64,000 bases of DNA from Cryptosporangium aurantiacum (GTDB lineage: Bacteria > Actinomycetota > Actinomycetes > Mycobacteriales > Cryptosporangiaceae), in the NCBI RefSeq assembly GCF_900143005.1, contig NZ_FRCS01000012.1, forward strand, positions 124,001 through 188,000. The letters are read 5' to 3'. Below the pieces are notes generated by a model that was not told where the DNA came from, did not search any database, and saw only the letters and a program-made list of their open reading frames with translations. The first letter of the stretch is position 1, and each line of letters starts with the position of its first letter. Shown piece by piece: positions 1 through 64,000 of the stretch. The translations under genes and the position numbers were made by a program.

Positions 1-1388
1 TGGGCCGGCGTGGCGTCGGCCTGCTCGACCGCCGGCGCCGAACGCTCGGTCTCCGGGTCGCGGTTGGTGGGGCGGCGGGTGCCGCCCCGCTTGGCCGGGG
101 CCTTGTTGGCCGGGCGGCGCTTGGCCGGGTCGGCTGTCGCCGAGACCAACGGCCCGCTGCGACGGCGCGGGCGTGGTGCGGGCTTGTCCGCCGTTACGTC
201 CTCGTCGGACGCTCCGCCGCCGGCCTCCGCCGGTTCGCTCGCCGCCGGAGCGGCCTTCGGCGGGGTTGCCTTCGTCGACTTCGTCGCCCGCGGAGCCCGC
301 GGCGCCCGCGGCGCCCGAGACGCCTTCGCCGGAGGCGCCACATCGGCACCGGGCGCGTCCCCCGCGGGGCCGTCGGCCGCGGGCGCGTCGGCGGCCGGGG
401 CCGTGGTCGCCGCAGGCGCCTCAGCCGGGGCCTCGGCCGCCGGGGCCGTGCTGGTCGCCGCAGGCGGCCCGGCCGGAGCCTCGGCCGCCGGAGTCTTGCT
501 GGCCGCGGGGGCGGTGCTGGTCGCCGCGGGCGGGGTCTCGGCGGCGGGGGTCGTGCTGGCCGTCGCGGGCGGCTCGGCGGTCTTGGGGCCCTCGTCCGTA
601 GACGCCGCCGCGGCCTTCGCGGCCGGGGACGCGCTCGCAGCCTTGGCGGGCGCGGCCTTGGTCGGCGTGGGCTTCGCGTCCTGGTCAGCTTTCCGCGGAA
701 TGGGCGTGTTCGGGAAGAACCCCGGCACGCTCACCCCACGCTCCTCCGCCAGCCGGTTCCCGGCCACCGTCGGCTCGAAGTCCGTCATCGGATCGGCGAC
801 CGCACCGTTCCGCGCCTCGGCGAACCCCGCCAGCTGGCGCGACATCTCCTTGAACGAGCACAGCCGAGCGCCCCGCGTCGGCATCGGACGCTCGCCGTCC
901 TGGAGCTGCTTCACCAGGCTGAGCGCCGAGTCGGCGTCCACCTGGTCGAAGTACTCGTAGTTGACGGTCATCACCGGCGCGTAGTCACACGCGGCCAGGC
1001 ACTCGGCGTGCTCCAGCGTGATCCGGCCGTCCTCGGTGGTCTGGTCGTGCCCCACCTCGAGGTACGCCGAGAGCGCCTCGTACGCCTTGTCTCCCCCGAG
1101 CACCCCGCACATCGTGTTCGTGCAGACGCTCACCAGGTACTCGCCGGTCGGGCGGCGCTTGTACATCGTGTAGAACGTCGCGACGGCCGCCACCTCGGCC
1201 TTGGTGATCCCGAGCTGCTCGGCGCAGAACGCGATCCCCTCCGGGCTCACGTACCCGTCCACCGACTGCACCAGGTGCAGCATCGGCAGCAACGCCGATC
1301 GGGACCGCCCCTCCGGGTAGCGCGCGACGATCGTCGCGGCCTGCTCGGCCAGGTCGGCGCGGACCGTCTCGTCGGTCAGCTCACTCAT
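1..1388 (-). CDS. nuoE: NADH-quinone oxidoreductase subunit E with long Ala/Pro-rich tail, partial at left edge
   Basis: Subunit E of complex I carries the [2Fe-2S] cluster N1a next to the FMN-containing NuoF subunit. The ATG at 1388 begins MSELTDETVRADLAEQ. The four cluster cysteines are visible at about residues 89, 94, 130 and 134 (VCTNTMCG and CLAACDYAPV). The conserved domain ends near residue 225 at GFFPNTPIP. After that the frame stays open to the window edge through more than 230 residues of Ala, Pro, Thr and Lys/Arg-rich sequence, so the protein is at least 462 residues. The core family is about 160-250 residues. Ala/Pro/Lys tails on NuoE occur in actinobacteria, but this one is long. 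It lies 34 bp downstream of nuoD in the same operon. The true C-terminus and nuoF are outside the window. Confidence 0.93.
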   Translation of the reverse strand, partial: MSELTDETVRADLAEQAATIVARYPEGRSRSALLPMLHLVQSVDGYVSPEGIAFCAEQLGITKAEVAAVATFYTMYKRRPTGEYLVSVCTNTMCGVLGGDKAYEALSAYLEVGHDQTTEDGRITLEHAECLAACDYAPVMTVNYEYFDQVDADSALSLVKQLQDGERPMPTRGARLCSFKEMSRQLAGFAEARNGAVADPMTDFEPTVAGNRLAEERGVSVPGFFPNTPIPRKADQDAKPTPTKAAPAKAASASPAAKAAAASTDEGPKTAEPPATASTTPAAETPPAATSTAPAASKTPAAEAPAGPPAATSTAPAAEAPAEAPAATTAPAADAPAADGPAGDAPGADVAPPAKASRAPRAPRAPRATKSTKATPPKAAPAASEPAEAGGGASDEDVTADKPAPRPRRRSGPLVSATADPAKRRPANKAPAKRGGTRRPTNRDPETERSAPAVEQADATPA

Positions 1389-1422
1389 ACTGCGGCCTCG
1401 CTCAGATCGATAGTTCCCGCGG

Positions 1423-2745
1423 TCACCGGTCGACGCCCCCCATAACCGGGTCGAGCGAGGCACCCGACGCGATCGCGTCCGCGATCGGAGCACCCTCGAC
1501 CATCGCGGGGAACGCCTGCAGGTTCACGAAGCTGGGTTCGCGCACGTGGACGCGGTACGGCCGGGTGCCGCCGTCGCTCACCACGTGGAAGCCCAACTCG
1601 CCGCGGGGCGACTCGACCGCGGTGTACACCTGGCCCGCGGGCACCCGGAAGCCCTCGGTCACCAGCTTGAAGTGGTGGATCAGGGCCTCCATCGACTGGC
1701 CCATGATCTGCCGGACGTGCTCCAGCGAGTTGCCCATGCCGTCCGCGCCGAGCGCGAGCTGCGCCGGCCACGCGATCTTCTTGTCGGTGACCATGACCGG
1801 CCCCGGCGCGAGGCGGTCCAGCGCCTGCTCGACGATCCGCAGCGACTGCCGCATCTCGTTGACCCGCACCAGGTACCGGCCGAAGACGTCCCCGGTGGTC
1901 TCGGTGACGACGTCGAAGTCGTAGTTCTCGTACCCGCAGTAGGGCATCGTCTTCCGGAGGTCCCACGGAAGCCCGGCCGACCGGAGCACCGGCCCGGTGA
2001 TACCGAGCGACAGGCAGCCGGTCACGTCGAGGAAGCCGACGTTCCTGGTGCGTGCCTTCCAGACCGGCTGGCCGGTGAGCAGCTTCTCGTAGTCGTCGAA
2101 CTTCTCCCGCATATACGGGATGAACTCGCGGATCTTGTCCTCGATGCCGACCGGGAGGTCCTGCGCCAACCCGCCGGGGCGGACGAACGCCATGTTCATC
2201 CGCAGGCCGGTGATCTCCTCGAACAGGTCGAGCACGAACTCCCGCTCGCGGAAGCCGTAGATCATCATCGTGGTGGAGCCCAGCTCCATGCCGGTGGTGG
2301 CCAGCCAGACCAGGTGCGAGCTGATCCGGTTGAGCTCCATCAGCAGGACGCGGATCGTGGTGGCCCGCTCCGGCACCTCGACGCCGAGCAGCTTCTCGAC
2401 CGCGAGGCAGTAGCCGGTCTCGTTGAAGATCGGCGAGAGGTAGTCCATCCGGGTGACGAACGTGGTGCCCTGCGTCCACGTCCGGTACTCGGTGTTCTTC
2501 TCGATGCCGGTGTGCAGGTACCCGATGACGGTACGGGCCTCGGTGATCGTCTCGCCCTCGAGTTCGAGGACGAGCCGCAGCACCCCGTGCGTCGACGGGT
2601 GCTGCGGGCCCATGTTGACGACGATCCGCTCACTGGCCAGCGGATCTTCGGCGTGGATCGAGTCCCAGTCGCCGCCGGTGACGGTATAGACGCGACCCTC
2701 GGTGGTCTCCCGGGAGTCGGCGTACGGGTCGCTTGTCTGGGTCAT
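1423..2745 (-). CDS. nuoD: NADH-quinone oxidoreductase subunit D
   Basis: The 49-kDa subunit of the peripheral arm of complex I, which forms part of the quinone pocket with NuoB. The protein is 440 residues. Family signatures include [14 protein letters not shown] near residue 45, [10 protein letters not shown], and the RPGG loop. The start is the ATG at 2745 ([13 protein letters not shown]) because an AGGAGG ribosome site lies about 7 bases before it; the frame is open further upstream but that part reads as low-complexity antisense of nuoC. It lies 19 bp after nuoC and 34 bp before nuoE. In actinobacteria the expected electron acceptor is menaquinone, which fits the mqn and men genes nearby. 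Confidence 0.97.
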
Positions 2746-2764
2746 TCGGCCACCTCCTGGCGGC

Positions 2765-3487
2765 TCATCGGTAGGCCCGGCGGGTGTCGGGTGGCGGGAT
2801 CTCCGCGCCCTTGTACTCGACCGGGACACCGCCGAGCGGGTAGTCCTTGCGCTGCGGGTGGCCATCCCAGTCGTCCGGCATGAGGATCCGGGTCAGCGCC
2901 GGGTGACCGTCGAAGATCACGCCGAACATGTCCCAGACCTCGCGCTCCTGCCAGTCCGCGGTCGGGTAGACCGAGGTGACCGACGGGACGTGCGGGTCGT
3001 CGACGGTGACCCCCACCTCGAGCCGGATCCGCCGCCGGTAGGTCATGCTGGTCAGCTGATAGACGACGTGCAGCCGCTCGGACTGCTCGGTCGGGTCGGT
3101 GCTCAGCGGAGCGTCCAAATAGTCGACGCCGGAGACCGAGCTGCAGAGCTCGAACCGCAGACCCTCGCCGTCGCGGAGCAGGTTGCAGACCTCGACGATG
3201 CGCTCCCGGCGGACGTAGAGCGTCAGCTCTCCGCGGTCGACCACCACTCGGGTGATCGCGCTCTCGAAGCCGACGTCGCGCTTGGCCAGTTCCTCGGTGA
3301 GGAGGTCGGCGACCTCGTCGAAGTAACCGCCGTAGGGCCGCTGGGTCGCGTGCGGGTCGGCGACCGGCCGGACCAGCCCGCCGAACCCGGAGGTGTCACC
3401 GGAGCCGGAGACGCCGAACATGCCCTTCTGGGCGCCGTGCTCGCCGTGCTCGCCGAGTTCGTCGGCGCCGTTGCCGTCAGTGCTCAC
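2765..3487 (-). CDS. nuoC: NADH-quinone oxidoreductase subunit C
   Basis: The 30-kDa subunit of complex I that buttresses NuoD and NuoB. The protein is 240 residues with a GTG start at 3487 that overlaps the nuoB TGA in a GTGA arrangement, so translation is probably coupled. The family signature lies around residue 175 ([14 protein letters not shown]), and the C-terminus ends with the typical DYPLGG and RRAYR. The first 35 residues are a Gly/Glu/His-rich extension. nuoC and nuoD are separate genes here, not fused as in E. coli. Confidence 0.96.
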
Positions 3488-4146
3488 TTGCGAGCCACCC
3501 CTGCCTCGTTCTGCCGTGCGGCCGTCTCGATCCGGAACTGCTCGGCGCGGCCCTCGGCCTCGGCCCGCTCCCACTCCCGCCGGAGCGTCTTGTCGTACCG
3601 GAAGGAGGACGGCATCGTGCCGTACCGCTTGGCGGTTCCGTCGGCCTTGGCCGCCGCGAGCTCGGCTCGGCGCTTGGGACCGAGCGGCTCGTGCATGACC
3701 TTTTCGTGCAGCTTCAGGACGGCGTCGAGCAGCATTTCCGGCCGCGGCGGGCAACCGGGCAGATACATGTCGACCGGAACCACGTGATCAACACCCTGGA
3801 CGATCGCGTAGTTGTTGAACATTCCGCCCGAGCTGGCGCAGACGCCCATCGAGAGCACCCATTTCGGCTCCGGCATCTGGTCATAGATCTGCCGCAGCAC
3901 AGGCGCCATCTTCTGACTCACCCGACCGGCGACGATCATCAGATCGGCCTGCCGCGGAGTTGCGCTGAACCGCTCCATTCCGAAGCGCGCGAAGTCGTAT
4001 CTGGCGGCACCGGTCGTCATCATCTCGATGGCGCAGCAGGCCAACCCGAAGGTGGCCGGCCACATCGACGACTTCCGGCTCCAGTTGACGATCTTCTCGA
4101 CGGTGGTCACCAGCACCCCGCCGGGGAGTTTCTCCTCCAGCCCCAT
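3484..4146 (-). CDS. nuoB: NADH-quinone oxidoreductase subunit B
   Basis: The subunit that holds the [4Fe-4S] cluster N2, the last carrier before quinone. The protein is 220 residues. The four cluster cysteines are all present: the CC pair at residues 37-38 ([11 protein letters not shown]), Cys103 (GVCASSGG) and Cys132 (LPGCPPRPE). The last 50 residues form a charged extension common in actinobacterial NuoB. Its stop overlaps the nuoC start; a 108-bp gap separates it from nuoA. Confidence 0.97.
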
Positions 4147-4254
4147 GGCGCGGACCCCTCTCAGTCCGGTCGACCGGTATCCGGTTCCAACCGGTTTATT
4201 CAGACGGTCAGTTCAATCGGTGGGTCGGTGAGCGGACGAGCCTCGGTGTAAGGC

Positions 4255-4632
4255 TCAGTCCCAGTCGAGGCCGCCGCGACGCCAGACGTACGCGTAGGCA
4301 ATGAACACAGTGCCGATGAACAGCACCATCTCCACCAGCCCGAACAGGCCGAGCGCCTCGTTGGCGACCGCCCACGGGTAGAGGAAGATGATCTCGATGT
4401 CGAAGACGATGAACAGCATCGCGGTCAAATAGAACTTGACCGGGAATCGGCCGCCACCGGTTGCCTGCGGTGACGGCTCGATGCCGCATTCGTAGGCGTC
4501 CAGCTTGGCCTTGTTGTAGCGCTTGGGCCCCACGAAGGCCGCCGCACCGACGCTGAACACCGCAAAAGCAGCAGCCAGCACGAAGAGGCCGACGATCGGC
4601 GCATAGAGCGCGAGTGAACCACCGGTGTCCAT
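4255..4632 (-). CDS. nuoA: NADH-quinone oxidoreductase subunit A
   Basis: A small membrane subunit of complex I, 125 residues, with three predicted transmembrane helices (residues about 10-33, 65-86 and 95-116). The conserved loop YECGIEPSPQATGG with its characteristic Cys and the FPVKFYLTAMLFIVFDIE segment are both present. The ATG at 4632 has a clear GGGAAGGGAA ribosome site. It is the first gene of the nuo operon; a 156-bp gap separates it from the menJ stop on the same strand. Confidence 0.97.
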   Translation of the reverse strand: MDTGGSLALYAPIVGLFVLAAAFAVFSVGAAAFVGPKRYNKAKLDAYECGIEPSPQATGGGRFPVKFYLTAMLFIVFDIEIIFLYPWAVANEALGLFGLVEMVLFIGTVFIAYAYVWRRGGLDWD

Positions 4633-4689
4633 CGGTTCCCTTCCCTGACGTCGATGTGCAGCGAGGAGGTGCCGTAGAGCTATTTGGTC

Positions 4690-4709
4690 CTGCGTCTATC
4701 AGGACGCAG
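4690..4709. terminator. Hairpin between menJ and nuoA
   Basis: CTGCGTC at 4690-4696 pairs with GACGCAG at 4703-4709, with a TATCAG loop. A short T run follows on the + strand. It lies between the menJ stop and the nuoA start. On the minus strand the run is on the wrong side for a classical menJ terminator, so its role is uncertain. Confidence 0.35.
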
Positions 4710-4788
4710 TCTTTTATCGGGGGTTTCTTTCGTTATCGACGGTTATGGTGTGACTCGTTATTCGGGGGTACTCAATCACACTGCAGGC

Positions 4789-6168
4789 TCACACTGCGGG
4801 CGCCAGCTTGGACAGGCCGTTGATGACCCGATCCATAGCGTCCCCACCGCGGGGATCGGTGAGATTCGCGAGCAGTTTGAGCACGAAGCGCATGAGGAGC
4901 GGATGCGGCAGCCCATGGCGAGTCGCGACCTTCATGATGTCCGGGTTGCTGATCAGCTTCACGAAGACGCCGCCCAGCCGGTAGTAACCGCCGTACCGCT
5001 CGGTGAGGAGCGTCGGGTAGGCGCGCAGCGCCCGCTCGCGGCTCGGGCCGGCGGCACGCGCGAGGGCCTGCACGGCGACCTCGGCGGCGATCTCGCCGGA
5101 CTCCATCGCGTAGGCAATGCCCTCACCGTTGAACGGGTTCACCATGCCACCGGCGTCGCCGACGAGCATAAGTCCGCGGGTGTAGTGCGGCTTGCGGTTG
5201 AAGCCCATCGGCAGCGCCGCGCCGCGGATCGGCCCGTCGGCGTTCTCCTCGCGGTAGCCCCACTCCTCCGGAGTGCCGGCCATCCAGGACTTGAGCAGCT
5301 GGCGGTAATTGACGTCCTTGAACGCCGCAGAGCTGTTCAGGATGCCCAGGCCGACGTTCGACCGGCCGTCACCGAGACCGAAGATCCAGCCGTAGCCGGG
5401 CAGTAGCCGATCCTTGCCGTCGACCTTGTCCCACAGCTCCAGCCACGACTCCAGGTAGTCGTCGTCGTGGCGCGGGCTCTGGTAGTACCGGCGCACGGCG
5501 ACGCCCATCGGGCGAGCCTCGTTGCGGGCCAGCCCCAGCGCGAGCGCGAACCGGCCGGAGACGCCGTCGGCGGCGATCACCAGCGGCGCCCGGTAGGTGG
5601 CCTTGGTCTTCTCCGGCCCGACCTCGGCCTCGACGCCCACCACCCGGCCGGCGGTGGACAGCACCGGGCCGGTGACGGTCGTGGAGGTGCGCAGCTGGGC
5701 ACCGGCCTTCACGGCGGCCTTCGAGAGCATGTCGTCGAAGTCCATCCGGGTACGGGTGAGCCCGTAGTTCGGGTAGGCCGCCAGATCGGGCCAGGGCAGC
5801 TCCATCCGGACGCCGCCACCGATCACCCGCAGGCCCTTGTTGTGCAGCCAGCCGTTCTCGGTAGAGGTGTCGATACCCATCGACACGAGGGACCGGACCG
5901 CCCGTGGCGTCAGCCCGTCGCCGCAGACCTTCTCCCGGGGGAACTCGGTCTTCTCCAGCAGGAGGACGTCGAGCCCCGACCGGGCCAGGTGGTAGGCGGC
6001 CGCGGAACCGGCCGGGCCGGCGCCCACGACGATCACGTCGGCGTCCGCGAGTCTTTCCGCGTTGCCGACCGGCCCGCCGACAACTCCGGGCAGGCTAATG
6101 GAACGGCTATCGGCGGCGGTGTCGACCACGGGGGGCTCGGCACCGCGGGGAGCGGGCTCGGTGGTCAC
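4789..6168 (-). CDS. menJ: Menaquinone tail reductase, geranylgeranyl reductase family FAD oxidoreductase
   Basis: A 459-residue flavoprotein of the geranylgeranyl reductase family. In mycobacteria MenJ saturates one isoprene unit of the menaquinone side chain. The FAD-binding GAGPAG motif is at residues 49-54, the second FAD motif (VGDAGGMVNPFNGEG) at about 336-350, and the KVCGDGLTPRA motif of the family at about 80-90. Neighbours support the call: ubiE/menG, a polyprenyl diphosphate synthase and nuo genes lie on both sides, as at the mycobacterial locus. The first 40 residues are an unconserved extension, so the start is less certain. A Rex-like operator lies 77-94 bp upstream. A role in archaeal-type lipid reduction is possible but less likely here. 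Confidence 0.85.
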   Translation of the reverse strand: MTTEPAPRGAEPPVVDTAADSRSISLPGVVGGPVGNAERLADADVIVVGAGPAGSAAAYHLARSGLDVLLLEKTEFPREKVCGDGLTPRAVRSLVSMGIDTSTENGWLHNKGLRVIGGGVRMELPWPDLAAYPNYGLTRTRMDFDDMLSKAAVKAGAQLRTSTTVTGPVLSTAGRVVGVEAEVGPEKTKATYRAPLVIAADGVSGRFALALGLARNEARPMGVAVRRYYQSPRHDDDYLESWLELWDKVDGKDRLLPGYGWIFGLGDGRSNVGLGILNSSAAFKDVNYRQLLKSWMAGTPEEWGYREENADGPIRGAALPMGFNRKPHYTRGLMLVGDAGGMVNPFNGEGIAYAMESGEIAAEVAVQALARAAGPSRERALRAYPTLLTERYGGYYRLGGVFVKLISNPDIMKVATRHGLPHPLLMRFVLKLLANLTDPRGGDAMDRVINGLSKLAPAV

Positions 6169-6244
6169 GGCTGCCTCTCGACTGTGGTGCTGACCGTGTT
6201 GCTGCTAGGGGTCTCAGGGGCCATCGGGCGGGGCTTGCGTGCGC

Positions 6245-6262
6245 TTGTGAAAATCTTCACGA
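6245..6262. promoter_or_regulatory. Candidate Rex operator upstream of menJ
   Basis: The sequence TTGTGAAAATCTTCACGA closely matches the known actinobacterial Rex operator (TGTGAAC-N3-TTCACA type), with both half-sites TGTGAA and TTCAC intact. Rex represses respiratory genes until NADH rises. It lies 77 bp upstream of menJ, which is followed by nuoA-E, and a rex gene is present at the right edge of this window. The match is read by eye; binding is inferred. Confidence 0.55.
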
Positions 6263-6306
6263 ACTCAGCACGGGCAGTCTATGCCGCGCATCACATGGCT
6301 GGGTAC

Positions 6307-6325
6307 TAAGGCTCGCCTAACCCGA
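6307..6325. promoter_or_regulatory. Possible IdeR/DtxR-type iron box
   Basis: TAAGGCTCGCCTAACCCGA matches about 13 of 19 positions of the IdeR/DtxR consensus as recalled (TTAGGTTAGGCTAACCTAA), with the central inverted AGG/CCT halves kept. It lies between menJ and the lipoprotein gene. Matches of this quality can arise by chance. Confidence 0.3.
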
Positions 6326-6488
6326 ACCGGCGAGCGCCCGACGCCACGGCGACCACCCGCCGACAGCCTCGCGAGAAGACCTGACTTGAGACGTTTTGTC
6401 CACCGCACAAAAACGTCGATGCCGTTGTGTACGGGGTCACAAAAAATCGACGCAAGGAGTAGCGTGCCCGCAGAACGAAATAGCACAT

Positions 6489-6506
6489 ATCAGCACTTAC
6501 GCTGAT
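6489..6506. promoter_or_regulatory. Inverted repeat upstream of SOD-like lipoprotein
   Basis: Perfect arms ATCAGC and GCTGAT are separated by six bases and lie 43 bp upstream of the lipoprotein start. The size and position suit a dimeric regulator, but no regulator is assigned. Confidence 0.3.
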
Positions 6507-6549
6507 TGACTCGCACCGCAGCGACCCCTGCGCTCCCAAGGAGACCGTG

Positions 6550-7158
6550 ATGCGCCGATCCGCAGCACTCGTCCTCGTAGCCACCTCGCTGCTCGCTGCC
6601 GGGTGCGGCGGGGCGTCCCGGGAGGACGGCGGTTCGCAGGAGGAATCGGCGTCCGCGGCAGTCGAAGCAGCGCAGCCGATGGTGGCGGAGGGTACGTTCG
6701 GCAGCTACTCACCGACCAGCGTCGCGGTGACGTACGACCCGTCGCTGGTCCCGCCCGGCGCCACCGCCCGCCTGACGATCGCCGAGATCGCCGACGCGAC
6801 GACCGTGACGCTCGACGTCGGGGGGATGAAGCCCGACCGCACCTACGGGGCGCACCTGCACACGAAGCCATGCGGAGCCACCGGCACCGCAGCCGGGCCG
6901 CACTACCAGCACCGCCCCGACCCGGCCGCGTCCGCCTCGCCCCCGTCGGTGAACCCGACGTACGCGAACCCGCAGAACGAGGTGTGGCTCGACTTCACGA
7001 CCGACTCGCAGGGCACCGGGATCAGCAAGAGCACGCAGCCGTGGCGGTTCACCACGAAGCCTCAGTCGCTGATCATCCACGCCCAGAAGACCCAAACCGC
7101 CCCAGGCAAAGCCGGTATCGCCGGCCCCCGCCTGGCCTGCCTGACGGTCAAAGGGTGA
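6550..7158 (+). CDS. Superoxide dismutase family lipoprotein, probably copper-only
   Basis: A 202-residue exported protein of the Cu/Zn superoxide dismutase fold. A lipobox LLAAGC ends at Cys about residue 19, so it is probably anchored to the outer face of the membrane. Copper ligands seem to be kept: the AHLH pair, the His in AGPHYQH, and the His in SLIIHAQ near the C-terminus. The disulfide pair (KPCG and LACL) is also present. The segment that normally carries the last zinc-binding His reads NEVWLDF, without His, so the zinc site looks degenerate. The start is placed at the ATG at 6550, six bases after an AAGGAG ribosome site; a GTG lies one codon upstream. A perfect hairpin terminator begins at its stop. 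Confidence 0.78.
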   Translation: MRRSAALVLVATSLLAAGCGGASREDGGSQEESASAAVEAAQPMVAEGTFGSYSPTSVAVTYDPSLVPPGATARLTIAEIADATTVTLDVGGMKPDRTYGAHLHTKPCGATGTAAGPHYQHRPDPAASASPPSVNPTYANPQNEVWLDFTTDSQGTGISKSTQPWRFTTKPQSLIIHAQKTQTAPGKAGIAGPRLACLTVKG

Positions 7159-7176
7159 AAGGCGCGCTGCGCCTTT
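7158..7176 (+). terminator. Terminator after SOD-like lipoprotein gene
   Basis: AAAGGCGC and GCGCCTTT form a perfect 8-bp stem with a three-base loop, beginning at the stop codon. Confidence 0.7.
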
Positions 7177-7296
7177 GCTCTGACGTGGAGCCCGCTGAGA
7201 GCGTCGGGGACAGTCGAGCGGGCCGACGCCGTGACATTAGGGGGCCGTCATAAGGAGGCCCGCTCGCCTGTCATCCGTCGTTCTCAGCGGGCCGCC

Positions 7297-7983
7297 CTAC
7301 GCGCGGAAGGCGTGGTGGAGGGTGACGATTCCGCCCGTAAGGTTGCGCCAGCGGACGGAGCGCCAGCCGCTGGCGCCGATCGTTCCGGCGAGGTCGGCCT
7401 GCGTCGGCCACTCGCGGATCGACTCGGCCAGGTAGACGTAGGCGTCCGGCGCGCTGCTCACCGCGCGGGCCACCCGGGGTAGCGCGCGCATCAGGTACTC
7501 GGTGTAGACGGTCCGGAACGGCGCCCACGTGGGGTGGCTGAACTCCAGCACGACGAGCCGCCCACCCGGCTTCGTCACCCGCGCCATCTCGGCGAGCCCT
7601 GCGGCGGTGTCCGCGACGTTGCGCAGCCCGAACGAGATCGTCACCGCGTCGAACGTGGCGTCCGGGAACGGCAGGTGCATGGCGTCGCCTGCGACCAGCG
7701 GCACTCCGCGGTCGAGGCCCTCGCGCAGCATGCCGAGCGAGAAGTCGCACGCGATCACCTCGGCGCCGGAGTGCGCCAGCTCCGCGGTGGAGACCGCGGT
7801 ACCGGCCGCGAGGTCCAAGCACCGCTCACCCGGCCGCAGGTCCAGGACGTCGGCGGTGAGCGTCCGCCAGCGCCGGTCCTGGCCGAACGAGATCACCGTG
7901 TTCGTGAGGTCGTACCGGCGTGCGACCTGGTCGAACATCGCCGCCACGTCGCGTGGTCGCTTGTCCAGTGATGCCCGCGTCAT
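7297..7983 (-). CDS. ubiE: Demethylmenaquinone methyltransferase
   Basis: A 228-residue SAM-dependent methyltransferase of the MenG/UbiE family, which adds the ring methyl in the last step of menaquinone synthesis. The family start ([24 protein letters not shown]) is clear, the SAM motif [15 protein letters not shown] lies near residue 55, and the UbiE signature SFGLRNVAD near residue 120. The start is the ATG at 7983. Its neighbours menJ, the prenyl diphosphate synthase and the mqn genes agree with a menaquinone role. Confidence 0.94.
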
Positions 7984-8079
7984 GACGTCAGCCTAAGTCA
8001 GGTCCGGACGCGACCCCGCGCCGCGCCCGGCGTCGGCGACTTTGTCATTCCCACCAGTAAATGGCGGAGTTTCGAGGAA

Positions 8080-8126
8080 CCAGTAGCCCCGTTGTTTAAC
8101 GCGGGAGTAACCTACTGGCGCGTTAA
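8080..8126. promoter_or_regulatory. Two interleaved perfect inverted repeats in the SCP2 leader
   Basis: CCAGTAG (8080-8086) is complementary to CTACTGG (8112-8118), and TTAACGCG (8096-8103) to CGCGTTAA (8119-8126). The pairs interleave (a-b-a'-b'). In RNA they would form either alternative hairpins or a pseudoknot; in DNA they could be two overlapping operators. The region ends 22 bp before the SCP2 start codon and also lies in front of the divergent ubiE gene. Confidence 0.5.
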
Positions 8127-8148
8127 GTCGAACAGAGGGAGCACCGTC

Positions 8149-8697
8149 GTGTCGTCCTTCGATCCTCGGCAGTTGGCCGAGATTGATCCCAAGCAGATCA
8201 GCGCCGCTGAGTTCGAAGAGCTGCTGACCGCCGCCTCGCAACAAGCCGGAGAACCGGGCGCCACCGAGGGGCTCGAGGCGATCGACCCGGCGGCGTTCGC
8301 CCGGTTGATCGGGCGGGCCCGCAAGGACCAGCTCGAGGCCGTGATGAGCAGCCCGGTCCGGTCGATCGTCCTGGACCAGATCCTCCGCCGCTTCGCCGAC
8401 CACTACCGCGCAGGCGACCCCCGCCCGCCGAAGGTCATCCACTGGAAGATCACCGGTCGGCCGGACGGCGGCACCGACGACTTCGAACTGGTCCTGTACG
8501 GCGATCGGTGCGAGGCCAACGCGGTCGCCCAGCACGGCGCCGACACCACGATCATCCTCGGCGGGCCTGAGTTCCTGCTGCTCACGTCGGGCAACGGCAA
8601 GCCGACGACGATGTTCATGACCGGAAAGCTCAAGGTCCGCGGCGACCTCGGTCTCGCCGCCGTGCTCGCCAAGATCTTCGTCATCCCTACGTCGTAG
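8149..8697 (+). CDS. SCP2 sterol-binding domain protein
   Basis: A 182-residue cytosolic protein. Residues about 90-180 look like an SCP2 lipid-binding domain (VIHWKITGRPDGGTDDFELVLYG followed by TTIILGGPEFLLLTSGNGKP and MTGKLKVRGDLGLAA). Such domains bind acyl chains or sterols. The start is the GTG at 8149, preceded by an AGGGAG site; an ATG further up at 8092 would place the leader repeats inside the protein and has no good ribosome site. The acyl-CoA ligase gene follows after 77 bp in the same direction, so a lipid or fatty-acid role is likely. The exact ligand is unknown. Confidence 0.8.
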   Translation: MSSFDPRQLAEIDPKQISAAEFEELLTAASQQAGEPGATEGLEAIDPAAFARLIGRARKDQLEAVMSSPVRSIVLDQILRRFADHYRAGDPRPPKVIHWKITGRPDGGTDDFELVLYGDRCEANAVAQHGADTTIILGGPEFLLLTSGNGKPTTMFMTGKLKVRGDLGLAAVLAKIFVIPTS

Positions 8698-8701
8698 CCC
8701 C

Positions 8702-8758
8702 GCCCGCCCCTTCACCCAAGGCCCGCCCCTTCCCCCAAGGCCCGCCCCTTCCCCCAGG
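8702..8758 (+). repeat. Three 19-bp tandem repeats before the acyl-CoA ligase gene
   Basis: The unit GCCCGCCCCTTCCCCCAAG occurs at 8702-8720 (one mismatch), 8721-8739 and 8740-8758 (imperfect end). It fills most of the gap between the SCP2 gene and the ligase gene, where the ribosome site lies. Confidence 0.8.
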
Positions 8759-8774
8759 AACGAGGTGTCACCGA

Positions 8775-10415
8775 ATGGCAGCGCAGGACGCCGTGGCCAG
8801 CCCCACCGGCGGCAAGGTGGCGTACGCCACCCAGCTGGCGACGACGCTGATCCGGGCAGGGGTGATCGCACCCGGACGCCCCGACCGCGTCACGCGGCAG
8901 CTCGCCGCACTGCGGAGCTGGGGGTTGAGCCTGGCAGGCGGCTACACCAGCGCTGCGGCACGTGACCCGGAGCGGATCGCGCTGATCGACGAGCGCAGGC
9001 AGGTGACGTTCGCCGAGGTGCGCGACCGCGCCACCCGGATCTCGCAGGGCCTCGCGGCGCTCGGCGTCAAGGGCAAGAGCCGGGTCGCGGTGCTCTGCCG
9101 CAACCACGCCGGGTTGATCGAGGCGCTGGTCGCGTCCGCGGGCCGCGGCGCGGACACCGTGCTGCTGAACACCGGCCTCTCGGCGACCCAGATCCAGACC
9201 GTCCTTCGTGAACAGAAGGTCGAGCTGCTCATCGCCGACGAGGAGTTCCTGCCGCTGATCGGCGAGCCGCCGCCCGGCGTCCAGCTGCTGCTGGCGTGGA
9301 CGGACGGAACGAGCCCCGGCCCGACGACGCTCGAGGAGCTCGTCGCGTCGAACCCCGGTGGGAAGGCCTCGCCGCCCGAGATCGTGGGGCGGACGATCGT
9401 CCTGACGTCCGGCACCACCGGAGCGCCGAAGGGCGCGCGCCGTCCGCCGCCGCACGGGCTGGGGGCGCTCGCGTCGATCCTCTCCAAGATCCCGCTGAAA
9501 GTGCGGGACACAATCGCGATTCCGGCGCCGCTGTTCCACACCTGGGGTTTTGCCGGACTCCAGGTCGGGATGGGGCTGCGCGCGACGCTGGTGCTCCGGC
9601 GCCGGTTCGAGCCGGAGTCCGTGCTCGCCGACATCGCCACGCACCGCGCCGGGGGCGTGTTCGTCGTCCCGATCATGATGCAGCGGATGCTCGAGCTGCC
9701 GCCCGACGTCCGCAGCAAGTACGACCTGAGCGCGCTCCGCGCGGTCGCCAGCAGCGGGTCGGCGTTGATCGGCGACTTCGCGCTGCACTTCATGGACGCG
9801 TTCGGCGACGTGCTCTACAACCTGTACGGGTCGACCGAAGTGTCGTGGGCGACGATCGCGACGCCGAGCGACCTGCGCCGCGAACCCCGCACGGCCGGCC
9901 AGGCGCCGCTCGGTACCCAGCTGGCGATCCTCGACGAGAGCGGCAACGACCTCCCGACCGGGACGCCCGGCCGGATCTTCGTCGCGAACGGGATGCTGTT
10001 CGAGGGGTACACGAACGGGGCGAACAAGGAGGTCAAGCGCGGGTTCATGAGCACCGGCGACGTCGGGCACATGGACTCTACCGGCCTGCTGTTCGTGGAC
10101 GGCCGAGACGACGACATGATCGTGTCCGGCGGGGAGAACGTGTTCCCGCGCGAGGTCGAGAACATCCTGACCGAGGCCGAGGCGGTACGCGAAGTCGCGG
10201 TGGTGGGGGTTCCGGACCCGGACTGGGGGCAGCGGCTCGCGGCGTACGTCGTCCTGCACGACGGGTACACGCTCGACGCGGACGAGGTCCGCGACCTGGT
10301 GAAGAACAAGGCAGCACGCTTCTCGGTCCCCCGCGACGTGCACTTCCTCGCCGAGCTCCCCCGCAACGCCACCGGCAAGGTCGTCCCCCGCCTTCTCCGC
10401 GAGGCCGCCTCCTGA
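8775..10415 (+). CDS. Acyl-CoA synthetase, AMP-binding (FadD2/FadD12-like)
   Basis: A 546-residue adenylate-forming enzyme that should activate a fatty or other carboxylic acid to its CoA thioester with ATP. All core motifs are present: the P-loop LTSGTTGAPKG near residue 205, YGSTE near 355, the hinge region GDVGHMDSTGLLFVDGRDDD near 435, and the catalytic lysine in ATGKVV about ten residues from the end. The N-terminal 60 residues match the FadD2/FadD12 type more than medium-chain ligases. The ATG at 8775 follows a GAGGTG site. It is probably co-transcribed with the SCP2 gene. The substrate cannot be read from the sequence. Confidence 0.88.
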   Translation: MAAQDAVASPTGGKVAYATQLATTLIRAGVIAPGRPDRVTRQLAALRSWGLSLAGGYTSAAARDPERIALIDERRQVTFAEVRDRATRISQGLAALGVKGKSRVAVLCRNHAGLIEALVASAGRGADTVLLNTGLSATQIQTVLREQKVELLIADEEFLPLIGEPPPGVQLLLAWTDGTSPGPTTLEELVASNPGGKASPPEIVGRTIVLTSGTTGAPKGARRPPPHGLGALASILSKIPLKVRDTIAIPAPLFHTWGFAGLQVGMGLRATLVLRRRFEPESVLADIATHRAGGVFVVPIMMQRMLELPPDVRSKYDLSALRAVASSGSALIGDFALHFMDAFGDVLYNLYGSTEVSWATIATPSDLRREPRTAGQAPLGTQLAILDESGNDLPTGTPGRIFVANGMLFEGYTNGANKEVKRGFMSTGDVGHMDSTGLLFVDGRDDDMIVSGGENVFPREVENILTEAEAVREVAVVGVPDPDWGQRLAAYVVLHDGYTLDADEVRDLVKNKAARFSVPRDVHFLAELPRNATGKVVPRLLREAAS

Positions 10416-10418
10416 ACC

Positions 10419-10465
10419 GACGCGAAACCGGTCTCTAACCCCGGCTCAGAGGCCGGTTTCGCGTC
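10419..10465. terminator. Bidirectional palindromic terminator (family copy 1)
   Basis: GACGCGAAACCGG (10419-10431) pairs with CCGGTTTCGCGTC (10453-10465), extended inward by CTCT/AGAG. It lies between convergent genes and overlaps the stop codon of the prenyl synthase. The same outer 13-bp arms recur at 45919-45967. Confidence 0.75.
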
Positions 10466-11555
10466 AGGCGCTGCGGTCTACGGCGGCGACGGCCAGGTCT
10501 CGGAGGGCGGCGCGGCCCTCGGGGGTGAACGGCGCGCTCGCCAGCACGGCCAGCGCGTGGTCGCAGCGCTCGGTGATCATCCGCTCCACGCTCTCCCGGG
10601 CCCCGGTCTCGACGATGAGCGCGCGCAACGCGGCGACCCCCTCGTCGTCCAGATCGGGGTTACCGAGGCGCTCCGCGAGGAGCGCCCTCCCGCCGTTCGA
10701 CGCCCGGGAGCGCGCCAGCGCGACCAGCACCGTCTGCTTGCCTTCCCGCAGGTCCTCGCCGGACGGCTTACCGGTGACCGCGCTGTCTCCGAACACGCCG
10801 AGCAGGTCGTCGCGCAGCTGGAACGCCTCGCCGATCGGGAGCGCGAACGCGGTGTAGGCGTCGACGACCGTCGCAGGCGCATCGGCGACCGCGGCGCCCA
10901 GGTGCAGCGGTGCCTCCACCGTGTACTTGCCGCTCTTGTACCGGGCGATCCGCAGTGCGCGCTCCAGCGGCACTCCCCCGCGGGTCGGAGCCGCGATGTC
11001 GAGGTACTGGCCGGCCATCAGCTCCAGACGCATCGTCGCGAACACGTCCCGGGCCCGCGACGCCGCGAGCGACGGCAGCCCCGCGGTGGCGAGCATCTGC
11101 TCGGAGAGCACCAGCAGCAGGTCACCCAGCAGGATCGCGGCGGCCTGACCGAAGCGCTCCGGGTCGCCGTGCAGACCGGCCGCCCGATGTGCCGCCTCCA
11201 GCGCGCGGTGCGCCGACGGGCGTCCGCGGCGTAGGTCGGAGCCGTCCATCACGTCGTCGTGGATCAGCGCGAACGCATGCAACAGCTCCAGCGACGCGGC
11301 GGCGCGGATCAGCGTCTCGTCGTCCGGCGCACCGGCCGCCCGCGCACCCCAGTACGCGAACAGCGGGCGGAGACGCTTGCCCCCGGCGAGCACCGCGGCC
11401 TGCAGCGGGCCATCGAGGTCGGACAGCTCCTCGCCGACTCGCCCCAGCACCGCCACGTAGTCGGCCAGGAAGTCCTCCAGCGCGAGACCGACGCGGGCCC
11501 GGACGTCTGCGTTGGTCGGGCTGACTCTCGCCGCTTCCACCGTCCGCGTGCTCAT
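10464..11555 (-). CDS. Polyprenyl diphosphate synthase
   Basis: A 363-residue trans-prenyltransferase that condenses isopentenyl diphosphate with an allylic diphosphate. The first Asp-rich motif is DDVMD (residues 100-104, in LIHDDVMDGSDLRRG). The second is DDLLGVFGD (249-257). A GGKRLRP motif lies at about residue 58. The family cannot be split by chain length from sequence alone, so it may make geranylgeranyl diphosphate or a longer menaquinone tail. Position next to menJ and ubiE, as with grcC1 in mycobacteria, favours the menaquinone tail; the MerR gene upstream also leaves a carotenoid role open. Confidence 0.88.
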   Translation of the reverse strand: MSTRTVEAARVSPTNADVRARVGLALEDFLADYVAVLGRVGEELSDLDGPLQAAVLAGGKRLRPLFAYWGARAAGAPDDETLIRAAASLELLHAFALIHDDVMDGSDLRRGRPSAHRALEAAHRAAGLHGDPERFGQAAAILLGDLLLVLSEQMLATAGLPSLAASRARDVFATMRLELMAGQYLDIAAPTRGGVPLERALRIARYKSGKYTVEAPLHLGAAVADAPATVVDAYTAFALPIGEAFQLRDDLLGVFGDSAVTGKPSGEDLREGKQTVLVALARSRASNGGRALLAERLGNPDLDDEGVAALRALIVETGARESVERMITERCDHALAVLASAPFTPEGRAALRDLAVAAVDRSA

Positions 11556-11600
11556 CTCGACCTCGTCCCGTTCGGCGGTGCATCGGTTGTGAGTCGATTC

Positions 11601-12647
11601 CTACCGTGAGACGCGCCGCCCCGCATCTCGAGACGCGGCCGGCCCACCCAGCGCGGCGAGCACACCCTCGACGGCTTCCACCAACGACGTCGGTAGCGCG
11701 ACGCCGGCGGGCAACCGTCGCCGGACCGGACCGAGCCAGCCGGGGCCGGCCGCGATCATCCGTACGGGACGCCCGATCCCGGCCAAGCGGGTGAACACCG
11801 TCGGGTCAGCGGTCTCCGGCACCTGTGACCAGAGCACGACCACCGACGGGCCGGTCCGCCGCACGGCCTCGACCATCGCCTCGGCAGGAACCCGGGCACC
11901 GAGGATCCGTGTTCCCCGCCGCACCTCGCGCAGCGCGGCCGCCAGCGCCTCCAGCGGCAGCGTGTGCTGCTCCTCCTCCACCGCGGCGAGCAGCGTCCGG
12001 GGCGGGGCGAGCGCGGGCACCGGCTCGTCGGACGTGCGGGCCCGCCGCGGACCCGCCGGACCCGGCACGACCATGCGCAGCTCGGTGGAGATGTGCCAGG
12101 ACAGCAAATGCTCGACCTCGACGACGCTGTGCCCGGCCTGCCAGCGCTGCCCGAGCGCCGAGAGCACCGGGACCAGGACCTCGCTCCAGGTCAGCACCGT
12201 GCCGTACGTCCGCAGGCAGGTGCGGATCTCCTCGGCGATCGCGTCCGAGTCCATGCTGCCCGCGGCCCTGGCCAGCCCGCGTGCGGCCGCCTGCGCCAGC
12301 CCCACCGGCATCACCCGCCGGTTCGGCACGCGGGCGCCGGGGCGCGGCGCGGGTTCGGTCAGTTCGCCCGGGTTGGCGGCCAGCGCGGTGCGCGCGGCAT
12401 CCGCTGGTGAGACCCCCTGGAACGTGAGGCGGCGCATCATCTCCAGCCGCCGGACGTCCTCTGCGGAGTACCGCCGGTGCCGTCCTGCCTCGTGCTCACT
12501 CGGGCCGAGGCCGTACCGCTGGTCCCAGGTCCGCAGGGTGGTCACCGCTACGCCGAGCCGCCTGGCCACCGCCCCGGCGGTCAGGCGTGGACCGGCCCAG
12601 GACGGACGTACCGCCTCGGACGCCCCACTGCGCTCGTCGCTCGCCAC
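11601..12647 (-). CDS. MerR-family regulator with cobalamin-binding-like C-terminal region
   Basis: A 348-residue regulator. Residues about 20-90 are a MerR winged helix (AGAVARRLGVAVTTLRTWDQRYGL, GRHRRYSAEDVRRLEMM). The rest resembles the two-part B12-binding module of CarH/LitR-type light-responsive regulators: a helical bundle with LGQRWQAGHSVVEVEHLLSWHI, then a Rossmann-like part. The base-binding DxHxxG motif is not intact; the corresponding stretch reads EEEQHTLPLEAL, keeping a His but not the Gly. Cobalamin binding is therefore doubtful. It lies 45 bp upstream of the polyprenyl synthase gene in the same direction, probably one operon. Confidence 0.75.
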   Translation of the reverse strand: MASDERSGASEAVRPSWAGPRLTAGAVARRLGVAVTTLRTWDQRYGLGPSEHEAGRHRRYSAEDVRRLEMMRRLTFQGVSPADAARTALAANPGELTEPAPRPGARVPNRRVMPVGLAQAAARGLARAAGSMDSDAIAEEIRTCLRTYGTVLTWSEVLVPVLSALGQRWQAGHSVVEVEHLLSWHISTELRMVVPGPAGPRRARTSDEPVPALAPPRTLLAAVEEEQHTLPLEALAAALREVRRGTRILGARVPAEAMVEAVRRTGPSVVVLWSQVPETADPTVFTRLAGIGRPVRMIAAGPGWLGPVRRRLPAGVALPTSLVEAVEGVLAALGGPAASRDAGRRVSR

Positions 12648-12692
12648 CTACAGATCATCGCGCGCAACGGCGTAACGCGCGCGCCGAGCGCT

Positions 12693-13961
12693 TTATGACG
12701 CTTCGACCAGCGGCAGATTGCGGCCGACGCCACCGCCGGGCAGGGCGATCGACGCGAAGTGCGAGACAATGTGGTCGTCGCTCGGGTCGTTCGCCGGGTC
12801 GTCGTGGACGACCAGGTGGCGGTAGAGCGTGTCGCGCTGAGCAGGCGTCCGGCCCGCGCTGCGCATCAGGTGGATCAGCTCGGTGCGGTTGGAGCGGTGC
12901 TTCGCCCCCGCGCTGGAGACCACGTTCTCCTCGAGCATGACCGAGCCCAGGTCGTCGGCGCCGTAGTGCAGCGTCAGCTGGCCGATGTCCTTGCCGGTCG
13001 TCAGCCAGGAACCCTGCAGGTGCTTGACGTTGTCGAAGAACAGCCGCGCGACCGCGACCAGCCGCAGGTACTCCAGGCTGGTGGCCTGCGTCCGGCCCTT
13101 GAGGTGGTTGTTCTCCGGCTGGTACGTCCACGGAATGAACGACCGGAAGCCACCGGTGCGGTCCTGCACGTCGCGGATCATCCGCATGTGCTCGATGCGC
13201 TCGGCGTTCGTCTCGCCGGTGCCCATCATGAACGTCGCGGTCGATTCGACGCCGAGCCCGTGGGCGGTCTCCATCACCTCGAGCCAGCGCTCACCGGACT
13301 CCTTGAGCGGCGCGATCGCCTTCCGCGGCCGCTCGACCAAGATCTCGGCGCCGGCACCGGCGAACGAGTCGAGCCCGGCCGCGTGGATCCGGGTGATCGA
13401 CTCCTCGATGCTGACCTTCGAGACCTTCGACATGTGCATGACCTCGGACGCGCCGAGCGAGTGCAGGGTCAGCGACGGGTACTCGCGCCGGATCGCGCCG
13501 AACACCGCCTCGTAGTACTCGACGCCGTACTCCGGGTGGTGACCACCCTGGAGCATGATCTGCGTCGCACCGAGCTTCACCGCCTCGTCGCATCGGCGCA
13601 GGATCTCGTCGAGGTCGTGCGACCAGCCTTCCTTGTGCTTCGGCGCGCGGTAGAACGCGCAGAACTTGCACGCGGTGACGCAGACGTTCGTGTAGTTGAT
13701 GTTCCGGTCGATGATGTATGTCGCAATATGAGCGACATCACCATAAATCCGGCGCCGGACCGTGTCGGCCGCCGCCCCGAGCGCGTGCAGTGGCGCGTCG
13801 GTGTACAGCAGCAACGCCTCCTCCGGCGAGATCCGGCCGCCGTCGGCGGCGCGCTGAAGGATGTCGGCTGTGAATTCTTTTCGACCGGCCTCTGCCGAGG
13901 TCGGTCGACCTCGGAGAAGGCCGGACGTTGAAGAGAGTTCATCGGCAGCGTTTCCGGTCAC
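12693..13961 (-). CDS. mqnC: Cyclic dehypoxanthinyl futalosine synthase
   Basis: A radical SAM enzyme of the futalosine pathway that cyclises dehypoxanthine futalosine. The [4Fe-4S] motif CVTACKFC gives Cys94, 98 and 101, preceded by the family phrase RNINYTNVCVTACKFCAFYR. Further MqnC blocks are GGHHPEYG, GAGAEILVERPRK, FIPWTYQPEN and EENVVSSAGA. The only usable in-frame start is the GTG at 13961, giving 422 residues. With that start, residues 8-31 are encoded by the 73-bp repeated element at 13872-13944, just before the usual MqnC N-terminus (ILQRAADGGRISPEEAL). A longer upstream extension overlaps a divergent gene and is rejected. Confidence 0.92.
   Translation of the reverse strand: MTGNAADELSSTSGLLRGRPTSAEAGRKEFTADILQRAADGGRISPEEALLLYTDAPLHALGAAADTVRRRIYGDVAHIATYIIDRNINYTNVCVTACKFCAFYRAPKHKEGWSHDLDEILRRCDEAVKLGATQIMLQGGHHPEYGVEYYEAVFGAIRREYPSLTLHSLGASEVMHMSKVSKVSIEESITRIHAAGLDSFAGAGAEILVERPRKAIAPLKESGERWLEVMETAHGLGVESTATFMMGTGETNAERIEHMRMIRDVQDRTGGFRSFIPWTYQPENNHLKGRTQATSLEYLRLVAVARLFFDNVKHLQGSWLTTGKDIGQLTLHYGADDLGSVMLEENVVSSAGAKHRSNRTELIHLMRSAGRTPAQRDTLYRHLVVHDDPANDPSDDHIVSHFASIALPGGGVGRNLPLVEAS
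13872..13944 (+). repeat. 73-bp element with conserved inverted ends, copy A (inside mqnC 5' end)
   Basis: It begins GAATTCTTTTCGACCG and ends GTTGAAGAGAGTTCATCG. The ends are imperfect inverted repeats of each other (about 15 bp). The centre forms a further hairpin (CCGAGGTC/GACCTCGG inside GGCCT/AGGCC). Copy B at 56691-56763 has the same length, the same orientation and nearly identical ends (16/16 and 17/18), but an unrelated centre. mqnC reads through it in antisense orientation. Confidence 0.7.
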
Positions 13962-14021
13962 GACGTCGAGCGTAACCCGGGCCGTGGAGTGCACCGGGCC
14001 GTACCGGGGTATGCGGCGCCC

Positions 14022-14315
14022 ATGGCACAGAAGATCGATGTCCGGCCGATGGGGCCGCACGAGTACGCGGTGACGCTCACCGAAGGCACCGACACCACGA
14101 ACCACCGCGTCGTGGTGCCCGACGATCTCCTCGACGAACTGGCGCTCGACCCCGATGACCGGGAGGTCGAGGCGGACCTGGTCCGGGAGTCGATGGCGTA
14201 TCTCCTCGACCGACTGGCCGCCGACGAGATCGACCACGACGTCGACCTCGAGGAGGTCGCCAACGACCACGCCGACTACTCCGGCGAACTCCTGTCCCGC
14301 CTCGGCCTCGGCTGA
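14022..14315 (+). CDS. Small acidic protein of unknown function
   Basis: A 97-residue soluble protein beginning MAQKIDVRPMGPHEYAV, with many Asp and Glu residues and no transmembrane segment. No family was recognised. The start at 14022 is chosen over an in-frame ATG 33 bases upstream because the upstream residues are unlike the rest. It is divergent from mqnC (60 bp between starts) and convergent with the sulfite-oxidase-like gene, with a long terminator between them. Confidence 0.7.
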   Translation: MAQKIDVRPMGPHEYAVTLTEGTDTTNHRVVVPDDLLDELALDPDDREVEADLVRESMAYLLDRLAADEIDHDVDLEEVANDHADYSGELLSRLGLG

Positions 14316-14329
14316 CAGCGGCGGGCGAG

Positions 14330-14375
14330 GCGCTGAACATTTTGTGCCGCCAGAGGGGCACAAAATGTGCAGCGC
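14330..14375. terminator. Bidirectional terminator between convergent genes
   Basis: GCGCTGAACATTTTGTGCC (14330-14348) pairs with the arm at 14357-14375 with one mismatch over 19 bp. It sits between the stops of the small acidic protein gene and the sulfite-oxidase-like gene. Confidence 0.75.
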
Positions 14376-16321
14376 TATCGGGCGGTGACGCTTACCTGGT
14401 GCCAGCCCTCGGATCCGTTCGGAGCCGGGGGGCGCTCCGTTCCGGACTGGATGGCGCCGGTGGCGTCGGTGGCGCGGACCTCCAGGGTGTGGCGTCCGCC
14501 GCCGGCCTCGGTGGCATCCCAGTCCCAGCGCCACTGACGCCAGGTGTCCACGGAGTCGGCGTCCGCCAGCGTCGCTTGCTGCCACTGCCCCCCGTCGACC
14601 CGAACCTCGACGCGGCTGATGCCCCGGCGCTGCGCCCAGGCGACGCCCGCGACCGTGACCGTGCCGGAGACCCGGTCGGACTGCCGCGGGGTGTCGATCC
14701 GGGACGACGTCTTGATCGGGGCTTGCTGGGACCATCCGCGCGGCACCCAGTACGCGTCGAAGTCGTCGAACCGGGAGAGTTCCAGATCGACGAGCCACTT
14801 CGTGGCCGAGACGTAGCCGTAGAGGCCCGGGACGACCATCCGCACCGGGAAGCCGTGCGCGATCGGGAGCGGCACACCGTTCATGCCGACCGCGAGCAGC
14901 GCGTCCCGGCCGTCGCGGCACGCCGCCGTGGGTGTGCCGCAGGTCCAGCCGTCGGCCGAACGGCCGACGAGTTGGTCCGCGTCCGGGTGCGGGTCCGCTC
15001 GGTCCAGCACGTCAGCCAGTCGGACGCCGAGCCAGCGGGCGTTTCCGAGAAGGTCGCCGCCGACCTCGTTGGAGACGCAGGCCAACGTGATGTCGCGCTC
15101 GACCAGCGGCAGGTCCAGCAGATCCTGATAGGTGAGCGTGAGCTCGCGGCGGACGCGTCCGTGGATGCGCAGCCGGTAGGAGCGCGGATCGACCTGCGGC
15201 AGCACGAACGCGGTGTCGACCCGGTAGAACGTGTCGTTGGCGGTGGTCAGCGGGGTGATGCCGGGGACGTCGAGGCTCGCGCCTGCCGGTACCGGTGGCG
15301 CCGGGGACGCGGGGGCGGGCAGGCGGATCGCGGCGCGCTGGTCACTCACGCCGCGCCAGCGGGCGAGGAGGCGGCCGACGCCGCCCGCGGCCACCGCAGC
15401 CGTCGCGGCGCCCCCGGCGATCCAGAAAAACGTCCGCCGAGACGCCGCACCCCCACCCCCGACGAGCCAAGGAGCGGGAGAAGCGGAGCCGGCCGTACCC
15501 CCGGCCCCCACCGCCCGGCTCTCTGAGCCGGCGGACGAAGCGGAGCCGACCGTACCCCCGGCCCCCACAGCCCGGCTCTCTGAGCCGGCGGACGAAGCGG
15601 AGCCGGCCGTACCCCCGGCCCCCACAGCCCGGCTCTCTGAGCCGGCGGACGAAGCGGAGCCGACCGTACCCCCGGCCCCCACAGCCCGGCTCTCTGAGCC
15701 GGCGGACGAAGCGGAGCCGACCGTACCCCCGGCCCCCACAGCCCGGCTCTCTGAGCCGGCGGACGAAGCGGAGCCGGCCGTACCCCCGACATCGGCCGGC
15801 TCCGCGGTTCGATGGGAGTCCGCTGCTGCGACGCGCTCAGCCGCCTCGGCGTCCAGCGCCGCCCCCGCGTCCCGCGCGCGTCCGACGAGCAGCGACAGCA
15901 CACCCATCGCCACACCGGCGCCGACCAGCGTCGGCACGACCGCGAAGCTCGTCGAGTCCGGACGCGACACGCAGGCCGCAGCCCCGATAGCCGCAAAAGC
16001 CGCAAAAACTCCCAAACCGAAGCCTATATGACGCGCCGCCAGCGCGCCCGTCACCGCGGCCACCCCGGCGAGCACCACCAGGATGATCAACGTCAGCACC
16101 GGCTTGTCCCAGCTGCCGAACGTCTGGACGCCGAACTGCTCGACCGACCGCGGGACCCGGTCCACGATCTCCCCCGCGACCGCGGTCAGCGGCGAGGACG
16201 ACGGCCCGACGAACGCCGCGGCCACTTCGGCGACGCCGAGCGCGATCGCCGCCGCCACGATTCCGGCCAGCGCAGCGAGTGGCCGCGTCGCACGCGACCG
16301 CAGGATGATCACAGCTGTCAC
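14375..16321 (-). CDS. Membrane-anchored molybdopterin oxidoreductase, sulfite oxidase family
   Basis: About 648 residues. The N-terminal 150 residues hold four predicted transmembrane helices. A Gly/Ala/Ser linker of about 110 residues follows, built from 19-residue repeats. A fifth helix (TFFWIAGGAATAAVAAGG) precedes the extracytoplasmic enzyme domain. That domain carries the molybdenum-ligating cysteine in the family phrase TLACVSNEVGGDLLGNARW, and the C-terminal dimerisation domain (GVAWAQRRGISRVEVRVDGG). The substrate could be sulfite or another oxo acceptor. The start is uncertain: GTG at 16321 or 16312, or TTG at 16339. It lies a few tens of bases after mqnA in the same direction. Confidence 0.85.
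   Translation of the reverse strand: MTAVIILRSRATRPLAALAGIVAAAIALGVAEVAAAFVGPSSSPLTAVAGEIVDRVPRSVEQFGVQTFGSWDKPVLTLIILVVLAGVAAVTGALAARHIGFGLGVFAAFAAIGAAACVSRPDSTSFAVVPTLVGAGVAMGVLSLLVGRARDAGAALDAEAAERVAAADSHRTAEPADVGGTAGSASSAGSESRAVGAGGTVGSASSAGSESRAVGAGGTVGSASSAGSESRAVGAGGTAGSASSAGSESRAVGAGGTVGSASSAGSESRAVGAGGTAGSASPAPWLVGGGGAASRRTFFWIAGGAATAAVAAGGVGRLLARWRGVSDQRAAIRLPAPASPAPPVPAGASLDVPGITPLTTANDTFYRVDTAFVLPQVDPRSYRLRIHGRVRRELTLTYQDLLDLPLVERDITLACVSNEVGGDLLGNARWLGVRLADVLDRADPHPDADQLVGRSADGWTCGTPTAACRDGRDALLAVGMNGVPLPIAHGFPVRMVVPGLYGYVSATKWLVDLELSRFDDFDAYWVPRGWSQQAPIKTSSRIDTPRQSDRVSGTVTVAGVAWAQRRGISRVEVRVDGGQWQQATLADADSVDTWRQWRWDWDATEAGGGRHTLEVRATDATGAIQSGTERPPAPNGSEGWHQVSVTAR
15482..15788 (-). 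repeat. 57-bp coding tandem repeat (5 or more copies)
   Basis: A 57-bp unit repeats with a strict period; the block CCCGGCTCTCTGAGCCGG recurs near 15515, 15572, 15629, 15686 and 15743. It encodes the 19-residue unit SASSAGSESRAVGAGGTVG in the linker of the sulfite-oxidase-like protein. Units differ by only one or two bases (Val/Ala codon), showing recent expansion or homogenisation. Confidence 0.9.
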
Positions 16322-16362
16322 GATCCCCCGTCCCGGCAAGCCGCCGGAAGGGCCGCGCGCGC

Positions 16363-17265
<903 letters not shown>

Positions 17266-17541
17266 CTATACCTCCAGGACACTGCCCTGCGCGTCGATCC
17301 GGTCGGCCTCCGCGTCGTCGAGCCAGACACCGCCGGTCCCGAGGTAGCGGAAGCGGTGCACGCCGGTCGGCAACGTCAGCGTGACGCTGCGCATGCCGTT
17401 CCGTCGCGGGGTCAGCTCGTGCTTACCCGGCTGCCAGCCGTTGAAGTCGCCCACGACACTGACGGACGGCGTCGTGTCGTCCATCGGCAGCGTGAAGGTT
17501 ACCTTGGTCTTGGCGTCGTTCAACCGTGTGCGCTTCAGCAC
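17266..17541 (-). CDS. CBM48/isoamylase N-terminal domain protein
   Basis: A 91-residue protein that is essentially one glycogen-binding beta-sandwich, as found at the N-terminus of branching enzymes and in AMPK beta. The hallmark is VSVVGDFNGWQPGKHELT, followed by GVHRFRYLGTGGVWLDDAEADR. Stand-alone copies are common in actinobacteria and may regulate or tether enzymes on glycogen. It is followed at 48 bp by mqnA on the same strand. Its own promoter probably lies in the locally AT-rich patch at 17576-17620. Confidence 0.85.
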   Translation of the reverse strand: MLKRTRLNDAKTKVTFTLPMDDTTPSVSVVGDFNGWQPGKHELTPRRNGMRSVTLTLPTGVHRFRYLGTGGVWLDDAEADRIDAQGSVLEV

Positions 17542-17791
17542 GAACGGGCTCCTCTCCTACCACGAGGGGGGCCGAACTATGACTTACTAGACATTATTCC
17601 ACAAATTTCCGGAGTTAAGCTCGGCTCCCGCCGAGGCGTGGAGCGCGCCCGCAAACGGCTCGCGGCCTCTCGTCCACTGGCTTAATGTTTGTCGGTCGCC
17701 GTAAGGCGGCCCCGTCGAAGCCGGGCGCCCCGGAGCGGAACCGCGCCGGGCCTAGGGCAGTGGGGACCAGCTACCGGTCCCGGAGGCCCGG

Positions 17792-19834
17792 ATGACGACC
17801 CTGGACGCTGAGCTCGCCGACGAAGCCGTACACCTCGAGACCTCGCGCACCGCGCTGGCCGCGATGCGGGAGCGCACCGAAGCACTGACCCGCAGCGACG
17901 CCACCGGCGACCCGTTCTCCTCGGAGATGCTGGCCAGAGCACTCGCCCGGCGGATGGAACAGCTGCTCGACGACGGCACGACGCCCCTGTTCTTCGGCCG
18001 GCTCGACTTCGGGCCCACCGGGTCGCCGTACGCCGGCGAGACGTTCCACGTCGGACGCCGACACGTCACCGACGCGGCCGGCGATCCGCTGGTCGTCGAC
18101 TGGCGCGCTCCGGTCTCGACTGCGTTCTACCAGGCCAGCGCGCTGGCACCGCAGGGCGTGCGCCGACGGCGCCGGTTCGGGTTCGCCGGTGGCAGGCTGA
18201 CCTCGTTCGAGGACGAGCACCTGACGTCCGGCGAGGAGTCCGGGCTCGGCTCGCGGCTGCTGACCGAGGAGATCGAACGCCCACGGGTCGGGCCGATGCG
18301 CGACATCGTGGCGACGATCCAGCCCGACCAGGACGTGCTGGTCCGGGCCGATCTGGAGACCAGCCTGTGCATCCAGGGCGCTCCCGGCACCGGCAAGACC
18401 GCGGTGGGTCTGCACCGGGCGGCCTACCTGCTGTACGCCTACCGCGAGCGGCTGAGCCGTACCGGTGTGCTGGTGGTGGGTCCGAACGCGGCGTTCCTGC
18501 GTTACATCGCCGAGGTCCTGCCCGCGCTCGGTGAGGTCAACGTCCTCCAGCGCACGGTCGCCGAGCTCGTCGGCCGCGTTCCGATCAAGGCCGTCGACAC
18601 CCCCGAGGCGCTAGCGGTCAAGGGCGACGCCCGGATGGCGGCGGTACTCGCCTCGAGTCTCACCAGCGCACTCAGGGCCCCCTCCGAACCACTCGTGTAC
18701 CCCGAAACCGGCGCACGACTCCGCCTCGGACCGACCGAACTGGGCGAGATCACCACCGAAGCACGGACCGCCTACACCGCAGGCACCCCGTACTCCACCG
18801 CCCGCGACCGAGTCGCCCACCGAGTGGCCGAGCGGTTCCGGCGGCAGGTCGAACGCCGCGGCGGCTCACCGACCGACGCCTGGGTGAGCCGGGTCGCCCG
18901 GTCCCGCACGATGCGGACCTGGCTGGACGCGGTCTGGCCGCCCGCCGACCCCGCCGCGCTGGTGGCTCGCCTGTTCAGCGACCAGGACCTGCTGGCCCGC
19001 GCCGCCGACGGCATCCTCTCGCCCGCCGAGCAGGACGCGATCGCCCGGCCTCCCGGGCGTCCGCGCTGGACCGAGGCCGACGCCGTGCTCATCGACGAAG
19101 CCGCCGCACTGCTGGAGCGGACGCCAGGCTTCGGCCACGTCATCGTCGACGAGGCCCAGGACCTGACGCCGATGCAAGCGCGAGCGATCGCACGCCGGTC
19201 GCCGCACGGGTCGCTGACCGTGCTGGGTGACCTGGCCCAGGGCACCGCGGTCGGCGGCGCCCGCGACTGGGCCACGCTGCTGGAGCACCTGGCCAAACCC
19301 GCGACCGTCGTCACGCCGTTGACGACCGGCTACCGGATGCCGTCCGAGATCGTCGAGTTCGCCAACCGCCTGCTGCCCGCACTGGCCGCCGGCGTCGGGC
19401 CCGCCCGGTCGGTGCGGCACGCCCCGGGCGCGCTGGACGTGCAGGCGGTCCGCGACCCGATCGCGGCAGCCGTGGCAGCCGCGCGGGCCGCCGTTGCCGA
19501 GCCCGGCTCGGTCGCCGTGATTTGTGCGGACGCCATGGTCGCGCGCATTTTCCGGAAGCTGACCGCTGCGGGCCTCACCGCTGTCCGAGCGGACCAACCG
19601 TCCGACGAGCCCTCCGAGCCACCGATCACCGTGCTGCCGGCAACGCTGGCGAAGGGGCTGGAGTTCGACACGGTTGTCGTGGTCGAACCGGCGGCGATCG
19701 TCGCGGCGGAGCCCCGCGGCCTCAACCGGCTCTACGTAGTGTTGACCCGCGCCGTGTCACGCCTGATCGTTCTGCACACCGAAAACCTGCCACACTCGTT
19801 GGTACCTGTGGATACGATGGGAGACGCCCAGTGA
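17792..19834 (+). CDS. helD: HelD-family ATPase (RNA polymerase recycling / UvrD-like helicase)
   Basis: A 680-residue superfamily I ATPase. The Walker A motif GAPGTGKTAVGLHRA is near residue 195 and the Walker B motif VDEAQDLTPMQ near 450, with the motif VLTRAVSRLIVLHT close to the C-terminus. The short coiled N-terminal arm (LADEAVHLETSRTALAAMRERTEAL) and VVDWRAPVSTAFYQ match HelD, which binds RNA polymerase and frees stalled complexes; HelR relatives in Streptomyces protect against rifamycins. It is shorter than many UvrD helicases, as HelD usually is. The ATG at 17792 has a GGAGG site. The Uma2 gene follows with at most a short gap. Confidence 0.85.
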   Translation: MTTLDAELADEAVHLETSRTALAAMRERTEALTRSDATGDPFSSEMLARALARRMEQLLDDGTTPLFFGRLDFGPTGSPYAGETFHVGRRHVTDAAGDPLVVDWRAPVSTAFYQASALAPQGVRRRRRFGFAGGRLTSFEDEHLTSGEESGLGSRLLTEEIERPRVGPMRDIVATIQPDQDVLVRADLETSLCIQGAPGTGKTAVGLHRAAYLLYAYRERLSRTGVLVVGPNAAFLRYIAEVLPALGEVNVLQRTVAELVGRVPIKAVDTPEALAVKGDARMAAVLASSLTSALRAPSEPLVYPETGARLRLGPTELGEITTEARTAYTAGTPYSTARDRVAHRVAERFRRQVERRGGSPTDAWVSRVARSRTMRTWLDAVWPPADPAALVARLFSDQDLLARAADGILSPAEQDAIARPPGRPRWTEADAVLIDEAAALLERTPGFGHVIVDEAQDLTPMQARAIARRSPHGSLTVLGDLAQGTAVGGARDWATLLEHLAKPATVVTPLTTGYRMPSEIVEFANRLLPALAAGVGPARSVRHAPGALDVQAVRDPIAAAVAAARAAVAEPGSVAVICADAMVARIFRKLTAAGLTAVRADQPSDEPSEPPITVLPATLAKGLEFDTVVVVEPAAIVAAEPRGLNRLYVVLTRAVSRLIVLHTENLPHSLVPVDTMGDAQ

Positions 19835-19893
19835 ACTTCCTACGCTGGCTTCGCCCCTCCGATCCGTCGGAGCAACGAGAGCAGGTGAAGTTG

Positions 19894-20484
19894 ATGAGCG
19901 CACCAGCGCCCACGTACGGCCCATCCACGATCGACGACTATGACGCCCTGGGAGAGGACGACTGGGTCCACCACGAACTGATCGACGGACACATCATCGT
20001 GTGCGCGAGCCCTACCAATCTGCACAACCGTGTGGTCTTCATGCTGTGGGCCGCACTGGAGGCGGTGCTGCCCGCGGGCTTCGTCGTCGTCGGTGACGTC
20101 GACGTCGCGATGGCCGACAAGCGGCAGTGCCCCCGACCCGATCTGATCGTGGTGCCGCGAGAGGTCGGCGAGGGACGAGTTCGTACCCAGAGCGACGACG
20201 TCCGCCTCGCGGTCGAGGTGCTCTCGCCGGGCACTGCGCGGATCGACCGGCAGAACAAACCCCGCATCTACGCCGCCGCAGGCATCCCGTCGTACTGGCT
20301 CGTCGATCTGGAGCCGTTCACGATCGTCGAGCACCGAGTGACCGGCCGCTGGTACCAAGAGGTCCAGCGGGTGACCGGTGATCAGATCTCGGTCACCGAG
20401 CCGTTCGACCTGATGATCGACGTCTCGGAAGCACGGGCCGCCACCGTCCGGGCCGAGTCGACCCGGTCGCGCAACCGCCGGTAA
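19894..20484 (+). CDS. Uma2-family (DUF820) restriction-endonuclease-like protein
   Basis: A 196-residue protein with the PD-(D/E)xK-type fold of the Uma2 family. The expected pattern is present: STIDDYDALGEDDWVHHELIDG at the start, CPRPDLIVV (Asp), LAVEVLSPGT (Glu) and NKPRIYAAAGIPSYWLVD (Lys). The family is widespread in actinobacteria and cyanobacteria and its function is not settled. The ATG at 19894 gives the usual length; a GTG at 19831 overlapping the helD stop (GTGA) would add 21 residues and is the main alternative. No partner toxin, methylase or mobile genes lie beside it. Confidence 0.8.
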   Translation: MSAPAPTYGPSTIDDYDALGEDDWVHHELIDGHIIVCASPTNLHNRVVFMLWAALEAVLPAGFVVVGDVDVAMADKRQCPRPDLIVVPREVGEGRVRTQSDDVRLAVEVLSPGTARIDRQNKPRIYAAAGIPSYWLVDLEPFTIVEHRVTGRWYQEVQRVTGDQISVTEPFDLMIDVSEARAATVRAESTRSRNRR

Positions 20485-20493
20485 CCCGACCGG

Positions 20494-20793
20494 TCAGCGC
20501 TCGTCGTCCTCGCCGGCCAGGGCGGCGCGCAGTTTGGCCTTCTCCTCTTGACGCTTGCTCATCCGCCCCTCGACGCGCATGGCGAAAGCCTCCCGCTGCT
20601 TGCGCAGAAGGAAGAACGACAGCGGTGCGGAGAGCAGCAACGCCCCGAGCACGAGCAGCCAGGAGCGGAACCCGATCACGAACAGCACGACTACGCACGC
20701 GCCGAACACCATGAATCGGGCGACCGTATAGAGGAAACCCGGGTGCAGGTTCTCCAGCGTGCTCGACCGGTCGTTACCACGTGGCTCGGTCAT
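20494..20793 (-). CDS. DUF4229 small membrane protein
   Basis: A 99-residue protein beginning MTEPRGNDRSSTLENLHPG, with two predicted transmembrane helices (about residues 23-43 and 46-62) and a charged cytosolic tail rich in Lys, Arg and Glu. This matches the DUF4229 family that commonly sits next to menaquinone genes in actinobacteria. The ATG at 20793 lies one base after the mqnE stop, so the two are probably translated together. The function is unknown. Confidence 0.8.
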   Translation of the reverse strand: MTEPRGNDRSSTLENLHPGFLYTVARFMVFGACVVVLFVIGFRSWLLVLGALLLSAPLSFFLLRKQREAFAMRVEGRMSKRQEEKAKLRAALAGEDDER

Positions 20794-20794
20794 C

Positions 20795-21964
20795 TCAGCT
20801 CCACATCGGCTGCGGCTCGGCTCGACGCTCCGCCAGCGGCGTCGGCCCGTCATACTGCCGCACGACCTCGTAGCGGGTGTTCCGCTCCACCGGAGTGAAC
20901 CCGGCGTCCCGGATCAGGTCGAGCAGGCCCTCGCGGTGCATCGTGTTGGGCGTCCCGTACCGGTCGGCGTCGTGGGTGATCTTGTACTCCACCACCGAGC
21001 CGTCCAAGTCGTCCACGCCGAAGTTGAGCGACAGCTGGGCCAGCGAGAGCCCGTGCATCACCCAGAAGCACTTCACGTGCGGGACGTTGTCGAACAGCAG
21101 CCGGGAGACCGCGAACGTCTTCAGCGACTCGGCCGGGGTCGCCATTTGCGTGCGCTCTTCGAGCCGGTTACGGACCTTGCCGTCCGCCGGCTTCGCCCCG
21201 TCGTGCTGGTAGCGCAGCGGGATGAAGACCTGGAAGCCACCGGTCTCATCCTGCAGTTCGCGCAGCCGGAGCACGTGGTCGACGCGGTGGCGCGGCTCCT
21301 CGATGTGGCCGTAGAGCATCGTGCAGGGCGTCTTGAGGCCCTTCGAGTGCGCGAGGCGGTGGATCCGCGACCAGTCCTCCCAGTGGGTGGCGTGGTCGAC
21401 GATGTGCTGCCGGACCTCCCAGTCGAAGATCTCGGCACCGCCGCCGGTCAGCGACTCGAGCCCGGCGTCGATCAGCTCGTCGAGGATCTCGTCGGCAGAC
21501 AGGCCGGAGATCTTCTCGAACCAGTGGATCTCGGTCGCGGTGAACGCCTTCAGCGAGACGTTCGGCAGCACTTCCTTCAGCGCCCGGAGCGACCGCGGGT
21601 AGTACCGCCAGGGAAGGTTCGGGTGCAGGCCGTTGACGATGTGCAGCTCGGTGAGGCCCTCGGATTCCATGTCCTTGGCGAGCCGGACCGCTTCCTCGAT
21701 GCGCATCGTGTAGGCGTCCTTCTCGCCCGGCTTGCGCTGGAACGAGCAGTACGCGCACGACGCCGAACAGACGTTGGTCATGTTCAGGTGGCGATTCACG
21801 TTGAACACGACGGTCTCGCCGTTCTTGGCGGTGCGCACCTCGTGCGCGAGACCACCGAGCCACGCCAGGTCGTCGCAGTCGTAGAGCGCGACGCCGTCGT
21901 CGTACGAGAGCCGCTCCCCAGCTCGTACCTTCTGCTCGATCTCGCGCTTGAGGCCGGAATCCAT
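20795..21964 (-). CDS. mqnE: Aminofutalosine synthase
   Basis: A 389-residue radical SAM enzyme that joins the MqnA product to the adenosyl radical, forming aminofutalosine. The cluster motif NMTNVCSASCAYCSFQR gives Cys66, Cys70 and Cys73. The MqnE-specific blocks FNVNRHLNMTN, LTELHIVNGLHP, TATEIHWFEKISG and RHRVDHVLRLRELQDETGGFQVFIP are all present. The ATG at 21964 (MDSGLKREIEQ) is the usual family start. The genes for MqnB or MqnX and MqnD, needed to complete the head group, are not in this window. Confidence 0.94.
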   Translation of the reverse strand: MDSGLKREIEQKVRAGERLSYDDGVALYDCDDLAWLGGLAHEVRTAKNGETVVFNVNRHLNMTNVCSASCAYCSFQRKPGEKDAYTMRIEEAVRLAKDMESEGLTELHIVNGLHPNLPWRYYPRSLRALKEVLPNVSLKAFTATEIHWFEKISGLSADEILDELIDAGLESLTGGGAEIFDWEVRQHIVDHATHWEDWSRIHRLAHSKGLKTPCTMLYGHIEEPRHRVDHVLRLRELQDETGGFQVFIPLRYQHDGAKPADGKVRNRLEERTQMATPAESLKTFAVSRLLFDNVPHVKCFWVMHGLSLAQLSLNFGVDDLDGSVVEYKITHDADRYGTPNTMHREGLLDLIRDAGFTPVERNTRYEVVRQYDGPTPLAERRAEPQPMWS

Positions 21965-22017
21965 GCGGCCCAGCGTACGCGGGCCGGAATGTGCTCCGAC
22001 CTGGGACGGCACGCCTC

Positions 22018-22053
22018 AGTCACGCTCGTTGGGCGTATCCGACAAACGTGACT
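22018..22053. promoter_or_regulatory. Spaced inverted repeat in the mqnE / P60 hydrolase divergent promoter
   Basis: AGTCACG at 22018-22024 is complementary to CGTGACT at 22047-22053. The pair lies between the divergent starts of mqnE and the NlpC/P60 gene. It could be a regulator site, but the spacing is long and no regulator is assigned. Confidence 0.25.
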
Positions 22054-22120
22054 AATCGTGCATACACTGCTATACCCAGTTAGTGGACACAGACGGGCAG
22101 AACCACGGGAACCGAGGCTG

Positions 22121-23887
22121 ATGGCCGGCGCGCACCGAAAACCCACCCCGTCCTTCCGCCGTAGCTCGGCGCTCTTCCCGTCCGCGCTTGCCGCGATCCG
22201 GAACTTCGACGGCCTTCGTGCTGTCCGGCTCTCGGCCGCCGTCGGTACGGCGCTGACGCTCGTCGCCGGCTCCGGCCCGGCCGACGCATTCGGCGGGACG
22301 CCGGCGCGGGTGGTGCCGGCCCGGGTGGCGATCGACCGGCCGCTGGTCAGCGTCGAGCTGCCGAAGGGCGTCGCCGGGCCGGCCCTCCCCGCGACGTCCG
22401 CCCTGCGCCCCGAGTTCCACCCAGCCGCCACCCCGGGCCGCCCAGCCGCCCGACACCCGGCTGTCGGCGCAAAGCGTCCGTTGGCGGCCGGACACCCGGC
22501 CGGCGTAAATCGCCCGCCGTCTGCCGGCCGGCCGGCCGTCGGCGTGAAGCGGCCGCTGGTCGGTGGGAATCCGGCTGTCGGCGCCGGACGCGGGGCTGCG
22601 GTAGGCGCGCAGCCGGCGATCGGCGCGCGGCAGTCGCTGGCGGCCGGACACCCGATAGCCGGGGGGCGACCCGTGGCTCCGGCGCGGCCTGCGAGTCGGC
22701 CGCGGCCGGTGACCGACCCCGTGCTGGCGCAGATCGCCCGCGAGTCCGCGGCCGGCGAGGCAGTTGCCGAAAGGCTCACCGACGCCAAGATCACGCTCGG
22801 CACGCTCGCCGCCGCACACACCACCGCGGAGTCGGAGCTCGCCGCCGCCCGGGCAGTCACCGCCGACGCCGAGTCCGAAGCAGCGGCGTGGGCACGCGAC
22901 TCGTTCATCGCCGAGGCGAGCCGCCCAACAGGCCTCGCCGCCGACCCCCGCAGCGCGGTCCTGGGCCGCCCCAAGGTAGGCCCGGCGCTGCTCGCCCTGG
23001 AGACCGCCGAGGCCCACGAACGCGCAGCCGCCGACGCCGCCCGCCGGGCCGGCGAACTGCTGGACGTGCAACGGAGCCGAGTCGACGCGCTCCGCCGCGA
23101 CCTCGCCGCTCGCGGGGCGACGCTCCGACGACTGCGCGCCGCACGGGCAGCAGCGTTGGCCGCGGCCCAGCGTCGGCGGGACGCGGTCGAGGCGGCGCTG
23201 GTTCGTCGTCACCTGCGGGACGCGAAGGGCGCCGCCGGGAAGGCCGCCGTGTCCGCGGTGGAATTCGCACTCGCACAGCGCGGCAAACCGTACGAGTGGG
23301 GCGCGGAAGGACCGCAGCGCTTCGACTGCTCCGGCCTCGTACAGACCGCGTACGCGTCGGCCGACGTGACGCTGCCCCGCACCGCCCGCCCGCAGTACCG
23401 GGCGAGCCGGCCGGTGTCGATCACCGCCCTGCTCCCCGGCGACCTGCTGTTCTTCGCCACGGACCGGGCCGACTGGGACACGATCCACCACGTCGGCGTC
23501 TACCTCGGCCGCGGACTGATGGTGCACGCGCCCACCACCGGGGACGTCGTGCGAATCGCGCCGGTGTGGTGGTCGGAGTTCTTCGCGGCGGGGCGCGTGG
23601 TGCCGGGACGAGCCGGGAAACGGGGCGACGACCGTTCACGCATCGCGATTCGTCCGGAACGACGCGCGAAGCCACAAGCCACTCCGTCCCGGCCCGGCGC
23701 GACCGGCAGTCCGTCCGGCTCTCCGTCGACGTCCGGCAGCCCCGAGGCGTCGGGAAGCCCCACGGGTGCCGCGCGCACGTCGGAGAACCCGCGGGCGGTG
23801 AGGCGGAAGGCCGGTAAGGCGCGGCGCAGCCCTCACTCTCCGGCCACTGAACGGCCGAAGCCGACCACCCACAGTGACCGCGGCTGA
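22121..23887 (+). CDS. NlpC/P60 family cell-wall hydrolase with repeat-rich linker
   Basis: A 588-residue exported peptidoglycan hydrolase. A hydrophobic stretch (LSAAVGTALTLVAGSGPADAFG) near residue 40-60 is the export signal. Residues about 90-210 are degenerate repeats of the type GHPAVGAKRPLA, rich in Pro, Ala and Arg. A long Ala/Arg/Glu coiled coil follows to about 370. The NlpC/P60 domain carries the catalytic Cys near 402 (RFDCSGLVQTAY) and His near 455 (TIHHVGVYLG). The last 100 residues are a low-complexity Ser/Pro tail. The start is the ATG at 22121 after a weak CGAGG site; an upstream in-frame ATG at 22058 is less likely. It should cut stem peptides during cell separation or growth. 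Confidence 0.85.
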   Translation: MAGAHRKPTPSFRRSSALFPSALAAIRNFDGLRAVRLSAAVGTALTLVAGSGPADAFGGTPARVVPARVAIDRPLVSVELPKGVAGPALPATSALRPEFHPAATPGRPAARHPAVGAKRPLAAGHPAGVNRPPSAGRPAVGVKRPLVGGNPAVGAGRGAAVGAQPAIGARQSLAAGHPIAGGRPVAPARPASRPRPVTDPVLAQIARESAAGEAVAERLTDAKITLGTLAAAHTTAESELAAARAVTADAESEAAAWARDSFIAEASRPTGLAADPRSAVLGRPKVGPALLALETAEAHERAAADAARRAGELLDVQRSRVDALRRDLAARGATLRRLRAARAAALAAAQRRRDAVEAALVRRHLRDAKGAAGKAAVSAVEFALAQRGKPYEWGAEGPQRFDCSGLVQTAYASADVTLPRTARPQYRASRPVSITALLPGDLLFFATDRADWDTIHHVGVYLGRGLMVHAPTTGDVVRIAPVWWSEFFAAGRVVPGRAGKRGDDRSRIAIRPERRAKPQATPSRPGATGSPSGSPSTSGSPEASGSPTGAARTSENPRAVRRKAGKARRSPHSPATERPKPTTHSDRG

Positions 23888-24006
23888 AGAATGTTTCAGC
23901 ATTCCCCGCTGGTAGGGGGTTCTGTCAGCTGTCCAACGGAAATCCTTACTCCCACGTGGCACGGTTTCGCTGGGCCGCCCGAACGACCGAGAGGTGGGAG
24001 ATGGTC

Positions 24007-25266
24007 ATGGCCGAGGAGGAAGAGGGTCCCCGCACCGTCAGGCTCGATCCGTCGCAGCTGCCGGGTGGATCCCGCTTCACGCCGCCGGTCATCCCGGAGC
24101 CGACGCCGGCTGCGCCGGCCGAGGGTGATGCATCCGGTTCGGGTCCCGCCAAAGCCGAGTCGGACGCGGTGCCTGCCGCGCCGGCCAGCGAGGACGACGC
24201 GGAGCCGGTGAAGCCCAGCGCGGCGACGCGGATCGCGCCACTCCCGGCCGACCTGGTCACCCGCCTCGCTGCGGCACAGCAGGAGGCTGCCGCCGCACCG
24301 GAACCCCCGAGCGACCAGGCCACTGAAATCGCCCCGGCCCCCAATCCCGAAGCCACACGCGCATCGGCCCCTCCCACCGCGAGCACCCCAGCTACCCCCG
24401 CCGGTCCGAGCGCCCCGGCCCCCGCCGCTGCGGCTAGTGCCTCGGTTCCGGCGCCGGCGAGCACGCCGACGCCGCCGCTGGAGAGCACCCGTGTGGCGGC
24501 CCCGAAGGGCGAGGTCGCGGATAAATCGCGCACCGATCAGACCGCTGCGCACCAGTCTCCGGTTGCGCCCTCCCGCACGGACGCGACCGCGGTCCACCAG
24601 ACGCCCGTGCCGCCTCAAACGCCCGCGCCGCCCCAACCCACCGCGCAGCCGCAATCCACTGCGCCGCCCCAACCCACCCCGCAGCCCACCGACCAGACGG
24701 TCGTCCGCCCGACCAGCCCCGCCGCACCGGCGGCGGCAGGTAAGGCGTCCGTTCCGGTGCAATCCGCTCCGAACGTGGAGCCCCAGCAGGTTCCGCCACC
24801 GCGTCCCCCTGCCGGAGCGCGCGCCGCGGTACGCGTCCCCACGCACCCGGCCCCGCCGGCCCATCCCGTCCAGCCCACGCCGCAGCCCCCGGCCGCGCCG
24901 GTGTCGACCCCGCCGCAGGTCAGTCGGCCGGCGTGGACGATCGAGCCCGGATGGTCGGCCTACCCGGACGGCGTGCCGCCGCCCCAGCCCGAGCAGCCGC
25001 CGAGCTTCGACGAGCCGTTCGCGCCCGGCCGTGCCACCCCTCACCCGAGCGGCCGGTCGTCGGAGAACATCGAGAACACGTCGTCGCTGGCCGGTGCCCT
25101 GCTCGGCACCGGCACGAACGCCGCCGAGCCCGAGCCGGAGACCAACGGACGCAAGACCGTGCTGATCGTCGCCATCGTCCTGATCGTCGCGGTCGCCGCA
25201 GGAGCCGGCATCGCCATGCTCGCCGGCGACACGATCATGTCCCTACTCGACTCGATCCTCGCCTAG
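24007..25266 (+). CDS. Pro/Ala-rich protein with C-terminal transmembrane anchor
   Basis: About 419 residues. It begins MAEEEEGPRTVRLDPSQLPGG and continues through some 330 residues of Pro, Ala, Thr and Gln-rich, probably disordered sequence. One hydrophobic helix (VLIVAIVLIVAVAAGAGIAML) lies about 20 residues from the C-terminus, so the bulk probably faces the cytoplasm. No family was recognised. The start could equally be the ATG at 24001; 24007 fits better the GGGAG at 23996-24000. It follows the P60 hydrolase at 119 bp. Confidence 0.7.
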   Translation: MAEEEEGPRTVRLDPSQLPGGSRFTPPVIPEPTPAAPAEGDASGSGPAKAESDAVPAAPASEDDAEPVKPSAATRIAPLPADLVTRLAAAQQEAAAAPEPPSDQATEIAPAPNPEATRASAPPTASTPATPAGPSAPAPAAAASASVPAPASTPTPPLESTRVAAPKGEVADKSRTDQTAAHQSPVAPSRTDATAVHQTPVPPQTPAPPQPTAQPQSTAPPQPTPQPTDQTVVRPTSPAAPAAAGKASVPVQSAPNVEPQQVPPPRPPAGARAAVRVPTHPAPPAHPVQPTPQPPAAPVSTPPQVSRPAWTIEPGWSAYPDGVPPPQPEQPPSFDEPFAPGRATPHPSGRSSENIENTSSLAGALLGTGTNAAEPEPETNGRKTVLIVAIVLIVAVAAGAGIAMLAGDTIMSLLDSILA

Positions 25267-25297
25267 CGAACGCCGCAAATCCCGCCCCCGCGCAGGA

Positions 25298-25342
25298 TGA
25301 AACGCGGATCGGTCCAGCCAGGGCTGGACTAATCCGCGTCTC
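25298..25342. terminator. Two-part hairpin between convergent genes
   Basis: ACGCGGAT (25302-25309) pairs with ATCCGCGT (25332-25339), and inside it GTCCAGCC pairs with GGCTGGAC. It lies between the stops of the Pro-rich protein gene and the MarR gene. Confidence 0.65.
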
Positions 25343-25384
25343 ACGCGATCCGAGCCCCGCTCCGCGCCGGAGCGCACCGCTGAA

Positions 25385-25831
25385 TCAGCAGCACCCGGTC
25401 GGCTGTGTGGGGATTCTGCCTGCCACTCGGCGTAGCAAGTCCCGCAGCTGCGACTGGTCGGCGTCGGGCAACGCGAACACCTCCGCGGCCTGTGCGTCCG
25501 CGCGGGACCGCAGCTCCGCCCGTTTGCGCTCGCCCTCCTCGGTGAGCACCACGTGCTTGACCCGCCGATCCGCGGGATCGGGCTGACGAGTGACCAGCCC
25601 TCGACGTTCCAGGCCGTCGACGATTCCGGTGACGTTGGACGGCTCGCACGAGAGCCACTCTGCCAACTCTCGCATCGGCGCCGGCTGCGACAGGTTCGTC
25701 AGGACGAGCGCCTGCGCCGGCGGAAGGTCCAACTGCGCTGCCGCCGCGTTGAACTGCGTGCTCAGCCGTCGGGTGATCCAGAACGCCAAGGTGGTCAACT
25801 CGGCAACGACCTCGTCGGCTTCCGCACTCAT
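25385..25831 (-). CDS. MarR-family transcriptional regulator
   Basis: A 148-residue winged-helix repressor. The DNA-binding segment is visible (MRELAEWLSCEPSNVTGIVDGLERRGLVTRQPDPADRRVKHVVLTEEG), including the DxRxxxV wing. The ATG at 25831 is chosen; an in-frame ATG seven codons earlier is possible. It is divergent from the DUF6069 gene with two identical-type palindromes between them, which suggests that it controls that gene and itself. The inducer is unknown. Confidence 0.88.
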   Translation of the reverse strand: MSAEADEVVAELTTLAFWITRRLSTQFNAAAAQLDLPPAQALVLTNLSQPAPMRELAEWLSCEPSNVTGIVDGLERRGLVTRQPDPADRRVKHVVLTEEGERKRAELRSRADAQAAEVFALPDADQSQLRDLLRRVAGRIPTQPTGCC

Positions 25832-25868
25832 CGTCCCAGCGTAACGCGCCACTTCAGAACCAGGACTG

Positions 25869-25881
25869 TTCAGCTTCTGAA
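25869..25881. promoter_or_regulatory. MarR operator candidate 1
   Basis: TTCAGCTTCTGAA is a perfect TTCAG-N3-CTGAA palindrome in the marR/DUF6069 intergenic region. Confidence 0.6.
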
Positions 25882-25908
25882 GTAATCAGCTAGGCTGCGG
25901 GCTAATAC

Positions 25909-25921
25909 TTCAGTTCCTGAA
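25909..25921. promoter_or_regulatory. MarR operator candidate 2
   Basis: TTCAGTTCCTGAA has the same TTCAG-N3-CTGAA form as the site at 25869. The centres are 40 bp apart, close to four helical turns, so two dimers could bind on one face. Confidence 0.6.
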
Positions 25922-25948
25922 CCTTGTACTAGCTTAAGGAGTACGGAG

Positions 25949-26368
25949 ATGACACGCGCACGCCACCGCGCACTGGCAGTCGCCGGTGCTGTCCTGGCCA
26001 CTGTCGTGATCTGGGTCGTGGGTGAGCCACTGCTCGGCAACGACCTGGTCTTCACCCAGCCCGGACAGGACCCACGCGACCTGGGCCCGGGCGAGATCGC
26101 GACGTTCGCGTCAGTCGCGTCGTTGCTGGGCTGGGCGCTGATGGCCGTCCTGGAGCGCGTCACCCGGCACGCGCGATCGATCTGGACGGTCGTGGCCCTG
26201 CTGGTCCTGGCCGCCTCGTTCCTACCGGTTCTCCAGATCGAGGCGTCGGGCGGCACGAAGGTCGTGCTCGCACTCACCCACCTGGCGGTCGGCGCCGTCC
26301 TCGTTCCGGTCTTCTGGCGGACAGCGACGGCGCCCAGCAGCCAGGTCGTCCCCGCACCCGCGGGCTGA
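25949..26368 (+). CDS. DUF6069 family membrane protein
   Basis: A 139-residue membrane protein with four predicted helices (about residues 8-28, 48-68, 77-95 and 103-123). The pattern GPGEIATFASVASLLGWALMAVLER fits the DUF6069 family of small actinobacterial membrane proteins. It is divergent from a MarR regulator and probably derepressed by its ligand. The role is unknown; export or stress response would be guesses. Confidence 0.75.
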   Translation: MTRARHRALAVAGAVLATVVIWVVGEPLLGNDLVFTQPGQDPRDLGPGEIATFASVASLLGWALMAVLERVTRHARSIWTVVALLVLAASFLPVLQIEASGGTKVVLALTHLAVGAVLVPVFWRTATAPSSQVVPAPAG

Positions 26369-26382
26369 CGACAACAGCAGCG

Positions 26383-27510
26383 TCAGAGCGCTGCGGTGAT
26401 GCGGGCCACACCTTCGGCGAGGATCTCGGGGCTGGTCGCGAGGTTGAGGCGAGCGAACCCGGCCCCCTCGGGTCCGAAGTCGAGCCCGCGGTAGAGCGCG
26501 ACCCGTCCCCGTTCGAGCAGCACGGAGGCGGGTTCGTCGCCGAGCCCGACGTCCCGGAAGTCGAGCCACGCCAGGTACGTCGCGTCCGGCGGCCGGTACC
26601 CGACGCCCAGCGGGGCGAGCGCCTCCGCGAGCCACCGCCGGTTCACCTCCAGCGCCGCCCGCAGCTCGTCGAGCCACGCCTCGCACTCTTCGAGCGCGGC
26701 GACCGACGCGATCACCCCGAGGTTCCCGGTCGACGACCAGACGTCGTCCGGGATCCGCTCGAACTTCCCCACCACCTCGTCGCCCCCCAAGAGGAGCGCG
26801 GTCTTGAGGCCCGCGAGGTTCCACGCCTTCGACGTCGACACCGCGGCGAACCCGTGATGCGCCGCGGGCCGGTCCAGCGACAGGAACGGGGTGAACCGGG
26901 CGTCGCCGAGCGTCAGCGGAGCGTGGATCTCGTCGGACACCACGCAGACACCGTACTGCTCGGCGAGCTGGGCGACCGCGTCGAGTTCCGCTCGCGTATG
27001 GACGGTGCCGGTCGGGTTCTGCGGATTGCACAGCAAGTACACCCGCGCCCCGTCAGCGAACGTCGCCTCGAGATCGTCCAGATCCAGGCGCCATCCGTCC
27101 GGTCCGGACCGGAGCGGGCTCGGCACCAACCGCCGCCCGGTCATCTCCAGCCACTCGTAGAACGGCGGATACACCGGCGGGTTGATCACCACGGCGTCGC
27201 CCGGTTCGGAGGACAGCTCGATCGCAGTCCGCGCCGCCCGGGCGACGTCCGGCATCAACGTCATCGAACCCGGATCGGGGTGCCAGCCCCACCGCCTGCC
27301 GGCGAAGCCGGCATAGGCCTCGGGCAACACGTCGGGTTGGGCGTACCCGGTGTCGGAGTTATCCAGTGCGGTGGTGAGCGCGGTCCGGATCGGCTCGGCG
27401 AGCGTCGAATCCATCTCCGCGACGAACAACGGTAGGACGTCCGACGGGTAGCGCCGCCACTTTTCGCTGCGCCGCCGACGCAGCTCGTCCAGGTTCGCCC
27501 AGAGGTCCAT
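26383..27510 (-). CDS. MalY/PatB-family PLP-dependent beta C-S lyase or aminotransferase
   Basis: A 375-residue fold-type I PLP enzyme. The lysine that binds PLP is in VSTSKAWNLAGLKTALLLGG near residue 230. The MalY/PatB signatures RRSEKWRRYPSDVLPLFVAEMD and NPQNPTGTVHTRAEL are both present. The family includes cystathionine beta-lyases and aminotransferases, which cannot be separated by eye. The ATG at 27510 has GGAG about ten bases upstream. It is divergent from the DUF1089-like gene. Confidence 0.85.
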   Translation of the reverse strand: MDLWANLDELRRRRSEKWRRYPSDVLPLFVAEMDSTLAEPIRTALTTALDNSDTGYAQPDVLPEAYAGFAGRRWGWHPDPGSMTLMPDVARAARTAIELSSEPGDAVVINPPVYPPFYEWLEMTGRRLVPSPLRSGPDGWRLDLDDLEATFADGARVYLLCNPQNPTGTVHTRAELDAVAQLAEQYGVCVVSDEIHAPLTLGDARFTPFLSLDRPAAHHGFAAVSTSKAWNLAGLKTALLLGGDEVVGKFERIPDDVWSSTGNLGVIASVAALEECEAWLDELRAALEVNRRWLAEALAPLGVGYRPPDATYLAWLDFRDVGLGDEPASVLLERGRVALYRGLDFGPEGAGFARLNLATSPEILAEGVARITAAL

Positions 27511-27587
27511 GACACCAATGCTCCCCGACGACGGTGCGGACCGCAGCGTGGAAGGGTGGAGGAACAGCCGTCCGGAAGGAACCGCAC

Positions 27588-28175
27588 ATGCTCGAGCTTT
27601 CGTGGAATCGGGTGGGATTCGGGGCAGAACTGGCGGTCGTCAACGCCGACCGGGGCTTGCGAGCCATCGGCTGGACGCTCGGCGCGGCGCCGGAGCCGTA
27701 CAGCTGCCGCTACACGCTGGCCACCGACGACCGGTGGGCCACGACCTCGCTGGAGATCCTGACCGAGGGCGCCGGCTGGTCACGCTCCCTGCGCCTGACC
27801 AGGCAGACCGGCCGCGACCCGTGGAAGGTGCGCGCGAGCGAGACCGGCACGTTGGCCGGGCCACCCGCAGGCGCCGAGTACCCGGAGACGTTCGCCGACG
27901 CGCTCGACGTCGATATCGAGTTCTCACCGCTGACCAACACGTTGCCGATCCGCCGCCTCGACCTGCTGAAGCAGCCGGTCGGCAGCGAGTTCGAGCTGAA
28001 CGTCGTCTTCGTCGAGCTACCGTCGCTCGCGGTGATCGCCAACAGCCAGCGGTACGCGGCGGCAGGTGACGGGCAGGTCGGGTTCCGCTCCGGCGACTAC
28101 CGGGTCCAGATCGCGGTCGACCCCGACGGGTACGTCGTCGACTACCCGGGCCTCGCGACCCGCGCCGACCGTTAG
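27588..28175 (+). CDS. Putative glycolipid-binding protein (DUF1089)
   Basis: A 195-residue soluble protein. SCRYTLATDDRWATTSLEILTEGAGWSRSLRLTR, DVDIEFSPLTNTLPIRRLDL and the C-terminal YPGLATRA match the family once called DUF1089, a putative glycolipid-binding beta-barrel. The ATG at 27588 follows an AAGGA site. Its TAG stop overlaps the TAA stop of the convergent gene by three bases (TTAG at 28172-28175). The true ligand is unknown. Confidence 0.8.
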   Translation: MLELSWNRVGFGAELAVVNADRGLRAIGWTLGAAPEPYSCRYTLATDDRWATTSLEILTEGAGWSRSLRLTRQTGRDPWKVRASETGTLAGPPAGAEYPETFADALDVDIEFSPLTNTLPIRRLDLLKQPVGSEFELNVVFVELPSLAVIANSQRYAAAGDGQVGFRSGDYRVQIAVDPDGYVVDYPGLATRADR

Positions 28176-29542
28176 GCGCGCGGCGCCTCGTAGGTGACGG
28201 TCGCGGACGGGCCGGTCGAGGCGGGAAGGCCGGGCCCGGCCACCGGCAGCTCCAGCCGCGTCTGATGGATCACGGTCGCCCGATGGCGGACGGCGAGGTG
28301 CACCCGGTACACATCCGGACGCCGGGGCGCGACGAACGGCAGTTCCAGCCGCTCCGAGCGTTCCTCGGGCAGGCACGTGTGCGGGCCGCCGGGCTGGCAC
28401 GGACACGTCCACGCCGCACCGTGCCGTGGGACGAACATCGTGTGCGGGCCGGCCGGCACGGTGGCGGTCTCGGCGACGACCGAGACCTGCACCCACGCCC
28501 CGATGGTGCCTGCCGTCGGCCCGTCCGGCGGCGCGCCGGTGGACGCTGCCCGCATGGCGACCTGGATCAGGTAGTACCCGCCCGGCGCCAGCGGACGGTC
28601 GATCCGGGTGCCGGTGGTGTCGGTGACGGCCACCGTGACGCCGACCGCGGGATCAGCCACCACGTCCGCAGCGGGTGGGACGGCGGACGGTGTGACGACG
28701 GCGGGTGGGACCGCGGCCGGCTGGCCGTCGGCGTCGAACGGCGACGCCTGGCGCCGCGCGCCGTCCGGGTGCACGGGATCGATCGACGGCACCGGCGGCG
28801 GCCCGACCGGCGGCGACCCCAACGACTCCGGCGTCGGTTCCGTCCGCCGCCACCACCGTCGACGCCGCGCGCCCGAGACGCTGGTGTCTTCCGGTTCGCG
28901 CGGTTCGGGCGCGGGCACCGAAGCGGTCGCGACCACCGGAGGAACCGGCTTCGCCAGCTCGGCAGCGGCCTCCGCCCAGGCGCGCCGCTGCGGTGGTACG
29001 TCGGGAGCGGTCGAGCCGAGGAGGTCGGCCACCGGGTGGACGCCACGGATCGTCTGACCGTCGACGCTCACCACGGCGCCGAACCGTAACGCGACCTCGC
29101 CGAACCGCTCGGCCTCGGCCAGGTCGTCCAGTACCAGCACCACCGTCCGCCCTGGCGCCACCAGCGCGCCGACGGTCTGGGCCGCATCGTCGTCGCCGAG
29201 CGCCGCGGACAGGCCTCGGAACGTGTCGACGAGAACCACGGAAGGCGGCATCGCCACCGCGCCGATCGCACCCGCGATCGCTTCCCAGCCCTTACGGCCG
29301 ACCGCGGACGGCGCCCCGTTGAGACGGACGGTACGGGGACGGTCGCCGGGCGGGTCGACGGCCATCCACAGCGCACCGAGGTCGATCATCGTCCCCCCGG
29401 CGGCCGGACCGGCGAGAAGCGTGAGCGCCGCACTCCGCCCCGCCCCGGGCGGACCGACGACGAGCACCAACGGCTGACGGGCGACCAGGCCGGCCACCCC
29501 GTCAGCAGGGCGGCTCGGTTGTCCCGGCACGTGTCTGCTCAC
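28172..29542 (-). CDS. P-loop protein of unknown function with C-terminal beta-rich domain
   Basis: A 456-residue protein not recognised as a named family. Residues 28-45 hold LVVGPPGAGRSAALTLL, a Walker A-like loop with Arg where Lys is expected. VVLVDTF and VVLVLDDLAEAE look like Walker B-type strands. Residues about 200-295 are a Pro/Ala/Arg-rich linker with an RRRRWWRR patch. The C-terminal 150 residues are beta-rich (LAPGGYYLIQVAMRAAS, HTMFVPRHGAAWTCPC, YRVHLAVRHRATVIHQTRLE) and contain three Cys and a His in a short stretch (CPCQPGGPHTC), a possible metal or disulfide site. No transmembrane segment is seen. It stands alone between convergent and same-strand metabolic genes. Confidence 0.75.
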   Translation of the reverse strand: MSRHVPGQPSRPADGVAGLVARQPLVLVVGPPGAGRSAALTLLAGPAAGGTMIDLGALWMAVDPPGDRPRTVRLNGAPSAVGRKGWEAIAGAIGAVAMPPSVVLVDTFRGLSAALGDDDAAQTVGALVAPGRTVVLVLDDLAEAERFGEVALRFGAVVSVDGQTIRGVHPVADLLGSTAPDVPPQRRAWAEAAAELAKPVPPVVATASVPAPEPREPEDTSVSGARRRRWWRRTEPTPESLGSPPVGPPPVPSIDPVHPDGARRQASPFDADGQPAAVPPAVVTPSAVPPAADVVADPAVGVTVAVTDTTGTRIDRPLAPGGYYLIQVAMRAASTGAPPDGPTAGTIGAWVQVSVVAETATVPAGPHTMFVPRHGAAWTCPCQPGGPHTCLPEERSERLELPFVAPRRPDVYRVHLAVRHRATVIHQTRLELPVAGPGLPASTGPSATVTYEAPRA

Positions 29543-29644
29543 CGTCTACCCCGATACCTCCGGCCCTCGCCCCGCTTTTACTCCAAGCCAATGCTGCCTT
29601 GCGCTCAGTACGAAAGCCAGCGATTCCCCCGCATCCCAGGGTCG

Positions 29645-30751
29645 TTAGATCGAGACCCCAGGGGTGGGGCCGCCCCACTCCCCGGTCTCCTCGAACCGCA
29701 TCAGCTTGTCGGTGTACGGGCCGAGGTCGAGGCCGGCGGCGCGGAGCCACTCGTCGTCGTAGTAGGTCCTGGCGTACCGCTCACCGCCGTCGCACAGCAG
29801 CGTGACGACGCTCGCGCCGCCGGCCGGGTCGGCCGCGCGCAACTCGGCGAGCAGCCGGAACGCGCCCCAGAGGTTGGTGCCGGTGGAGCCGCCGACGGGG
29901 CGACCCAGCCGTCGCGTGGCGAACCGGGCAGCGGCGATCGAGGCGGCGTCCGGAACGCCGATCATCCGGTCGACCACGCCGCCGACGAAGCTGGGCTCGA
30001 CGCGCTGGCGGCCGATGCCCTCGATCCGCGAACCCCGGGCGGTGGTGACGCTCGGGTCGGCTGTCGACCAGGCGGGCAGGAAAGCGGAGTTCTCCGGATC
30101 GACGACGCAGAGCCGGGTCGGGTGCCGCCGATAGCGGAGGTACCGGCCGATCGTCGCGCTGGTGCCGCCGGTACCCGCACCCACGACTATCCAGGCGGGC
30201 ACCGGGTGCCGCTCGGCCACCAGCTGGCCGAAGATCGACTCGGCGATGTTGTTGTTGCCCCGCCAGTCAGTGGCGCGCTCGGCGTAAGTGAACTGATCCA
30301 TGAAATGGCCGCCGAGCTCCTCGGCCAGGCGGCGAGACTCCGCGTACACCGTGCTGGGGTCGTCGACCAAGTGGCACCGCCCGCCGTGGAACTCGATCAG
30401 CGCGACCTTCTCCGCGCTGGTCGTCGCCGGCATCACCGCGACGAACGGCAGACCGAGCATGCGGGCGAAGTAAGCCTCGCTCACCGCGGTCGAGCCGGAC
30501 GAGGCCTCGACGACCGTGGTGCCCTCACGGATCCAGCCGTTGCACAGCCCGTAGAGGAACAGCGACCGCGCGAGCCGGTGCTTCAGCGAGCCGGTCGGAT
30601 GGGTCGACTCGTCCTTGACGTACAGGTCGAGCCCGACCTCGGCGTACCCGGCCGGGAGCGGGAACGTCAGGAGGTGGGTGTCGGCGGAGCGGTTGGCGTC
30701 CGCCTCCACCCGGCGGATCGCCTCGTCCGTCCAGTTCCTGGCCCGTGTCAC
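29645..30751 (-). CDS. PLP-dependent cysteine synthase-family protein, Cds1-like cysteine desulfhydrase
   Basis: A 368-residue fold-type II PLP enzyme. The PLP lysine is in [14 protein letters not shown] near residue 57, the substrate loop is [13 protein letters not shown], and the phosphate loop [14 protein letters not shown]. The long insertions and the C-terminal [11 protein letters not shown] resemble actinobacterial Cds1, which releases H2S from cysteine, more than CysK. The start is a GTG at 30751 overlapping the TGA of the threonine dehydratase gene. Co-translation with a threonine/serine dehydratase and an AsnC gene upstream suggests amino-acid breakdown. Confidence 0.8.
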
Positions 30752-31731
30752 GCGTAGTACTCCAGGTATCTGGCCGGATCGACGTTGCCGCCGGAGACCA
30801 CGGCCACGGTCCGGGACGCCGCGGGCAGCTCCGCGGCGTGGAACAGGTAGGCGGCGGTGGTCACCGCTCCGGACGGCTCGGCGACCAGACGCGACTTCCG
30901 GCCGAGCACCCGTACGGCCGCCGCGATCTCGTCCTCGGACACCGTCACCACGTCGTCCACGTACTTGCGGAAGTGCTCGAACGGCAGCACCCCCAGCGAC
31001 GTCGTCCGCAGCCCGTCGGCGCTGGTCCGGTACGTCAGCTCGGGCGACCAGGTGACGCGCTCACCGGTGCGGAAGCTCTCCGCGGCGTCGGCCGCCAGTT
31101 CGGGCTCCACGGCGACCACGCGGGCCTCCGGCGCCAGTGCCTTGATCGCGGTGGCGACACCGGAGATCAGCCCACCACCGCTCACCGGCACGAGCACGAG
31201 GTCCGGGGACCCCGCCCCCAGGTCTTCGGCGATCTCCAGACCCACGGTCCCCTGGCCGGCGATGATCCGGGCGTCGTCGTACGGCGGGATGTGGGCATAA
31301 CCGTGCTCGGCCACCAGCTCGAGCGGACGGATGTCCCGCTCGGCGGGCGGTACGACGACGACGTCCGCGCCGAAGCCGCGGGTCGCCTCCAGCTTCACGG
31401 CGGGCGTCGTGTCCGGCATGACGATCGTGGCCCGGATGCCGAGTCGCTGGGCGGCGTACGCGACGGCCTGGGCGTGGTTGCCGCTGGATTGTGCGACCAC
31501 ACCACGCGCGCGCTGCTCCTCGGTCAGCTGCGCCAGCGCGTTGCTGGCGCCGCGGAGCTTGAACGCCCCGGTCACCTGCAGGCTCTCCGGCTTCAGCCAG
31601 AGCGGACGCCCGGCCTCCGCCCAGGCGCACGGGAGCAACGGCGTCCGCACCACGAGGTTTCGAATCCGGGCGGCTGCTGCCTGAATGTCGCTCAGCGTCA
31701 CCAATGACGGGGATGTGGCGGAGATCGTCAT
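30748..31731 (-). CDS. Threonine/serine dehydratase
   Basis: A 327-residue fold-type II PLP enzyme that should deaminate threonine or serine to the 2-oxo acid. The PLP lysine is in [18 protein letters not shown] near residue 56, the substrate loop is [14 protein letters not shown] and the phosphate loop [15 protein letters not shown]. There is no C-terminal ACT-like regulatory domain, so it is of the short catabolic type rather than the feedback-controlled IlvA. The ATG at 31731 is chosen over upstream codons that lie in intergenic-type sequence. Its TGA overlaps the GTG of the Cds1-like gene. Confidence 0.86.
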
Positions 31732-32157
31732 GTGCGCCACGATAGCCAGACCACCTGCGGATATCCGGTGCGCGGCCGGGACGGACCCGCAGGCTACGGT
31801 GGCTTTATCCGCTTTTAGGCGGATGCTATTTCGATCCAGAAAACGCAAGCGCTCAATTCGACATCCCCCGACCCGGCAATCACCATCATCGTTCGACGCC
31901 GAAGTGCCGACCGTTCCCCCTATCAGTCAACCACTCTCGGTATCGGCACCCGACGCGCGAAATTCACTCTGCGATTCCGAAACCGACGAGCGCAATCGAT
32001 ACGAGTACGCGGTAAATTGTCGCGACCCGAGACAGGGGCAGCCAACCGCTCGACGCAATTACTGAACGATCGGCATTTCGTTGGCCACCGAAACATCGTC
32101 TCACGACGCGAGATCGCAAAATACGAGCGCGGCTCCGGTTTCATTCCGTGCCATCGA
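31732..32157. other. Intergenic region upstream of the threonine dehydratase operon
   Basis: These 426 bp have no credible gene and are clearly less GC-rich than the genes around them. The first 100 bp hold two palindromes sharing the half-site GCGGAT/ATCCGC (31757-31766 and 31807-31824), close to the dehydratase start. The rest, up to the AsnC stop, shows no recognisable structure. Confidence 0.55.
31757..31824. promoter_or_regulatory. Paired palindromes upstream of threonine dehydratase
   Basis: CGGATATCCG is a perfect palindrome at 31757-31766. ATCCGC-N6-GCGGAT lies at 31807-31824. Both use the GCGGAT half-site and are about 50 bp apart, within 100 bp of the start codon. The adjacent AsnC-type regulator is an obvious candidate to bind here, but that is an inference. 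Confidence 0.4.
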
Positions 32158-32613
32158 TTACCTCGGTTCGTCGAGCGGGCGCGCCCGCCCCTCCCACTTG
32201 GTCGAAAGCACAACGGTCGTACGGGTTCTCGCGACTCCGTTGATTCGGTTGAGCCGCCCGATCGTGTGCTCCAGCGCAGCGACGTCGGGTACCCGCACCA
32301 GCAGCAGGAAAGACTCCTCGCCGGCCACGAACCAGCAGGACTCCACTTCCGGTAGGCGATGCAGCGCATCCGCGATCTCGTCCTGTTCGGAACTCTCGGC
32401 CTGCAGAACACCGATGAGCGCCGTCACCCCCAGACCGATCGCCGTGGTGTCCACCGCGGCGTGGTAACCGGTGATGATTCCGGACGCTTCGAGCTTGCCC
32501 ACCCGGTCGTGCACGGCGGGCGCGGAGAGCCCCACGCGCCTCGCCAACTCGGCGTACGTCTCTCGGCCGCTGCTCCGGAGCGTGTCCAGCAATCGCCGAT
32601 CGATCTCGTCCAC
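32158..32613 (-). CDS. Lrp/AsnC-family transcriptional regulator
   Basis: A 151-residue regulator. The helix-turn-helix (YAELARRVGLSAPAVHDRVGKLEASGIITGY) is followed by a RAM ligand-binding domain (VTALIGVLQAESSEQDEIADALHRLPEVESCWFVAGEESFLLLVRVPD). The start is the GTG at 32613, five bases after a GGGGAGG site, giving the typical N-terminus VDEIDRRLLDTL. An in-frame ATG at 32679 would add 22 unconserved Ala-rich residues. It lies upstream of the dehydratase/desulfhydrase pair on the same strand and may sense an amino acid. Confidence 0.88.
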   Translation of the reverse strand: MDEIDRRLLDTLRSSGRETYAELARRVGLSAPAVHDRVGKLEASGIITGYHAAVDTTAIGLGVTALIGVLQAESSEQDEIADALHRLPEVESCWFVAGEESFLLLVRVPDVAALEHTIGRLNRINGVARTRTTVVLSTKWEGRARPLDEPR

Positions 32614-33147
32614 GGGCACCTCCCCGGCGGTAGCAGCTACTGCACCGACTGCGGCCGCTCCGATACCGGCCTTGCGCATCGTAAGCCGCTCGCGCAGTAG
32701 GTGCTGACCCCCTAGCCGCGATCCACCGTGGAACCCCAGGTCAGTAAGCGAAAGCGCCGACGTTGTCGCCAGGAAGTGCAACCCTGCGCCGCACGAACGG
32801 ACCGTTGCACACTCCTTGATCAGGGCTCGACAATTCGTGACCGTAGACACAGAGCCGCGCAAGCGATTGAGAGAGCCGAGCGGGCCGTCTTCCACACACT
32901 GTGGATCGACGCAGCGGAAATCGCCGTAATCCCAGGTCATCCTAGGGATACGGACGCTCCCGGCGCGGCGAATCGATGTGCGCCCATACAATCGGTGACG
33001 CATCGACCATCGGATCCCGATCGATAAGTTTTGCCGTTTCCGGTCTGCAACCGTACCCACGGTGCTTGAATGACTCGCGAACCAATACCGCCGCGCCGTT
33101 CGGCGCATCATCGTGCGATTTCGCACCGGCGAAGAAGAGAGGCGAAA
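32614..33147. other. Intergenic region between AsnC-type regulator and bldC
   Basis: These 534 bp separate two divergent regulator genes. No gene, RNA or convincing repeat was seen; long antisense frames here have no ribosome sites or family motifs. Both promoters must lie inside it. The region nearest bldC is less GC-rich than average. Confidence 0.5.
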
Positions 33148-33363
33148 GTGGAGGTTGGCGAGCGTCTACTCACCCCAGGTGAGGTCGCGGCGCTTTTCCG
33201 GGTGGACCCGAAGACCGTGACGAGGTGGGCGGCCGCCGGGCGAATCAGCAGCATCCGCACCCCCGGGGGTCACCGTCGGTTCCGGGAATCCGAGGTTCGT
33301 GCGTTACTCGCTTCCGGCGACCCGGATGTCGAACTCGAGGACCGGAGAGCAGCCGGGCACTGA
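33148..33363 (+). CDS. bldC: BldC-type MerR-like developmental regulator
   Basis: A 71-residue protein that is almost only a winged helix. LLTPGEVAALFRVDPKTVTRWAAAGRISSIRTPGGHRRFRESEVRALL matches BldC of Streptomyces nearly end to end; that protein controls entry into development. The GTG at 33148 is preceded by AGAGAGG and gives the usual length. In this window it lies next to mqnM, not in a development cluster. Similar small regulators exist outside Streptomyces, so the developmental role is inferred. Confidence 0.88.
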   Translation: MEVGERLLTPGEVAALFRVDPKTVTRWAAAGRISSIRTPGGHRRFRESEVRALLASGDPDVELEDRRAAGH

Positions 33364-33382
33364 GGCCCCGGGCAGCACGTGG

Positions 33383-34048
33383 TCAGACGGCCTGTTCCGG
33401 GCCGGTCTCTCCGATACCCGCGTGTTCGCCCTGCGCCCTGGCCGCGCCCAATTCACCGCGCCACCGGGTGAACAGGGTATGGCCGACCCCGAGGCTGTCG
33501 AGCACCTTGCCCGCGACAAAATCGACCAGCTCCTGCACCGTCGAGGTGCCCGCGTAAAAACCGGGGCTGGCCGGAAGCACCACCGCTCCGGCGTCATGGA
33601 GTGCCAGCAGGTGGACGAGGTGACCCCGGGACAGCGGGGTTTCCCGGGGCACCACGACCACCGGCCGTCGTTCCTTCAGGTTGACGTCGGCCGCGCGTTG
33701 AAGCAGGTCTTTCGAGAGCCCCAGCGCGATGCCCGCGACGGCGGCCGTGCTGGCCGGCACTACCACCATCCCGCGCACCGGGTAGGACCCGCTGCTCGGT
33801 CCCGCGGCGAGATCGCCTGCCGACCAGTAGCGGACGCCCGACACGTCACGCCCGAGCCAGGCCGCGACGTCCTCTTCCCAGTGCGCGTCCCGGATCGTCC
33901 GGCCGACCTCGTCGAGCAGCGTCAGCCGAGCGGCTCGCGACACCACCAGATCGACCGGCTCCCCGGCGTCGAGCAGCCCAGCGAGCACCGCCCGCGCGTA
34001 CGGCGTCCCACTCGCACCAGAGACGCCGACCACCCAGGGAAGTCTCAC
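33383..34048 (-). CDS. mqnM: UbiX-like flavin prenyltransferase of the futalosine pathway
   Basis: A 221-residue UbiX-family protein. GVSGASGTPYARAVLAGL at the N-terminus, SSGSYPVRGMVVVPASTAAVAGIALG and RPVVVVPRETPLSRGHLVHLL are all hallmark segments of flavin prenyltransferases, which make the prenylated FMN cofactor of UbiD enzymes. The start is a GTG at 34048 overlapping the TGA of mqnP. The trio with a UbiD-like and a UbiA-like gene matches the late steps of the futalosine pathway. The 20 residues at the C-terminus are unconserved. Confidence 0.9.
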   Translation of the reverse strand: MRLPWVVGVSGASGTPYARAVLAGLLDAGEPVDLVVSRAARLTLLDEVGRTIRDAHWEEDVAAWLGRDVSGVRYWSAGDLAAGPSSGSYPVRGMVVVPASTAAVAGIALGLSKDLLQRAADVNLKERRPVVVVPRETPLSRGHLVHLLALHDAGAVVLPASPGFYAGTSTVQELVDFVAGKVLDSLGVGHTLFTRWRGELGAARAQGEHAGIGETGPEQAV

Positions 34049-34941
34049 CACCGAAGGCCCTGCAGGAACACCAGGTCGGCCAGTGCGAACAGGAACAGCA
34101 CGATCCCGATGACGCCGTTGGCGGTGAAGAACGCCCGGTTGACCCGGGACAGGTCGTTGGGCCGGACGATCGTGTGCTCGTACGCCAGCACGAGCGCGGT
34201 GATCACCAGCCCCGCCCACCAGAGCCACCCGTAGCCGGTCAGCGCGCCGAACCAAGCGTAGAGCGCCACCGTGACCACGTGCACGACCGTGGACGCGTGC
34301 AGCGACGCGGCGATGCCGAACCGCACCGGCACGCTCCGGACGCCGATCCGACGGTCCACCTCGACGTCCTGGCATGCGTAGATCAGGTCGAAACCGCCGA
34401 TCCAGGTGCCGACCGCCAGCCCGAGGACGAACGCCTCCCACGACCACGAACCCGTGACGCCGATCCAGGCACCCAGCGGCGCGATCGCCTGCGCGAGGCC
34501 GAGGAACGCCTGCGGGAAGTCGGTGAACCGCTTGGCGTACGAGTAGATCGTCAGGAAGAACAGCGCGATCGGCGAGAGCAGCAAGCAGAGCCACCCGAGC
34601 CAGGCAGCGGAAGCCAGGAACACCACGAGCGCGGCGATCAAGCCCACCCAGGCCGACCGCACCGACAACGCGCCGGTCACCAGCTCGCGCTGGGCGGTGC
34701 GCGGGTTCTGGGCGTCGATGCGACGGTCGATGATCCGGTTGGCGGCCATCGCGACCGTCCGGGCCGCGACCATCGCCACGGTGATCACGACGAGCGTGAT
34801 CCACTGAACGGAAGGACCCTCGGTCCGCATCGCGGTCAACGCCGCCACGTAGGCGAACGGCAACGCGAACACCGAGTGTTCGATCATGACCAGCCGGAGG
34901 AACGCCTTCACCTTGTTCGGCGCCTCGACGGTGCTGGTCAC
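34045..34941 (-). CDS. mqnP: UbiA-family prenyltransferase of the futalosine pathway
   Basis: A 298-residue membrane prenyltransferase with about eight helices. The first Asp-rich motif is in AANRIIDRRIDAQNPRT near residue 70; the second is DLIYACQDVEVDRRIGVRSVP near 195. In this context it should attach the polyprenyl tail to 1,4-dihydroxy-6-naphthoate. The start is a GTG at 34941 overlapping the TGA of mqnL; its own TGA overlaps mqnM. This tight coupling (mqnL-mqnP-mqnM) supports one joint pathway. Confidence 0.9.
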   Translation of the reverse strand: MTSTVEAPNKVKAFLRLVMIEHSVFALPFAYVAALTAMRTEGPSVQWITLVVITVAMVAARTVAMAANRIIDRRIDAQNPRTAQRELVTGALSVRSAWVGLIAALVVFLASAAWLGWLCLLLSPIALFFLTIYSYAKRFTDFPQAFLGLAQAIAPLGAWIGVTGSWSWEAFVLGLAVGTWIGGFDLIYACQDVEVDRRIGVRSVPVRFGIAASLHASTVVHVVTVALYAWFGALTGYGWLWWAGLVITALVLAYEHTIVRPNDLSRVNRAFFTANGVIGIVLFLFALADLVFLQGLRW

Positions 34942-36383
34942 AGGCCGTACTCCCGCCAACGCGCATCGACGGTCGCGATTACCTCGGGGCTCATCCGCAT
35001 CTCCTCCGGCCACCCACGGTGGTAGCCCTCGGTGGGGAGCTTGCGGGTGGCGTCCACACCCAGCTTGCCACCCCAGAACTGCTGGTAGGACGCGTGATCC
35101 AAGTGATCGACCGGTCCGGTGGTGAGCAACACGTCGTGGGCGTAGTCGACGTTGCCGAACGCCCGGAACGCGACCTCCCGGTAGTCGTGGACGTCACAGT
35201 CGGCGTCGACGACGACCACGAGCTTGCACAGCGAGAGCAGCCCGGCGCCCCAGACCGCGTTCATCACCTTCATCGCGTGCTTCGGAAAGCGCTTGTCGAT
35301 CGAGACGATGCAGCAGTTGTGGAAGACGCCGGCTTCCGGCAGGTCGTAGTCGACGATGTCCGGGATCAGCAGCTTGATCAGTGGCAGGAAGATCCGCTCG
35401 GTAGCCTTGCCGATCGGCCCGTCCTCCTGGGGCGGCTGGCTCGTGACGATCGACTGGTAGATCGGCTTGCGCTGCATCGTCATGCACTCGACGTGCAGTA
35501 CCGGGAAGTCCTCGACCGGGGTGTAGAACCCGGTGTGGTCGCCGAACGGTCCCTCCGGGGCACGCTCGCCGGGCTCGAGGTAACCCTCGAGGACGACCAT
35601 CGCGTGCGCGGGTACCTGCAGCGGCACCGTCAGGCAGTCGACCATCTCGACCCGTTCGCCGCGCAGGAAGCCGGCGAACAGGTACTCGTCGATGTCACCG
35701 GGCAGCGGGGCGGTCGCGGCGTAGGAGACCGCGGGATCGCAGCCGAACGCGATCGCGACCGGCAGCCGCTGACCCAGCCGCTCGGCGACCGCGTGGTGCG
35801 CGGTGGAGTCCTTGTGGATCTGCCAGTGCATGCCCAGCGTGTTGTGGCTGTGCTGCTGCAGGCGGTAGAGACCGAGGTTGCGGACGCCGGTCTGCGGGTG
35901 CTTCGTGTGGGTCAGGCCCAGGTTGTGGTAGATCCCGCCGTCGCCGGGCCAGATCTGCAGGCCCGGGAGCCGGTTCAGGTCGACTGCGTCGTCCTTGTAG
36001 ACGACCTCCTGACACGGCGCGGTCTTCACCTTCTTCGGGGGGACGTTCTTCAGCTGGGTGACCTTGCCCAGCGCCTCGCGGAGGCCGCTGAACCCCTGCG
36101 GCAGCTCGGGCTTCAGCATGCCGCCGATGCGCTGCCCGATCTCGTCCAGTGCGTCGACGCCCAGGGCCATCGCCATCCGGCGCTCGGTGCCGAACACGTT
36201 CATGACGACCGGCATGTCGCCGCGCGTCGGGTTCTCGAACAGCAGGGCGGGCCCCCCGGTCCGCAGCACCCGCTGGGTGATCTCGCTGATCTCGAGCGTC
36301 GGGTCGACCGGTGCGGTGATCCGCTTGAGCTCACCGGCCTTCTCCAGCCGCTTCAGAAACTCACGAAGATCGGTGTGGGCCAT
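34938..36383 (-). CDS. mqnL: UbiD-family decarboxylase of the futalosine pathway
   Basis: A 481-residue UbiD-family protein that should remove the ring carboxyl from the prenylated dihydroxynaphthoate, using prenylated FMN. Recognisable segments include MAHTDLREFLKRLEKAGEL at the N-terminus, GDGGIYHNLGLTHTKHPQTG, and the active-site region EGPFGDHTGFY. The ATG at 36383 starts the family's usual N-terminus; a frame extension of ten residues is not conserved. It is the first gene of a three-gene set with mqnP and mqnM. Confidence 0.92.
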   Translation of the reverse strand: MAHTDLREFLKRLEKAGELKRITAPVDPTLEISEITQRVLRTGGPALLFENPTRGDMPVVMNVFGTERRMAMALGVDALDEIGQRIGGMLKPELPQGFSGLREALGKVTQLKNVPPKKVKTAPCQEVVYKDDAVDLNRLPGLQIWPGDGGIYHNLGLTHTKHPQTGVRNLGLYRLQQHSHNTLGMHWQIHKDSTAHHAVAERLGQRLPVAIAFGCDPAVSYAATAPLPGDIDEYLFAGFLRGERVEMVDCLTVPLQVPAHAMVVLEGYLEPGERAPEGPFGDHTGFYTPVEDFPVLHVECMTMQRKPIYQSIVTSQPPQEDGPIGKATERIFLPLIKLLIPDIVDYDLPEAGVFHNCCIVSIDKRFPKHAMKVMNAVWGAGLLSLCKLVVVVDADCDVHDYREVAFRAFGNVDYAHDVLLTTGPVDHLDHASYQQFWGGKLGVDATRKLPTEGYHRGWPEEMRMSPEVIATVDARWREYGL

Positions 36384-36458
36384 GAGAGCCAGTATCCCTG
36401 GCCCGGGAAACACGTCCGGCGCCGACCCGAGGGTGGGTCGGCGCCGGCATGCGTAGTG

Positions 36459-37433
36459 CTACGGGCGGCCCGCGCCCGCGTACGGCATGTTGTTGATGCT
36501 CTCGACCTGCACCGTCTGACCCTCGGTGGGCGCGTGCACCACCTGGTTGTTACCGATGTAGATCGCGGAGTGGTGCAGGTCGCTGTAGAAGAACACGATG
36601 TCGCCCGGCTGCAGGTTTCCGCGCGAGACGTGTGGGATCGAGTTGTACTGCTGACGCGACGAGTGCGGCAGCGACACGCCGACCTGCTTCCACGCCATCA
36701 TCGTGAGGCCCGAGCAGTCCCAGGAGCCGGGGCCGGAGCCGCCGAATACGTAGGGCTCGCCCTGCTGCGCCATCGCGAACTGGACGACCGTCGCGGCGTT
36801 ACCGCTGGCCTGCCCGTTGTACGTGACGGTCGCGGGAGCGGAGCCGTACTTCTTGGCGTACGCGGTCCGCCGGATCTGCTCCCACTTGTCCTGGTCCTTC
36901 TTGATCAGCTTCTGCTGATCGTCGAGCTGCTTCTTCAGCCGCTCGGCGGTCTTGACCTGGAGGTCGACCCGCTGCTTGGTGTCGTCGTACTTCGCCTGGT
37001 ACGCCTTCGCCTGGTTGATCGTGTCGCGCTGCTGAGACGACAGCCACTCGACGGCGGCCAGCTGGTCGAGGTAATTCGCCGGCGAACCGTTGGTGAGGAG
37101 CGACGACGAGAGCCGCATGCCGCCGTCGCGGTAGGCCGCGGCTGCGATCTTCCCGACCTCGGCCTGGGAGGCGTCGAGCTTGGCCTGCGACGCGGCGAGC
37201 TGACGGTTCAGCCCGGCCTGCTGCGTCTGGACGCGCTTCAGCTGGACCTTGGCACTGTTCATCTGCTCGTTGACGCGGTCCATCTTCACGCCGAGAGCAT
37301 CGAGTTGCTTCTCGGCTTCGGAGAGCGACGGAGCCGCACTGGCGCCGCTTCCGGGTAACAGAGCCACGCTGAGAATCGCAGCGATGACGCTGACCAGGAC
37401 GATGGGACGACGAGCGTGAGTCCGGACGGATCT
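36459..37433 (-). CDS. NlpC/P60 family endopeptidase with coiled coil (RipA-like)
   Basis: About 324 residues. A signal peptide (IVLVSVIAAILSVALLPGS) ends with a likely ASA-AP cleavage. Residues about 40-190 form a coiled coil with heptad-like Leu, Val and Gln spacing. The C40 domain carries the catalytic Cys in SWDCSGLTMMAW near residue 240, His in DLHHSAIYIG near 288 and a third polar residue near 301. It cleaves peptidoglycan peptides in cell separation. The start is placed at the GTG at 37433, ten bases after AGGAG; a GTG at 37454 abuts the ribosome site and is less likely. Expression is probably controlled by the c-di-AMP riboswitch directly upstream. Confidence 0.9.
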   Translation of the reverse strand, partial: RSVRTHARRPIVLVSVIAAILSVALLPGSGASAAPSLSEAEKQLDALGVKMDRVNEQMNSAKVQLKRVQTQQAGLNRQLAASQAKLDASQAEVGKIAAAAYRDGGMRLSSSLLTNGSPANYLDQLAAVEWLSSQQRDTINQAKAYQAKYDDTKQRVDLQVKTAERLKKQLDDQQKLIKKDQDKWEQIRRTAYAKKYGSAPATVTYNGQASGNAATVVQFAMAQQGEPYVFGGSGPGSWDCSGLTMMAWKQVGVSLPHSSRQQYNSIPHVSRGNLQPGDIVFFYSDLHHSAIYIGNNQVVHAPTEGQTVQVESINNMPYAGAGRP

Positions 37434-37464
37434 CACCTGTGCGGCACTCCTCACTCCCCTCGGA

Positions 37465-37581
37465 ACCGCCTACCGGGTTAGCTGACGGGTTCGGGCGGGA
37501 GCTGCCCTACCGCGCTACGGCGGATTCACCCCGAGATCTCGGATCCCCGGCTCGATCTTCGTGACGCTGCGATTCGGCGGC
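37465..37581 (-). promoter_or_regulatory. Cyclic di-AMP riboswitch (ydaO-yuaA type)
   Basis: Read on the minus strand, the leader contains GAGCCGGGGATCC, CTCGGGGTGAATC, GCGGTAGGGCAGCTCCCG, and the diagnostic CGAACCCGTCAGCTAACC followed by CGGTAGGCGG. These blocks in this order are the conserved core of the ydaO class. The outer stem pairs CCGCC with GGCGG at the two ends. It lies about 30 bp upstream of an NlpC/P60 hydrolase, the usual actinobacterial target; high c-di-AMP normally turns such genes off. Confidence 0.88.
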
Positions 37582-37932
37582 GAATTTCCGACGCCATCCT
37601 TGGTGAACGGCGGACGCTCGGAAACTCGTGGGTCACGGTAAGGCATCTGTGACTGGCTGGTCCAGCCTCGCCTCCGAATCCTAATGAAGGCCTAATCGGC
37701 GGCGACAACCCGTAGCTAGTCCACTCCGGAACGTCTGCTTAAGCGATTCTTAATGCGCTTTCGCCGACCCCTCGGCCGAACGGCGGAACAGTTCGACCAC
37801 AAAGGACAGACGAACGGTGGACCCGCCGCCGGTAACTCCTGAGGCGGCCGATTCGCCCGATGCCTACCGCCCCAAAGCGTCCATTTGTAGTAATTTGTCG
37901 GAAACAGGAAGTGGACTGAGGGGGACAAAACG
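37582..37932. other. Intergenic region upstream of the riboswitch
   Basis: This stretch holds the promoter for the riboswitch-controlled hydrolase (reading left) and for the small gene at 37933 (reading right). It is relatively AT-rich around 37735-37760 and 37880-37930. No other structure was recognised. Confidence 0.45.
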
Positions 37933-38085
37933 ATGGCGCAGCAGACCGAGCACGAAGACGTGGTCGTCGTCGGCTGGCTCCGGGGGGACGACTACGAGGC
38001 CGCACTGGCGTACCGGCGACGGGACGAGCCCGTCCGAACGGACGATCAGCCGCCCGCCCCGGCGCCGACACCACCCGAGCGCTGA
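37933..38085 (+). CDS. Small hypothetical protein (50 aa)
   Basis: A 50-codon frame beginning MAQQTEHEDVVVVGWLRGDD and ending in a Pro/Ala-rich tail (PAPAPTPPER). An AGGGGG ribosome site lies eight bases upstream of the ATG. It stands alone between the hydrolase promoter and the convergent ccsB gene. There is no transmembrane segment or known motif. The call rests on the ribosome site and the coding-like third-position GC bias only. Confidence 0.5.
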   Translation: MAQQTEHEDVVVVGWLRGDDYEAALAYRRRDEPVRTDDQPPAPAPTPPER

Positions 38086-38114
38086 ATCCCGTATTCCAAA
38101 ATTAAGGTGCCGCT

Positions 38115-39140
38115 CTACAGACCCGAGTACGAGTGGAGCCCCGACACCGCGAAGTTGATCACGTAAAGGTTGATCATCATCGTCACGAACCCGAGCACCG
38201 CGATCGCGGCCGCTCGCGGTCCGCGCCAACCCGTCGTCGCCCGCGCGTGCAGGTAGGCCGCGTAGACCACCCAGGAGATGAATGCCCAGGTCTCCTTCGG
38301 GTCCCAGCCCCAGTACCGGCTCCAGGCGGCCTCGGCCCAGATCGCACCGCAGATGATCGCGAACGTCCAGATCGGGAACGCGAACGCGTGCAGGCGGAAC
38401 GTCATCCGCTCCAGCCCGGCCGCGGCGGGCAGGTGCCGGCCGACCCCGAACGGGAAGCCGGGCGCCTTCGCCGGACGCCCGGCCGCGATCCGCCGGTCGT
38501 ACCCCTCCCGCAGCAGGTAGAGCACCGAGAGCACGCCGCCGATCAGGAAGATCCCGACCGAGATCGACGCGGTCGAGACGTGGATCCAGAGCCAGTACGA
38601 GTCCAGCGCGGGCATCAGCGGCCCGGCGTCGACGTACAGCACGGTCCCGGCCAGACCCAGCAGCAGGACGACCGGCAGCATCACGAACATGCCGAGGTAG
38701 CGCACCGGACGCCGGGCCGAGACCACGAGCCACGTCACGGTGCCGACCACGCAGGCCACCGACACGAACTCGTACATGTTGCCCCACGGCACGCGGTCGG
38801 CCGCGAACCCACGCGCGGCCAGACAGCCGATCTGGGCCAGCGCGCCGATCACCGCCGCTGCCACCCCGAACCGGCCGAACCAGGCCGCCCGGCCGGCGGT
38901 GCGCGGCGGCTCAGCCGGCGGGGTCACCGGACCGGCCGGGGACACCGGAGCGTCCTCCGACGGGCCGCCGGCGCCGACCAGGACGCGTTTCGCACGCGCG
39001 GGCGCCGCGGCACGGGCCGCCACCACGCCCTTGCGTCCGAACGCGAACTCGACGGCGTAGCCGAACATCGCGATCGTGTACGCCACGATCGCGACGACGA
39101 GCAACGTGTTCGACAGATCGGCGAGCTGGGGGTCCGTCAT
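38115..39140 (-). CDS. ccsB: Cytochrome c biogenesis protein CcsB (heme handling)
   Basis: About 341 residues and eight or so predicted helices. The family signature WGWDPKETWAFISW near residue 285 is the tryptophan-rich heme-binding motif of CcsA/CcsB/ResC proteins. Together with ResB it carries heme across the membrane and joins it to apocytochromes (system II). A Pro/Ala-rich cytosolic loop lies near residues 45-80. The ATG at 39140 overlaps the resB TGA by one base; a GTG one codon earlier is possible. Confidence 0.93.
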   Translation of the reverse strand: MTDPQLADLSNTLLVVAIVAYTIAMFGYAVEFAFGRKGVVAARAAAPARAKRVLVGAGGPSEDAPVSPAGPVTPPAEPPRTAGRAAWFGRFGVAAAVIGALAQIGCLAARGFAADRVPWGNMYEFVSVACVVGTVTWLVVSARRPVRYLGMFVMLPVVLLLGLAGTVLYVDAGPLMPALDSYWLWIHVSTASISVGIFLIGGVLSVLYLLREGYDRRIAAGRPAKAPGFPFGVGRHLPAAAGLERMTFRLHAFAFPIWTFAIICGAIWAEAAWSRYWGWDPKETWAFISWVVYAAYLHARATTGWRGPRAAAIAVLGFVTMMINLYVINFAVSGLHSYSGL

Positions 39141-40816
39141 CACGATCCTTCTTTCCCGACGGAAACGGGGTGTTTCGGGTCTGTGGTGCGTGCGGTCGAC
39201 TCGATCCGATCGACGAGGCGCCGGAACTCCTCGGCGAACCGATCCGGGTCGGTGCGAGCGAGACCGCCGACCGTCAGCTCGCCGCCGGGCATCGCGCGGA
39301 CGAAGAGCCGACGCCGCCGCACGGTGAGCGACGCGATCAGGCCGACCAGCACGAACGCGGACGAGACCAGCACGGTCATCTCACCGGGGTCGTGCCCGAC
39401 CTGGACGGTCATGAACTCGCGGTAGCCGACGAACTGGAGCGTCGATCCGTCGTCGAGCGTCCAGACCTCGCCGACCGAGAGCTTCTTCGACCCGACCGAC
39501 TGCAGCGCGCCGCTGTCGACCTGGTTCTGGTCGATCGAGTACACCGAGCGCGGGATGCCGGAGTCAAGGCCGGTGTCGCCGCGGTAGCCGACCAGCGTCA
39601 CCGCGGGATCCTTCGGCTCCGGGCTCACCGACTGGATCGGCGGCCCGGACGACGGCGCGGTCGGCAGGAAGAAGCCGGTGAACGCCATCTGCACGTCCTG
39701 GGTCCGGGCGCTCGACTTCGGGTCCTGGTTGGCGTCCGGGAGGATGAACGCGCCCTCGCTGGTGAGCTGCGTGTCCTGCGGGAGGAACGCCGGGGCCTCC
39801 TCGAACACCGTGCCGTAGCGGTCGGTGTACTTCAGGACCGGCGCGTACCCGTGATTGATCAGGTAGACGTTGGCGCCGTCCAACCGGAGCGGGTGGTTGA
39901 CCCTGAGGTCGTACGAGGCGTCCGGCTCGTCGGTGAAGGCCCGGTCGCCCTGGACGTACTTGACCTTGGCCAGGAAGTCCGAGGGCTGGCCGTTGGCCAG
40001 GTAGGTGCCCTGGAAGTCGTCGAGCTGGACGCAGAACGACGGGAGCGCCGCGTCGCGCATCCGGCTGCCGGGGGTGAACGAGTCGTAGGCCTGGACGGTG
40101 TCGCAGAACGTGTTGCCCTCGACGACCAGCATGCTGGCTTTCCAGCCCCAGAGCGAGCCGGACGCGACGCCGACCAGTAGCCCGACCAGCGCGATGTGGA
40201 ATGCGAGGTTGCCGGTCTCCCGGAGGTAGCCCTTCTCCGCGCTGACCGTGACCGCGCCGGACTCCTCGGTGCGCACCACCGTGCGCCAGCGTGCACGGCG
40301 CAGCACGCCACGGGCGGCGGTGGCCACTGCCTGCGGATCGCCGTCGACCTCGCCCGCCGCCGAGAGTGGCAGCCGGTCGAGGTGACGCGGCGCGGCGGGC
40401 GGCCGCTTCACCATCGCGCGGGCGTGCACCCGGAGCCTGGGCACCAGGCAGCCGACCAGCGAGATGAACAGCAGTAGGTAGATCGCGGCGAACCAGGGAG
40501 ACGCGAACACGTCGAACGCCGAGAACCGGTCGAGGAACGGCGCCAGCTTCGGGTGCTCGGTGAAGTACTCCTCGACCTTCGCCTGATTCAGCGACCGCTG
40601 CGGGAACGTGCTGCCCGGCACCGAGGCCAGCGCGAGCAGGAAGAGCAGCACCAGCGCGGTGCGCATGCTGGTCAGCTGCCGCCACCAGCGGCGCGGAGCG
40701 GCCGTCAGACCGTCGAGCTTCCGGGGGCGGACCGGGCGACGATCCTCGGGTGCGGTGGCATCTTCCGGTGCGGTGGCGAGCCCGGTGACGGCTTCCTGGT
40801 CCTCGATGGTCGCCAT
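39140..40816 (-). CDS. resB: Cytochrome c biogenesis protein ResB
   Basis: A 558-residue system II cytochrome c synthase partner. Helices lie near residues 50-70 and 105-125, then YLRETGNLAFHIALVGLLVGVASG, and a last one near the C-terminus (MTVLVSSAFVLVGLIASLTV), with a large extracytoplasmic domain between (LRLDGANVYLINHGYAPVLKYTD). The ATG at 40816 overlaps the ccdA stop by one base (TGATG). The gene order resA-ccdA-resB-ccsB is complete. Confidence 0.93.
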   Translation of the reverse strand: MATIEDQEAVTGLATAPEDATAPEDRRPVRPRKLDGLTAAPRRWWRQLTSMRTALVLLFLLALASVPGSTFPQRSLNQAKVEEYFTEHPKLAPFLDRFSAFDVFASPWFAAIYLLLFISLVGCLVPRLRVHARAMVKRPPAAPRHLDRLPLSAAGEVDGDPQAVATAARGVLRRARWRTVVRTEESGAVTVSAEKGYLRETGNLAFHIALVGLLVGVASGSLWGWKASMLVVEGNTFCDTVQAYDSFTPGSRMRDAALPSFCVQLDDFQGTYLANGQPSDFLAKVKYVQGDRAFTDEPDASYDLRVNHPLRLDGANVYLINHGYAPVLKYTDRYGTVFEEAPAFLPQDTQLTSEGAFILPDANQDPKSSARTQDVQMAFTGFFLPTAPSSGPPIQSVSPEPKDPAVTLVGYRGDTGLDSGIPRSVYSIDQNQVDSGALQSVGSKKLSVGEVWTLDDGSTLQFVGYREFMTVQVGHDPGEMTVLVSSAFVLVGLIASLTVRRRRLFVRAMPGGELTVGGLARTDPDRFAEEFRRLVDRIESTARTTDPKHPVSVGKEGS

Positions 40817-41688
40817 CAGAGCGGCACCCCGCCGACGCCGAACACGCTGCGGACCCAGATCACCAGGTCGTCCCAGAAACCGAGCAGGAGCGCGGCGCCC
40901 ACCACGACGAGCAGGACGCCGCCGATCCGGACCACCCATCGGCTGTTCCGGCGCACCGCGGCGAACCCGCCGAGCAGCCGTCGGAACCCGAGCCCGAAGA
41001 GGACGAACGGGACGCCGAGGCCCGCGCAGTACGCGAGGGCCAGCAGCGCGCCGCGACCGGCTCCACCCTGGACGGCGGCCAACCCGAGCACCGCGCCGAG
41101 CGTCGGCCCCACGCACGGGATCCAGCCGAGGCCGAACACCGCGCCGAGCAGCGGGGCGCCGGCCAGCCCGGAGGCGGGCAGCCACCGCACGCGCGCCTCC
41201 CGCTGCAGACCCGGCAGCACGCCGAGATACCCGAGGCCGAAGACGATCACCAGCGCGCCGACGACCCGCTGCAGCGTCGCCTCGTGCTCGAGCAGGAAGC
41301 CGCCGATCCCCCCGGTCGCGAACGCCAGCAAAGTGAACACCGCACTGAAGCCCGCGACGAACAGCACGCTCCCGGCCAGCACGCGCCCGCGCACCCGGGC
41401 ACGGGACGGCGGCTCGTCCCGCGTCGCGACCGCCACCCCGCCCGCGTTCTCGGCGTCGTCGGAACCGACGACCTCGGCTGCCGTGACACGCCGCTGGACC
41501 GCGCGGCCGGACGGGTCGCTGCCGAGCGCCGCGTCCAGGTCCGCGCCGGCGATCCCGGTGACGTACGAGACGTAACCCGGCACCAGCGGCAGCACACACG
41601 GGGACAGGAAACTGACCAGCCCGGCGAGCGCGCTGACCCCGGCCGCGGCGATCAGCGGCCCGTCGGTGACGAGGTCGGGGATGCTCAT
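40816..41688 (-). CDS. ccdA: Thiol-disulfide electron carrier CcdA
   Basis: A 290-residue membrane protein with six or more helices that passes reducing equivalents from cytosolic thioredoxin to ResA. The two redox cysteines are visible in SFLSPCVLPLVPGY and GLGWIPCVGPTLGAVLG. A hydrophilic loop of about 60 residues after the first helix is longer than in bacilli but common in actinobacteria. Its ATG overlaps the stop of the thioredoxin-like gene (ATGA). Confidence 0.93.
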   Translation of the reverse strand: MSIPDLVTDGPLIAAAGVSALAGLVSFLSPCVLPLVPGYVSYVTGIAGADLDAALGSDPSGRAVQRRVTAAEVVGSDDAENAGGVAVATRDEPPSRARVRGRVLAGSVLFVAGFSAVFTLLAFATGGIGGFLLEHEATLQRVVGALVIVFGLGYLGVLPGLQREARVRWLPASGLAGAPLLGAVFGLGWIPCVGPTLGAVLGLAAVQGGAGRGALLALAYCAGLGVPFVLFGLGFRRLLGGFAAVRRNSRWVVRIGGVLLVVVGAALLLGFWDDLVIWVRSVFGVGGVPL

Positions 41689-42269
41689 GGCTTCTCCGCC
41701 GCGATCCGCTCGACCACCGGCTGCAGCTCGTTGTCGAGCAGACCCTTGCGGAACACCGCGGCGACCCGCCCCGACCGGTCGATCACGATCGTGGCCGGGA
41801 TCGCGTTCGGCGGAGCGGCCTTGAGCTGCAGCGCGACGCGTCCGGCCTGGTCGTACAGGCTCGGGTAGGTGATCTTGAAGTTGACGTCGTACGCCTTGGC
41901 GCGCGACTCGGTGTCCTTCACGTTCACCCCGACGAACCGGACGCCGCTCGCCTTCGTGGCGGTGTAGACCCGCTCCAGGTCGTCGGCCTCGGCCCGGCAC
42001 GGCGCGCACCAGGAGCCCCAGAAGTTCAGCACAACGACGTCGCCCTTGGCCTGACTGAGCCGGAACGTCCCACCGTCGAGCAGCTTGCCGGAGATGTCCG
42101 GGGCGGACTTCCGCTCGTCGAGCGCGTAGATCGTCGACGCCCCCGACCCGGCGACGAACCGCTGGCTGCCCCCGGACCCCTGGTCCACCGCGTCCGCCCC
42201 CGTCGAGCACGCCGCCAGCGTGGCGAGGGACAGGACGGCTGCTCCGCGTCGGAACCAGGAGAAAGACAT
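41685..42269 (-). CDS. resA: TlpA/ResA-type thiol-disulfide lipoprotein
   Basis: A 194-residue exported thioredoxin-fold protein. The lipobox LATLAACS places the lipid-modified Cys near residue 21. The redox centre is FWGSWCAPCRAE, and the cis-Pro loop is AIPATIVID. It should keep the heme-binding cysteines of apocytochrome c reduced, fed by the adjacent CcdA. The ATG at 42269 follows an AGGAG site and lies five bases after the stop of the phosphatase gene. Confidence 0.92.
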   Translation of the reverse strand: MSFSWFRRGAAVLSLATLAACSTGADAVDQGSGGSQRFVAGSGASTIYALDERKSAPDISGKLLDGGTFRLSQAKGDVVVLNFWGSWCAPCRAEADDLERVYTATKASGVRFVGVNVKDTESRAKAYDVNFKITYPSLYDQAGRVALQLKAAPPNAIPATIVIDRSGRVAAVFRKGLLDNELQPVVERIAAEKP

Positions 42270-42274
42270 GACGG

Positions 42275-42925
42275 TCAGGCGCCTCGCTCGGTTTGGGCGG
42301 TCTTCGACTGGGCGATCAGGGCGGCGGCCGGATCGGCGTACTCGACGCCGACCACCTCGTCGTCCTCGAACGTCACCGACGTGACGCTGGCCAGCGAGCA
42401 CTGCCGGCGACGGGGGTCGTGCCAGAGCGTCTTCTTCTCCAGGAACCGGCGGAGGATGACGATCGGCGACTGGTGCGAGACGCAGACGGCCTCGTGCCCG
42501 GCGGCGGCGTCCTTGGCATCCTTGACCGCGGCGAACATCCGCTCGGCCTGGTCGGCGTAGGGCTCTCCCCAGGACGGCCGAAACGGGTTGCGCAGGTAGT
42601 GCCAGTACTTGCGGTGGCGCCAGAGGCCGTCGCCGGGGCCGAACGGCTTGCCCTCGAACAGGTTCGTGGCCTCGATCAGCCGCTCGTCGACCACCGGCTC
42701 GACGCCGAACTGCTCGGCGAACGGCTCGATCGTCTGCTGTGCTCGTTCCATCGGGCTGGTGACCAGGTGGGTGATGTCACGACCGGCCAGGTGCTGGGCA
42801 GCCACCTTGGCCATCTGCTCGCCGAGCGGCGACAGCTTGTACCCGGGCAGGCGTCCGTAGAGGATGCCGCCCGGGTTGTACACCTCGCCGTGGCGTAGCA
42901 CGTGCACGATGGTCGTGACCGTCAC
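42275..42925 (-). CDS. Histidine phosphatase family protein
   Basis: A 216-residue phosphoglycerate-mutase-like phosphatase. The catalytic block LRHGEVYNPGGILYGRLPG lies at residue 10. ERAQQTIEPFAEQFG, a Glu-rich middle part (VDERLIEATNLFEG) and VCVSHQSPI (second His) complete the site. It starts with a GTG immediately after the hemL TGA, with no spacer. A homologue occupies the same place between hemL and the thioredoxin-like gene in mycobacteria. The substrate is unknown. Confidence 0.87.
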   Translation of the reverse strand: MTVTTIVHVLRHGEVYNPGGILYGRLPGYKLSPLGEQMAKVAAQHLAGRDITHLVTSPMERAQQTIEPFAEQFGVEPVVDERLIEATNLFEGKPFGPGDGLWRHRKYWHYLRNPFRPSWGEPYADQAERMFAAVKDAKDAAAGHEAVCVSHQSPIVILRRFLEKKTLWHDPRRRQCSLASVTSVTFEDDEVVGVEYADPAAALIAQSKTAQTERGA

Positions 42926-44245
42926 TCAGGTCTCCCTCCGGGTCGATGCGGCTGCGCGGGCCGCCACCGGCAGTGCTGCCGCGATCCGACCCAGTGCCTC
43001 GTCGTCGTGCGCCGCCGACAGGAACCACGCCTCGTAGGCGCTGGGCGGCAGGTAGACGCCCTCGGCCAACATCGCGTGGAAGAACGCCGCGTACGCCGCG
43101 GTGTCCTGCCGCCGGGCGCCGTCGAAGTCCACGACCTCTCGGGCACCGAAGAACACTGAGAACAGGTTGCCAGCCGCCTGCACCCGGTGGGGCACACCGG
43201 CCTCAGTCAACGCCTCGGAAGCGAGCCTGGCCACCTGAGCGGCCGACGCGTCAACCGTGGCGTAGACCTCGGGCGTCGCCGCCCGGAGCGTCGCGAGGCC
43301 GGCCGCGCAGGCCAGCGGGTTACCGGAGAGGGTTCCGGCCTGGTAGACGGGCCCGGCGGGTGCGAGCGCTGCCATCACGTCGGCCTTGCCGCCGAACGCC
43401 GCCGCCGGCAGCCCGCCGCCCATCACCTTGCCGAACGTGAACAGGTCGGGGACGACACGTCCCTCGGAGGCGCCGAACCAACCCGAGCGGGAGATCCGGA
43501 AGCCGGTCATCACCTCGTCGCTGATCAGCAGCGCGCCGTTCGCGGTGCAGAGGTCCCGCAGGAGCAGGTCGAACCCGTCCTTCGGCGGGACGACACCCAT
43601 GTTGGCGGGGACCGCCTCGGTGATCACCGCGGCGATGGCCTCGCCGTGCTCGGCGAACGCGGCCTTCAGCGCGTCACCGTCGTTGTACGGCAGGACGATC
43701 GTGTCGGCGGCGCTCGCACCGGTGACACCCGGGGTGTCCGGCAACCCGAACGTGACGACGCCCGAGCCGGCGGCGGCGAGCAGCGCGTCGACGTGGCCGT
43801 GGTAGTTGCCGGCGAACTTGACGATCTTGCTGCGCCCGGTGACGCCACGGGCGAGCCGGATCGCGCTCATCGTCGCCTCGGTGCCGGAGTTCACCAGGCG
43901 GACCTGCTCCACCGGCTCGACCCTGGCGACGATCTCCTCGGCCAGCTCGACCTCGCCGAGGCTGGGCGTGCCGAAGCTGGTGCCCTTCGCGGCCGCCGCG
44001 GTCAGCGCCGCGACGACGTCCGGGTGGGCGTGGCCGAGCAGCAGCGGTCCCCACGAGCAGACCAGGTCGACGTACTGGCGGCCGTCGGCGTCGTAGAGGT
44101 ACGGACCCTCACCCCGCACCATGAACCGGGGAGTACCGCCGACCGCGCGGAACGCCCGGACCGGCGAGTTGACCCCACCGGGCACGACGGTGCTGGCACG
44201 CGCGAACCATTCGGCCGAGAGGGGCGCGTCGTCGGGATAGCTCAC
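42926..44245 (-). CDS. hemL: Glutamate-1-semialdehyde 2,1-aminomutase
   Basis: A 439-residue PLP enzyme making 5-aminolevulinate from glutamate-1-semialdehyde, the product of Hem[17 protein letters not shown] at the N-terminus, [19 protein letters not shown], and the PLP lysine in [18 protein letters not shown] identify it. The start is taken as the GTG at 44245 ([17 protein letters not shown]); the frame is open 20 codons further up without conserved residues. Unlike hemACDB, it sits at the head of the cytochrome c assembly operon. Confidence 0.94.
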
Positions 44246-44390
44246 GTCGCCATTGTGACAACTACCGGCCGTAGACGTCCTGCCGGGTACCGTGGTGACA
44301 CCCACATCAGTGGCCCCTCACGGCGTTTTCGTCGTATACAGAGCTTCAGGGCCCACTCCCCGAGGCCCAGACGACTCCCGAGGAGCCGCC

Positions 44391-45044
<654 letters not shown>

Positions 45045-45047
45045 GAG

Positions 45048-45063
45048 CGCGCGGGGCCGCGCG
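45048..45063 (+). terminator. Terminator after carbonic anhydrase gene
   Basis: CGCGCGG and CCGCGCG form a 7-bp stem just after the stop codon, followed by TCTTT. Confidence 0.6.
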
Positions 45064-45257
45064 TCTTTGTGAGGTGCGTGCGAAAGACCACGCCGTAATT
45101 CGGTGTGGTCGTCACAGGCGTCCCGGAATTTCGCGGAAGTTACCAACAGGCACTGGCGCATCCAGTTACTCGTCAGTAAGGTGACCGCTGCCACACGGCC
45201 GAAACGGTGACCGCCCTGCTCTCCGCCGTTTCCCCGCCCCGCCGTCAAGGAGGAACC

Positions 45258-45869
45258 GTGCGTCCCCTGCGTCGCCTGCTCGCCACGTTGACCGCAACGC
45301 TGGCGGCCACCGCCACCGGTCTCGCCCTCGCTCAGCCGGCTCAGGCCGCCCCGATCGACCTGGTCTTCGCCAACACCACGGGCACGACCTTCATCGCCAA
45401 GCAGAAGGTGACGGCCCAGATCCCGACCTCGGTCGTGAAGACCTCGATCGACCTGGACGCCAAGACGCTGACCGGTACGGCCGAGATCCCCGACCTGACC
45501 GTCAAGCTGAAGCTCGCCAACCTGATCCCGACGACGTCGATCGTCCGGATCGTCCCGCAGGGCGGCCTGACCGGCACCGTCGACCTGGCCGCGAACAAGC
45601 TCACGACCACGACGACGTTCAAGCTGCAGGTCCTGAAGGTCTACCAGGACGCGCTGCCGAGCCTGAACCTGGTCAGCCCGAACTGCATCAGCAAGACCGC
45701 CACCAGCGCCACGCTGACCAACACCACGCCGATCGACATCTTCGCGACGACGACGGTGACCGGCACCTACAAGATCCCGGCGTTCACCAAGTGCGGCCTG
45801 CTGACGCCGCTGCTGACCACGCTGCTCGCCGGTGACGGCAACACGCTCACCCTGAACCTCAAGGGCTGA
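45258..45869 (+). CDS. Secreted protein of unknown function
   Basis: A 203-residue exported protein. The start is the GTG at 45258 after a strong AAGGAGGAACC site. A signal peptide (LLATLTATLAATATGLALAQPAQAA) ends with AQA-AP near residue 32. The mature part is rich in Thr, Leu and Val in alternating patterns typical of a beta-sandwich (TLTGTAEIPDLTVKLKLANL, TTTTTFKLQVLKVY). It has only two Cys (SPNCIS and TKCGLL), a likely disulfide. No family was identified. A long palindromic terminator follows. Confidence 0.75.
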   Translation: MRPLRRLLATLTATLAATATGLALAQPAQAAPIDLVFANTTGTTFIAKQKVTAQIPTSVVKTSIDLDAKTLTGTAEIPDLTVKLKLANLIPTTSIVRIVPQGGLTGTVDLAANKLTTTTTFKLQVLKVYQDALPSLNLVSPNCISKTATSATLTNTTPIDIFATTTVTGTYKIPAFTKCGLLTPLLTTLLAGDGNTLTLNLKG

Positions 45870-45918
45870 GCGGCTTCACTGGGTGGCCGCCGATCGGGAG
45901 GGATCGGCGGCCACCGAT

Positions 45919-45967
45919 AGACGCGAAACCGGCCTCTAAGCGCTGCTTAGAGGCCGGTTTCGCGTCT
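45919..45967. terminator. Long perfect palindromic terminator (family copy 2)
   Basis: A perfect 23-bp stem (45919-45941 with 45945-45967) with the three-base loop GCT; outer arms AGACGCGAAACCGG and CCGGTTTCGCGTCT. The same outer 13 bp occur at 10419-10465. It lies between convergent genes. Confidence 0.8.
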
Positions 45968-45981
45968 CCGCCCGGAACGGC

Positions 45982-47127
45982 TCAGGCCGCGGTGAGTTCT
46001 CGGCGGAGGCGTACGAAGGTTCGGGGGATGCGGGCGCCCAAGACCGCCACGAGGCGCCCCGAGCGGCGGTACGCGGCGACGAACCGGTGCGAAGCCGGAT
46101 CCCCGTCGACGATCTCGACCGAATCACCCGGCCGCACGAAGCCCGCGAACTGCAGCATCACGCCGTACTGCTCGCTCCACACGTACGGCACCGGGTCGTA
46201 CTCCACCGGCGCGCCGAGCAGCCCCGACGCCACCGCCGCCCCGTGCTCGCGAGCATGCGTCCAGTGCTCGACCCGGATCGCCCCACCGGCCCGCGCCGAC
46301 GGGTACCGCGCCACGTCACCGCAGGCCCAGACGCCCGGCACCGACGTCCGCCCGGCCGCGTCGACGACCACCCCGTTTTCCACCGCGACGCCGGATCCGG
46401 CGAGCCAGGACACGGCAGGCTCAACGCCGATTCCCACCACCACGACGTCCGCGGGCAGCACCCGCCCGTCGGCCAGCGAAACTCCGGTGACGGCGCCGTC
46501 CGAGGACGAGAACCCGGCCACCGACACCCCGGTCAACAGCGTCACGTCGTGCAGCGCGTGCAGCGACGTCACCACGGAGGCCATCTCGGAGCCGAACACC
46601 GGCGCGAGCGGCTCCGGCGAAGCGTCCAGCACCGTCACCGCCGCGCCCAGCTTCGACGCCGTGGACGCCACCTCGGACCCGATGAACCCCGCCCCGATGA
46701 CGACGACCCGTGCACCCGGCCCGAACGCCGCGCGCAGAGCGTCCGCATCGTCGCAGGAACGGAGGGTGTGCACGCCCCGCAGCCCGGCAGCGGCGGGCAA
46801 GTTCCGCGGCGAGGTGCCGGTCGCGATCACCACTGCGTCACCCGTCACCGATGTCCCGTCCGCCAACGCCACCGTGCGTTCGCGCAACGAAACCGCAGGC
46901 ACCCCGAGCCGCCACGTCACCGGCACGTCCTCGTCCGGAACGAGCAGCGAGATGCCCTCGAGGTCGAGGTCACCGGCCAGGTACGCCTTGGACAGCGGCG
47001 GACGGTCGTACGGGCGGTGCGGCTCGTCGCCGATCAGCTCGATCGCGCCGCCGAAGCCGGCCGACCGCAGTGAGCGGGCCAGCGACCAACCGGCCAGCGA
47101 CGCTCCGACGATGACCACCCTGTCCAC
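45982..47127 (-). CDS. FAD-dependent NAD(P)H oxidoreductase, ferredoxin reductase type
   Basis: A 381-residue flavoprotein of the class I pyridine-nucleotide oxidoreductase fold. The FAD motif is RVVIVGASLAGWSLARSL at residue 3, the NAD(P) motif RVVVIGAGFIGSEVAS near 145, and TSVPGVWACGDVARYP near 265. It resembles reductases that feed ferredoxins for cytochrome P450s or Rieske oxygenases; neither lies in the window. The GTG at 47127, seven bases after GGGAG, is the best start; other in-frame codons lie up to 47187. It is divergent from the mycothiol dehydrogenase gene. Confidence 0.85.
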   Translation of the reverse strand: MDRVVIVGASLAGWSLARSLRSAGFGGAIELIGDEPHRPYDRPPLSKAYLAGDLDLEGISLLVPDEDVPVTWRLGVPAVSLRERTVALADGTSVTGDAVVIATGTSPRNLPAAAGLRGVHTLRSCDDADALRAAFGPGARVVVIGAGFIGSEVASTASKLGAAVTVLDASPEPLAPVFGSEMASVVTSLHALHDVTLLTGVSVAGFSSSDGAVTGVSLADGRVLPADVVVVGIGVEPAVSWLAGSGVAVENGVVVDAAGRTSVPGVWACGDVARYPSARAGGAIRVEHWTHAREHGAAVASGLLGAPVEYDPVPYVWSEQYGVMLQFAGFVRPGDSVEIVDGDPASHRFVAAYRRSGRLVAVLGARIPRTFVRLRRELTAA

Positions 47128-47245
47128 CAGCGTTCTCCCATTCACAGGAAAGTAGGCTTCCTCTGACCGATCATCGTCCCGTAACAATCACCGCACGAGC
47201 CGGGGCGTTCCGTTTCCCGGCACCCGCGCGGGAAGGGAAGTCACA

Positions 47246-48337
47246 GTGACGCAGGAGGTACGCGGAGTCATCTCCCGAGCTAAGGGCGCTCCGGTCGAGG
47301 TGACGACGATCCTGGTGCCCGACCCGGGACCCGGCGAGGCGCTGGTGAAGGTGCAGGCGTGCGGCGTTTGTCACACCGACCTGCACTACCGCGAGGGCGG
47401 TATCAACGACGAGTTCCCGTTCCTGCTCGGCCACGAGGCGGCAGGCGTCGTCGAGGCGGTCGGGCCGGACGTCACGAATGTGGCCCCCGGCGACTACGTC
47501 ATCCTGAACTGGCGCGCGGTCTGCGGCGACTGCCGGGCCTGCCTCCGCGGCCAGCCCTGGTACTGCTTCAACACGCACAACGCGACCCAGCCGATGACGC
47601 TCGAGGACGGCACGAAGCTCTCCCCCGCGCTCGGCATCGGCGCGTTCGTCGAGAAGACGCTGGTCGCGTCCGGGCAGTGCACGAAGGTCGACGCCAAGGC
47701 GGCCCCGGCAGTGGCCGGGCTGCTCGGCTGTGGCGTGATGGCGGGCATCGGTGCGGCGATCAACACCGGCGGCGTCGGACGTGGCCAGAGCGTCGCGGTC
47801 TGGGGCTGCGGCGGTGTCGGTGACGGCGCGATCGCCGGTGCGCGCCTGGCCGGTGCGCAGAAGATCATCGCGATCGACGTCGACCCGAAGAAGCTCGACT
47901 GGGCCAAGGAGTTCGGCGCCACCCACACGATCAACGCCCGCGAGGTCGAGGACGTGGTGACCGCGGTCCAGGACCTCACCGACGGTTTCGGCGTCGACGT
48001 CGCGATCGAGGCCGTCGGCCGCCCGGAGACGTACAAGCAGGCGTTCTACGGGCGTGACCTGGCCGGGACCGTCGTGCTGGTCGGCGTCCCGACGCCGGAC
48101 ATGACGCTCGAGCTCCCGCTGATCGACGTGTTCGGACGCGGTGGTGCGCTGAAGTCGTCCTGGTACGGCGACTGCCTGCCGTCCCGCGACTTCCCGATGC
48201 TGATCGACCTCTACCTGCAGGGGCGTCTCCCGCTGGACAAGTTCGTCACCGAGACGATTCCGCTGGACGGCGTCGAGGAGGCGTTCGGGAAGATGCACCA
48301 CGGCGACGTCCTGCGTTCGGTGGTGACGTTCGGGTGA
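47246..48337 (+). CDS. S-(hydroxymethyl)mycothiol dehydrogenase
   Basis: A 363-residue zinc-dependent class III-like alcohol dehydrogenase that oxidises the formaldehyde adduct of mycothiol; also active on S-nitrosomycothiol in related enzymes. The catalytic zinc site is [15 protein letters not shown] with GHEAAGVV; the structural zinc site is [15 protein letters not shown]. The NAD motif is [17 protein letters not shown]. It starts with a GTG at 47246 after GGGAAGG. The next gene, an MBL-fold hydrolase, overlaps its stop, the same pair as in mycobacteria (Rv2259-Rv2260), which supports the mycothiol substrate. Confidence 0.92.
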
Positions 48338-48963
48338 GCGCCCGCATCGATCGTCTCGTCACATCCGGGATCTTTGCGCTCGACGGCGGCGAGTGGGAGG
48401 TCGACAACAACGTCTGGATCGTCGGCGACGACTCCGAGTGCGTGGTGATCGACGCACCGCACGAGGCGGACGCGATCGCGGCAGCGGTGGGCGGCCGGAC
48501 GGTGACCGCGATCGCGTGCACCCACGCGCACAACGACCACGTCAACGCCGCAGTCGAGCTGGCTGGGTACGTCGGGGCGCCGATCCTCCTCAACCCCGCT
48601 GACAAGGTGCTCTGGGACATGGTCTACCCCGACCGGGAGCCGGACGGGCCGCTGTCCGACGGACAGAAGCTCACGGTCGCTGGGATCACGCTGGAGGTGC
48701 TCGCCACACCGGGGCACGCTCCCGGCGCGGTGTGCTTCTACGCGCCCGAACTCGGCGCGCTGTTCTCCGGCGACACGCTGTTCCAGGGCGGACCGGGCGC
48801 GACCGGCCGGTCGTACTCCGACTTCCCGACGATCATCGACTCGATCCGCGATCGGTTGCTGTCGCTGCCTCCCGCGACCGTCGTGCACACCGGCCACGGC
48901 GATACGACGACGATCGGCGCCGAGGCGCCTCATCTGCAGGAGTGGATCTCCCGAGGTTCCTGA
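48334..48963 (+). CDS. MBL-fold metallo-hydrolase
   Basis: A 209-residue metallo-beta-lactamase fold hydrolase. Metal ligands: [14 protein letters not shown] (HxHxDH), [21 protein letters not shown] and [11 protein letters not shown]. It resembles glyoxalase II-type thiolester hydrolases. Its GTG start overlaps the TGA of the mycothiol dehydrogenase gene, so it probably hydrolyses a mycothiol-linked product (such as S-formylmycothiol) in the same pathway; that substrate is inferred from position. Confidence 0.87.
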
Positions 48964-48980
48964 TCAGAATTACGCCGCCC

Positions 48981-49015
48981 GGCGGCGCACCACCGCACTC
49001 CGGAGGTGCGCCGCC
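48981..49015. terminator. Terminator between convergent genes
   Basis: GGCGGCGCACC (48981-48991) pairs with GGTGCGCCGCC (49005-49015), an 11-bp perfect stem between the MBL hydrolase stop and the DUF2157-like stop. Confidence 0.7.
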
Positions 49016-49023
49016 GCGGAACG

Positions 49024-50106
49024 TCAGGAGTGGCCAGGCGCCACCGGCGGGTGGCCGGATGCCGCAGGCGCGCCGCCCGGACGCCGAGACATCAGCGCGA
49101 TCCCGCCCGCCACCAGCAACAACAACCCGACCACCGCCACCGCGAACCCCGCCGCGAGCAGGCTGCCGAGGATCTGCGCCAACGCGGTCGCCGGCACCAC
49201 CAGCGCGATCAGCACGGCGGGCACCAGCGCCGGCCAGCGTCGCGTCGCCAGGTAGAGCCCGAAGCACCCGGCCGCGAACGCCACGCCCACGATCAGGCCG
49301 ACGATCGCGAGCAGCGGCCCGTCGTCCGGCAGCGAGTCGGTGGTGATCGCCTCGGCGGCACCGAGCCCGGTCAGCCCACCGAGCAGCGCGGCGACACCGG
49401 GCTCCCGGATCGGGCTCACCCGCAGCGGGATCGCCAGCAGCATCCAGAACGCGCCGAACACCGCGTAGGCGATGCCCCACGGCAGGATGTCGTCGATCCC
49501 GGCGCGGTCGAGGAGGTCGCCGATCAGCAGCGCCCCGGCCAACCAGCCGGTGAACAGCAGCGGCGCGCCCCGGAACAGCGCGTACCCCGGCACCGCGAGC
49601 AGCAGCGCCGCCACCGTCCCGGCCAGCACCTCGGCGGAGTCACTGGCCGGCACCGCAGCCGCAGTGGCCACCGCACCGGAAGCCAGCGCCCCGAGCACCG
49701 ACGCCAGCCGCATCCGCACCGCGAGCGTGTCGTCGCCGAGCCGCGCGAACCGGGCCGCGACCGCACCGGCGGCCAGCACGATCGTGGCGACCATCGCGAG
49801 CAGGAACCGCGCGACCGGCGGGAACGAGCCCCACGTCGGGACGACGATCGTCGCCGCACCGCCGAGGACCATCGCCCCACCGACGTACCCCGCGATCTCG
49901 ACGATGCGCGTGCGGGTCCGGTTCTCCCCGTGCGAATGTGCGGCCAAGGTGGCCGCGGTGAGCGCCGTGGGGGTCGCCCACAGCGGGCTGAGGCGGTGCG
50001 CCACTGCGTCGGCCTGCCCGGGCGAGAGGACGCCGTCGCGGACGAGGTCGGTGAGCGCGGTCCGCAGGGCGGGGTTGGACCCGAGGTCGGGTCTCTCGCT
50101 GATCAT
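49024..50106 (-). CDS. DUF2157-like multi-pass membrane protein
   Basis: A 360-residue membrane protein with ten or more helices. The N-terminal cytosolic part (LTDLVRDGVLSPGQADAVAHRL) resembles the short helical segment at the start of DUF2157 proteins, followed by EIAGYVGGAMVLGGAATIVV. Helices then alternate to the C-terminus, which ends in a Pro/Gly-rich tail. The ATG at 50106 is the natural start. It is divergent from the lytic transglycosylase gene. The function is unknown. Confidence 0.78.
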   Translation of the reverse strand: MISERPDLGSNPALRTALTDLVRDGVLSPGQADAVAHRLSPLWATPTALTAATLAAHSHGENRTRTRIVEIAGYVGGAMVLGGAATIVVPTWGSFPPVARFLLAMVATIVLAAGAVAARFARLGDDTLAVRMRLASVLGALASGAVATAAAVPASDSAEVLAGTVAALLLAVPGYALFRGAPLLFTGWLAGALLIGDLLDRAGIDDILPWGIAYAVFGAFWMLLAIPLRVSPIREPGVAALLGGLTGLGAAEAITTDSLPDDGPLLAIVGLIVGVAFAAGCFGLYLATRRWPALVPAVLIALVVPATALAQILGSLLAAGFAVAVVGLLLLVAGGIALMSRRPGGAPAASGHPPVAPGHS

Positions 50107-50202
50107 GCGCACATCATGACTGGTGCTCCGACCTGCGCACATGAGTTGAACTACCTGCTCGGCAAGCGTGCACACGCCGCTCCGAAACGGCACCCTGGGA
50201 CC

Positions 50203-51210
50203 GTGCGCAGCAAAACGGATAAAGACGACGAAGATGGGCACTCTGGGGAGCCCTGGCGGCGGGCCGCGGTCGCCTGGACCCAGCACGCCGAAACCTGGGC
50301 CGCGCAGCACGCCGGTCGAGCCGCCGCGCCGCCTTCGCCTCCCTCGGGACCATCGCCGCCGCCGAACGATCCTGGGCCCGCCCGCCGCTCTCGAGCCCGC
50401 CACTACTGGGCACCGGTCGCCGGGGCGACAGCGTTCGTCCTGTGCCTCGCGAGCGCCGGGTGGGTGGTGTGGGGCTGGAGCCGCCCGGAGGCCGAATCGC
50501 CCCTCGCCGACCCGCCCCCGCCGAACTCCGTACCGGCAGCCCCGACCGCCGCGCCTCCGCTCCTCACCGCCACCACCAGCGCGCTTCCCTCCGAGGGTGC
50601 CGCCAGCGCCCCGGTGAACGCCGCCCGTCCCGAGGAGACCGCCGACCGCCCTGCCGACGCGCTCGCGTCCTGGGCCCGCGCGCTGCGGCTGCTCGACATC
50701 CCCCCGGTCGCGCTCCAGGCCTACGGCTACGCCGAGGCGGTACTCGCGACGGCCAAACCCCGCTGCCACCTCTCCTGGACGCTGCTGGCCGGCATCGGCG
50801 CGGTCGAGTCGAACCACGGACGCTACGGCGGCGCGAAGCTACGGCCGGACGGCACCAGCAGCAGCCGGATCATCGGCGTCCCGCTGGCCGGCGGCGGCGG
50901 CGTCGAACTCATCCGCGACACCGACCGCGGGACCCTCGACGGCGATCGCACCTACGACCGCGCGGTCGGGCCGATGCAGTTCCTCCCGGCGACGTGGAAG
51001 GCCTGGTCGGTGGATGCCGACGGCAACCGCCGCGCCGACCCCTACGACGTCGACGACGCCGCACTGGCCGCCGGTTACTACCTGTGCGCCCGCGACCAGG
51101 ACCTCGCGACCGGCGTCGGCTGGGCATCCGCGGTCTTCACGTACAACCGCGTTCCGGCATACGTCGAGCAGGTCTACCAATTCGCCGACGCCTACGGCCG
51201 CGCGGCCTGA
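50203..51210 (+). CDS. Membrane-anchored lytic transglycosylase (SLT/MltB type)
   Basis: About 335 residues. A cytosolic N-terminus of some 65 residues precedes one transmembrane helix (PVAGATAFVLCLASAGWVVWGW). A Pro/Ala-rich linker leads to the catalytic domain: LLAGIGAVESNHGRYGG carries the catalytic Glu, and AVGPMQFLPATWKAW, ADPYDVDDAALAAGYYLC and VFTYNRVPAYVEQVYQFAD are typical of the family. It cleaves glycan strands of peptidoglycan outside the membrane. The GTG at 50203 is the most likely start; the ribosome site is weak (GGGA). Its stop overlaps the convergent TPR gene. Confidence 0.85.
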   Translation: MRSKTDKDDEDGHSGEPWRRAAVAWTQHAETWAAQHAGRAAAPPSPPSGPSPPPNDPGPARRSRARHYWAPVAGATAFVLCLASAGWVVWGWSRPEAESPLADPPPPNSVPAAPTAAPPLLTATTSALPSEGAASAPVNAARPEETADRPADALASWARALRLLDIPPVALQAYGYAEAVLATAKPRCHLSWTLLAGIGAVESNHGRYGGAKLRPDGTSSSRIIGVPLAGGGGVELIRDTDRGTLDGDRTYDRAVGPMQFLPATWKAWSVDADGNRRADPYDVDDAALAAGYYLCARDQDLATGVGWASAVFTYNRVPAYVEQVYQFADAYGRAA

Positions 51211-52049
51211 GCCCGTTCGCGTCGCAGGTCCGCCAGGTCCGCGGTGGCGCTGCGCAACAGCGGGTGGTCGTCCTCGACAGCGCCGGTGAGCACCGCGACC
51301 GTCTCGGCGAGGAGCGGCTCCGCCCGGTCGTGCTCACCGAGCCGCCAGTGCGCCATCGCCAGGTTGTTGAGCGTGACCGCGAGTTCCGGGTGGGTGGGGG
51401 CGAGCGCAGCCCGCTTGATCGCGAGCGCCCGCCGCCACAGCTCGGCGGCCGCCGCCGGGTCGTCGTCGACGCGGAGCACGGCGAGGTTACCCAGCACGAT
51501 CGCGACCTCGAGGTGCTCCGGTCCGTAGTGACGCTCGTACACGCCGAGCGCCCGGCCGAGCAGCGTCCGGGCTTCGTCGGTCGCGCCGAGCTGCTGCAGA
51601 ACGGCGGCGAGCGCGACCTCGTCGGCGGCCACGTCCGGGTGGTCAGGCCCGCAGGCGCGCCGACGGATCTCGACCGCGCGACGCGCAGCCGGCTCGGCGT
51701 CCCGGTAGCGGCCCCGGGCGTGGTCGAGGCCGCCGAGGTTGTGATAGATCGCGGCAGCGTCGGCATGGTTCTCGCCGACCTCGGCCACGATGATCGCCAG
51801 CGCGCGGCGGTACTGCGTCCGTGCCTCGTCGAAGCGGCCGGTGTACTTGCCGAGGACGCCGAGGCTGTTGCAGACCTCGGCGACCGCGAAAGACTCCGGT
51901 CCGCACTCCTGCTCGGCGCGGCTCAGCAGGGCTCGCAGCGCCTGCTCGGCCTCGGCGTACCGCCCGGCCGCGCGGAGACGCTCGGCGTCGGCGCAAGCGG
52001 CCCGGACGGCTGCTGCGGCGTCGACCGCGCCCGCGGTGGCCTCGCTCAT
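51192..52049 (-). CDS. Tetratricopeptide repeat protein
   Basis: A 285-residue soluble protein made of about six TPR units of the 42-residue kinesin-light-chain type (SFAVAEVCNSLGVLGKYTGR, HADAAAIYHNLGGLDHARGR, HLEVAIVLGNLAVLRVDDDP, HPELAVTLNNLAMAHWRLGE). There is no enzyme domain or transmembrane segment. The ATG at 52049 follows AGGGGG and overlaps the MFS gene stop (ATGA). It is the last gene of a set with a SARP regulator, a repeat peptide and an MFS transporter. A peptide-binding or adaptor role would fit, but that is inferred. Confidence 0.85.
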   Translation of the reverse strand: MSEATAGAVDAAAAVRAACADAERLRAAGRYAEAEQALRALLSRAEQECGPESFAVAEVCNSLGVLGKYTGRFDEARTQYRRALAIIVAEVGENHADAAAIYHNLGGLDHARGRYRDAEPAARRAVEIRRRACGPDHPDVAADEVALAAVLQQLGATDEARTLLGRALGVYERHYGPEHLEVAIVLGNLAVLRVDDDPAAAAELWRRALAIKRAALAPTHPELAVTLNNLAMAHWRLGEHDRAEPLLAETVAVLTGAVEDDHPLLRSATADLADLRRERAQAARP

Positions 52050-53326
52050 TGCGTCCCCCTGTGGTTTTGAACGGCCGGAAGGTTGACCGAGGCCGGAAGC
52101 AGCCGGCCGAGCCGAAGGCTCAGCAGCACCGCACCGAGAAGCACGACGACCGCGACCGTGAGCGGAGCCGCCGGATAACCCGCGGACAGGAACAGCGCGG
52201 CGAGCGCGGGCCCGGCCGTGAACCCGATCGTGTACGTGAGGTTGAACGCCGCGTTGTACCGCCCGCGCAGGTCGTCGGTCGCGAGGTCGTTGACGAGCGC
52301 CGCCACCACCGGCGAGAACGCTGTCGCGCCCAGGCCGAAGAGCCCCATCGCGACGACGAACGGCCACACGCTGTCGCTCACCGCGCCGCCGACGAGGGCG
52401 ACCGCCCAGCCGAGCGCCGTCGTGAATGCCGCGGCTGCCATCGTGCGACTGCGCGGGATCCGGGCGGACCAGCCGTTGACCGGGAGCTGCGCCACCACGA
52501 CGACGAGTGTGCTCACCGCGAACGCCAGACCGAGCCCCGCGGCGTCCACGCCGGCTCCCTCGGTCGCGTAGCCGGTGAATCCCGCGCTGTGCTGTCCGTA
52601 GCCGGCGGCGACCACCAGCACGATCAAGGCGAGGACGGCGCGCGTCGGACGGTCGCCGACGACCTGGCGGTACCCGCCCGGACTCCGGCCGACAGGTTCG
52701 TTCGTCCGCGGGCGCACCCGCACGGTGAGCAGCGCGAAGAGCAGGAACGTCACGGCCTCGACGAGGTAGATCGCCGTGAAGCCCCCAGGTGACGCGACGA
52801 CGAGCAGAGCGCCGATCAGGCCACCCAGCGTCTGCCCGAGGTTGTTCAGGCCGTACCGCAGCGCGAACGCACGGCCGCGCAGCGGCACCGGTACGACCAG
52901 CGCGAGCAGCGCGCCCCGCGCCGGAGCGGCGAGCGCTATCCCGAGCCCGTACGTTCCTGCGGCCAGGAACCCCTGCCAGGTGGAGCGCACCGCCGGGGTC
53001 AGTGCGGCGCCGACCGCGACGACCAGCAGTCCGGCCACCGCGACGCGGCGGGCGCCCACCACATCGCAGAGCCATCCGCCCACCGGGTTGCCGACGAACC
53101 CGGCGAGCCCGATCGACGCGACGATCAGCCCGGCCGCACCCAGCCCGATCCCGCGCTGTTCGTGCAGGTACACGAGCAGGAACGGCAGCGTGAGGCCCAT
53201 TCCGCCGCAGGAGACGGCTTCTCCCGCCAAGACGAGCCACGCGGAACGGGGCAGCCGGCGTGTGCTCGATCGCCCCGTTCCCTGCTGCGCGTCCGGTGCG
53301 GCCGGGCGGCCTACGTCGATACCCAT
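52046..53326 (-). CDS. MFS transporter
   Basis: A 426-residue transporter with 12 predicted helices. The loop GGWLCDVVGARR between helices 2 and 3 is the MFS signature; a second half repeat starts near residue 230. It resembles drug-efflux-type MFS proteins. It starts 28 bp after the stop of the repeat-peptide gene and overlaps the TPR gene. Its own ribosome site is weak, which suggests coupling to the gene before it. The substrate is unknown; export of the repeat peptide or a derived product is one possibility. Confidence 0.87.
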   Translation of the reverse strand: MGIDVGRPAAPDAQQGTGRSSTRRLPRSAWLVLAGEAVSCGGMGLTLPFLLVYLHEQRGIGLGAAGLIVASIGLAGFVGNPVGGWLCDVVGARRVAVAGLLVVAVGAALTPAVRSTWQGFLAAGTYGLGIALAAPARGALLALVVPVPLRGRAFALRYGLNNLGQTLGGLIGALLVVASPGGFTAIYLVEAVTFLLFALLTVRVRPRTNEPVGRSPGGYRQVVGDRPTRAVLALIVLVVAAGYGQHSAGFTGYATEGAGVDAAGLGLAFAVSTLVVVVAQLPVNGWSARIPRSRTMAAAAFTTALGWAVALVGGAVSDSVWPFVVAMGLFGLGATAFSPVVAALVNDLATDDLRGRYNAAFNLTYTIGFTAGPALAALFLSAGYPAAPLTVAVVVLLGAVLLSLRLGRLLPASVNLPAVQNHRGTQ

Positions 53327-53354
53327 CCCGGCCCCCGGCCGCGCAGCCGCGTCG

Positions 53355-53498
53355 TCAGCCGCGCGAGACGATGGTCTCGCTGTGGTTGGTGCTCAGCCCA
53401 CGACCGACCACCGGCTCGCTGTGGTTGGTGCTCAGGCCGCGGCCCACGACCGTCTCGCTGTGGTTCGTCGCCAGGCCACGGGTGGCAATGTTGGACAT
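53355..53498 (-). CDS. 47-residue peptide of three 13-residue tandem repeats
   Basis: A short gene missed by length cut-offs. The ATG at 53498 begins MSNIAT and is followed by three tandem units: RGLATNHSETVVG, RGLSTNHSEPVVG and RGLSTNHSETIVS, ending RG-stop. The DNA repeat has a 39-bp period. An AGAAGGGA ribosome site lies about seven bases upstream of the ATG. The gene sits between a SARP regulator (125 bp) and an MFS transporter (28 bp), all on the minus strand. No Cys is present and no maturation enzyme lies next to it. It may be a multi-core precursor peptide, a signalling peptide or a small structural repeat; the sequence does not decide. Confidence 0.7.
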   Translation of the reverse strand: MSNIATRGLATNHSETVVGRGLSTNHSEPVVGRGLSTNHSETIVSRG

Positions 53499-53622
53499 CG
53501 GGCGTCCCTTCTCCACGGGGCGGCCCGCGATCACGGGCCTGGCCGGATCATCGGCACCGTGGCTTGAGGTGAGCCTGAGGTCCGCTGGAGCCGTGCCGCT
53601 CGCGTTGCCGCGGAAGGCCTGG

Positions 53623-56448
53623 TCAGACCGCTTGGAGAAGCAGGTCCCGCACCTGGGTGCGGGTCAGTTCGGTCCCGGCGGCCCGGGCGGCGGCGGCGAC
53701 CTCGGGTGTGCACCCATCGGTCACCAGACGCTCGATCCGGGGCGCGTCGATCGGGTCCATCCGCGCCGGGTCGAACCCGAGGCGCGCCCCGATCGCCGTC
53801 ACCGCACCCAACAGCATCGCGCCGTCCTCGGCGCGCCCGGACGCCGCCAGCGCGCCGGCCGCGGTGTGGACCATCACCAGCCATGACGTCCAGTCACCGG
53901 CTATCTCCTGCGCGACGACCTGCTCGGTGATCAGGCGGAGCGCGCGCGTCGACCGGCCGAGGTCCAGCGCTGCCTTCACGGCGGCCCACGCCGCGGACCC
54001 GGCCGCCCAATCGTGTCCGCACTCCTCCGCCAGGCGTTGCGCCCGGGTCAGCCGATCCAGCGCCGTCGCCGGATCGCCGCCCAGCCGGTCGACGTGCCCG
54101 AGTGCGCTGAGGGCCTCGGCCGCCACCCACTGCGGCGCCGAGCGTTCGGCCCAGGCGACGGCCCGGCGCGCCACCGCGGCCATCTCGGCCGGATTCTCCC
54201 CGGCCAGCACACCGAAATGGGCCCGGTAGCAGGTCGCGCGGATCAGCGTCAGGCGATCGTCCACGGCGCGCGCGGCGACGGCAGCGGCGTCCAGCCCGCC
54301 GAGCCCTGCTCGGAGGTCGCCGGCCAGGTAGTGCAGTCCGGCGAGGAAGAGCAGCGCCCGGGGAAGCGCTTCTGGCGCCCGGTCGGGGAACCGGAGCGCC
54401 TGCTGGAGGCTGCCGGTGCCCTCCTCGATCGCGCCGGTTCGGTACCAGTAGAAGCCCAGTGACGCGACGATCCGGAGCGCGCGGCCCGGGTCGTCGTCGG
54501 TGCTCGCGGACGCCAGCGCAGCGCGGCAGTTGGCCCGCTCGACGCTCAGCCGCGCGATCGAGTCGGCCGCGTCGAACGACACCATCCGCCGCTCCGCGGT
54601 GGCGGTGAGGTCCTCGACCCAGGCGCGGTGACGTGCGCGGACGCTCGCCGCCGCCGCTCCGGAGAGTTGCGCGGACGCGAACGCCCTGACGGTGTCGAGC
54701 AGTCCGTACCGGTCGCCGGCCGGTCCCGCCTCCTCGTCGCGTACTCGCACCACGCACGACTTGGCGACCAGCGCGGCCAGATCGACGGTCGCCGCGACGG
54801 CGGAGCGCTCGGGCCCGGCGACGGCGGCCACCGCGCGCGTGTCGAAGCCGCCCTCGAAGACGCTCAGCGCGGCGAACAGGCTCCGCTCGGACGCGCTCAG
54901 CATTGAGTAGCTCCAGTCGAGCGTCGACCAGAGCGACTCGTGCCGGTGCTCACCGCCGCGGTTGCCGTCTCGCAACAACGTGAACCGGTCGTCGAGGCGC
55001 TGTTCGATCTCCGGGAGCGGGAGCGCCGCCGCCCGCGCGGCGGCCAACTCGATCGCCAACGGCAGGCCGTCCAAGCGTCGGCAGATGCGCGTGACCACCG
55101 AGCGGTCTTCGGGGCGGACGTTCCAGCCGTGCGTGCCGGCACCGGCCCGATCGAGGAACAGCTCGACGGCGTCGTCGTCGGCCCGGAGCGGCCGCACCTC
55201 CAGCAGGCCCTCTCCCGGTACCCGGAGCGGTTCCCGGCTGGTGACCAGTACCCGGAGGCCCGCGCAGCGGCGGAGCAGGGCCGCAACCAGTTCGGCGACG
55301 GCCTCCCCGAGATGCTCACACCCGTCCAGCACCAGCAGGAAGTGCCGCTGCCGCAGCACGTCGGTCAGCTGTTCGGTGGTGTTCGCCCCGAACAGGCCCA
55401 GTATCCGGCCGATCGCCGGGGCCAGCAGCGATCCGGACGTCAGCCGCCCCACGTCGACCACCCAGGGGCCGTCGGGATCGTCCCGCGTACGAGCGACGTC
55501 GAGCGCCAGCCGTGTTTTGCCGACGCCGCCCGGGCCGGTCACCGTGGTCAGCCGGTACCGGGCGAGCATCGTCCGCAACCAGTCGGCCTCGGTCTGCCGT
55601 CCGATAGTTCGATCGAGGCTCAGCGGCACGTTGTGCGAGGCGGTTCCGTTCGGGCCCGCCGTGATGTCCGTCGGGAACAACGCCTCGTCGTGCGCGAGGA
55701 TCCGCGCTTCGAGCTCGCGTAGGCGCGGGCCCGGATCGACGCCCAGTTCCCCGGCGAGCCGACGCCGCGCCTCCCGTAGCGACGCCAACGCGTCCGCCTG
55801 TCGGCCGTCTCGGTAGCGGGCGAGTGCCAGCAGCTCCCAGCCGCGTTCGCGCAGCGGGTGGTCGCGGCAGTGCTGGGCCAGCTCCCCCGCCACCGACGCG
55901 TGCTGCCCGAGCACGATCGCCGCGGCGAACCGGTCTTCGAGCAGCGTCACGTGCAACTCGTGCAGGCGGGCCACCTCGGCCGCGATCAGATCGACGTGGT
56001 CGGGCGCGTCCTGGAACGGCCGTCCGCGCCAGAGCGCCAGCGCTTCGGCCGATCCGGACGCCGCCGAGCCCGCCTCGCCGGCCTGTAGCTGACGGTTCGC
56101 GCGGGTCGCGAGGCGCGTGAACTCCTCCGCGTCGAGCGCACCGACCGGTAATCGGAGCGCGTAACCGGAGCCCTCCCGCACCAGGATCGAGCCGCGCTCG
56201 CCCGGCGCCCGTCCGGGTTCCAGCGTCCGGCGTAACACCGCCACGTAGCTCTGCAGCGTGTTCAGCGCGCTGCGCGGACGCTTCGCCGGCCAGAGCGCGT
56301 CCAGCGCCTGGTCGGTCGAGACGACAAAACCCTGCGCCGCCGCGAGCGTCACCAGCAGCGCGCGTGGTTTCGCCCCCGGCACGGTCACCGCGGTGCCGTT
56401 TCGCCCGATCCGTAGCGGTCCGAGCACGTCGATCTGCAGCCCGCTCAT
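53623..56448 (-). CDS. SARP/AfsR-type transcriptional regulator with NB-ARC and TPR-like domains
   Basis: A 941-residue regulator. Residues 1-100 are an OmpR-like winged helix (LQIDVLGPLRIGRNG, RALLVTLAAAQG, VSTDQALDALWP). Residues about 105-250 are the bacterial transcriptional activation domain (VGALDAEEFTRLATRA, LLEDRFAAAIVLGQH). The NB-ARC ATPase follows, with P-loop GPGGVGKT at 305-312 and FLLVLDGCEHLGEAV; its later part is GLPLAIELAAARAAALP. The C-terminal 350 residues are TPR-like helices. The start is the ATG at 56448. Such proteins usually switch on a neighbouring gene set, here most likely the peptide, MFS and TPR genes. Confidence 0.9.
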   Translation of the reverse strand: MSGLQIDVLGPLRIGRNGTAVTVPGAKPRALLVTLAAAQGFVVSTDQALDALWPAKRPRSALNTLQSYVAVLRRTLEPGRAPGERGSILVREGSGYALRLPVGALDAEEFTRLATRANRQLQAGEAGSAASGSAEALALWRGRPFQDAPDHVDLIAAEVARLHELHVTLLEDRFAAAIVLGQHASVAGELAQHCRDHPLRERGWELLALARYRDGRQADALASLREARRRLAGELGVDPGPRLRELEARILAHDEALFPTDITAGPNGTASHNVPLSLDRTIGRQTEADWLRTMLARYRLTTVTGPGGVGKTRLALDVARTRDDPDGPWVVDVGRLTSGSLLAPAIGRILGLFGANTTEQLTDVLRQRHFLLVLDGCEHLGEAVAELVAALLRRCAGLRVLVTSREPLRVPGEGLLEVRPLRADDDAVELFLDRAGAGTHGWNVRPEDRSVVTRICRRLDGLPLAIELAAARAAALPLPEIEQRLDDRFTLLRDGNRGGEHRHESLWSTLDWSYSMLSASERSLFAALSVFEGGFDTRAVAAVAGPERSAVAATVDLAALVAKSCVVRVRDEEAGPAGDRYGLLDTVRAFASAQLSGAAAASVRARHRAWVEDLTATAERRMVSFDAADSIARLSVERANCRAALASASTDDDPGRALRIVASLGFYWYRTGAIEEGTGSLQQALRFPDRAPEALPRALLFLAGLHYLAGDLRAGLGGLDAAAVAARAVDDRLTLIRATCYRAHFGVLAGENPAEMAAVARRAVAWAERSAPQWVAAEALSALGHVDRLGGDPATALDRLTRAQRLAEECGHDWAAGSAAWAAVKAALDLGRSTRALRLITEQVVAQEIAGDWTSWLVMVHTAAGALAASGRAEDGAMLLGAVTAIGARLGFDPARMDPIDAPRIERLVTDGCTPEVAAAARAAGTELTRTQVRDLLLQAV

Positions 56449-56688
56449 GTCCCTGCCCCCCGGCGTCGGGTCGCAAGTCACACGTCGCTGTGTGTACCCC
56501 CACTGGCGATTGGACTACAACCGGCATCACACCGTCCGGATGTGTCCGGAACCGGTCAGGCAGGTAGATCAGACCCCGTCGCACCCCCTGTCGCGGTGGT
56601 GAAACTTGACCCGAGCGGCAACGATGGACCACAGGGCCCGGGGCCGGCGGCGAACGGGCCCCGGGCTTACCGGGGAAGGAGCCGCAGG

Positions 56689-58668
56689 TTGAATTCTTTT
56701 CGACCGACCCGTGCGAACGGCGCTCAGCCTACGGAAATACGTGAGGTTGAAAAGAGTTCATCGAGTGCGCCGACAGTGGGCCAGCTCGGGCAGTACCGGC
56801 TGGTCGGAGTGCTCGGGACCGGCGGGATGGGGACGGTGTACCTGGGCCGGTCGCCGGGCGGACGGCTCGTGGCGGTCAAGGCCGTGCACGGGCACCTCGC
56901 GCTCAACCCGGACTTCCGCATCCGCTTCCGCCGCGAGGTCGCGCTGGCCCAGCGGGTCGGCGGGCCGTTCACCGCCGCGATGCTCGACGCCGACCCCGAC
57001 GGGGACCCGCCGTGGCTCGCGACCGAGTACATCCGGGGCCAGTCGCTGGCCCAGGTCCTGAACGAACACGGCGCGCTGCCCGAGGACACGGTCCGGGCGC
57101 TGGCCGCGGGCCTGGCGGAAGCGCTGCAGGTCATCCACGCTGCCGGGGTCGTCCACCGCGACTTGAAGCCGTCGAACGTGCTGCTGTCGGAGAACGGCCC
57201 GCGGGTGATCGACTTCGGGATCGCGAAGGCCGTCGAGGGCATCGATCTCACCGGCGACGGGCCGCTGCTCGGTACGCCCGGCTACATGTCGCCCGAGCAC
57301 CTCGCCGGTGCGCCACTGGCGCCGAGCAGCGATGTGTTCTCGCTGGGTGCCGTGCTGGCGCACGCCGCGACCGGCGTCGCGCCGTTCGGGGCGGGGCAGT
57401 CGTTCGCGGTCGCCAACCGGGTGGCCACCGCGCCGCCGGACCTGTCCGGGCTGCCGCCGGGGCTCGCCGAGCTGATCGGCCGCTGCCTGGCCAAGGAGCC
57501 GACCGAGCGTCCGTCGCTGGACTGGATCGTGCGGCAGGTCGGCTCGTTCGCCGACCAGGACAGCTGGCTCCCGTCCGAGGTGGGGAACGCGATCCGGCAC
57601 CGGCCGGCGGCGACGCGGCCGTTCACGAACGCCGATGCCCCGCCGCCCGGTGCACGGCCCGGTGCGCGGCCCGCCGCACCGGCCGCGTCCGACGAGGAGC
57701 CACCGGACTTGGTGGCGTACCTGGCCGACCGCTTCTCGCGCCGCGCGGGTGGTCCCCCGATCGAGATCGGCGCCGCCCGTACTCCGGCCCCGGCACGCGC
57801 CACCGCAGCCGCCGGGGCCGCCGCAGCGGCGCCCGAGGCGCCGCCCGCGCAGGTCGGTCTGGCCAAGCTGAAGGAGGGCGCGGCGCGCCTCCAGGGGGCA
57901 GCCGCCCGCCTGCGCGCGGCCACCGCCCGTCCCCCGGAGGCCGCTCCCCCGCCGGGAGTCGTGCGGCCGGGAGCAGGGCGGCCGGGAGCGGGGCCGTCGG
58001 GAGCGGGGCCGCCGGGCGCCGTGCCGCCGCCCGGGGGCGTGCCGCCGCAGCAGCGCGCGCCCTGGAACCCGAACGGCGTGCCGCAGGCCCGCACTGCGGC
58101 GCCGCCGCTACGCGCTCCCCGACGCGTGCCGTGGCAGCGCCTCCAGTGCCCGCCGGTGGGCACCGCCACCGGGCGCAAGGTCTGGAGCCGCTGGCTGCTG
58201 GTGCTGATCCTGCTGGGTCTGCTCGACGCGATCGCACAGGCGCCGTTCGTCCGGCAGCTGTTCGTCGACGGCGGGCTGACCGAGCCGTCCTGGCTGTCCC
58301 GCGCGTTCGAGACGAGCACGGCTATCGACCGGCAGACGTCCTGGCTCCCCGACCCGGCCACGAGCTGGATCACGGCCGACGGCACCGCCGACCCCGGTAC
58401 GGTGGCGAGTCGACTGGCGGCGGTACCTCTCACGTTGCTGATCTGCGTCGCGCTGATCCGCCGCGGGGGCACCACGAACTGGATGATGTGGGCCAAGACC
58501 GCGGCCGGGTGGATCGGGACGCTCATCGCGGCGTTCCTGATCCTGCGCTACCTGGCGACCGGCTTCGCATCCCTGCTCTGGGCCGTGGCGACGCTCCAGT
58601 GGGGGCTCTTGTTCGTCTTCCCCCCGCTGGCGTTCCTCACCATCCGCGCCGCCGGATCCCCGCGCTAG
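56689..58668 (+). CDS. Membrane-anchored serine/threonine protein kinase
   Basis: About 659 residues from a TTG at 56689, seven bases after AAGGAG. Kinase domain about residues 36-290: glycine loop LGTGGMGTVYLGR, Lys64 in VAVKAV, HRDLKPSN near 156-163, DFG near 175, and GTPGYMSPEHLAG. A Pro/Ala-rich linker of 170 residues follows, then four hydrophobic helices at the C-terminus (WLLVLILLGLLDAIAQAPF, LAAVPLTLLICVALI, AAGWIGTLIAAFLILRYL, WGLLFVFPPLAFLTI). The first 25 residues come from the 73-bp repeated element. A GTG at 56776 would give a shorter form without that element but has no ribosome site. The substrate is unknown. Confidence 0.87.
   Translation: MNSFRPTRANGAQPTEIREVEKSSSSAPTVGQLGQYRLVGVLGTGGMGTVYLGRSPGGRLVAVKAVHGHLALNPDFRIRFRREVALAQRVGGPFTAAMLDADPDGDPPWLATEYIRGQSLAQVLNEHGALPEDTVRALAAGLAEALQVIHAAGVVHRDLKPSNVLLSENGPRVIDFGIAKAVEGIDLTGDGPLLGTPGYMSPEHLAGAPLAPSSDVFSLGAVLAHAATGVAPFGAGQSFAVANRVATAPPDLSGLPPGLAELIGRCLAKEPTERPSLDWIVRQVGSFADQDSWLPSEVGNAIRHRPAATRPFTNADAPPPGARPGARPAAPAASDEEPPDLVAYLADRFSRRAGGPPIEIGAARTPAPARATAAAGAAAAAPEAPPAQVGLAKLKEGAARLQGAAARLRAATARPPEAAPPPGVVRPGAGRPGAGPSGAGPPGAVPPPGGVPPQQRAPWNPNGVPQARTAAPPLRAPRRVPWQRLQCPPVGTATGRKVWSRWLLVLILLGLLDAIAQAPFVRQLFVDGGLTEPSWLSRAFETSTAIDRQTSWLPDPATSWITADGTADPGTVASRLAAVPLTLLICVALIRRGGTTNWMMWAKTAAGWIGTLIAAFLILRYLATGFASLLWAVATLQWGLLFVFPPLAFLTIRAAGSPR
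56691..56763 (+). repeat. 73-bp element with conserved inverted ends, copy B (kinase gene start)
   Basis: It begins GAATTCTTTTCGACCG and ends GTTGAAAAGAGTTCATCG, the same ends as copy A at 13872-13944 with one mismatch, the same length (73 bp) and the same orientation. The 39-bp centre is unrelated to that of copy A. The kinase gene's probable TTG start begins two bases before it, so the element encodes the kinase N-terminus (NSFRP...VEKSSS). Confidence 0.7.
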
Positions 58669-58698
58669 GGTCCCCGCGCTAGGGTCCCCGCGCTAGGA
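58657..58698. repeat. 14-bp triplication at convergent stops
   Basis: TCCCCGCGCTAGGG occurs three times head to tail (58657-58670, 58671-58684, 58685-58698, the last with one change). The kinase TAG lies in the first unit and the hemB stop in the last. Confidence 0.8.
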
Positions 58699-59745
58699 GA
58701 TCAGCGCCGCAGCCTCGGTGGCCCAGTAGGTGAGGACGAAGTCGGCGCCGGCGCGGCGGGCGCCGATCAGCGTCTCGAGCATGACCTGCTCGCGGTTGAT
58801 CCAGCCGTTCGCCGCCGCAGCCTCGACCATCGCGTACTCACCGGAGACCTGGTACGCGGCCACCGGCACGTCCACCGCGTCGGCGACCTGCCGCAACACG
58901 TCGAGATACGGCAGCGCCGGCTTCACCATGATGATGTCGGCGCCCTCGGCGACGTCGAGCGCCACCTCGCGCAGCGCCTCGGCGGCATTGGCCGGGTCCT
59001 GCTGGTAGGTCTTGCGGTCGCCCTGGAGCTGCGATTCCACCGCGTCGCGGAACGGCCCGTAGAAGCCGGACGCGTACTTCGCGGCGTAGGCGAGGAGAAC
59101 GGTGTCGGTGTGCCCGGCAGCGTCCAGCGCCGCCCGCACCACGCCGACCTGGCCGTCCATCATTCCGGACAGCCCGAGCACGTGCGCTCCGGCATCCGCC
59201 TGCCCGACCGCCATCTCGGCGTACCGCAGCAGCGTGGCGTCGTTGTCGACCGAGCCGTCCGCAGCCAGGATCCCGCAGTGACCGTGGTCGGTGAACTCGT
59301 CCAGGCAGAGGTCGCTCATCACGACCGTGTCGTTGCCGACCTCGGCGATCACGTCGGCGATCGCGTCGTTCAGCACCGCGTCGGTGGTGCCGCAGTGGTC
59401 GCGCTCGGTCGGGACGCCGAACAGCATGATCCCGCCGATGCCGGCCTGCACGGCGTCGGCGGCGGCCTTGCGCAGTGAGTCGCGCGAGTGCTGGAACACA
59501 CCCGGAAGCGACCGAATCGGTCGCGCCTCGTGCAGGCCTTCCTTGACGAACAGCGGAAGCACCAGGTCGGCGGGGTGCAGACGGACCTCGGAGACCAGCC
59601 GTCGCATGGCCGGGCTCTGCCGCAGCCGCCGCGGGCGGACGGTCGGGAACCCGCCACCGCCGCCGCTGCTGCCCGGCGATAGGCCGGGGCAGAGCTTCTC
59701 GAGCGAGGGCGCGCCTGCGATGGTCCGCCGCAACGTTCCGCTCAT
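58693..59745 (-). CDS. hemB: Porphobilinogen synthase (delta-aminolevulinate dehydratase)
   Basis: A 350-residue enzyme joining two 5-aminolevulinates to porphobilinogen. [23 protein letters not shown] is the family start; the two active-site lysines are in [18 protein letters not shown] and [13 protein letters not shown]. The metal site region [16 protein letters not shown] has the Cys and Asp residues of the zinc/magnesium-binding loop. A Gly-rich stretch ([13 protein letters not shown]) lies near residue 27. The ATG at 59745 is the natural start. It follows hemD by 102 bp. Confidence 0.95.
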
Positions 59746-59847
59746 CGATCTCCCTCTCCCGGCTGCGTCCTTCCACCATGCATGACGCAGCCCTGCGTTT
59801 GTTGGTTCAGTTGACGTTCCGTGCGTCACCTGAACCGGTACTGCTCC

Positions 59848-61422
59848 TTACCGGGCGAGCCGCCCGGCCGTCGGTCCCTGTGCCTTCGCGCCGCGCCGCG
59901 GCTTGGTCGGCAGCGCCGCGAGCTTCTCCCGGAGCTCCAGCGCGTACTCGGCCAGCGACTCCACCAGCGACGGCACGTTCGCGGTCTCCGGCTGCACGTC
60001 GACCCGCAGGCCGAGCTCGCGGGCGGTGTCCGCAGTCTTCGGTCCGATGCAGGCCACGACCGTGCGCGCGTGCGGCTTGCCGGCGATCCCGACCAGGTTC
60101 CGGACGGTCGACGACGAGGTGAACAGCACCGCGTCGAAGCCACCCGACTTGATCGCGTCGCGGATCGGCGCGGGCGGCGGAGCGGCCCGGACCGTGCGGT
60201 AGGCGGTGACGTCGTCGACCTCCCACCCACGCTCGATCAGACCGGCGGCGAGCGTCTCGGTCGCGATGTCGGCGCGCGGCAGCAGGATCCGGTCGATCGG
60301 GTCGAGCACCTCGTCGTACGGCGGGAAGTCGGCGAGCAGACCGTCGCTCGACTGCTCACCGCTCGGCAGCAGCTCCGGCCGGACGCCGAACGACTGCACG
60401 GCCGCCGCGGTGGCGTCGCCGACGCAGGCGATCTTCACGCCGGCGAACGCACGAGCGTCCAGGCCGAACTCGGCGAACTTCTCCCAGACCGCCTTCACCG
60501 CGTTGGTCGAGGTGAAGATGACCCACTCGTAGCGGCCGGTGACCAGGCCCTTGATCGCCCGCTCCATCTGCGCCGGGGTCCGGGGCGGCTCGACGGCGAT
60601 CGTCGGCACCTCCTCCGGGATCGCGCCCCAGCCGCGCAGCTGCGCGCTCATCGCACCGGCCTGCTCCTTGGTGCGCGGCACCAGGACCTTCCAGCCGTAG
60701 AGCGGACGCGACTCCCACCAGGAGAGCTTGTCGCGCAGGCCGACACCGGCGCCGATCGAGACGACGAGCGTGCCGTAGAGGCCGATCGCCGCGTCGACGA
60801 TGCCGTCGAGCGTGGAGACCGAGGTGGACTGCGTGTCAGTGGTGCCGTCGCCGGTCACCAGCACGGTCGCCTGGCCACTCATGCCCGCGGCGAGCAGCCC
60901 GTCACGGACGGCGGGCAGGTCACCGGCGTCCAGCGTCAGCGTCAGCGAGCCGGGCACGGCGACCATCGCGTCGAAGTCGAGCGCGGTGACGTCCCGCACC
61001 TCGACGGTCGTCCGCAGACCGCCGGTCGGCGCACCGGCGTAGCCGGTGACACCCTCGGCCAGCGGCACACCGGGCACCACCTCGAACGGCACCGACGTGC
61101 GGGCGACCGCCTGCACCTCGCGGACGATCGACTCCGCGGTCAGCGGGTCGCCGGCGACCAGGCGGGCCACCGTGCGGCCGGAGCGGGCTCCGGACAGCAG
61201 GACCTTCGCGATGTCGCCCGCCGCGCCCTCGGCGACGCTCACCTCGACCTCCGCTGGCGCGGCGGCGACCACCGCGGCCAGGAGCGGGGCCGGAAGTGAC
61301 CGGTCGTGCAGGATGTGGTCGGCGTCAGCGACGGCATCGAGCGCACGCCGGGTCAACAGCCCCGGGTCGCCGGGGCCTGCCCCGACGAACGTGATCCGGC
61401 CAGTCGTGGAGCGACGGGTCAT
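59848..61422 (-). CDS. hemD: Uroporphyrinogen-III synthase fused to a SUMT-like methylase domain
   Basis: A 524-residue fusion. Residues 1-245 resemble uroporphyrinogen-III C-methyltransferase: ITFVGAGPGDPGLLTRRALDAV is typical, but the later GGDP motif reads VARLVAGDPL and the following FGRGGEE is missing, so methylase activity is doubtful. Residues about 255-505 are the HemD domain (LYGWKVLVPRTKEQAGAMSAQL, YEWVIFTSTNAVKAVWEKF, FDAVLFTSSSTVRNLVGIAG). It closes hydroxymethylbilane to uroporphyrinogen III. The last 20 residues are basic. The ATG overlaps the hemC stop (ATGA). Confidence 0.92.
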   Translation of the reverse strand: MTRRSTTGRITFVGAGPGDPGLLTRRALDAVADADHILHDRSLPAPLLAAVVAAAPAEVEVSVAEGAAGDIAKVLLSGARSGRTVARLVAGDPLTAESIVREVQAVARTSVPFEVVPGVPLAEGVTGYAGAPTGGLRTTVEVRDVTALDFDAMVAVPGSLTLTLDAGDLPAVRDGLLAAGMSGQATVLVTGDGTTDTQSTSVSTLDGIVDAAIGLYGTLVVSIGAGVGLRDKLSWWESRPLYGWKVLVPRTKEQAGAMSAQLRGWGAIPEEVPTIAVEPPRTPAQMERAIKGLVTGRYEWVIFTSTNAVKAVWEKFAEFGLDARAFAGVKIACVGDATAAAVQSFGVRPELLPSGEQSSDGLLADFPPYDEVLDPIDRILLPRADIATETLAAGLIERGWEVDDVTAYRTVRAAPPPAPIRDAIKSGGFDAVLFTSSSTVRNLVGIAGKPHARTVVACIGPKTADTARELGLRVDVQPETANVPSLVESLAEYALELREKLAALPTKPRRGAKAQGPTAGRLAR

Positions 61423-62360
61423 GCGGTTCTCCCCATCAGGGTGTCGGCGCCGGAAGCGAGGAGGTCAGCAGCGAGCTGCCGACCCACCGTCTCGGCGTCG
61501 GTGTGCAAACTGTCGTGCGGGTCGGGGACGGTGATCGTCCGTGCGTCGGTCAGGACGGTGGTGCCGTCCAGCGACGCGACCCTGGCCCGCAGGGTGAGTT
61601 CAGTGGTACCGGCGGTCGCCCAGGCCGCAACCGGGGCACTGCATCCGGCCTCGAGCGTGGCGAGCAGCGTCCGCTCAGCGACGACCTCGGCGCGAGCACC
61701 TGAATCTTCGAGCGTGCCGAGCAGTTCGACCAAATCGGCGTCGTCGGCGCGGCACTCGATCGCGAGCGCGCCCTGCGCCGGTGCGGGCACGACGACGTCG
61801 GGGTCGAGAGCCTCGGTGATCTCGGCGGCCCGGCCGAGGCGGGTGAGGCCGGCCACCGCGAGCACGACCGCGTCGAGCTCGCCGCTGCTGACCTTGCCCA
61901 GCCGGGTGTCGACGTTGCCGCGGATCGGCACGCAGACCACGTCCGGGCGTGCGGCCAGCAGCTGGGCGATCCGGCGCGGCGCACCGGTGCCGATGCGTGC
62001 GCCGGCCGGCAGCTTCTCCAGCGTCAGGCCGTCCCGGGCGATCAGCGCGTCGCGGGTGTCGGCGCGGACCGGCACCGCCGCGATCGTCAGCCCCTCGGCG
62101 GCCGCCGTCGGCAGGTCCTTGTACGAGTGGACCGCGAAGTCGATCTCGTCGGCGAGCAGCGCGTCCCGCAGCGCCGAGACGAACACCCCGGTGCCGCCGA
62201 TCTGCGTCAGCGGCGTGGTGCGGTCGCGGTCACCGTCGGTGCTGATGTGCACCAGCTCGACCGCGCGGCCGGTGGCCGCGGTGAGCGCGGCGGCGACGTC
62301 GCCGGACTGGGCCAGCGCGAGCTTCGAGGCCCGCGTACCCAGGCGCAACGGCCTGCTCAT
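61419..62360 (-). CDS. hemC: Hydroxymethylbilane synthase
   Basis: A 313-residue porphobilinogen deaminase. RPLRLGTRASKLALAQS opens the protein; DFAVHSYKDLPT and GTGAPRRIAQLLAARPDV follow, and the dipyrromethane cofactor Cys is in LEAGCSAPVAAWA near residue 244. The ATG overlaps the hemA stop and its own stop overlaps hemD, so the three are translated as a block. Confidence 0.95.
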   Translation of the reverse strand: MSRPLRLGTRASKLALAQSGDVAAALTAATGRAVELVHISTDGDRDRTTPLTQIGGTGVFVSALRDALLADEIDFAVHSYKDLPTAAAEGLTIAAVPVRADTRDALIARDGLTLEKLPAGARIGTGAPRRIAQLLAARPDVVCVPIRGNVDTRLGKVSSGELDAVVLAVAGLTRLGRAAEITEALDPDVVVPAPAQGALAIECRADDADLVELLGTLEDSGARAEVVAERTLLATLEAGCSAPVAAWATAGTTELTLRARVASLDGTTVLTDARTITVPDPHDSLHTDAETVGRQLAADLLASGADTLMGRTA

Positions 62361-63721
62361 CCGGACACCTCGCTCTCGCTCACGATCCAGGGGTTGCCGT
62401 CGACGACGCTCTCCGAGCCGACCGGCTCGACGGTGACCGCGGCAGCCGGCCGCGCGTGTCCGTCGAGCAGGAACAATTCCCGGACCGCCGCAGCGTAGCG
62501 GTCTCCGCCAGGGGCCGTAGCCAGCTCTTTCATCCGCACGGTCGGCGTGTGCAGGAGCGTCGACACCACCCGGCGCACGGTCTTCTCCACCTCGCGGCGG
62601 GCGGCGTCGTCGAGGTCGGGCAGCCGGGAGTGCAGCCGATCGAGTTCACCCGCGACGACCTGGTCGGCTCGGGCACGCAGCGCGACCACGGTCGGTGCGA
62701 CCTCGGTCGACCGCTGCCAGGCAGCGAACGCCTCGACCTCGTTCTCGACGATCGACGCCGCGGCGTCGACGGAGGTGGTCGCGGGCTCGTGGGCCAGCGC
62801 GGCGGTGAGCGCCTCGATGTCCAGCACGACGACGCCCGGCAGCATGTCGACCGCGCGCTCGGTGTCGCGCGGCACCGCCAGGTCGAGGATCGCCAGGTCG
62901 GCCGCGTTCGGCCCGCGTGCCTCTAGCGCTGCGGAGACGTCCTGGTACGTGAGCACGGCCTCGGTCGCGCCGGTCGCGGTCACGACGACGTCCGCCTCGG
63001 CCAGGGCCGCCCGGATCTCGGTCAGGTCGCCACCGCGCCCGCCGACGCCCGCGGCGACGCGGTGGGCGGTCTCCGGGGTGCGGTTCAGGACCGTGATGTC
63101 GCCGATGCCGTCGCGGCGGAGCGTGGCGGCGGCGAGCGCCCCCAGGGAACCGGCGCCGACGACCAGTGCGCGGCGGCCGGACAGCGAGCCGACCCGCTCG
63201 GAGCCCAGCCGGAGCGCGGCGGTGACCACCGACTGACCGGCGTGGTCGATGTCGGTGTCGGTGTGGACGCGCTTGCCGACCCGCAGGGCCTGCTGCATCA
63301 CCTCGTGCAGCATCCGGCCCGGTGCGCCGTGGCCGTCCGCGGCGTTGTAGGCCTCGCGCATCTGGCCGAGGATCTGCGGCTCGCCGACGACGAGCGAGTC
63401 CAGCCCGGACACGACCGTGAAGAGGTGCCGCACCGCGGCGTCCGCGTAGTGGACGTAGAGGTGGTCGGCGAGTTCGGCGATGTGGACGCCGGTGCGGGCG
63501 GACAGCACCTGCCCGATCTCGTGCAGCGCGCCGTGGAACGTGTTGACCGCGGCGTAGACCTCCACCCGGTTACAGGTGGAGAGCACGACCGCCTCGGCGA
63601 CGTGCGCACCACTGATCAGCTCGGCCAGCACGCCACCGAGTTCCGGGGACGGCACCGAGGCTCGTTCCAGCAGGCGCACCGGCGCGGTGCGGTGGTTGAG
63701 ACCGACGACGACAACGCTCAT
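62357..63721 (-). CDS. hemA: Glutamyl-tRNA reductase
   Basis: A 454-residue enzyme reducing glutamyl-tRNA to glutamate-1-semialdehyde, the first committed step of heme synthesis by the C5 route (HemL at 42926 is the next). MSVVVVGLNHRTAPVRLLERASV, the catalytic Cys in VVLSTCNRVEVYA near residue 49, and the NADPH motif RRALVVGAGSLGALAAATL are clear. The ATG at 63721 is chosen over an upstream frame extension. It lies 43 bp after rex. Confidence 0.95.
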   Translation of the reverse strand: MSVVVVGLNHRTAPVRLLERASVPSPELGGVLAELISGAHVAEAVVLSTCNRVEVYAAVNTFHGALHEIGQVLSARTGVHIAELADHLYVHYADAAVRHLFTVVSGLDSLVVGEPQILGQMREAYNAADGHGAPGRMLHEVMQQALRVGKRVHTDTDIDHAGQSVVTAALRLGSERVGSLSGRRALVVGAGSLGALAAATLRRDGIGDITVLNRTPETAHRVAAGVGGRGGDLTEIRAALAEADVVVTATGATEAVLTYQDVSAALEARGPNAADLAILDLAVPRDTERAVDMLPGVVVLDIEALTAALAHEPATTSVDAAASIVENEVEAFAAWQRSTEVAPTVVALRARADQVVAGELDRLHSRLPDLDDAARREVEKTVRRVVSTLLHTPTVRMKELATAPGGDRYAAAVRELFLLDGHARPAAAVTVEPVGSESVVDGNPWIVSESEVSG

Positions 63722-63764
63722 GCCAGGTGCACGCTCCGCTCGGGGCTCCCGGTTCGATACAGGC

Positions 63765-64000
63765 TCACTGACCGACGACCTCCCGGGCATCGACTCGGGG
63801 AGCCGGCAGTGGCGTCACGGTGCCGCTGGCGGCCGACGGCACCGTGTTGCTGCCGTTGACACCCGTTCCGTTCACACCGGATCGGCCCCCGGCGCTGTCC
63901 GCCTTCCGCTGCTCGTGGAAGGAGAGGATCTGCAGCTCCAGCGCGAGATCGACCTTGCGGACGTCGACCCCGTCGGGGACCTGCAGGACGCAGGGGGCGA
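63765..64000 (-). CDS. rex: Redox-sensing repressor Rex, C-terminal part
   Basis: Only the last 77 codons are inside the window. The visible sequence runs APCVLQVPDGVDVRKVDL, then LALELQILSFHEQRK, which is the conserved C-terminal swap helix of Rex, followed by a Gly/Asn/Pro-rich tail ending REVVGQ. Rex binds DNA when NADH is low and represses respiratory genes. The order rex-hemA-hemC-hemD is the same as in Streptomyces. A matching operator is present upstream of menJ at 6245. Confidence 0.85.
   Translation of the reverse strand, partial: APCVLQVPDGVDVRKVDLALELQILSFHEQRKADSAGGRSGVNGTGVNGSNTVPSAASGTVTPLPAPRVDAREVVGQ

Follow-up and report, generated by a model that had tools for sequence, protein, structure and literature searches.

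In the 64,000-nucleotide stretch of Cryptosporangium aurantiacum DNA analysed here (the window), a 47-codon reading frame made of three near-identical units stands next to a transporter gene. Is this frame a gene, and if it is one, to what kind of system does it belong?

The repeat-peptide locus

The features under discussion are all on the reverse strand:

53623..56448 (-): SARP/BTAD-NB-ARC regulator, the upstream neighbour (BTAD, 1.4e-35, and NB-ARC matches)
53506..53514 (-): ribosome-binding site GGAGAAGGG, before the peptide ATG
53355..53498 (-): repeat-peptide gene, 47 aa, one of 21 cassette peptides
53442..53480 (-): peptide unit 1, RGLATNHSETVVG
53403..53441 (-): peptide unit 2, RGLSTNHSEPVVG
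53364..53402 (-): peptide unit 3, RGLSTNHSETIVS
52046..53326 (-): MFS transporter, 426 aa, beginning 28 nt past the peptide gene (PF07690, 2.1e-43)
51192..52049 (-): kinesin-light-chain-type TPR protein, 285 aa (TPR_12/TPR_10 matches)

Read from 53498 to 53355, the peptide frame translates to MSNIATRGLATNHSETVVGRGLSTNHSEPVVGRGLSTNHSETIVSRG followed by a stop, and its three 39-nt units lie in register, each encoding 13 residues. Together with GGAGAAGGG, this confirmed the preliminary description of a 47-codon gene with three near-identical 13-residue units and a ribosome site. That description had also placed an MFS gene and then an overlapping TPR gene after the peptide gene, in agreement with the domain matches and with a 4-nt overlap between the TPR ATG and the MFS stop. 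Scans of window positions 51000-56700 found no promoters or terminators.

A family of peptides with repeated cores

An initial scan of the whole collection with the window peptide as query returned no relative. Within the genus, the search that had been suggested as a check came out negative: the other genomes searched carried neither the peptide nor this MFS. The loci were located through alignment of the MFS protein. In total, 21 cassettes were identified, in 19 genomes or records that span six or more named families. Their peptides have in common a core motif some 11 residues long, (G/A)(L/I)xxNHx(E/Q)x(V/I/L)(V/L). An example of a peptide sequence of this core type is GLSTNHSEPVVG. The number of cores ranges from one to seven, at variable spacing, with two to seven in 17/21 peptides and a single core in 4/21; the variation in unit number that had been proposed as a check was thus seen among the relatives. 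Peptide length falls within 10-100 aa in 20/21 (L003, with 141 aa, is the exception). With start codons selected by hand, locus by locus, GGAG precedes the start in 20/21 peptides and AAGGGG does so in L044. When differences were counted by codon position, comparisons within peptides gave 64/42/95 and comparisons between loci 129/92/224. Judged by its sequence, the window peptide is a real gene, and its family, scattered among actinomycetes, is apparently undescribed. Searches of Pfam and NCBIfam (11/21 peptides) and of PADLOC (window peptide alone) gave no match above curated cutoffs.

In six-frame translations of 36 loci over 8 kb (571,542 bases, some loci mutually overlapping), two cores no more than 60 residues apart were found only in the cassette peptides and in one same-family orphan in L093, which exceeds what chance would give. 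Single core-like matches were found near the MFS gene in 2/9 loci without the TPR gene (one in L049 and two, in different frames, in L056), as well as in unrelated frames of three cassette loci (L036, L038 and L045). A lone core match is therefore weak evidence, and the one-core peptides of L039, L041 and L043 consequently lean on context too. Class-wide, there were 14 weak matches at E 0.002-0.1; five of the ten that were read lay on the wrong strand. Of the peptide matches in two plasmid records, one is covered by an opposite-strand gene call and no listed gene covers the second, in a gene table that describes itself as incomplete. Such peptide genes are readily overlooked.

Association with the MFS and TPR genes

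In nearly every one of the 21 cassettes the peptide is accompanied by an MFS orthologue and by a TPR protein of the kinesin-light-chain type. Thirteen of 22 MFS homologues have a TPR neighbour, and the peptide is present in 13/13 of those (12 recognised by motif, L041 by reading); the repeated core is absent near 9/9 MFS homologues without a TPR neighbour. The L042 MFS, which grouped with the cassette MFS proteins at weak support (77/74), is accompanied by neither peptide nor TPR gene. Plasmid MFS matches H10-H12 (L021-L023) had no related TPR gene (tblastn, E 1e-3) and no core pair, and the same was found for two MFS matches outside the genus (L080 and L081). When gene clusters were compared across 16 loci, the MFS occurred in 14/16 and the TPR in 12/16, and every other cluster in at most 4/16. 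The MFS and TPR genes abut or overlap in most loci. The order peptide-MFS-TPR on a single strand is found in 15/21 cassettes, with a different order in six: the peptide gene is divergent from the MFS gene in L045, lies downstream of it in L046 and precedes the TPR rather than the MFS gene in L053, L079 and L093B, and L078 has no MFS gene. Peptide and TPR genes are direct neighbours in 5/21 (L046, L053, L078, L079 and L093B) and are separated by the MFS gene in 15/21, L045 being divergent. L093B has its own TPR gene and adjoins the MFS gene of another cassette.

A peptide encoded immediately before the MFS gene on the same strand, as in the 15 cassettes, could be a cis-acting leader peptide controlling MFS translation. 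This explanation is disfavoured because gene order varies; the six deviating loci argue strongly against it, and we find it barely credible. The window SARP, just upstream of the peptide on the same strand, allows another, namely that the cassette is part of a SARP-controlled cluster with the SARP as the peptide receptor. A SARP domain is also found near L040 and L047, a fragment at the contig edge of L036 resembles the other domains of the window SARP, and STAND-type proteins occur near L046, L079, L093 and L094, three of them carrying LuxR domains. However, tblastn with three queries revealed no SARP domain in the examined flanks of 17/20 loci, and a density of 350 in about 120 Mb predicts about 1.0 for the roughly 0.36 Mb covered, compared with the three seen. 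On these numbers the SARP was dropped as part of the conserved unit, and a receptor role for it is very unlikely. The preliminary description had treated the regulator as a fixed part of the system and had asked whether regulator and transporter flank the peptide constantly; the transporter does so nearly always, while the part given to the regulator was not borne out.

The transporter, the TPR protein and two unusual loci

By profile, the nearest solved relatives of the MFS are NorA and then LmrP. The TPR protein, modelled at pLDDT 96, is nearest, among the matches listed, to the TPR domains of kinesin light chain (KLC) and APPBP2, several of which were solved with bound peptides. These share the fold and the peptide groove but differ in being eukaryotic cargo and degron adaptors. 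TPR domains were present in 12/12 TPR proteins checked; DNA-binding or enzymatic families were found in 0/12, so no output step is visible. Length lies within 250-500 aa in 19/20 (L041 has 235), with boundaries set by hand for L045 and L094 and the broken L043 excluded. TPR and MFS distances correlate across 18 cassettes (r 0.83). Beyond the MFS, peptide and TPR showed no significant co-variation (partial r 0.14, p 0.23), and TPR and MFS were not separable as specificity partner by this test.

In L045, MFS and TPR are fused in one 799-aa ORF, for which the model gives 12 long membrane-type helices, then a linker and then the TPR. In L078, the TPR gene adjoins a peptide with a signal-peptide-like N-terminus, and no such MFS was found in 16 kb of the locus nor in the genome at E 1e-60. 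Only L078 looks Sec-type, a call made on hydropathy for this one peptide, with a maximum of 2.24 compared with at most 1.59 in the remaining 20.

As set out in PMC10075063, RRNPP criteria are a propeptide of 10-100 aa secreted by Sec (or PptAB) and a neighbouring TPR receptor of 250-500 aa, and intragenic duplications are noted in RRNPP propeptides. The cassettes resemble RRNPP quorum sensing of Firmicutes (Rap/Rgg/NprR/PlcR/PrgX) in pairing a small propeptide with a nearby TPR protein of 250-500 aa and, for L078, in an exported-looking precursor. They differ in that an MFS stands beside the peptide in nearly all cassettes instead of Sec/PptAB, and in that their TPR protein is of kinesin-light-chain type, lacks an output domain and occurs in actinomycetes. 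The cassette TPR is not an RRNPP homologue, no RRNPP receptor being among the PDB matches listed (best 60 of 80; best 50 of 205 at E<=0.001). The window TPR also resembles residues 478-736 of FxSxx_TPR from the FxSxx-COOH system (NCBIfam NF040586, 7.9e-34), but it scores 117.2 bits against a cutoff of 300, and an FxSxx C-terminus is found in 0/21 cassette peptides.

A candidate peptide-release-and-recognition cassette

What can be read from the DNA is a peptide family, its coding nature, its gene association, one MFS-TPR fusion and one signal-peptide-like variant without the MFS. We tentatively propose, at close to but below an even chance, that peptide, MFS and TPR form a peptide-release-and-recognition cassette. 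The ribosome would make a short precursor with between one and seven copies of the core, the dedicated MFS would export this precursor or peptides cut from it, and the groove of the cytoplasmic TPR protein would bind the core, the protein acting most likely as the receptor for peptide re-entering the cell. The logic would be that of RRNPP signalling, with the MFS replacing Sec or PptAB. Cleavage, re-import and any output are predicted steps, as are export and TPR binding, which are well motivated by the signal-peptide-like L078 and the L045 fusion. The earlier suggestion of a multi-core precursor or exported signal peptide holds up as far as the peptide is conserved, multi-copy, precursor-like and tied to MFS and TPR genes; its export is a prediction.

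Alternatively, the TPR protein could capture the precursor in the cytoplasm and pass it to the MFS, with the secreted peptide serving another use (antibiotic, metal binder or surface peptide). The L045 fusion fits such an export adaptor as well as a receptor, and the overlapping or abutting MFS and TPR genes with their correlated distances also favour it, as does the relationship of the window TPR, among the matches listed, to KLC-type TPRs, which are known cargo adaptors. This is countered by L078, where the TPR is retained beside a signal-peptide-like precursor with no such MFS, and by the separate TPR of L093B beside the MFS of another cassette, and we regard an adaptor as rather unlikely. 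In a further alternative, the cores would be cut out and exported after modification by an enzyme whose gene lies close to the cassette in some strains or at another site. Multi-core RiPP precursors (cyanobactins, microviridins, dikaritins) similarly have several near-identical cores per precursor and an exporter, and repeated cores with variable linkers are present in 17/21 of our peptides. P450 genes lie in the examined flanks of 4/20 loci (L039, L045, L046 and L078); L045 has three, one of them 88 nt downstream of the peptide gene, and in L078 the P450 gene is divergent from it. In these last two loci a P450 gene adjoins the peptide gene, and the P450 genes near 4/20 loci leave some room for modification. 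L036 adjoins an ATP-grasp gene and a C39 transporter, which were set aside as modifying genes; the ATP-grasp appears to own two GG-leader precursors there. However, no P450 gene was found in the flanks of 16/20 loci (E 1e-6, four queries), no gene cluster apart from MFS and TPR exceeds 4/16 loci, and, in contrast to multi-core RiPP precursors, the cassettes have no modifying enzyme or protease common to most of them and the 21 peptides no conserved leader and one Cys in all. P450 genes were likewise found near 0/9 MFS-only loci, most of which come from MAGs of other families. The P450 genes near the four cassettes make a modified precursor slightly more likely, and the release-and-recognition reading slightly less so, than either would be without them. 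That no RiPP enzyme could be recognised, as first noted for the window, also applies to the relatives in that none is common to most loci, and we judge a modified precursor improbable.

Returning to release and recognition, the cassettes may, as a more tentative proposal, represent a new actinomycete signalling class of multi-copy NHxE/Q peptides with a dedicated MFS exporter and a kinesin-light-chain-type TPR receptor, scattered among families and on Streptomyces plasmids. According to PMC10075063, Actinomycetota typically signal with small molecules made by enzymes, and oligopeptides are typical of Bacillota. Being short, gene-encoded and easily synthesised, the cassette peptides lend themselves to direct tests of binding and response. 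If the proposal is true, an MFS transporter would gain a defined ribosomal peptide substrate, and a peptide language would be added to the main antibiotic-producing group.

The repeat peptide gene and its relatives

The preliminary description had proposed a candidate peptide system, in which a triple-repeat peptide gene lies between a SARP/NB-ARC regulator and an MFS transporter, with a TPR gene overlapping the latter. Both the gene and this layout were borne out, and GGAGAAGGG precedes the ATG of the peptide gene.

53498-53355 (-), repeat peptide gene by sequence reading, 47 codons, three 39-nt units
56448-53623, SARP/NB-ARC regulator, one flank of the peptide gene
53326-52046, MFS transporter, other flank
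52049-51192, TPR protein, start overlapping the MFS stop by 4 nt

Repeated units also occur elsewhere in the window, at 15480-15788 (5.4 copies of a 57-nt unit, 98% matches) and at 58657-58697 (2.9 copies of the 14-nt unit TCCCCGCGCTAGGG, no mismatch).

At E 0.1 the peptide matched its own genome only (1/61) and none of 60 relatives from the same genus, family and order. The MFS, at E 1e-80, was found in 3 of 41 genomes including its own and was absent from 38 of 40 relatives; the two relatives that carry it showed no related TPR gene and no core pair, defined as two copies of an approximately 11-residue core, (G/A)(L/I)xxNHx(E/Q)x(V/I/L)(V/L), within 60 residues. Two Streptomyces plasmids gave marginal tblastn peptide matches (E 0.4 and 0.6), each with MFS and TPR genes after it, and a class-wide search returned one genome whose four GLSTNHSQVVL-like units (E 6.6e-8) likewise precede genes for an MFS and a TPR protein. 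A single-core profile matched 4/394 genomes of the class, own genome included (E 0.01), 8/297 of the family of Microbispora siamensis (E 0.001), 3/295 of the genus of Streptomyces aureus (E 0.005) and 2/396 of the phylum, own genome included (E 0.001). Alignment of six cassette MFS proteins, run against 84,980 species genomes, yielded 22 loci.

After removal of duplicate genomes, we counted 21 cassettes of peptide, MFS and TPR genes or their variants in 19 genomes or records. The peptides of genomes G487, G540 and G605 were identical to those of L038, L037 and L039, respectively, and G532 and G550 were treated as L040 and L046 from an opposite-strand reading alone.

Window: one cassette
L003, L004: Streptomyces plasmids
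L036-L041, L043-L047, L053, L054: 13 loci
L078, L079, L093A, L093B, L094: further cassettes

Named families carrying it are Streptosporangiaceae, Micromonosporaceae, Thermomonosporaceae, Frankiaceae and Streptomycetaceae, together with one Solirubrobacteraceae MAG. Transposase genes near the L004 plasmid cassette (L004:9974-11066) fit this scattered distribution. At L093:4040-11912, one Streptomyces genome has two cassettes back to back, accompanied by an orphan two-core peptide at 11490-11909 as its third. The reading in the preliminary description is supported in part: MFS and TPR flank the peptide elsewhere and unit number varies, but no peptide match was found in the 60 relatives searched and a SARP domain lies near only 3/20 loci, against about 1.0 expected (calculated by hand from 350 SARP domains in 13 genomes, approximately 120 Mb).

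Conservation of the core

The peptides are 24-141 aa long with 1-7 cores, and 17 of the 21 have at least two. Among 59 cores selected by the motif [NQ]Hx[EQ], in which H and E/Q are invariant by construction, N occurs in 57/59 and E in 50/59, with G41/A9 at -4, L29/I8 at -3, N37/S15 at +2, V44/L14 at +5 and L27/V23 at +6. Degenerate first copies missed by the motif occur in four peptides, QNNQAVV (L004), LNQAVV (L093A), HHDETVL (L039) and HDETVI (L040), two of them without His. Because core-to-core spacing varies from 12 to 38 residues, conservation lies in the core rather than in a fold of fixed period. GGAG lies at most 22 nt before 20 of 21 peptide starts, as chosen by us, and AAGGGG before the remaining one.

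Neighbouring cores differ at codon positions 1/2/3 by 64/42/95; of the codon changes, 58 are synonymous and 75 are replacements. When different loci are compared, in 52 pairs picked by protein similarity (a choice that favours synonymous change), the figures are 129/92/224, 184 and 116. In a six-frame reading of 36 loci (571,542 bases, some loci overlapping), core pairs occurred only in cassette peptides and the L093 orphan; lone core-like matches appeared in L049 and L056, MFS loci without TPR, and chance ones in three cassette loci.

Association and arrangement of the three genes

Thirteen of the 22 loci found with the MFS alignment have a TPR homologue next to the MFS, and the peptide is present in every one of them; the other nine showed neither TPR homologue nor core pair. 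Cassette proteins group in the MFS tree (2 label changes versus 9.3 in shuffles; 0/500 as low), in which several deep forks are weak and L053 is a long branch. The L042 MFS falls among them at 77/74, yet has neither peptide nor TPR. Distances correlate for TPR-MFS (r 0.83), peptide-TPR (0.48) and peptide-MFS (0.50), each with p 0.0002, and partial correlations failed to separate TPR from MFS as the peptide's co-varying partner. In a comparison of genes of at least 90 aa, called by a crude gene finder at 16 loci, MFS was found in 14 and TPR in 12, followed by SARP-like (4), GNAT-like (4), methyltransferase (3) and P450 (3) clusters. Four cassettes have a large STAND-type protein encoded no more than 10 kb away (L046:12883-15747, L079:10739-13351, L093:13646-16342, L094:11414-14089), and three of these proteins carry LuxR domains. 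In the cassette of Asanoa ishikariensis the TPR gene (L043:11196-11985) is broken between frames, with peptide and MFS open, and the MFS of the Solirubrobacteraceae cassette (L053:2341-3244) is interrupted or misassembled.

The order peptide-MFS-TPR on one strand holds in 15 of the 21 cassettes. Others are MFS-peptide-TPR (L046), peptide-TPR-MFS (L053, L079), peptide-TPR without its own MFS (L093B), peptide-TPR without MFS (L078) and, in Frankia locus L045, a peptide divergent from an MFS-TPR fusion gene. This variety argues against a cis leader peptide, a reading we consider very unlikely. The L045 fusion is a single 799-residue protein (Pfam MFS_1 and TPR_12), modelled as twelve long helices joined through a disordered linker (455-525) to a TPR domain (pLDDT 82, pTM 0.59). 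The N-terminus of MFS proteins is cytoplasmic, and twelve helices would place the TPR on that same side. In L078 the peptide starts like a signal peptide and reads MSTSDHHHDAHHTRR-IVAAAVLALALAGG-TSAVTATVAQAA followed by a tail ending SYNHNETVLARG; its 15-residue hydropathy maximum is 2.24, a value that does not exceed 1.59 in any of the 20 others. Its gene has a strong ribosome site and the TPR gene adjoins. No cassette-type MFS was found in the 16 kb of L078, nor among 134 candidates scored across its genome at E 1e-60. The simplest reading of L045 and L078 is that one route of export takes the place of another, with the TPR as the peptide's partner in both.

Probable export and binding, and comparison with known systems

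The best profile match of the MFS is NorA, followed by LmrP, both exporters. The window TPR model (pLDDT 96.3) has kinesin light chains as its best solved relatives by sequence profile (168 bits; best 60 of 80 matches). By fold, KLC1/KLC2 TPR domains came first by E-value (TM 0.44-0.69 on query; best 50 of 205), several in structures with bound cargo peptides; the best superposition among the matches listed was APPBP2 with a degron (8jal_A, TM 0.87 over 285 columns, rank 31). TPR-type families cover all 12 TPR proteins, and the 25 families listed for them included no DNA-binding or enzymatic family in the matched region.

P450 genes lie near 4/20 loci, so the core may be modified in some strains: approximately 7-8 kb away in L039 and L046, divergent from the peptide in L078, and three around the Frankia cassette (L045:7791-14998), one 88 nt downstream of the peptide. 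None was found near the window peptide in the 22 kb read. A separate graspetide-like cluster lies beside the Microbispora siamensis cassette (L036:4340-8088).

L036:4340-6571, C39 peptidase ABC transporter
L036 frames 6572-6835 and 6885-7040, two small peptides with GG-type leaders
L036:7048-8088, MvdD-like ATP-grasp

Of the five membership criteria for RRNPP systems, as given in the portion of PMC10075063 consulted, the cassettes share peptide size and the TPR, whereas Sec secretion is mostly lacking; the peptide and TPR genes adjoin directly in 5 of the 21 cassettes and have the MFS between them in 15. No homology to RRNPP receptors appeared among the TPR matches listed (best 60 of 80 by profile, best 50 of 205 by fold). 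Membership of the FxSxx system was rejected (117 bits for the TPR protein versus a cutoff of 300), and open-licence literature on repeat or multicore precursors, actinomycete RRNPP, FxSxx and core strings yielded no description of the peptide family.

We infer that the MFS probably exports the peptide and, with slightly more confidence, that the TPR protein binds it. The whole chain, in which the peptide would leave the cell and the TPR protein would bind it in the cytoplasm, most likely as its receptor, we propose tentatively, at a little under an even chance; the lack of an output domain in the TPR, the lone signal-peptide-like case of L078 and the P450 neighbours speak against it. By analogy, the cassette would work like an RRNPP system but is not a member.
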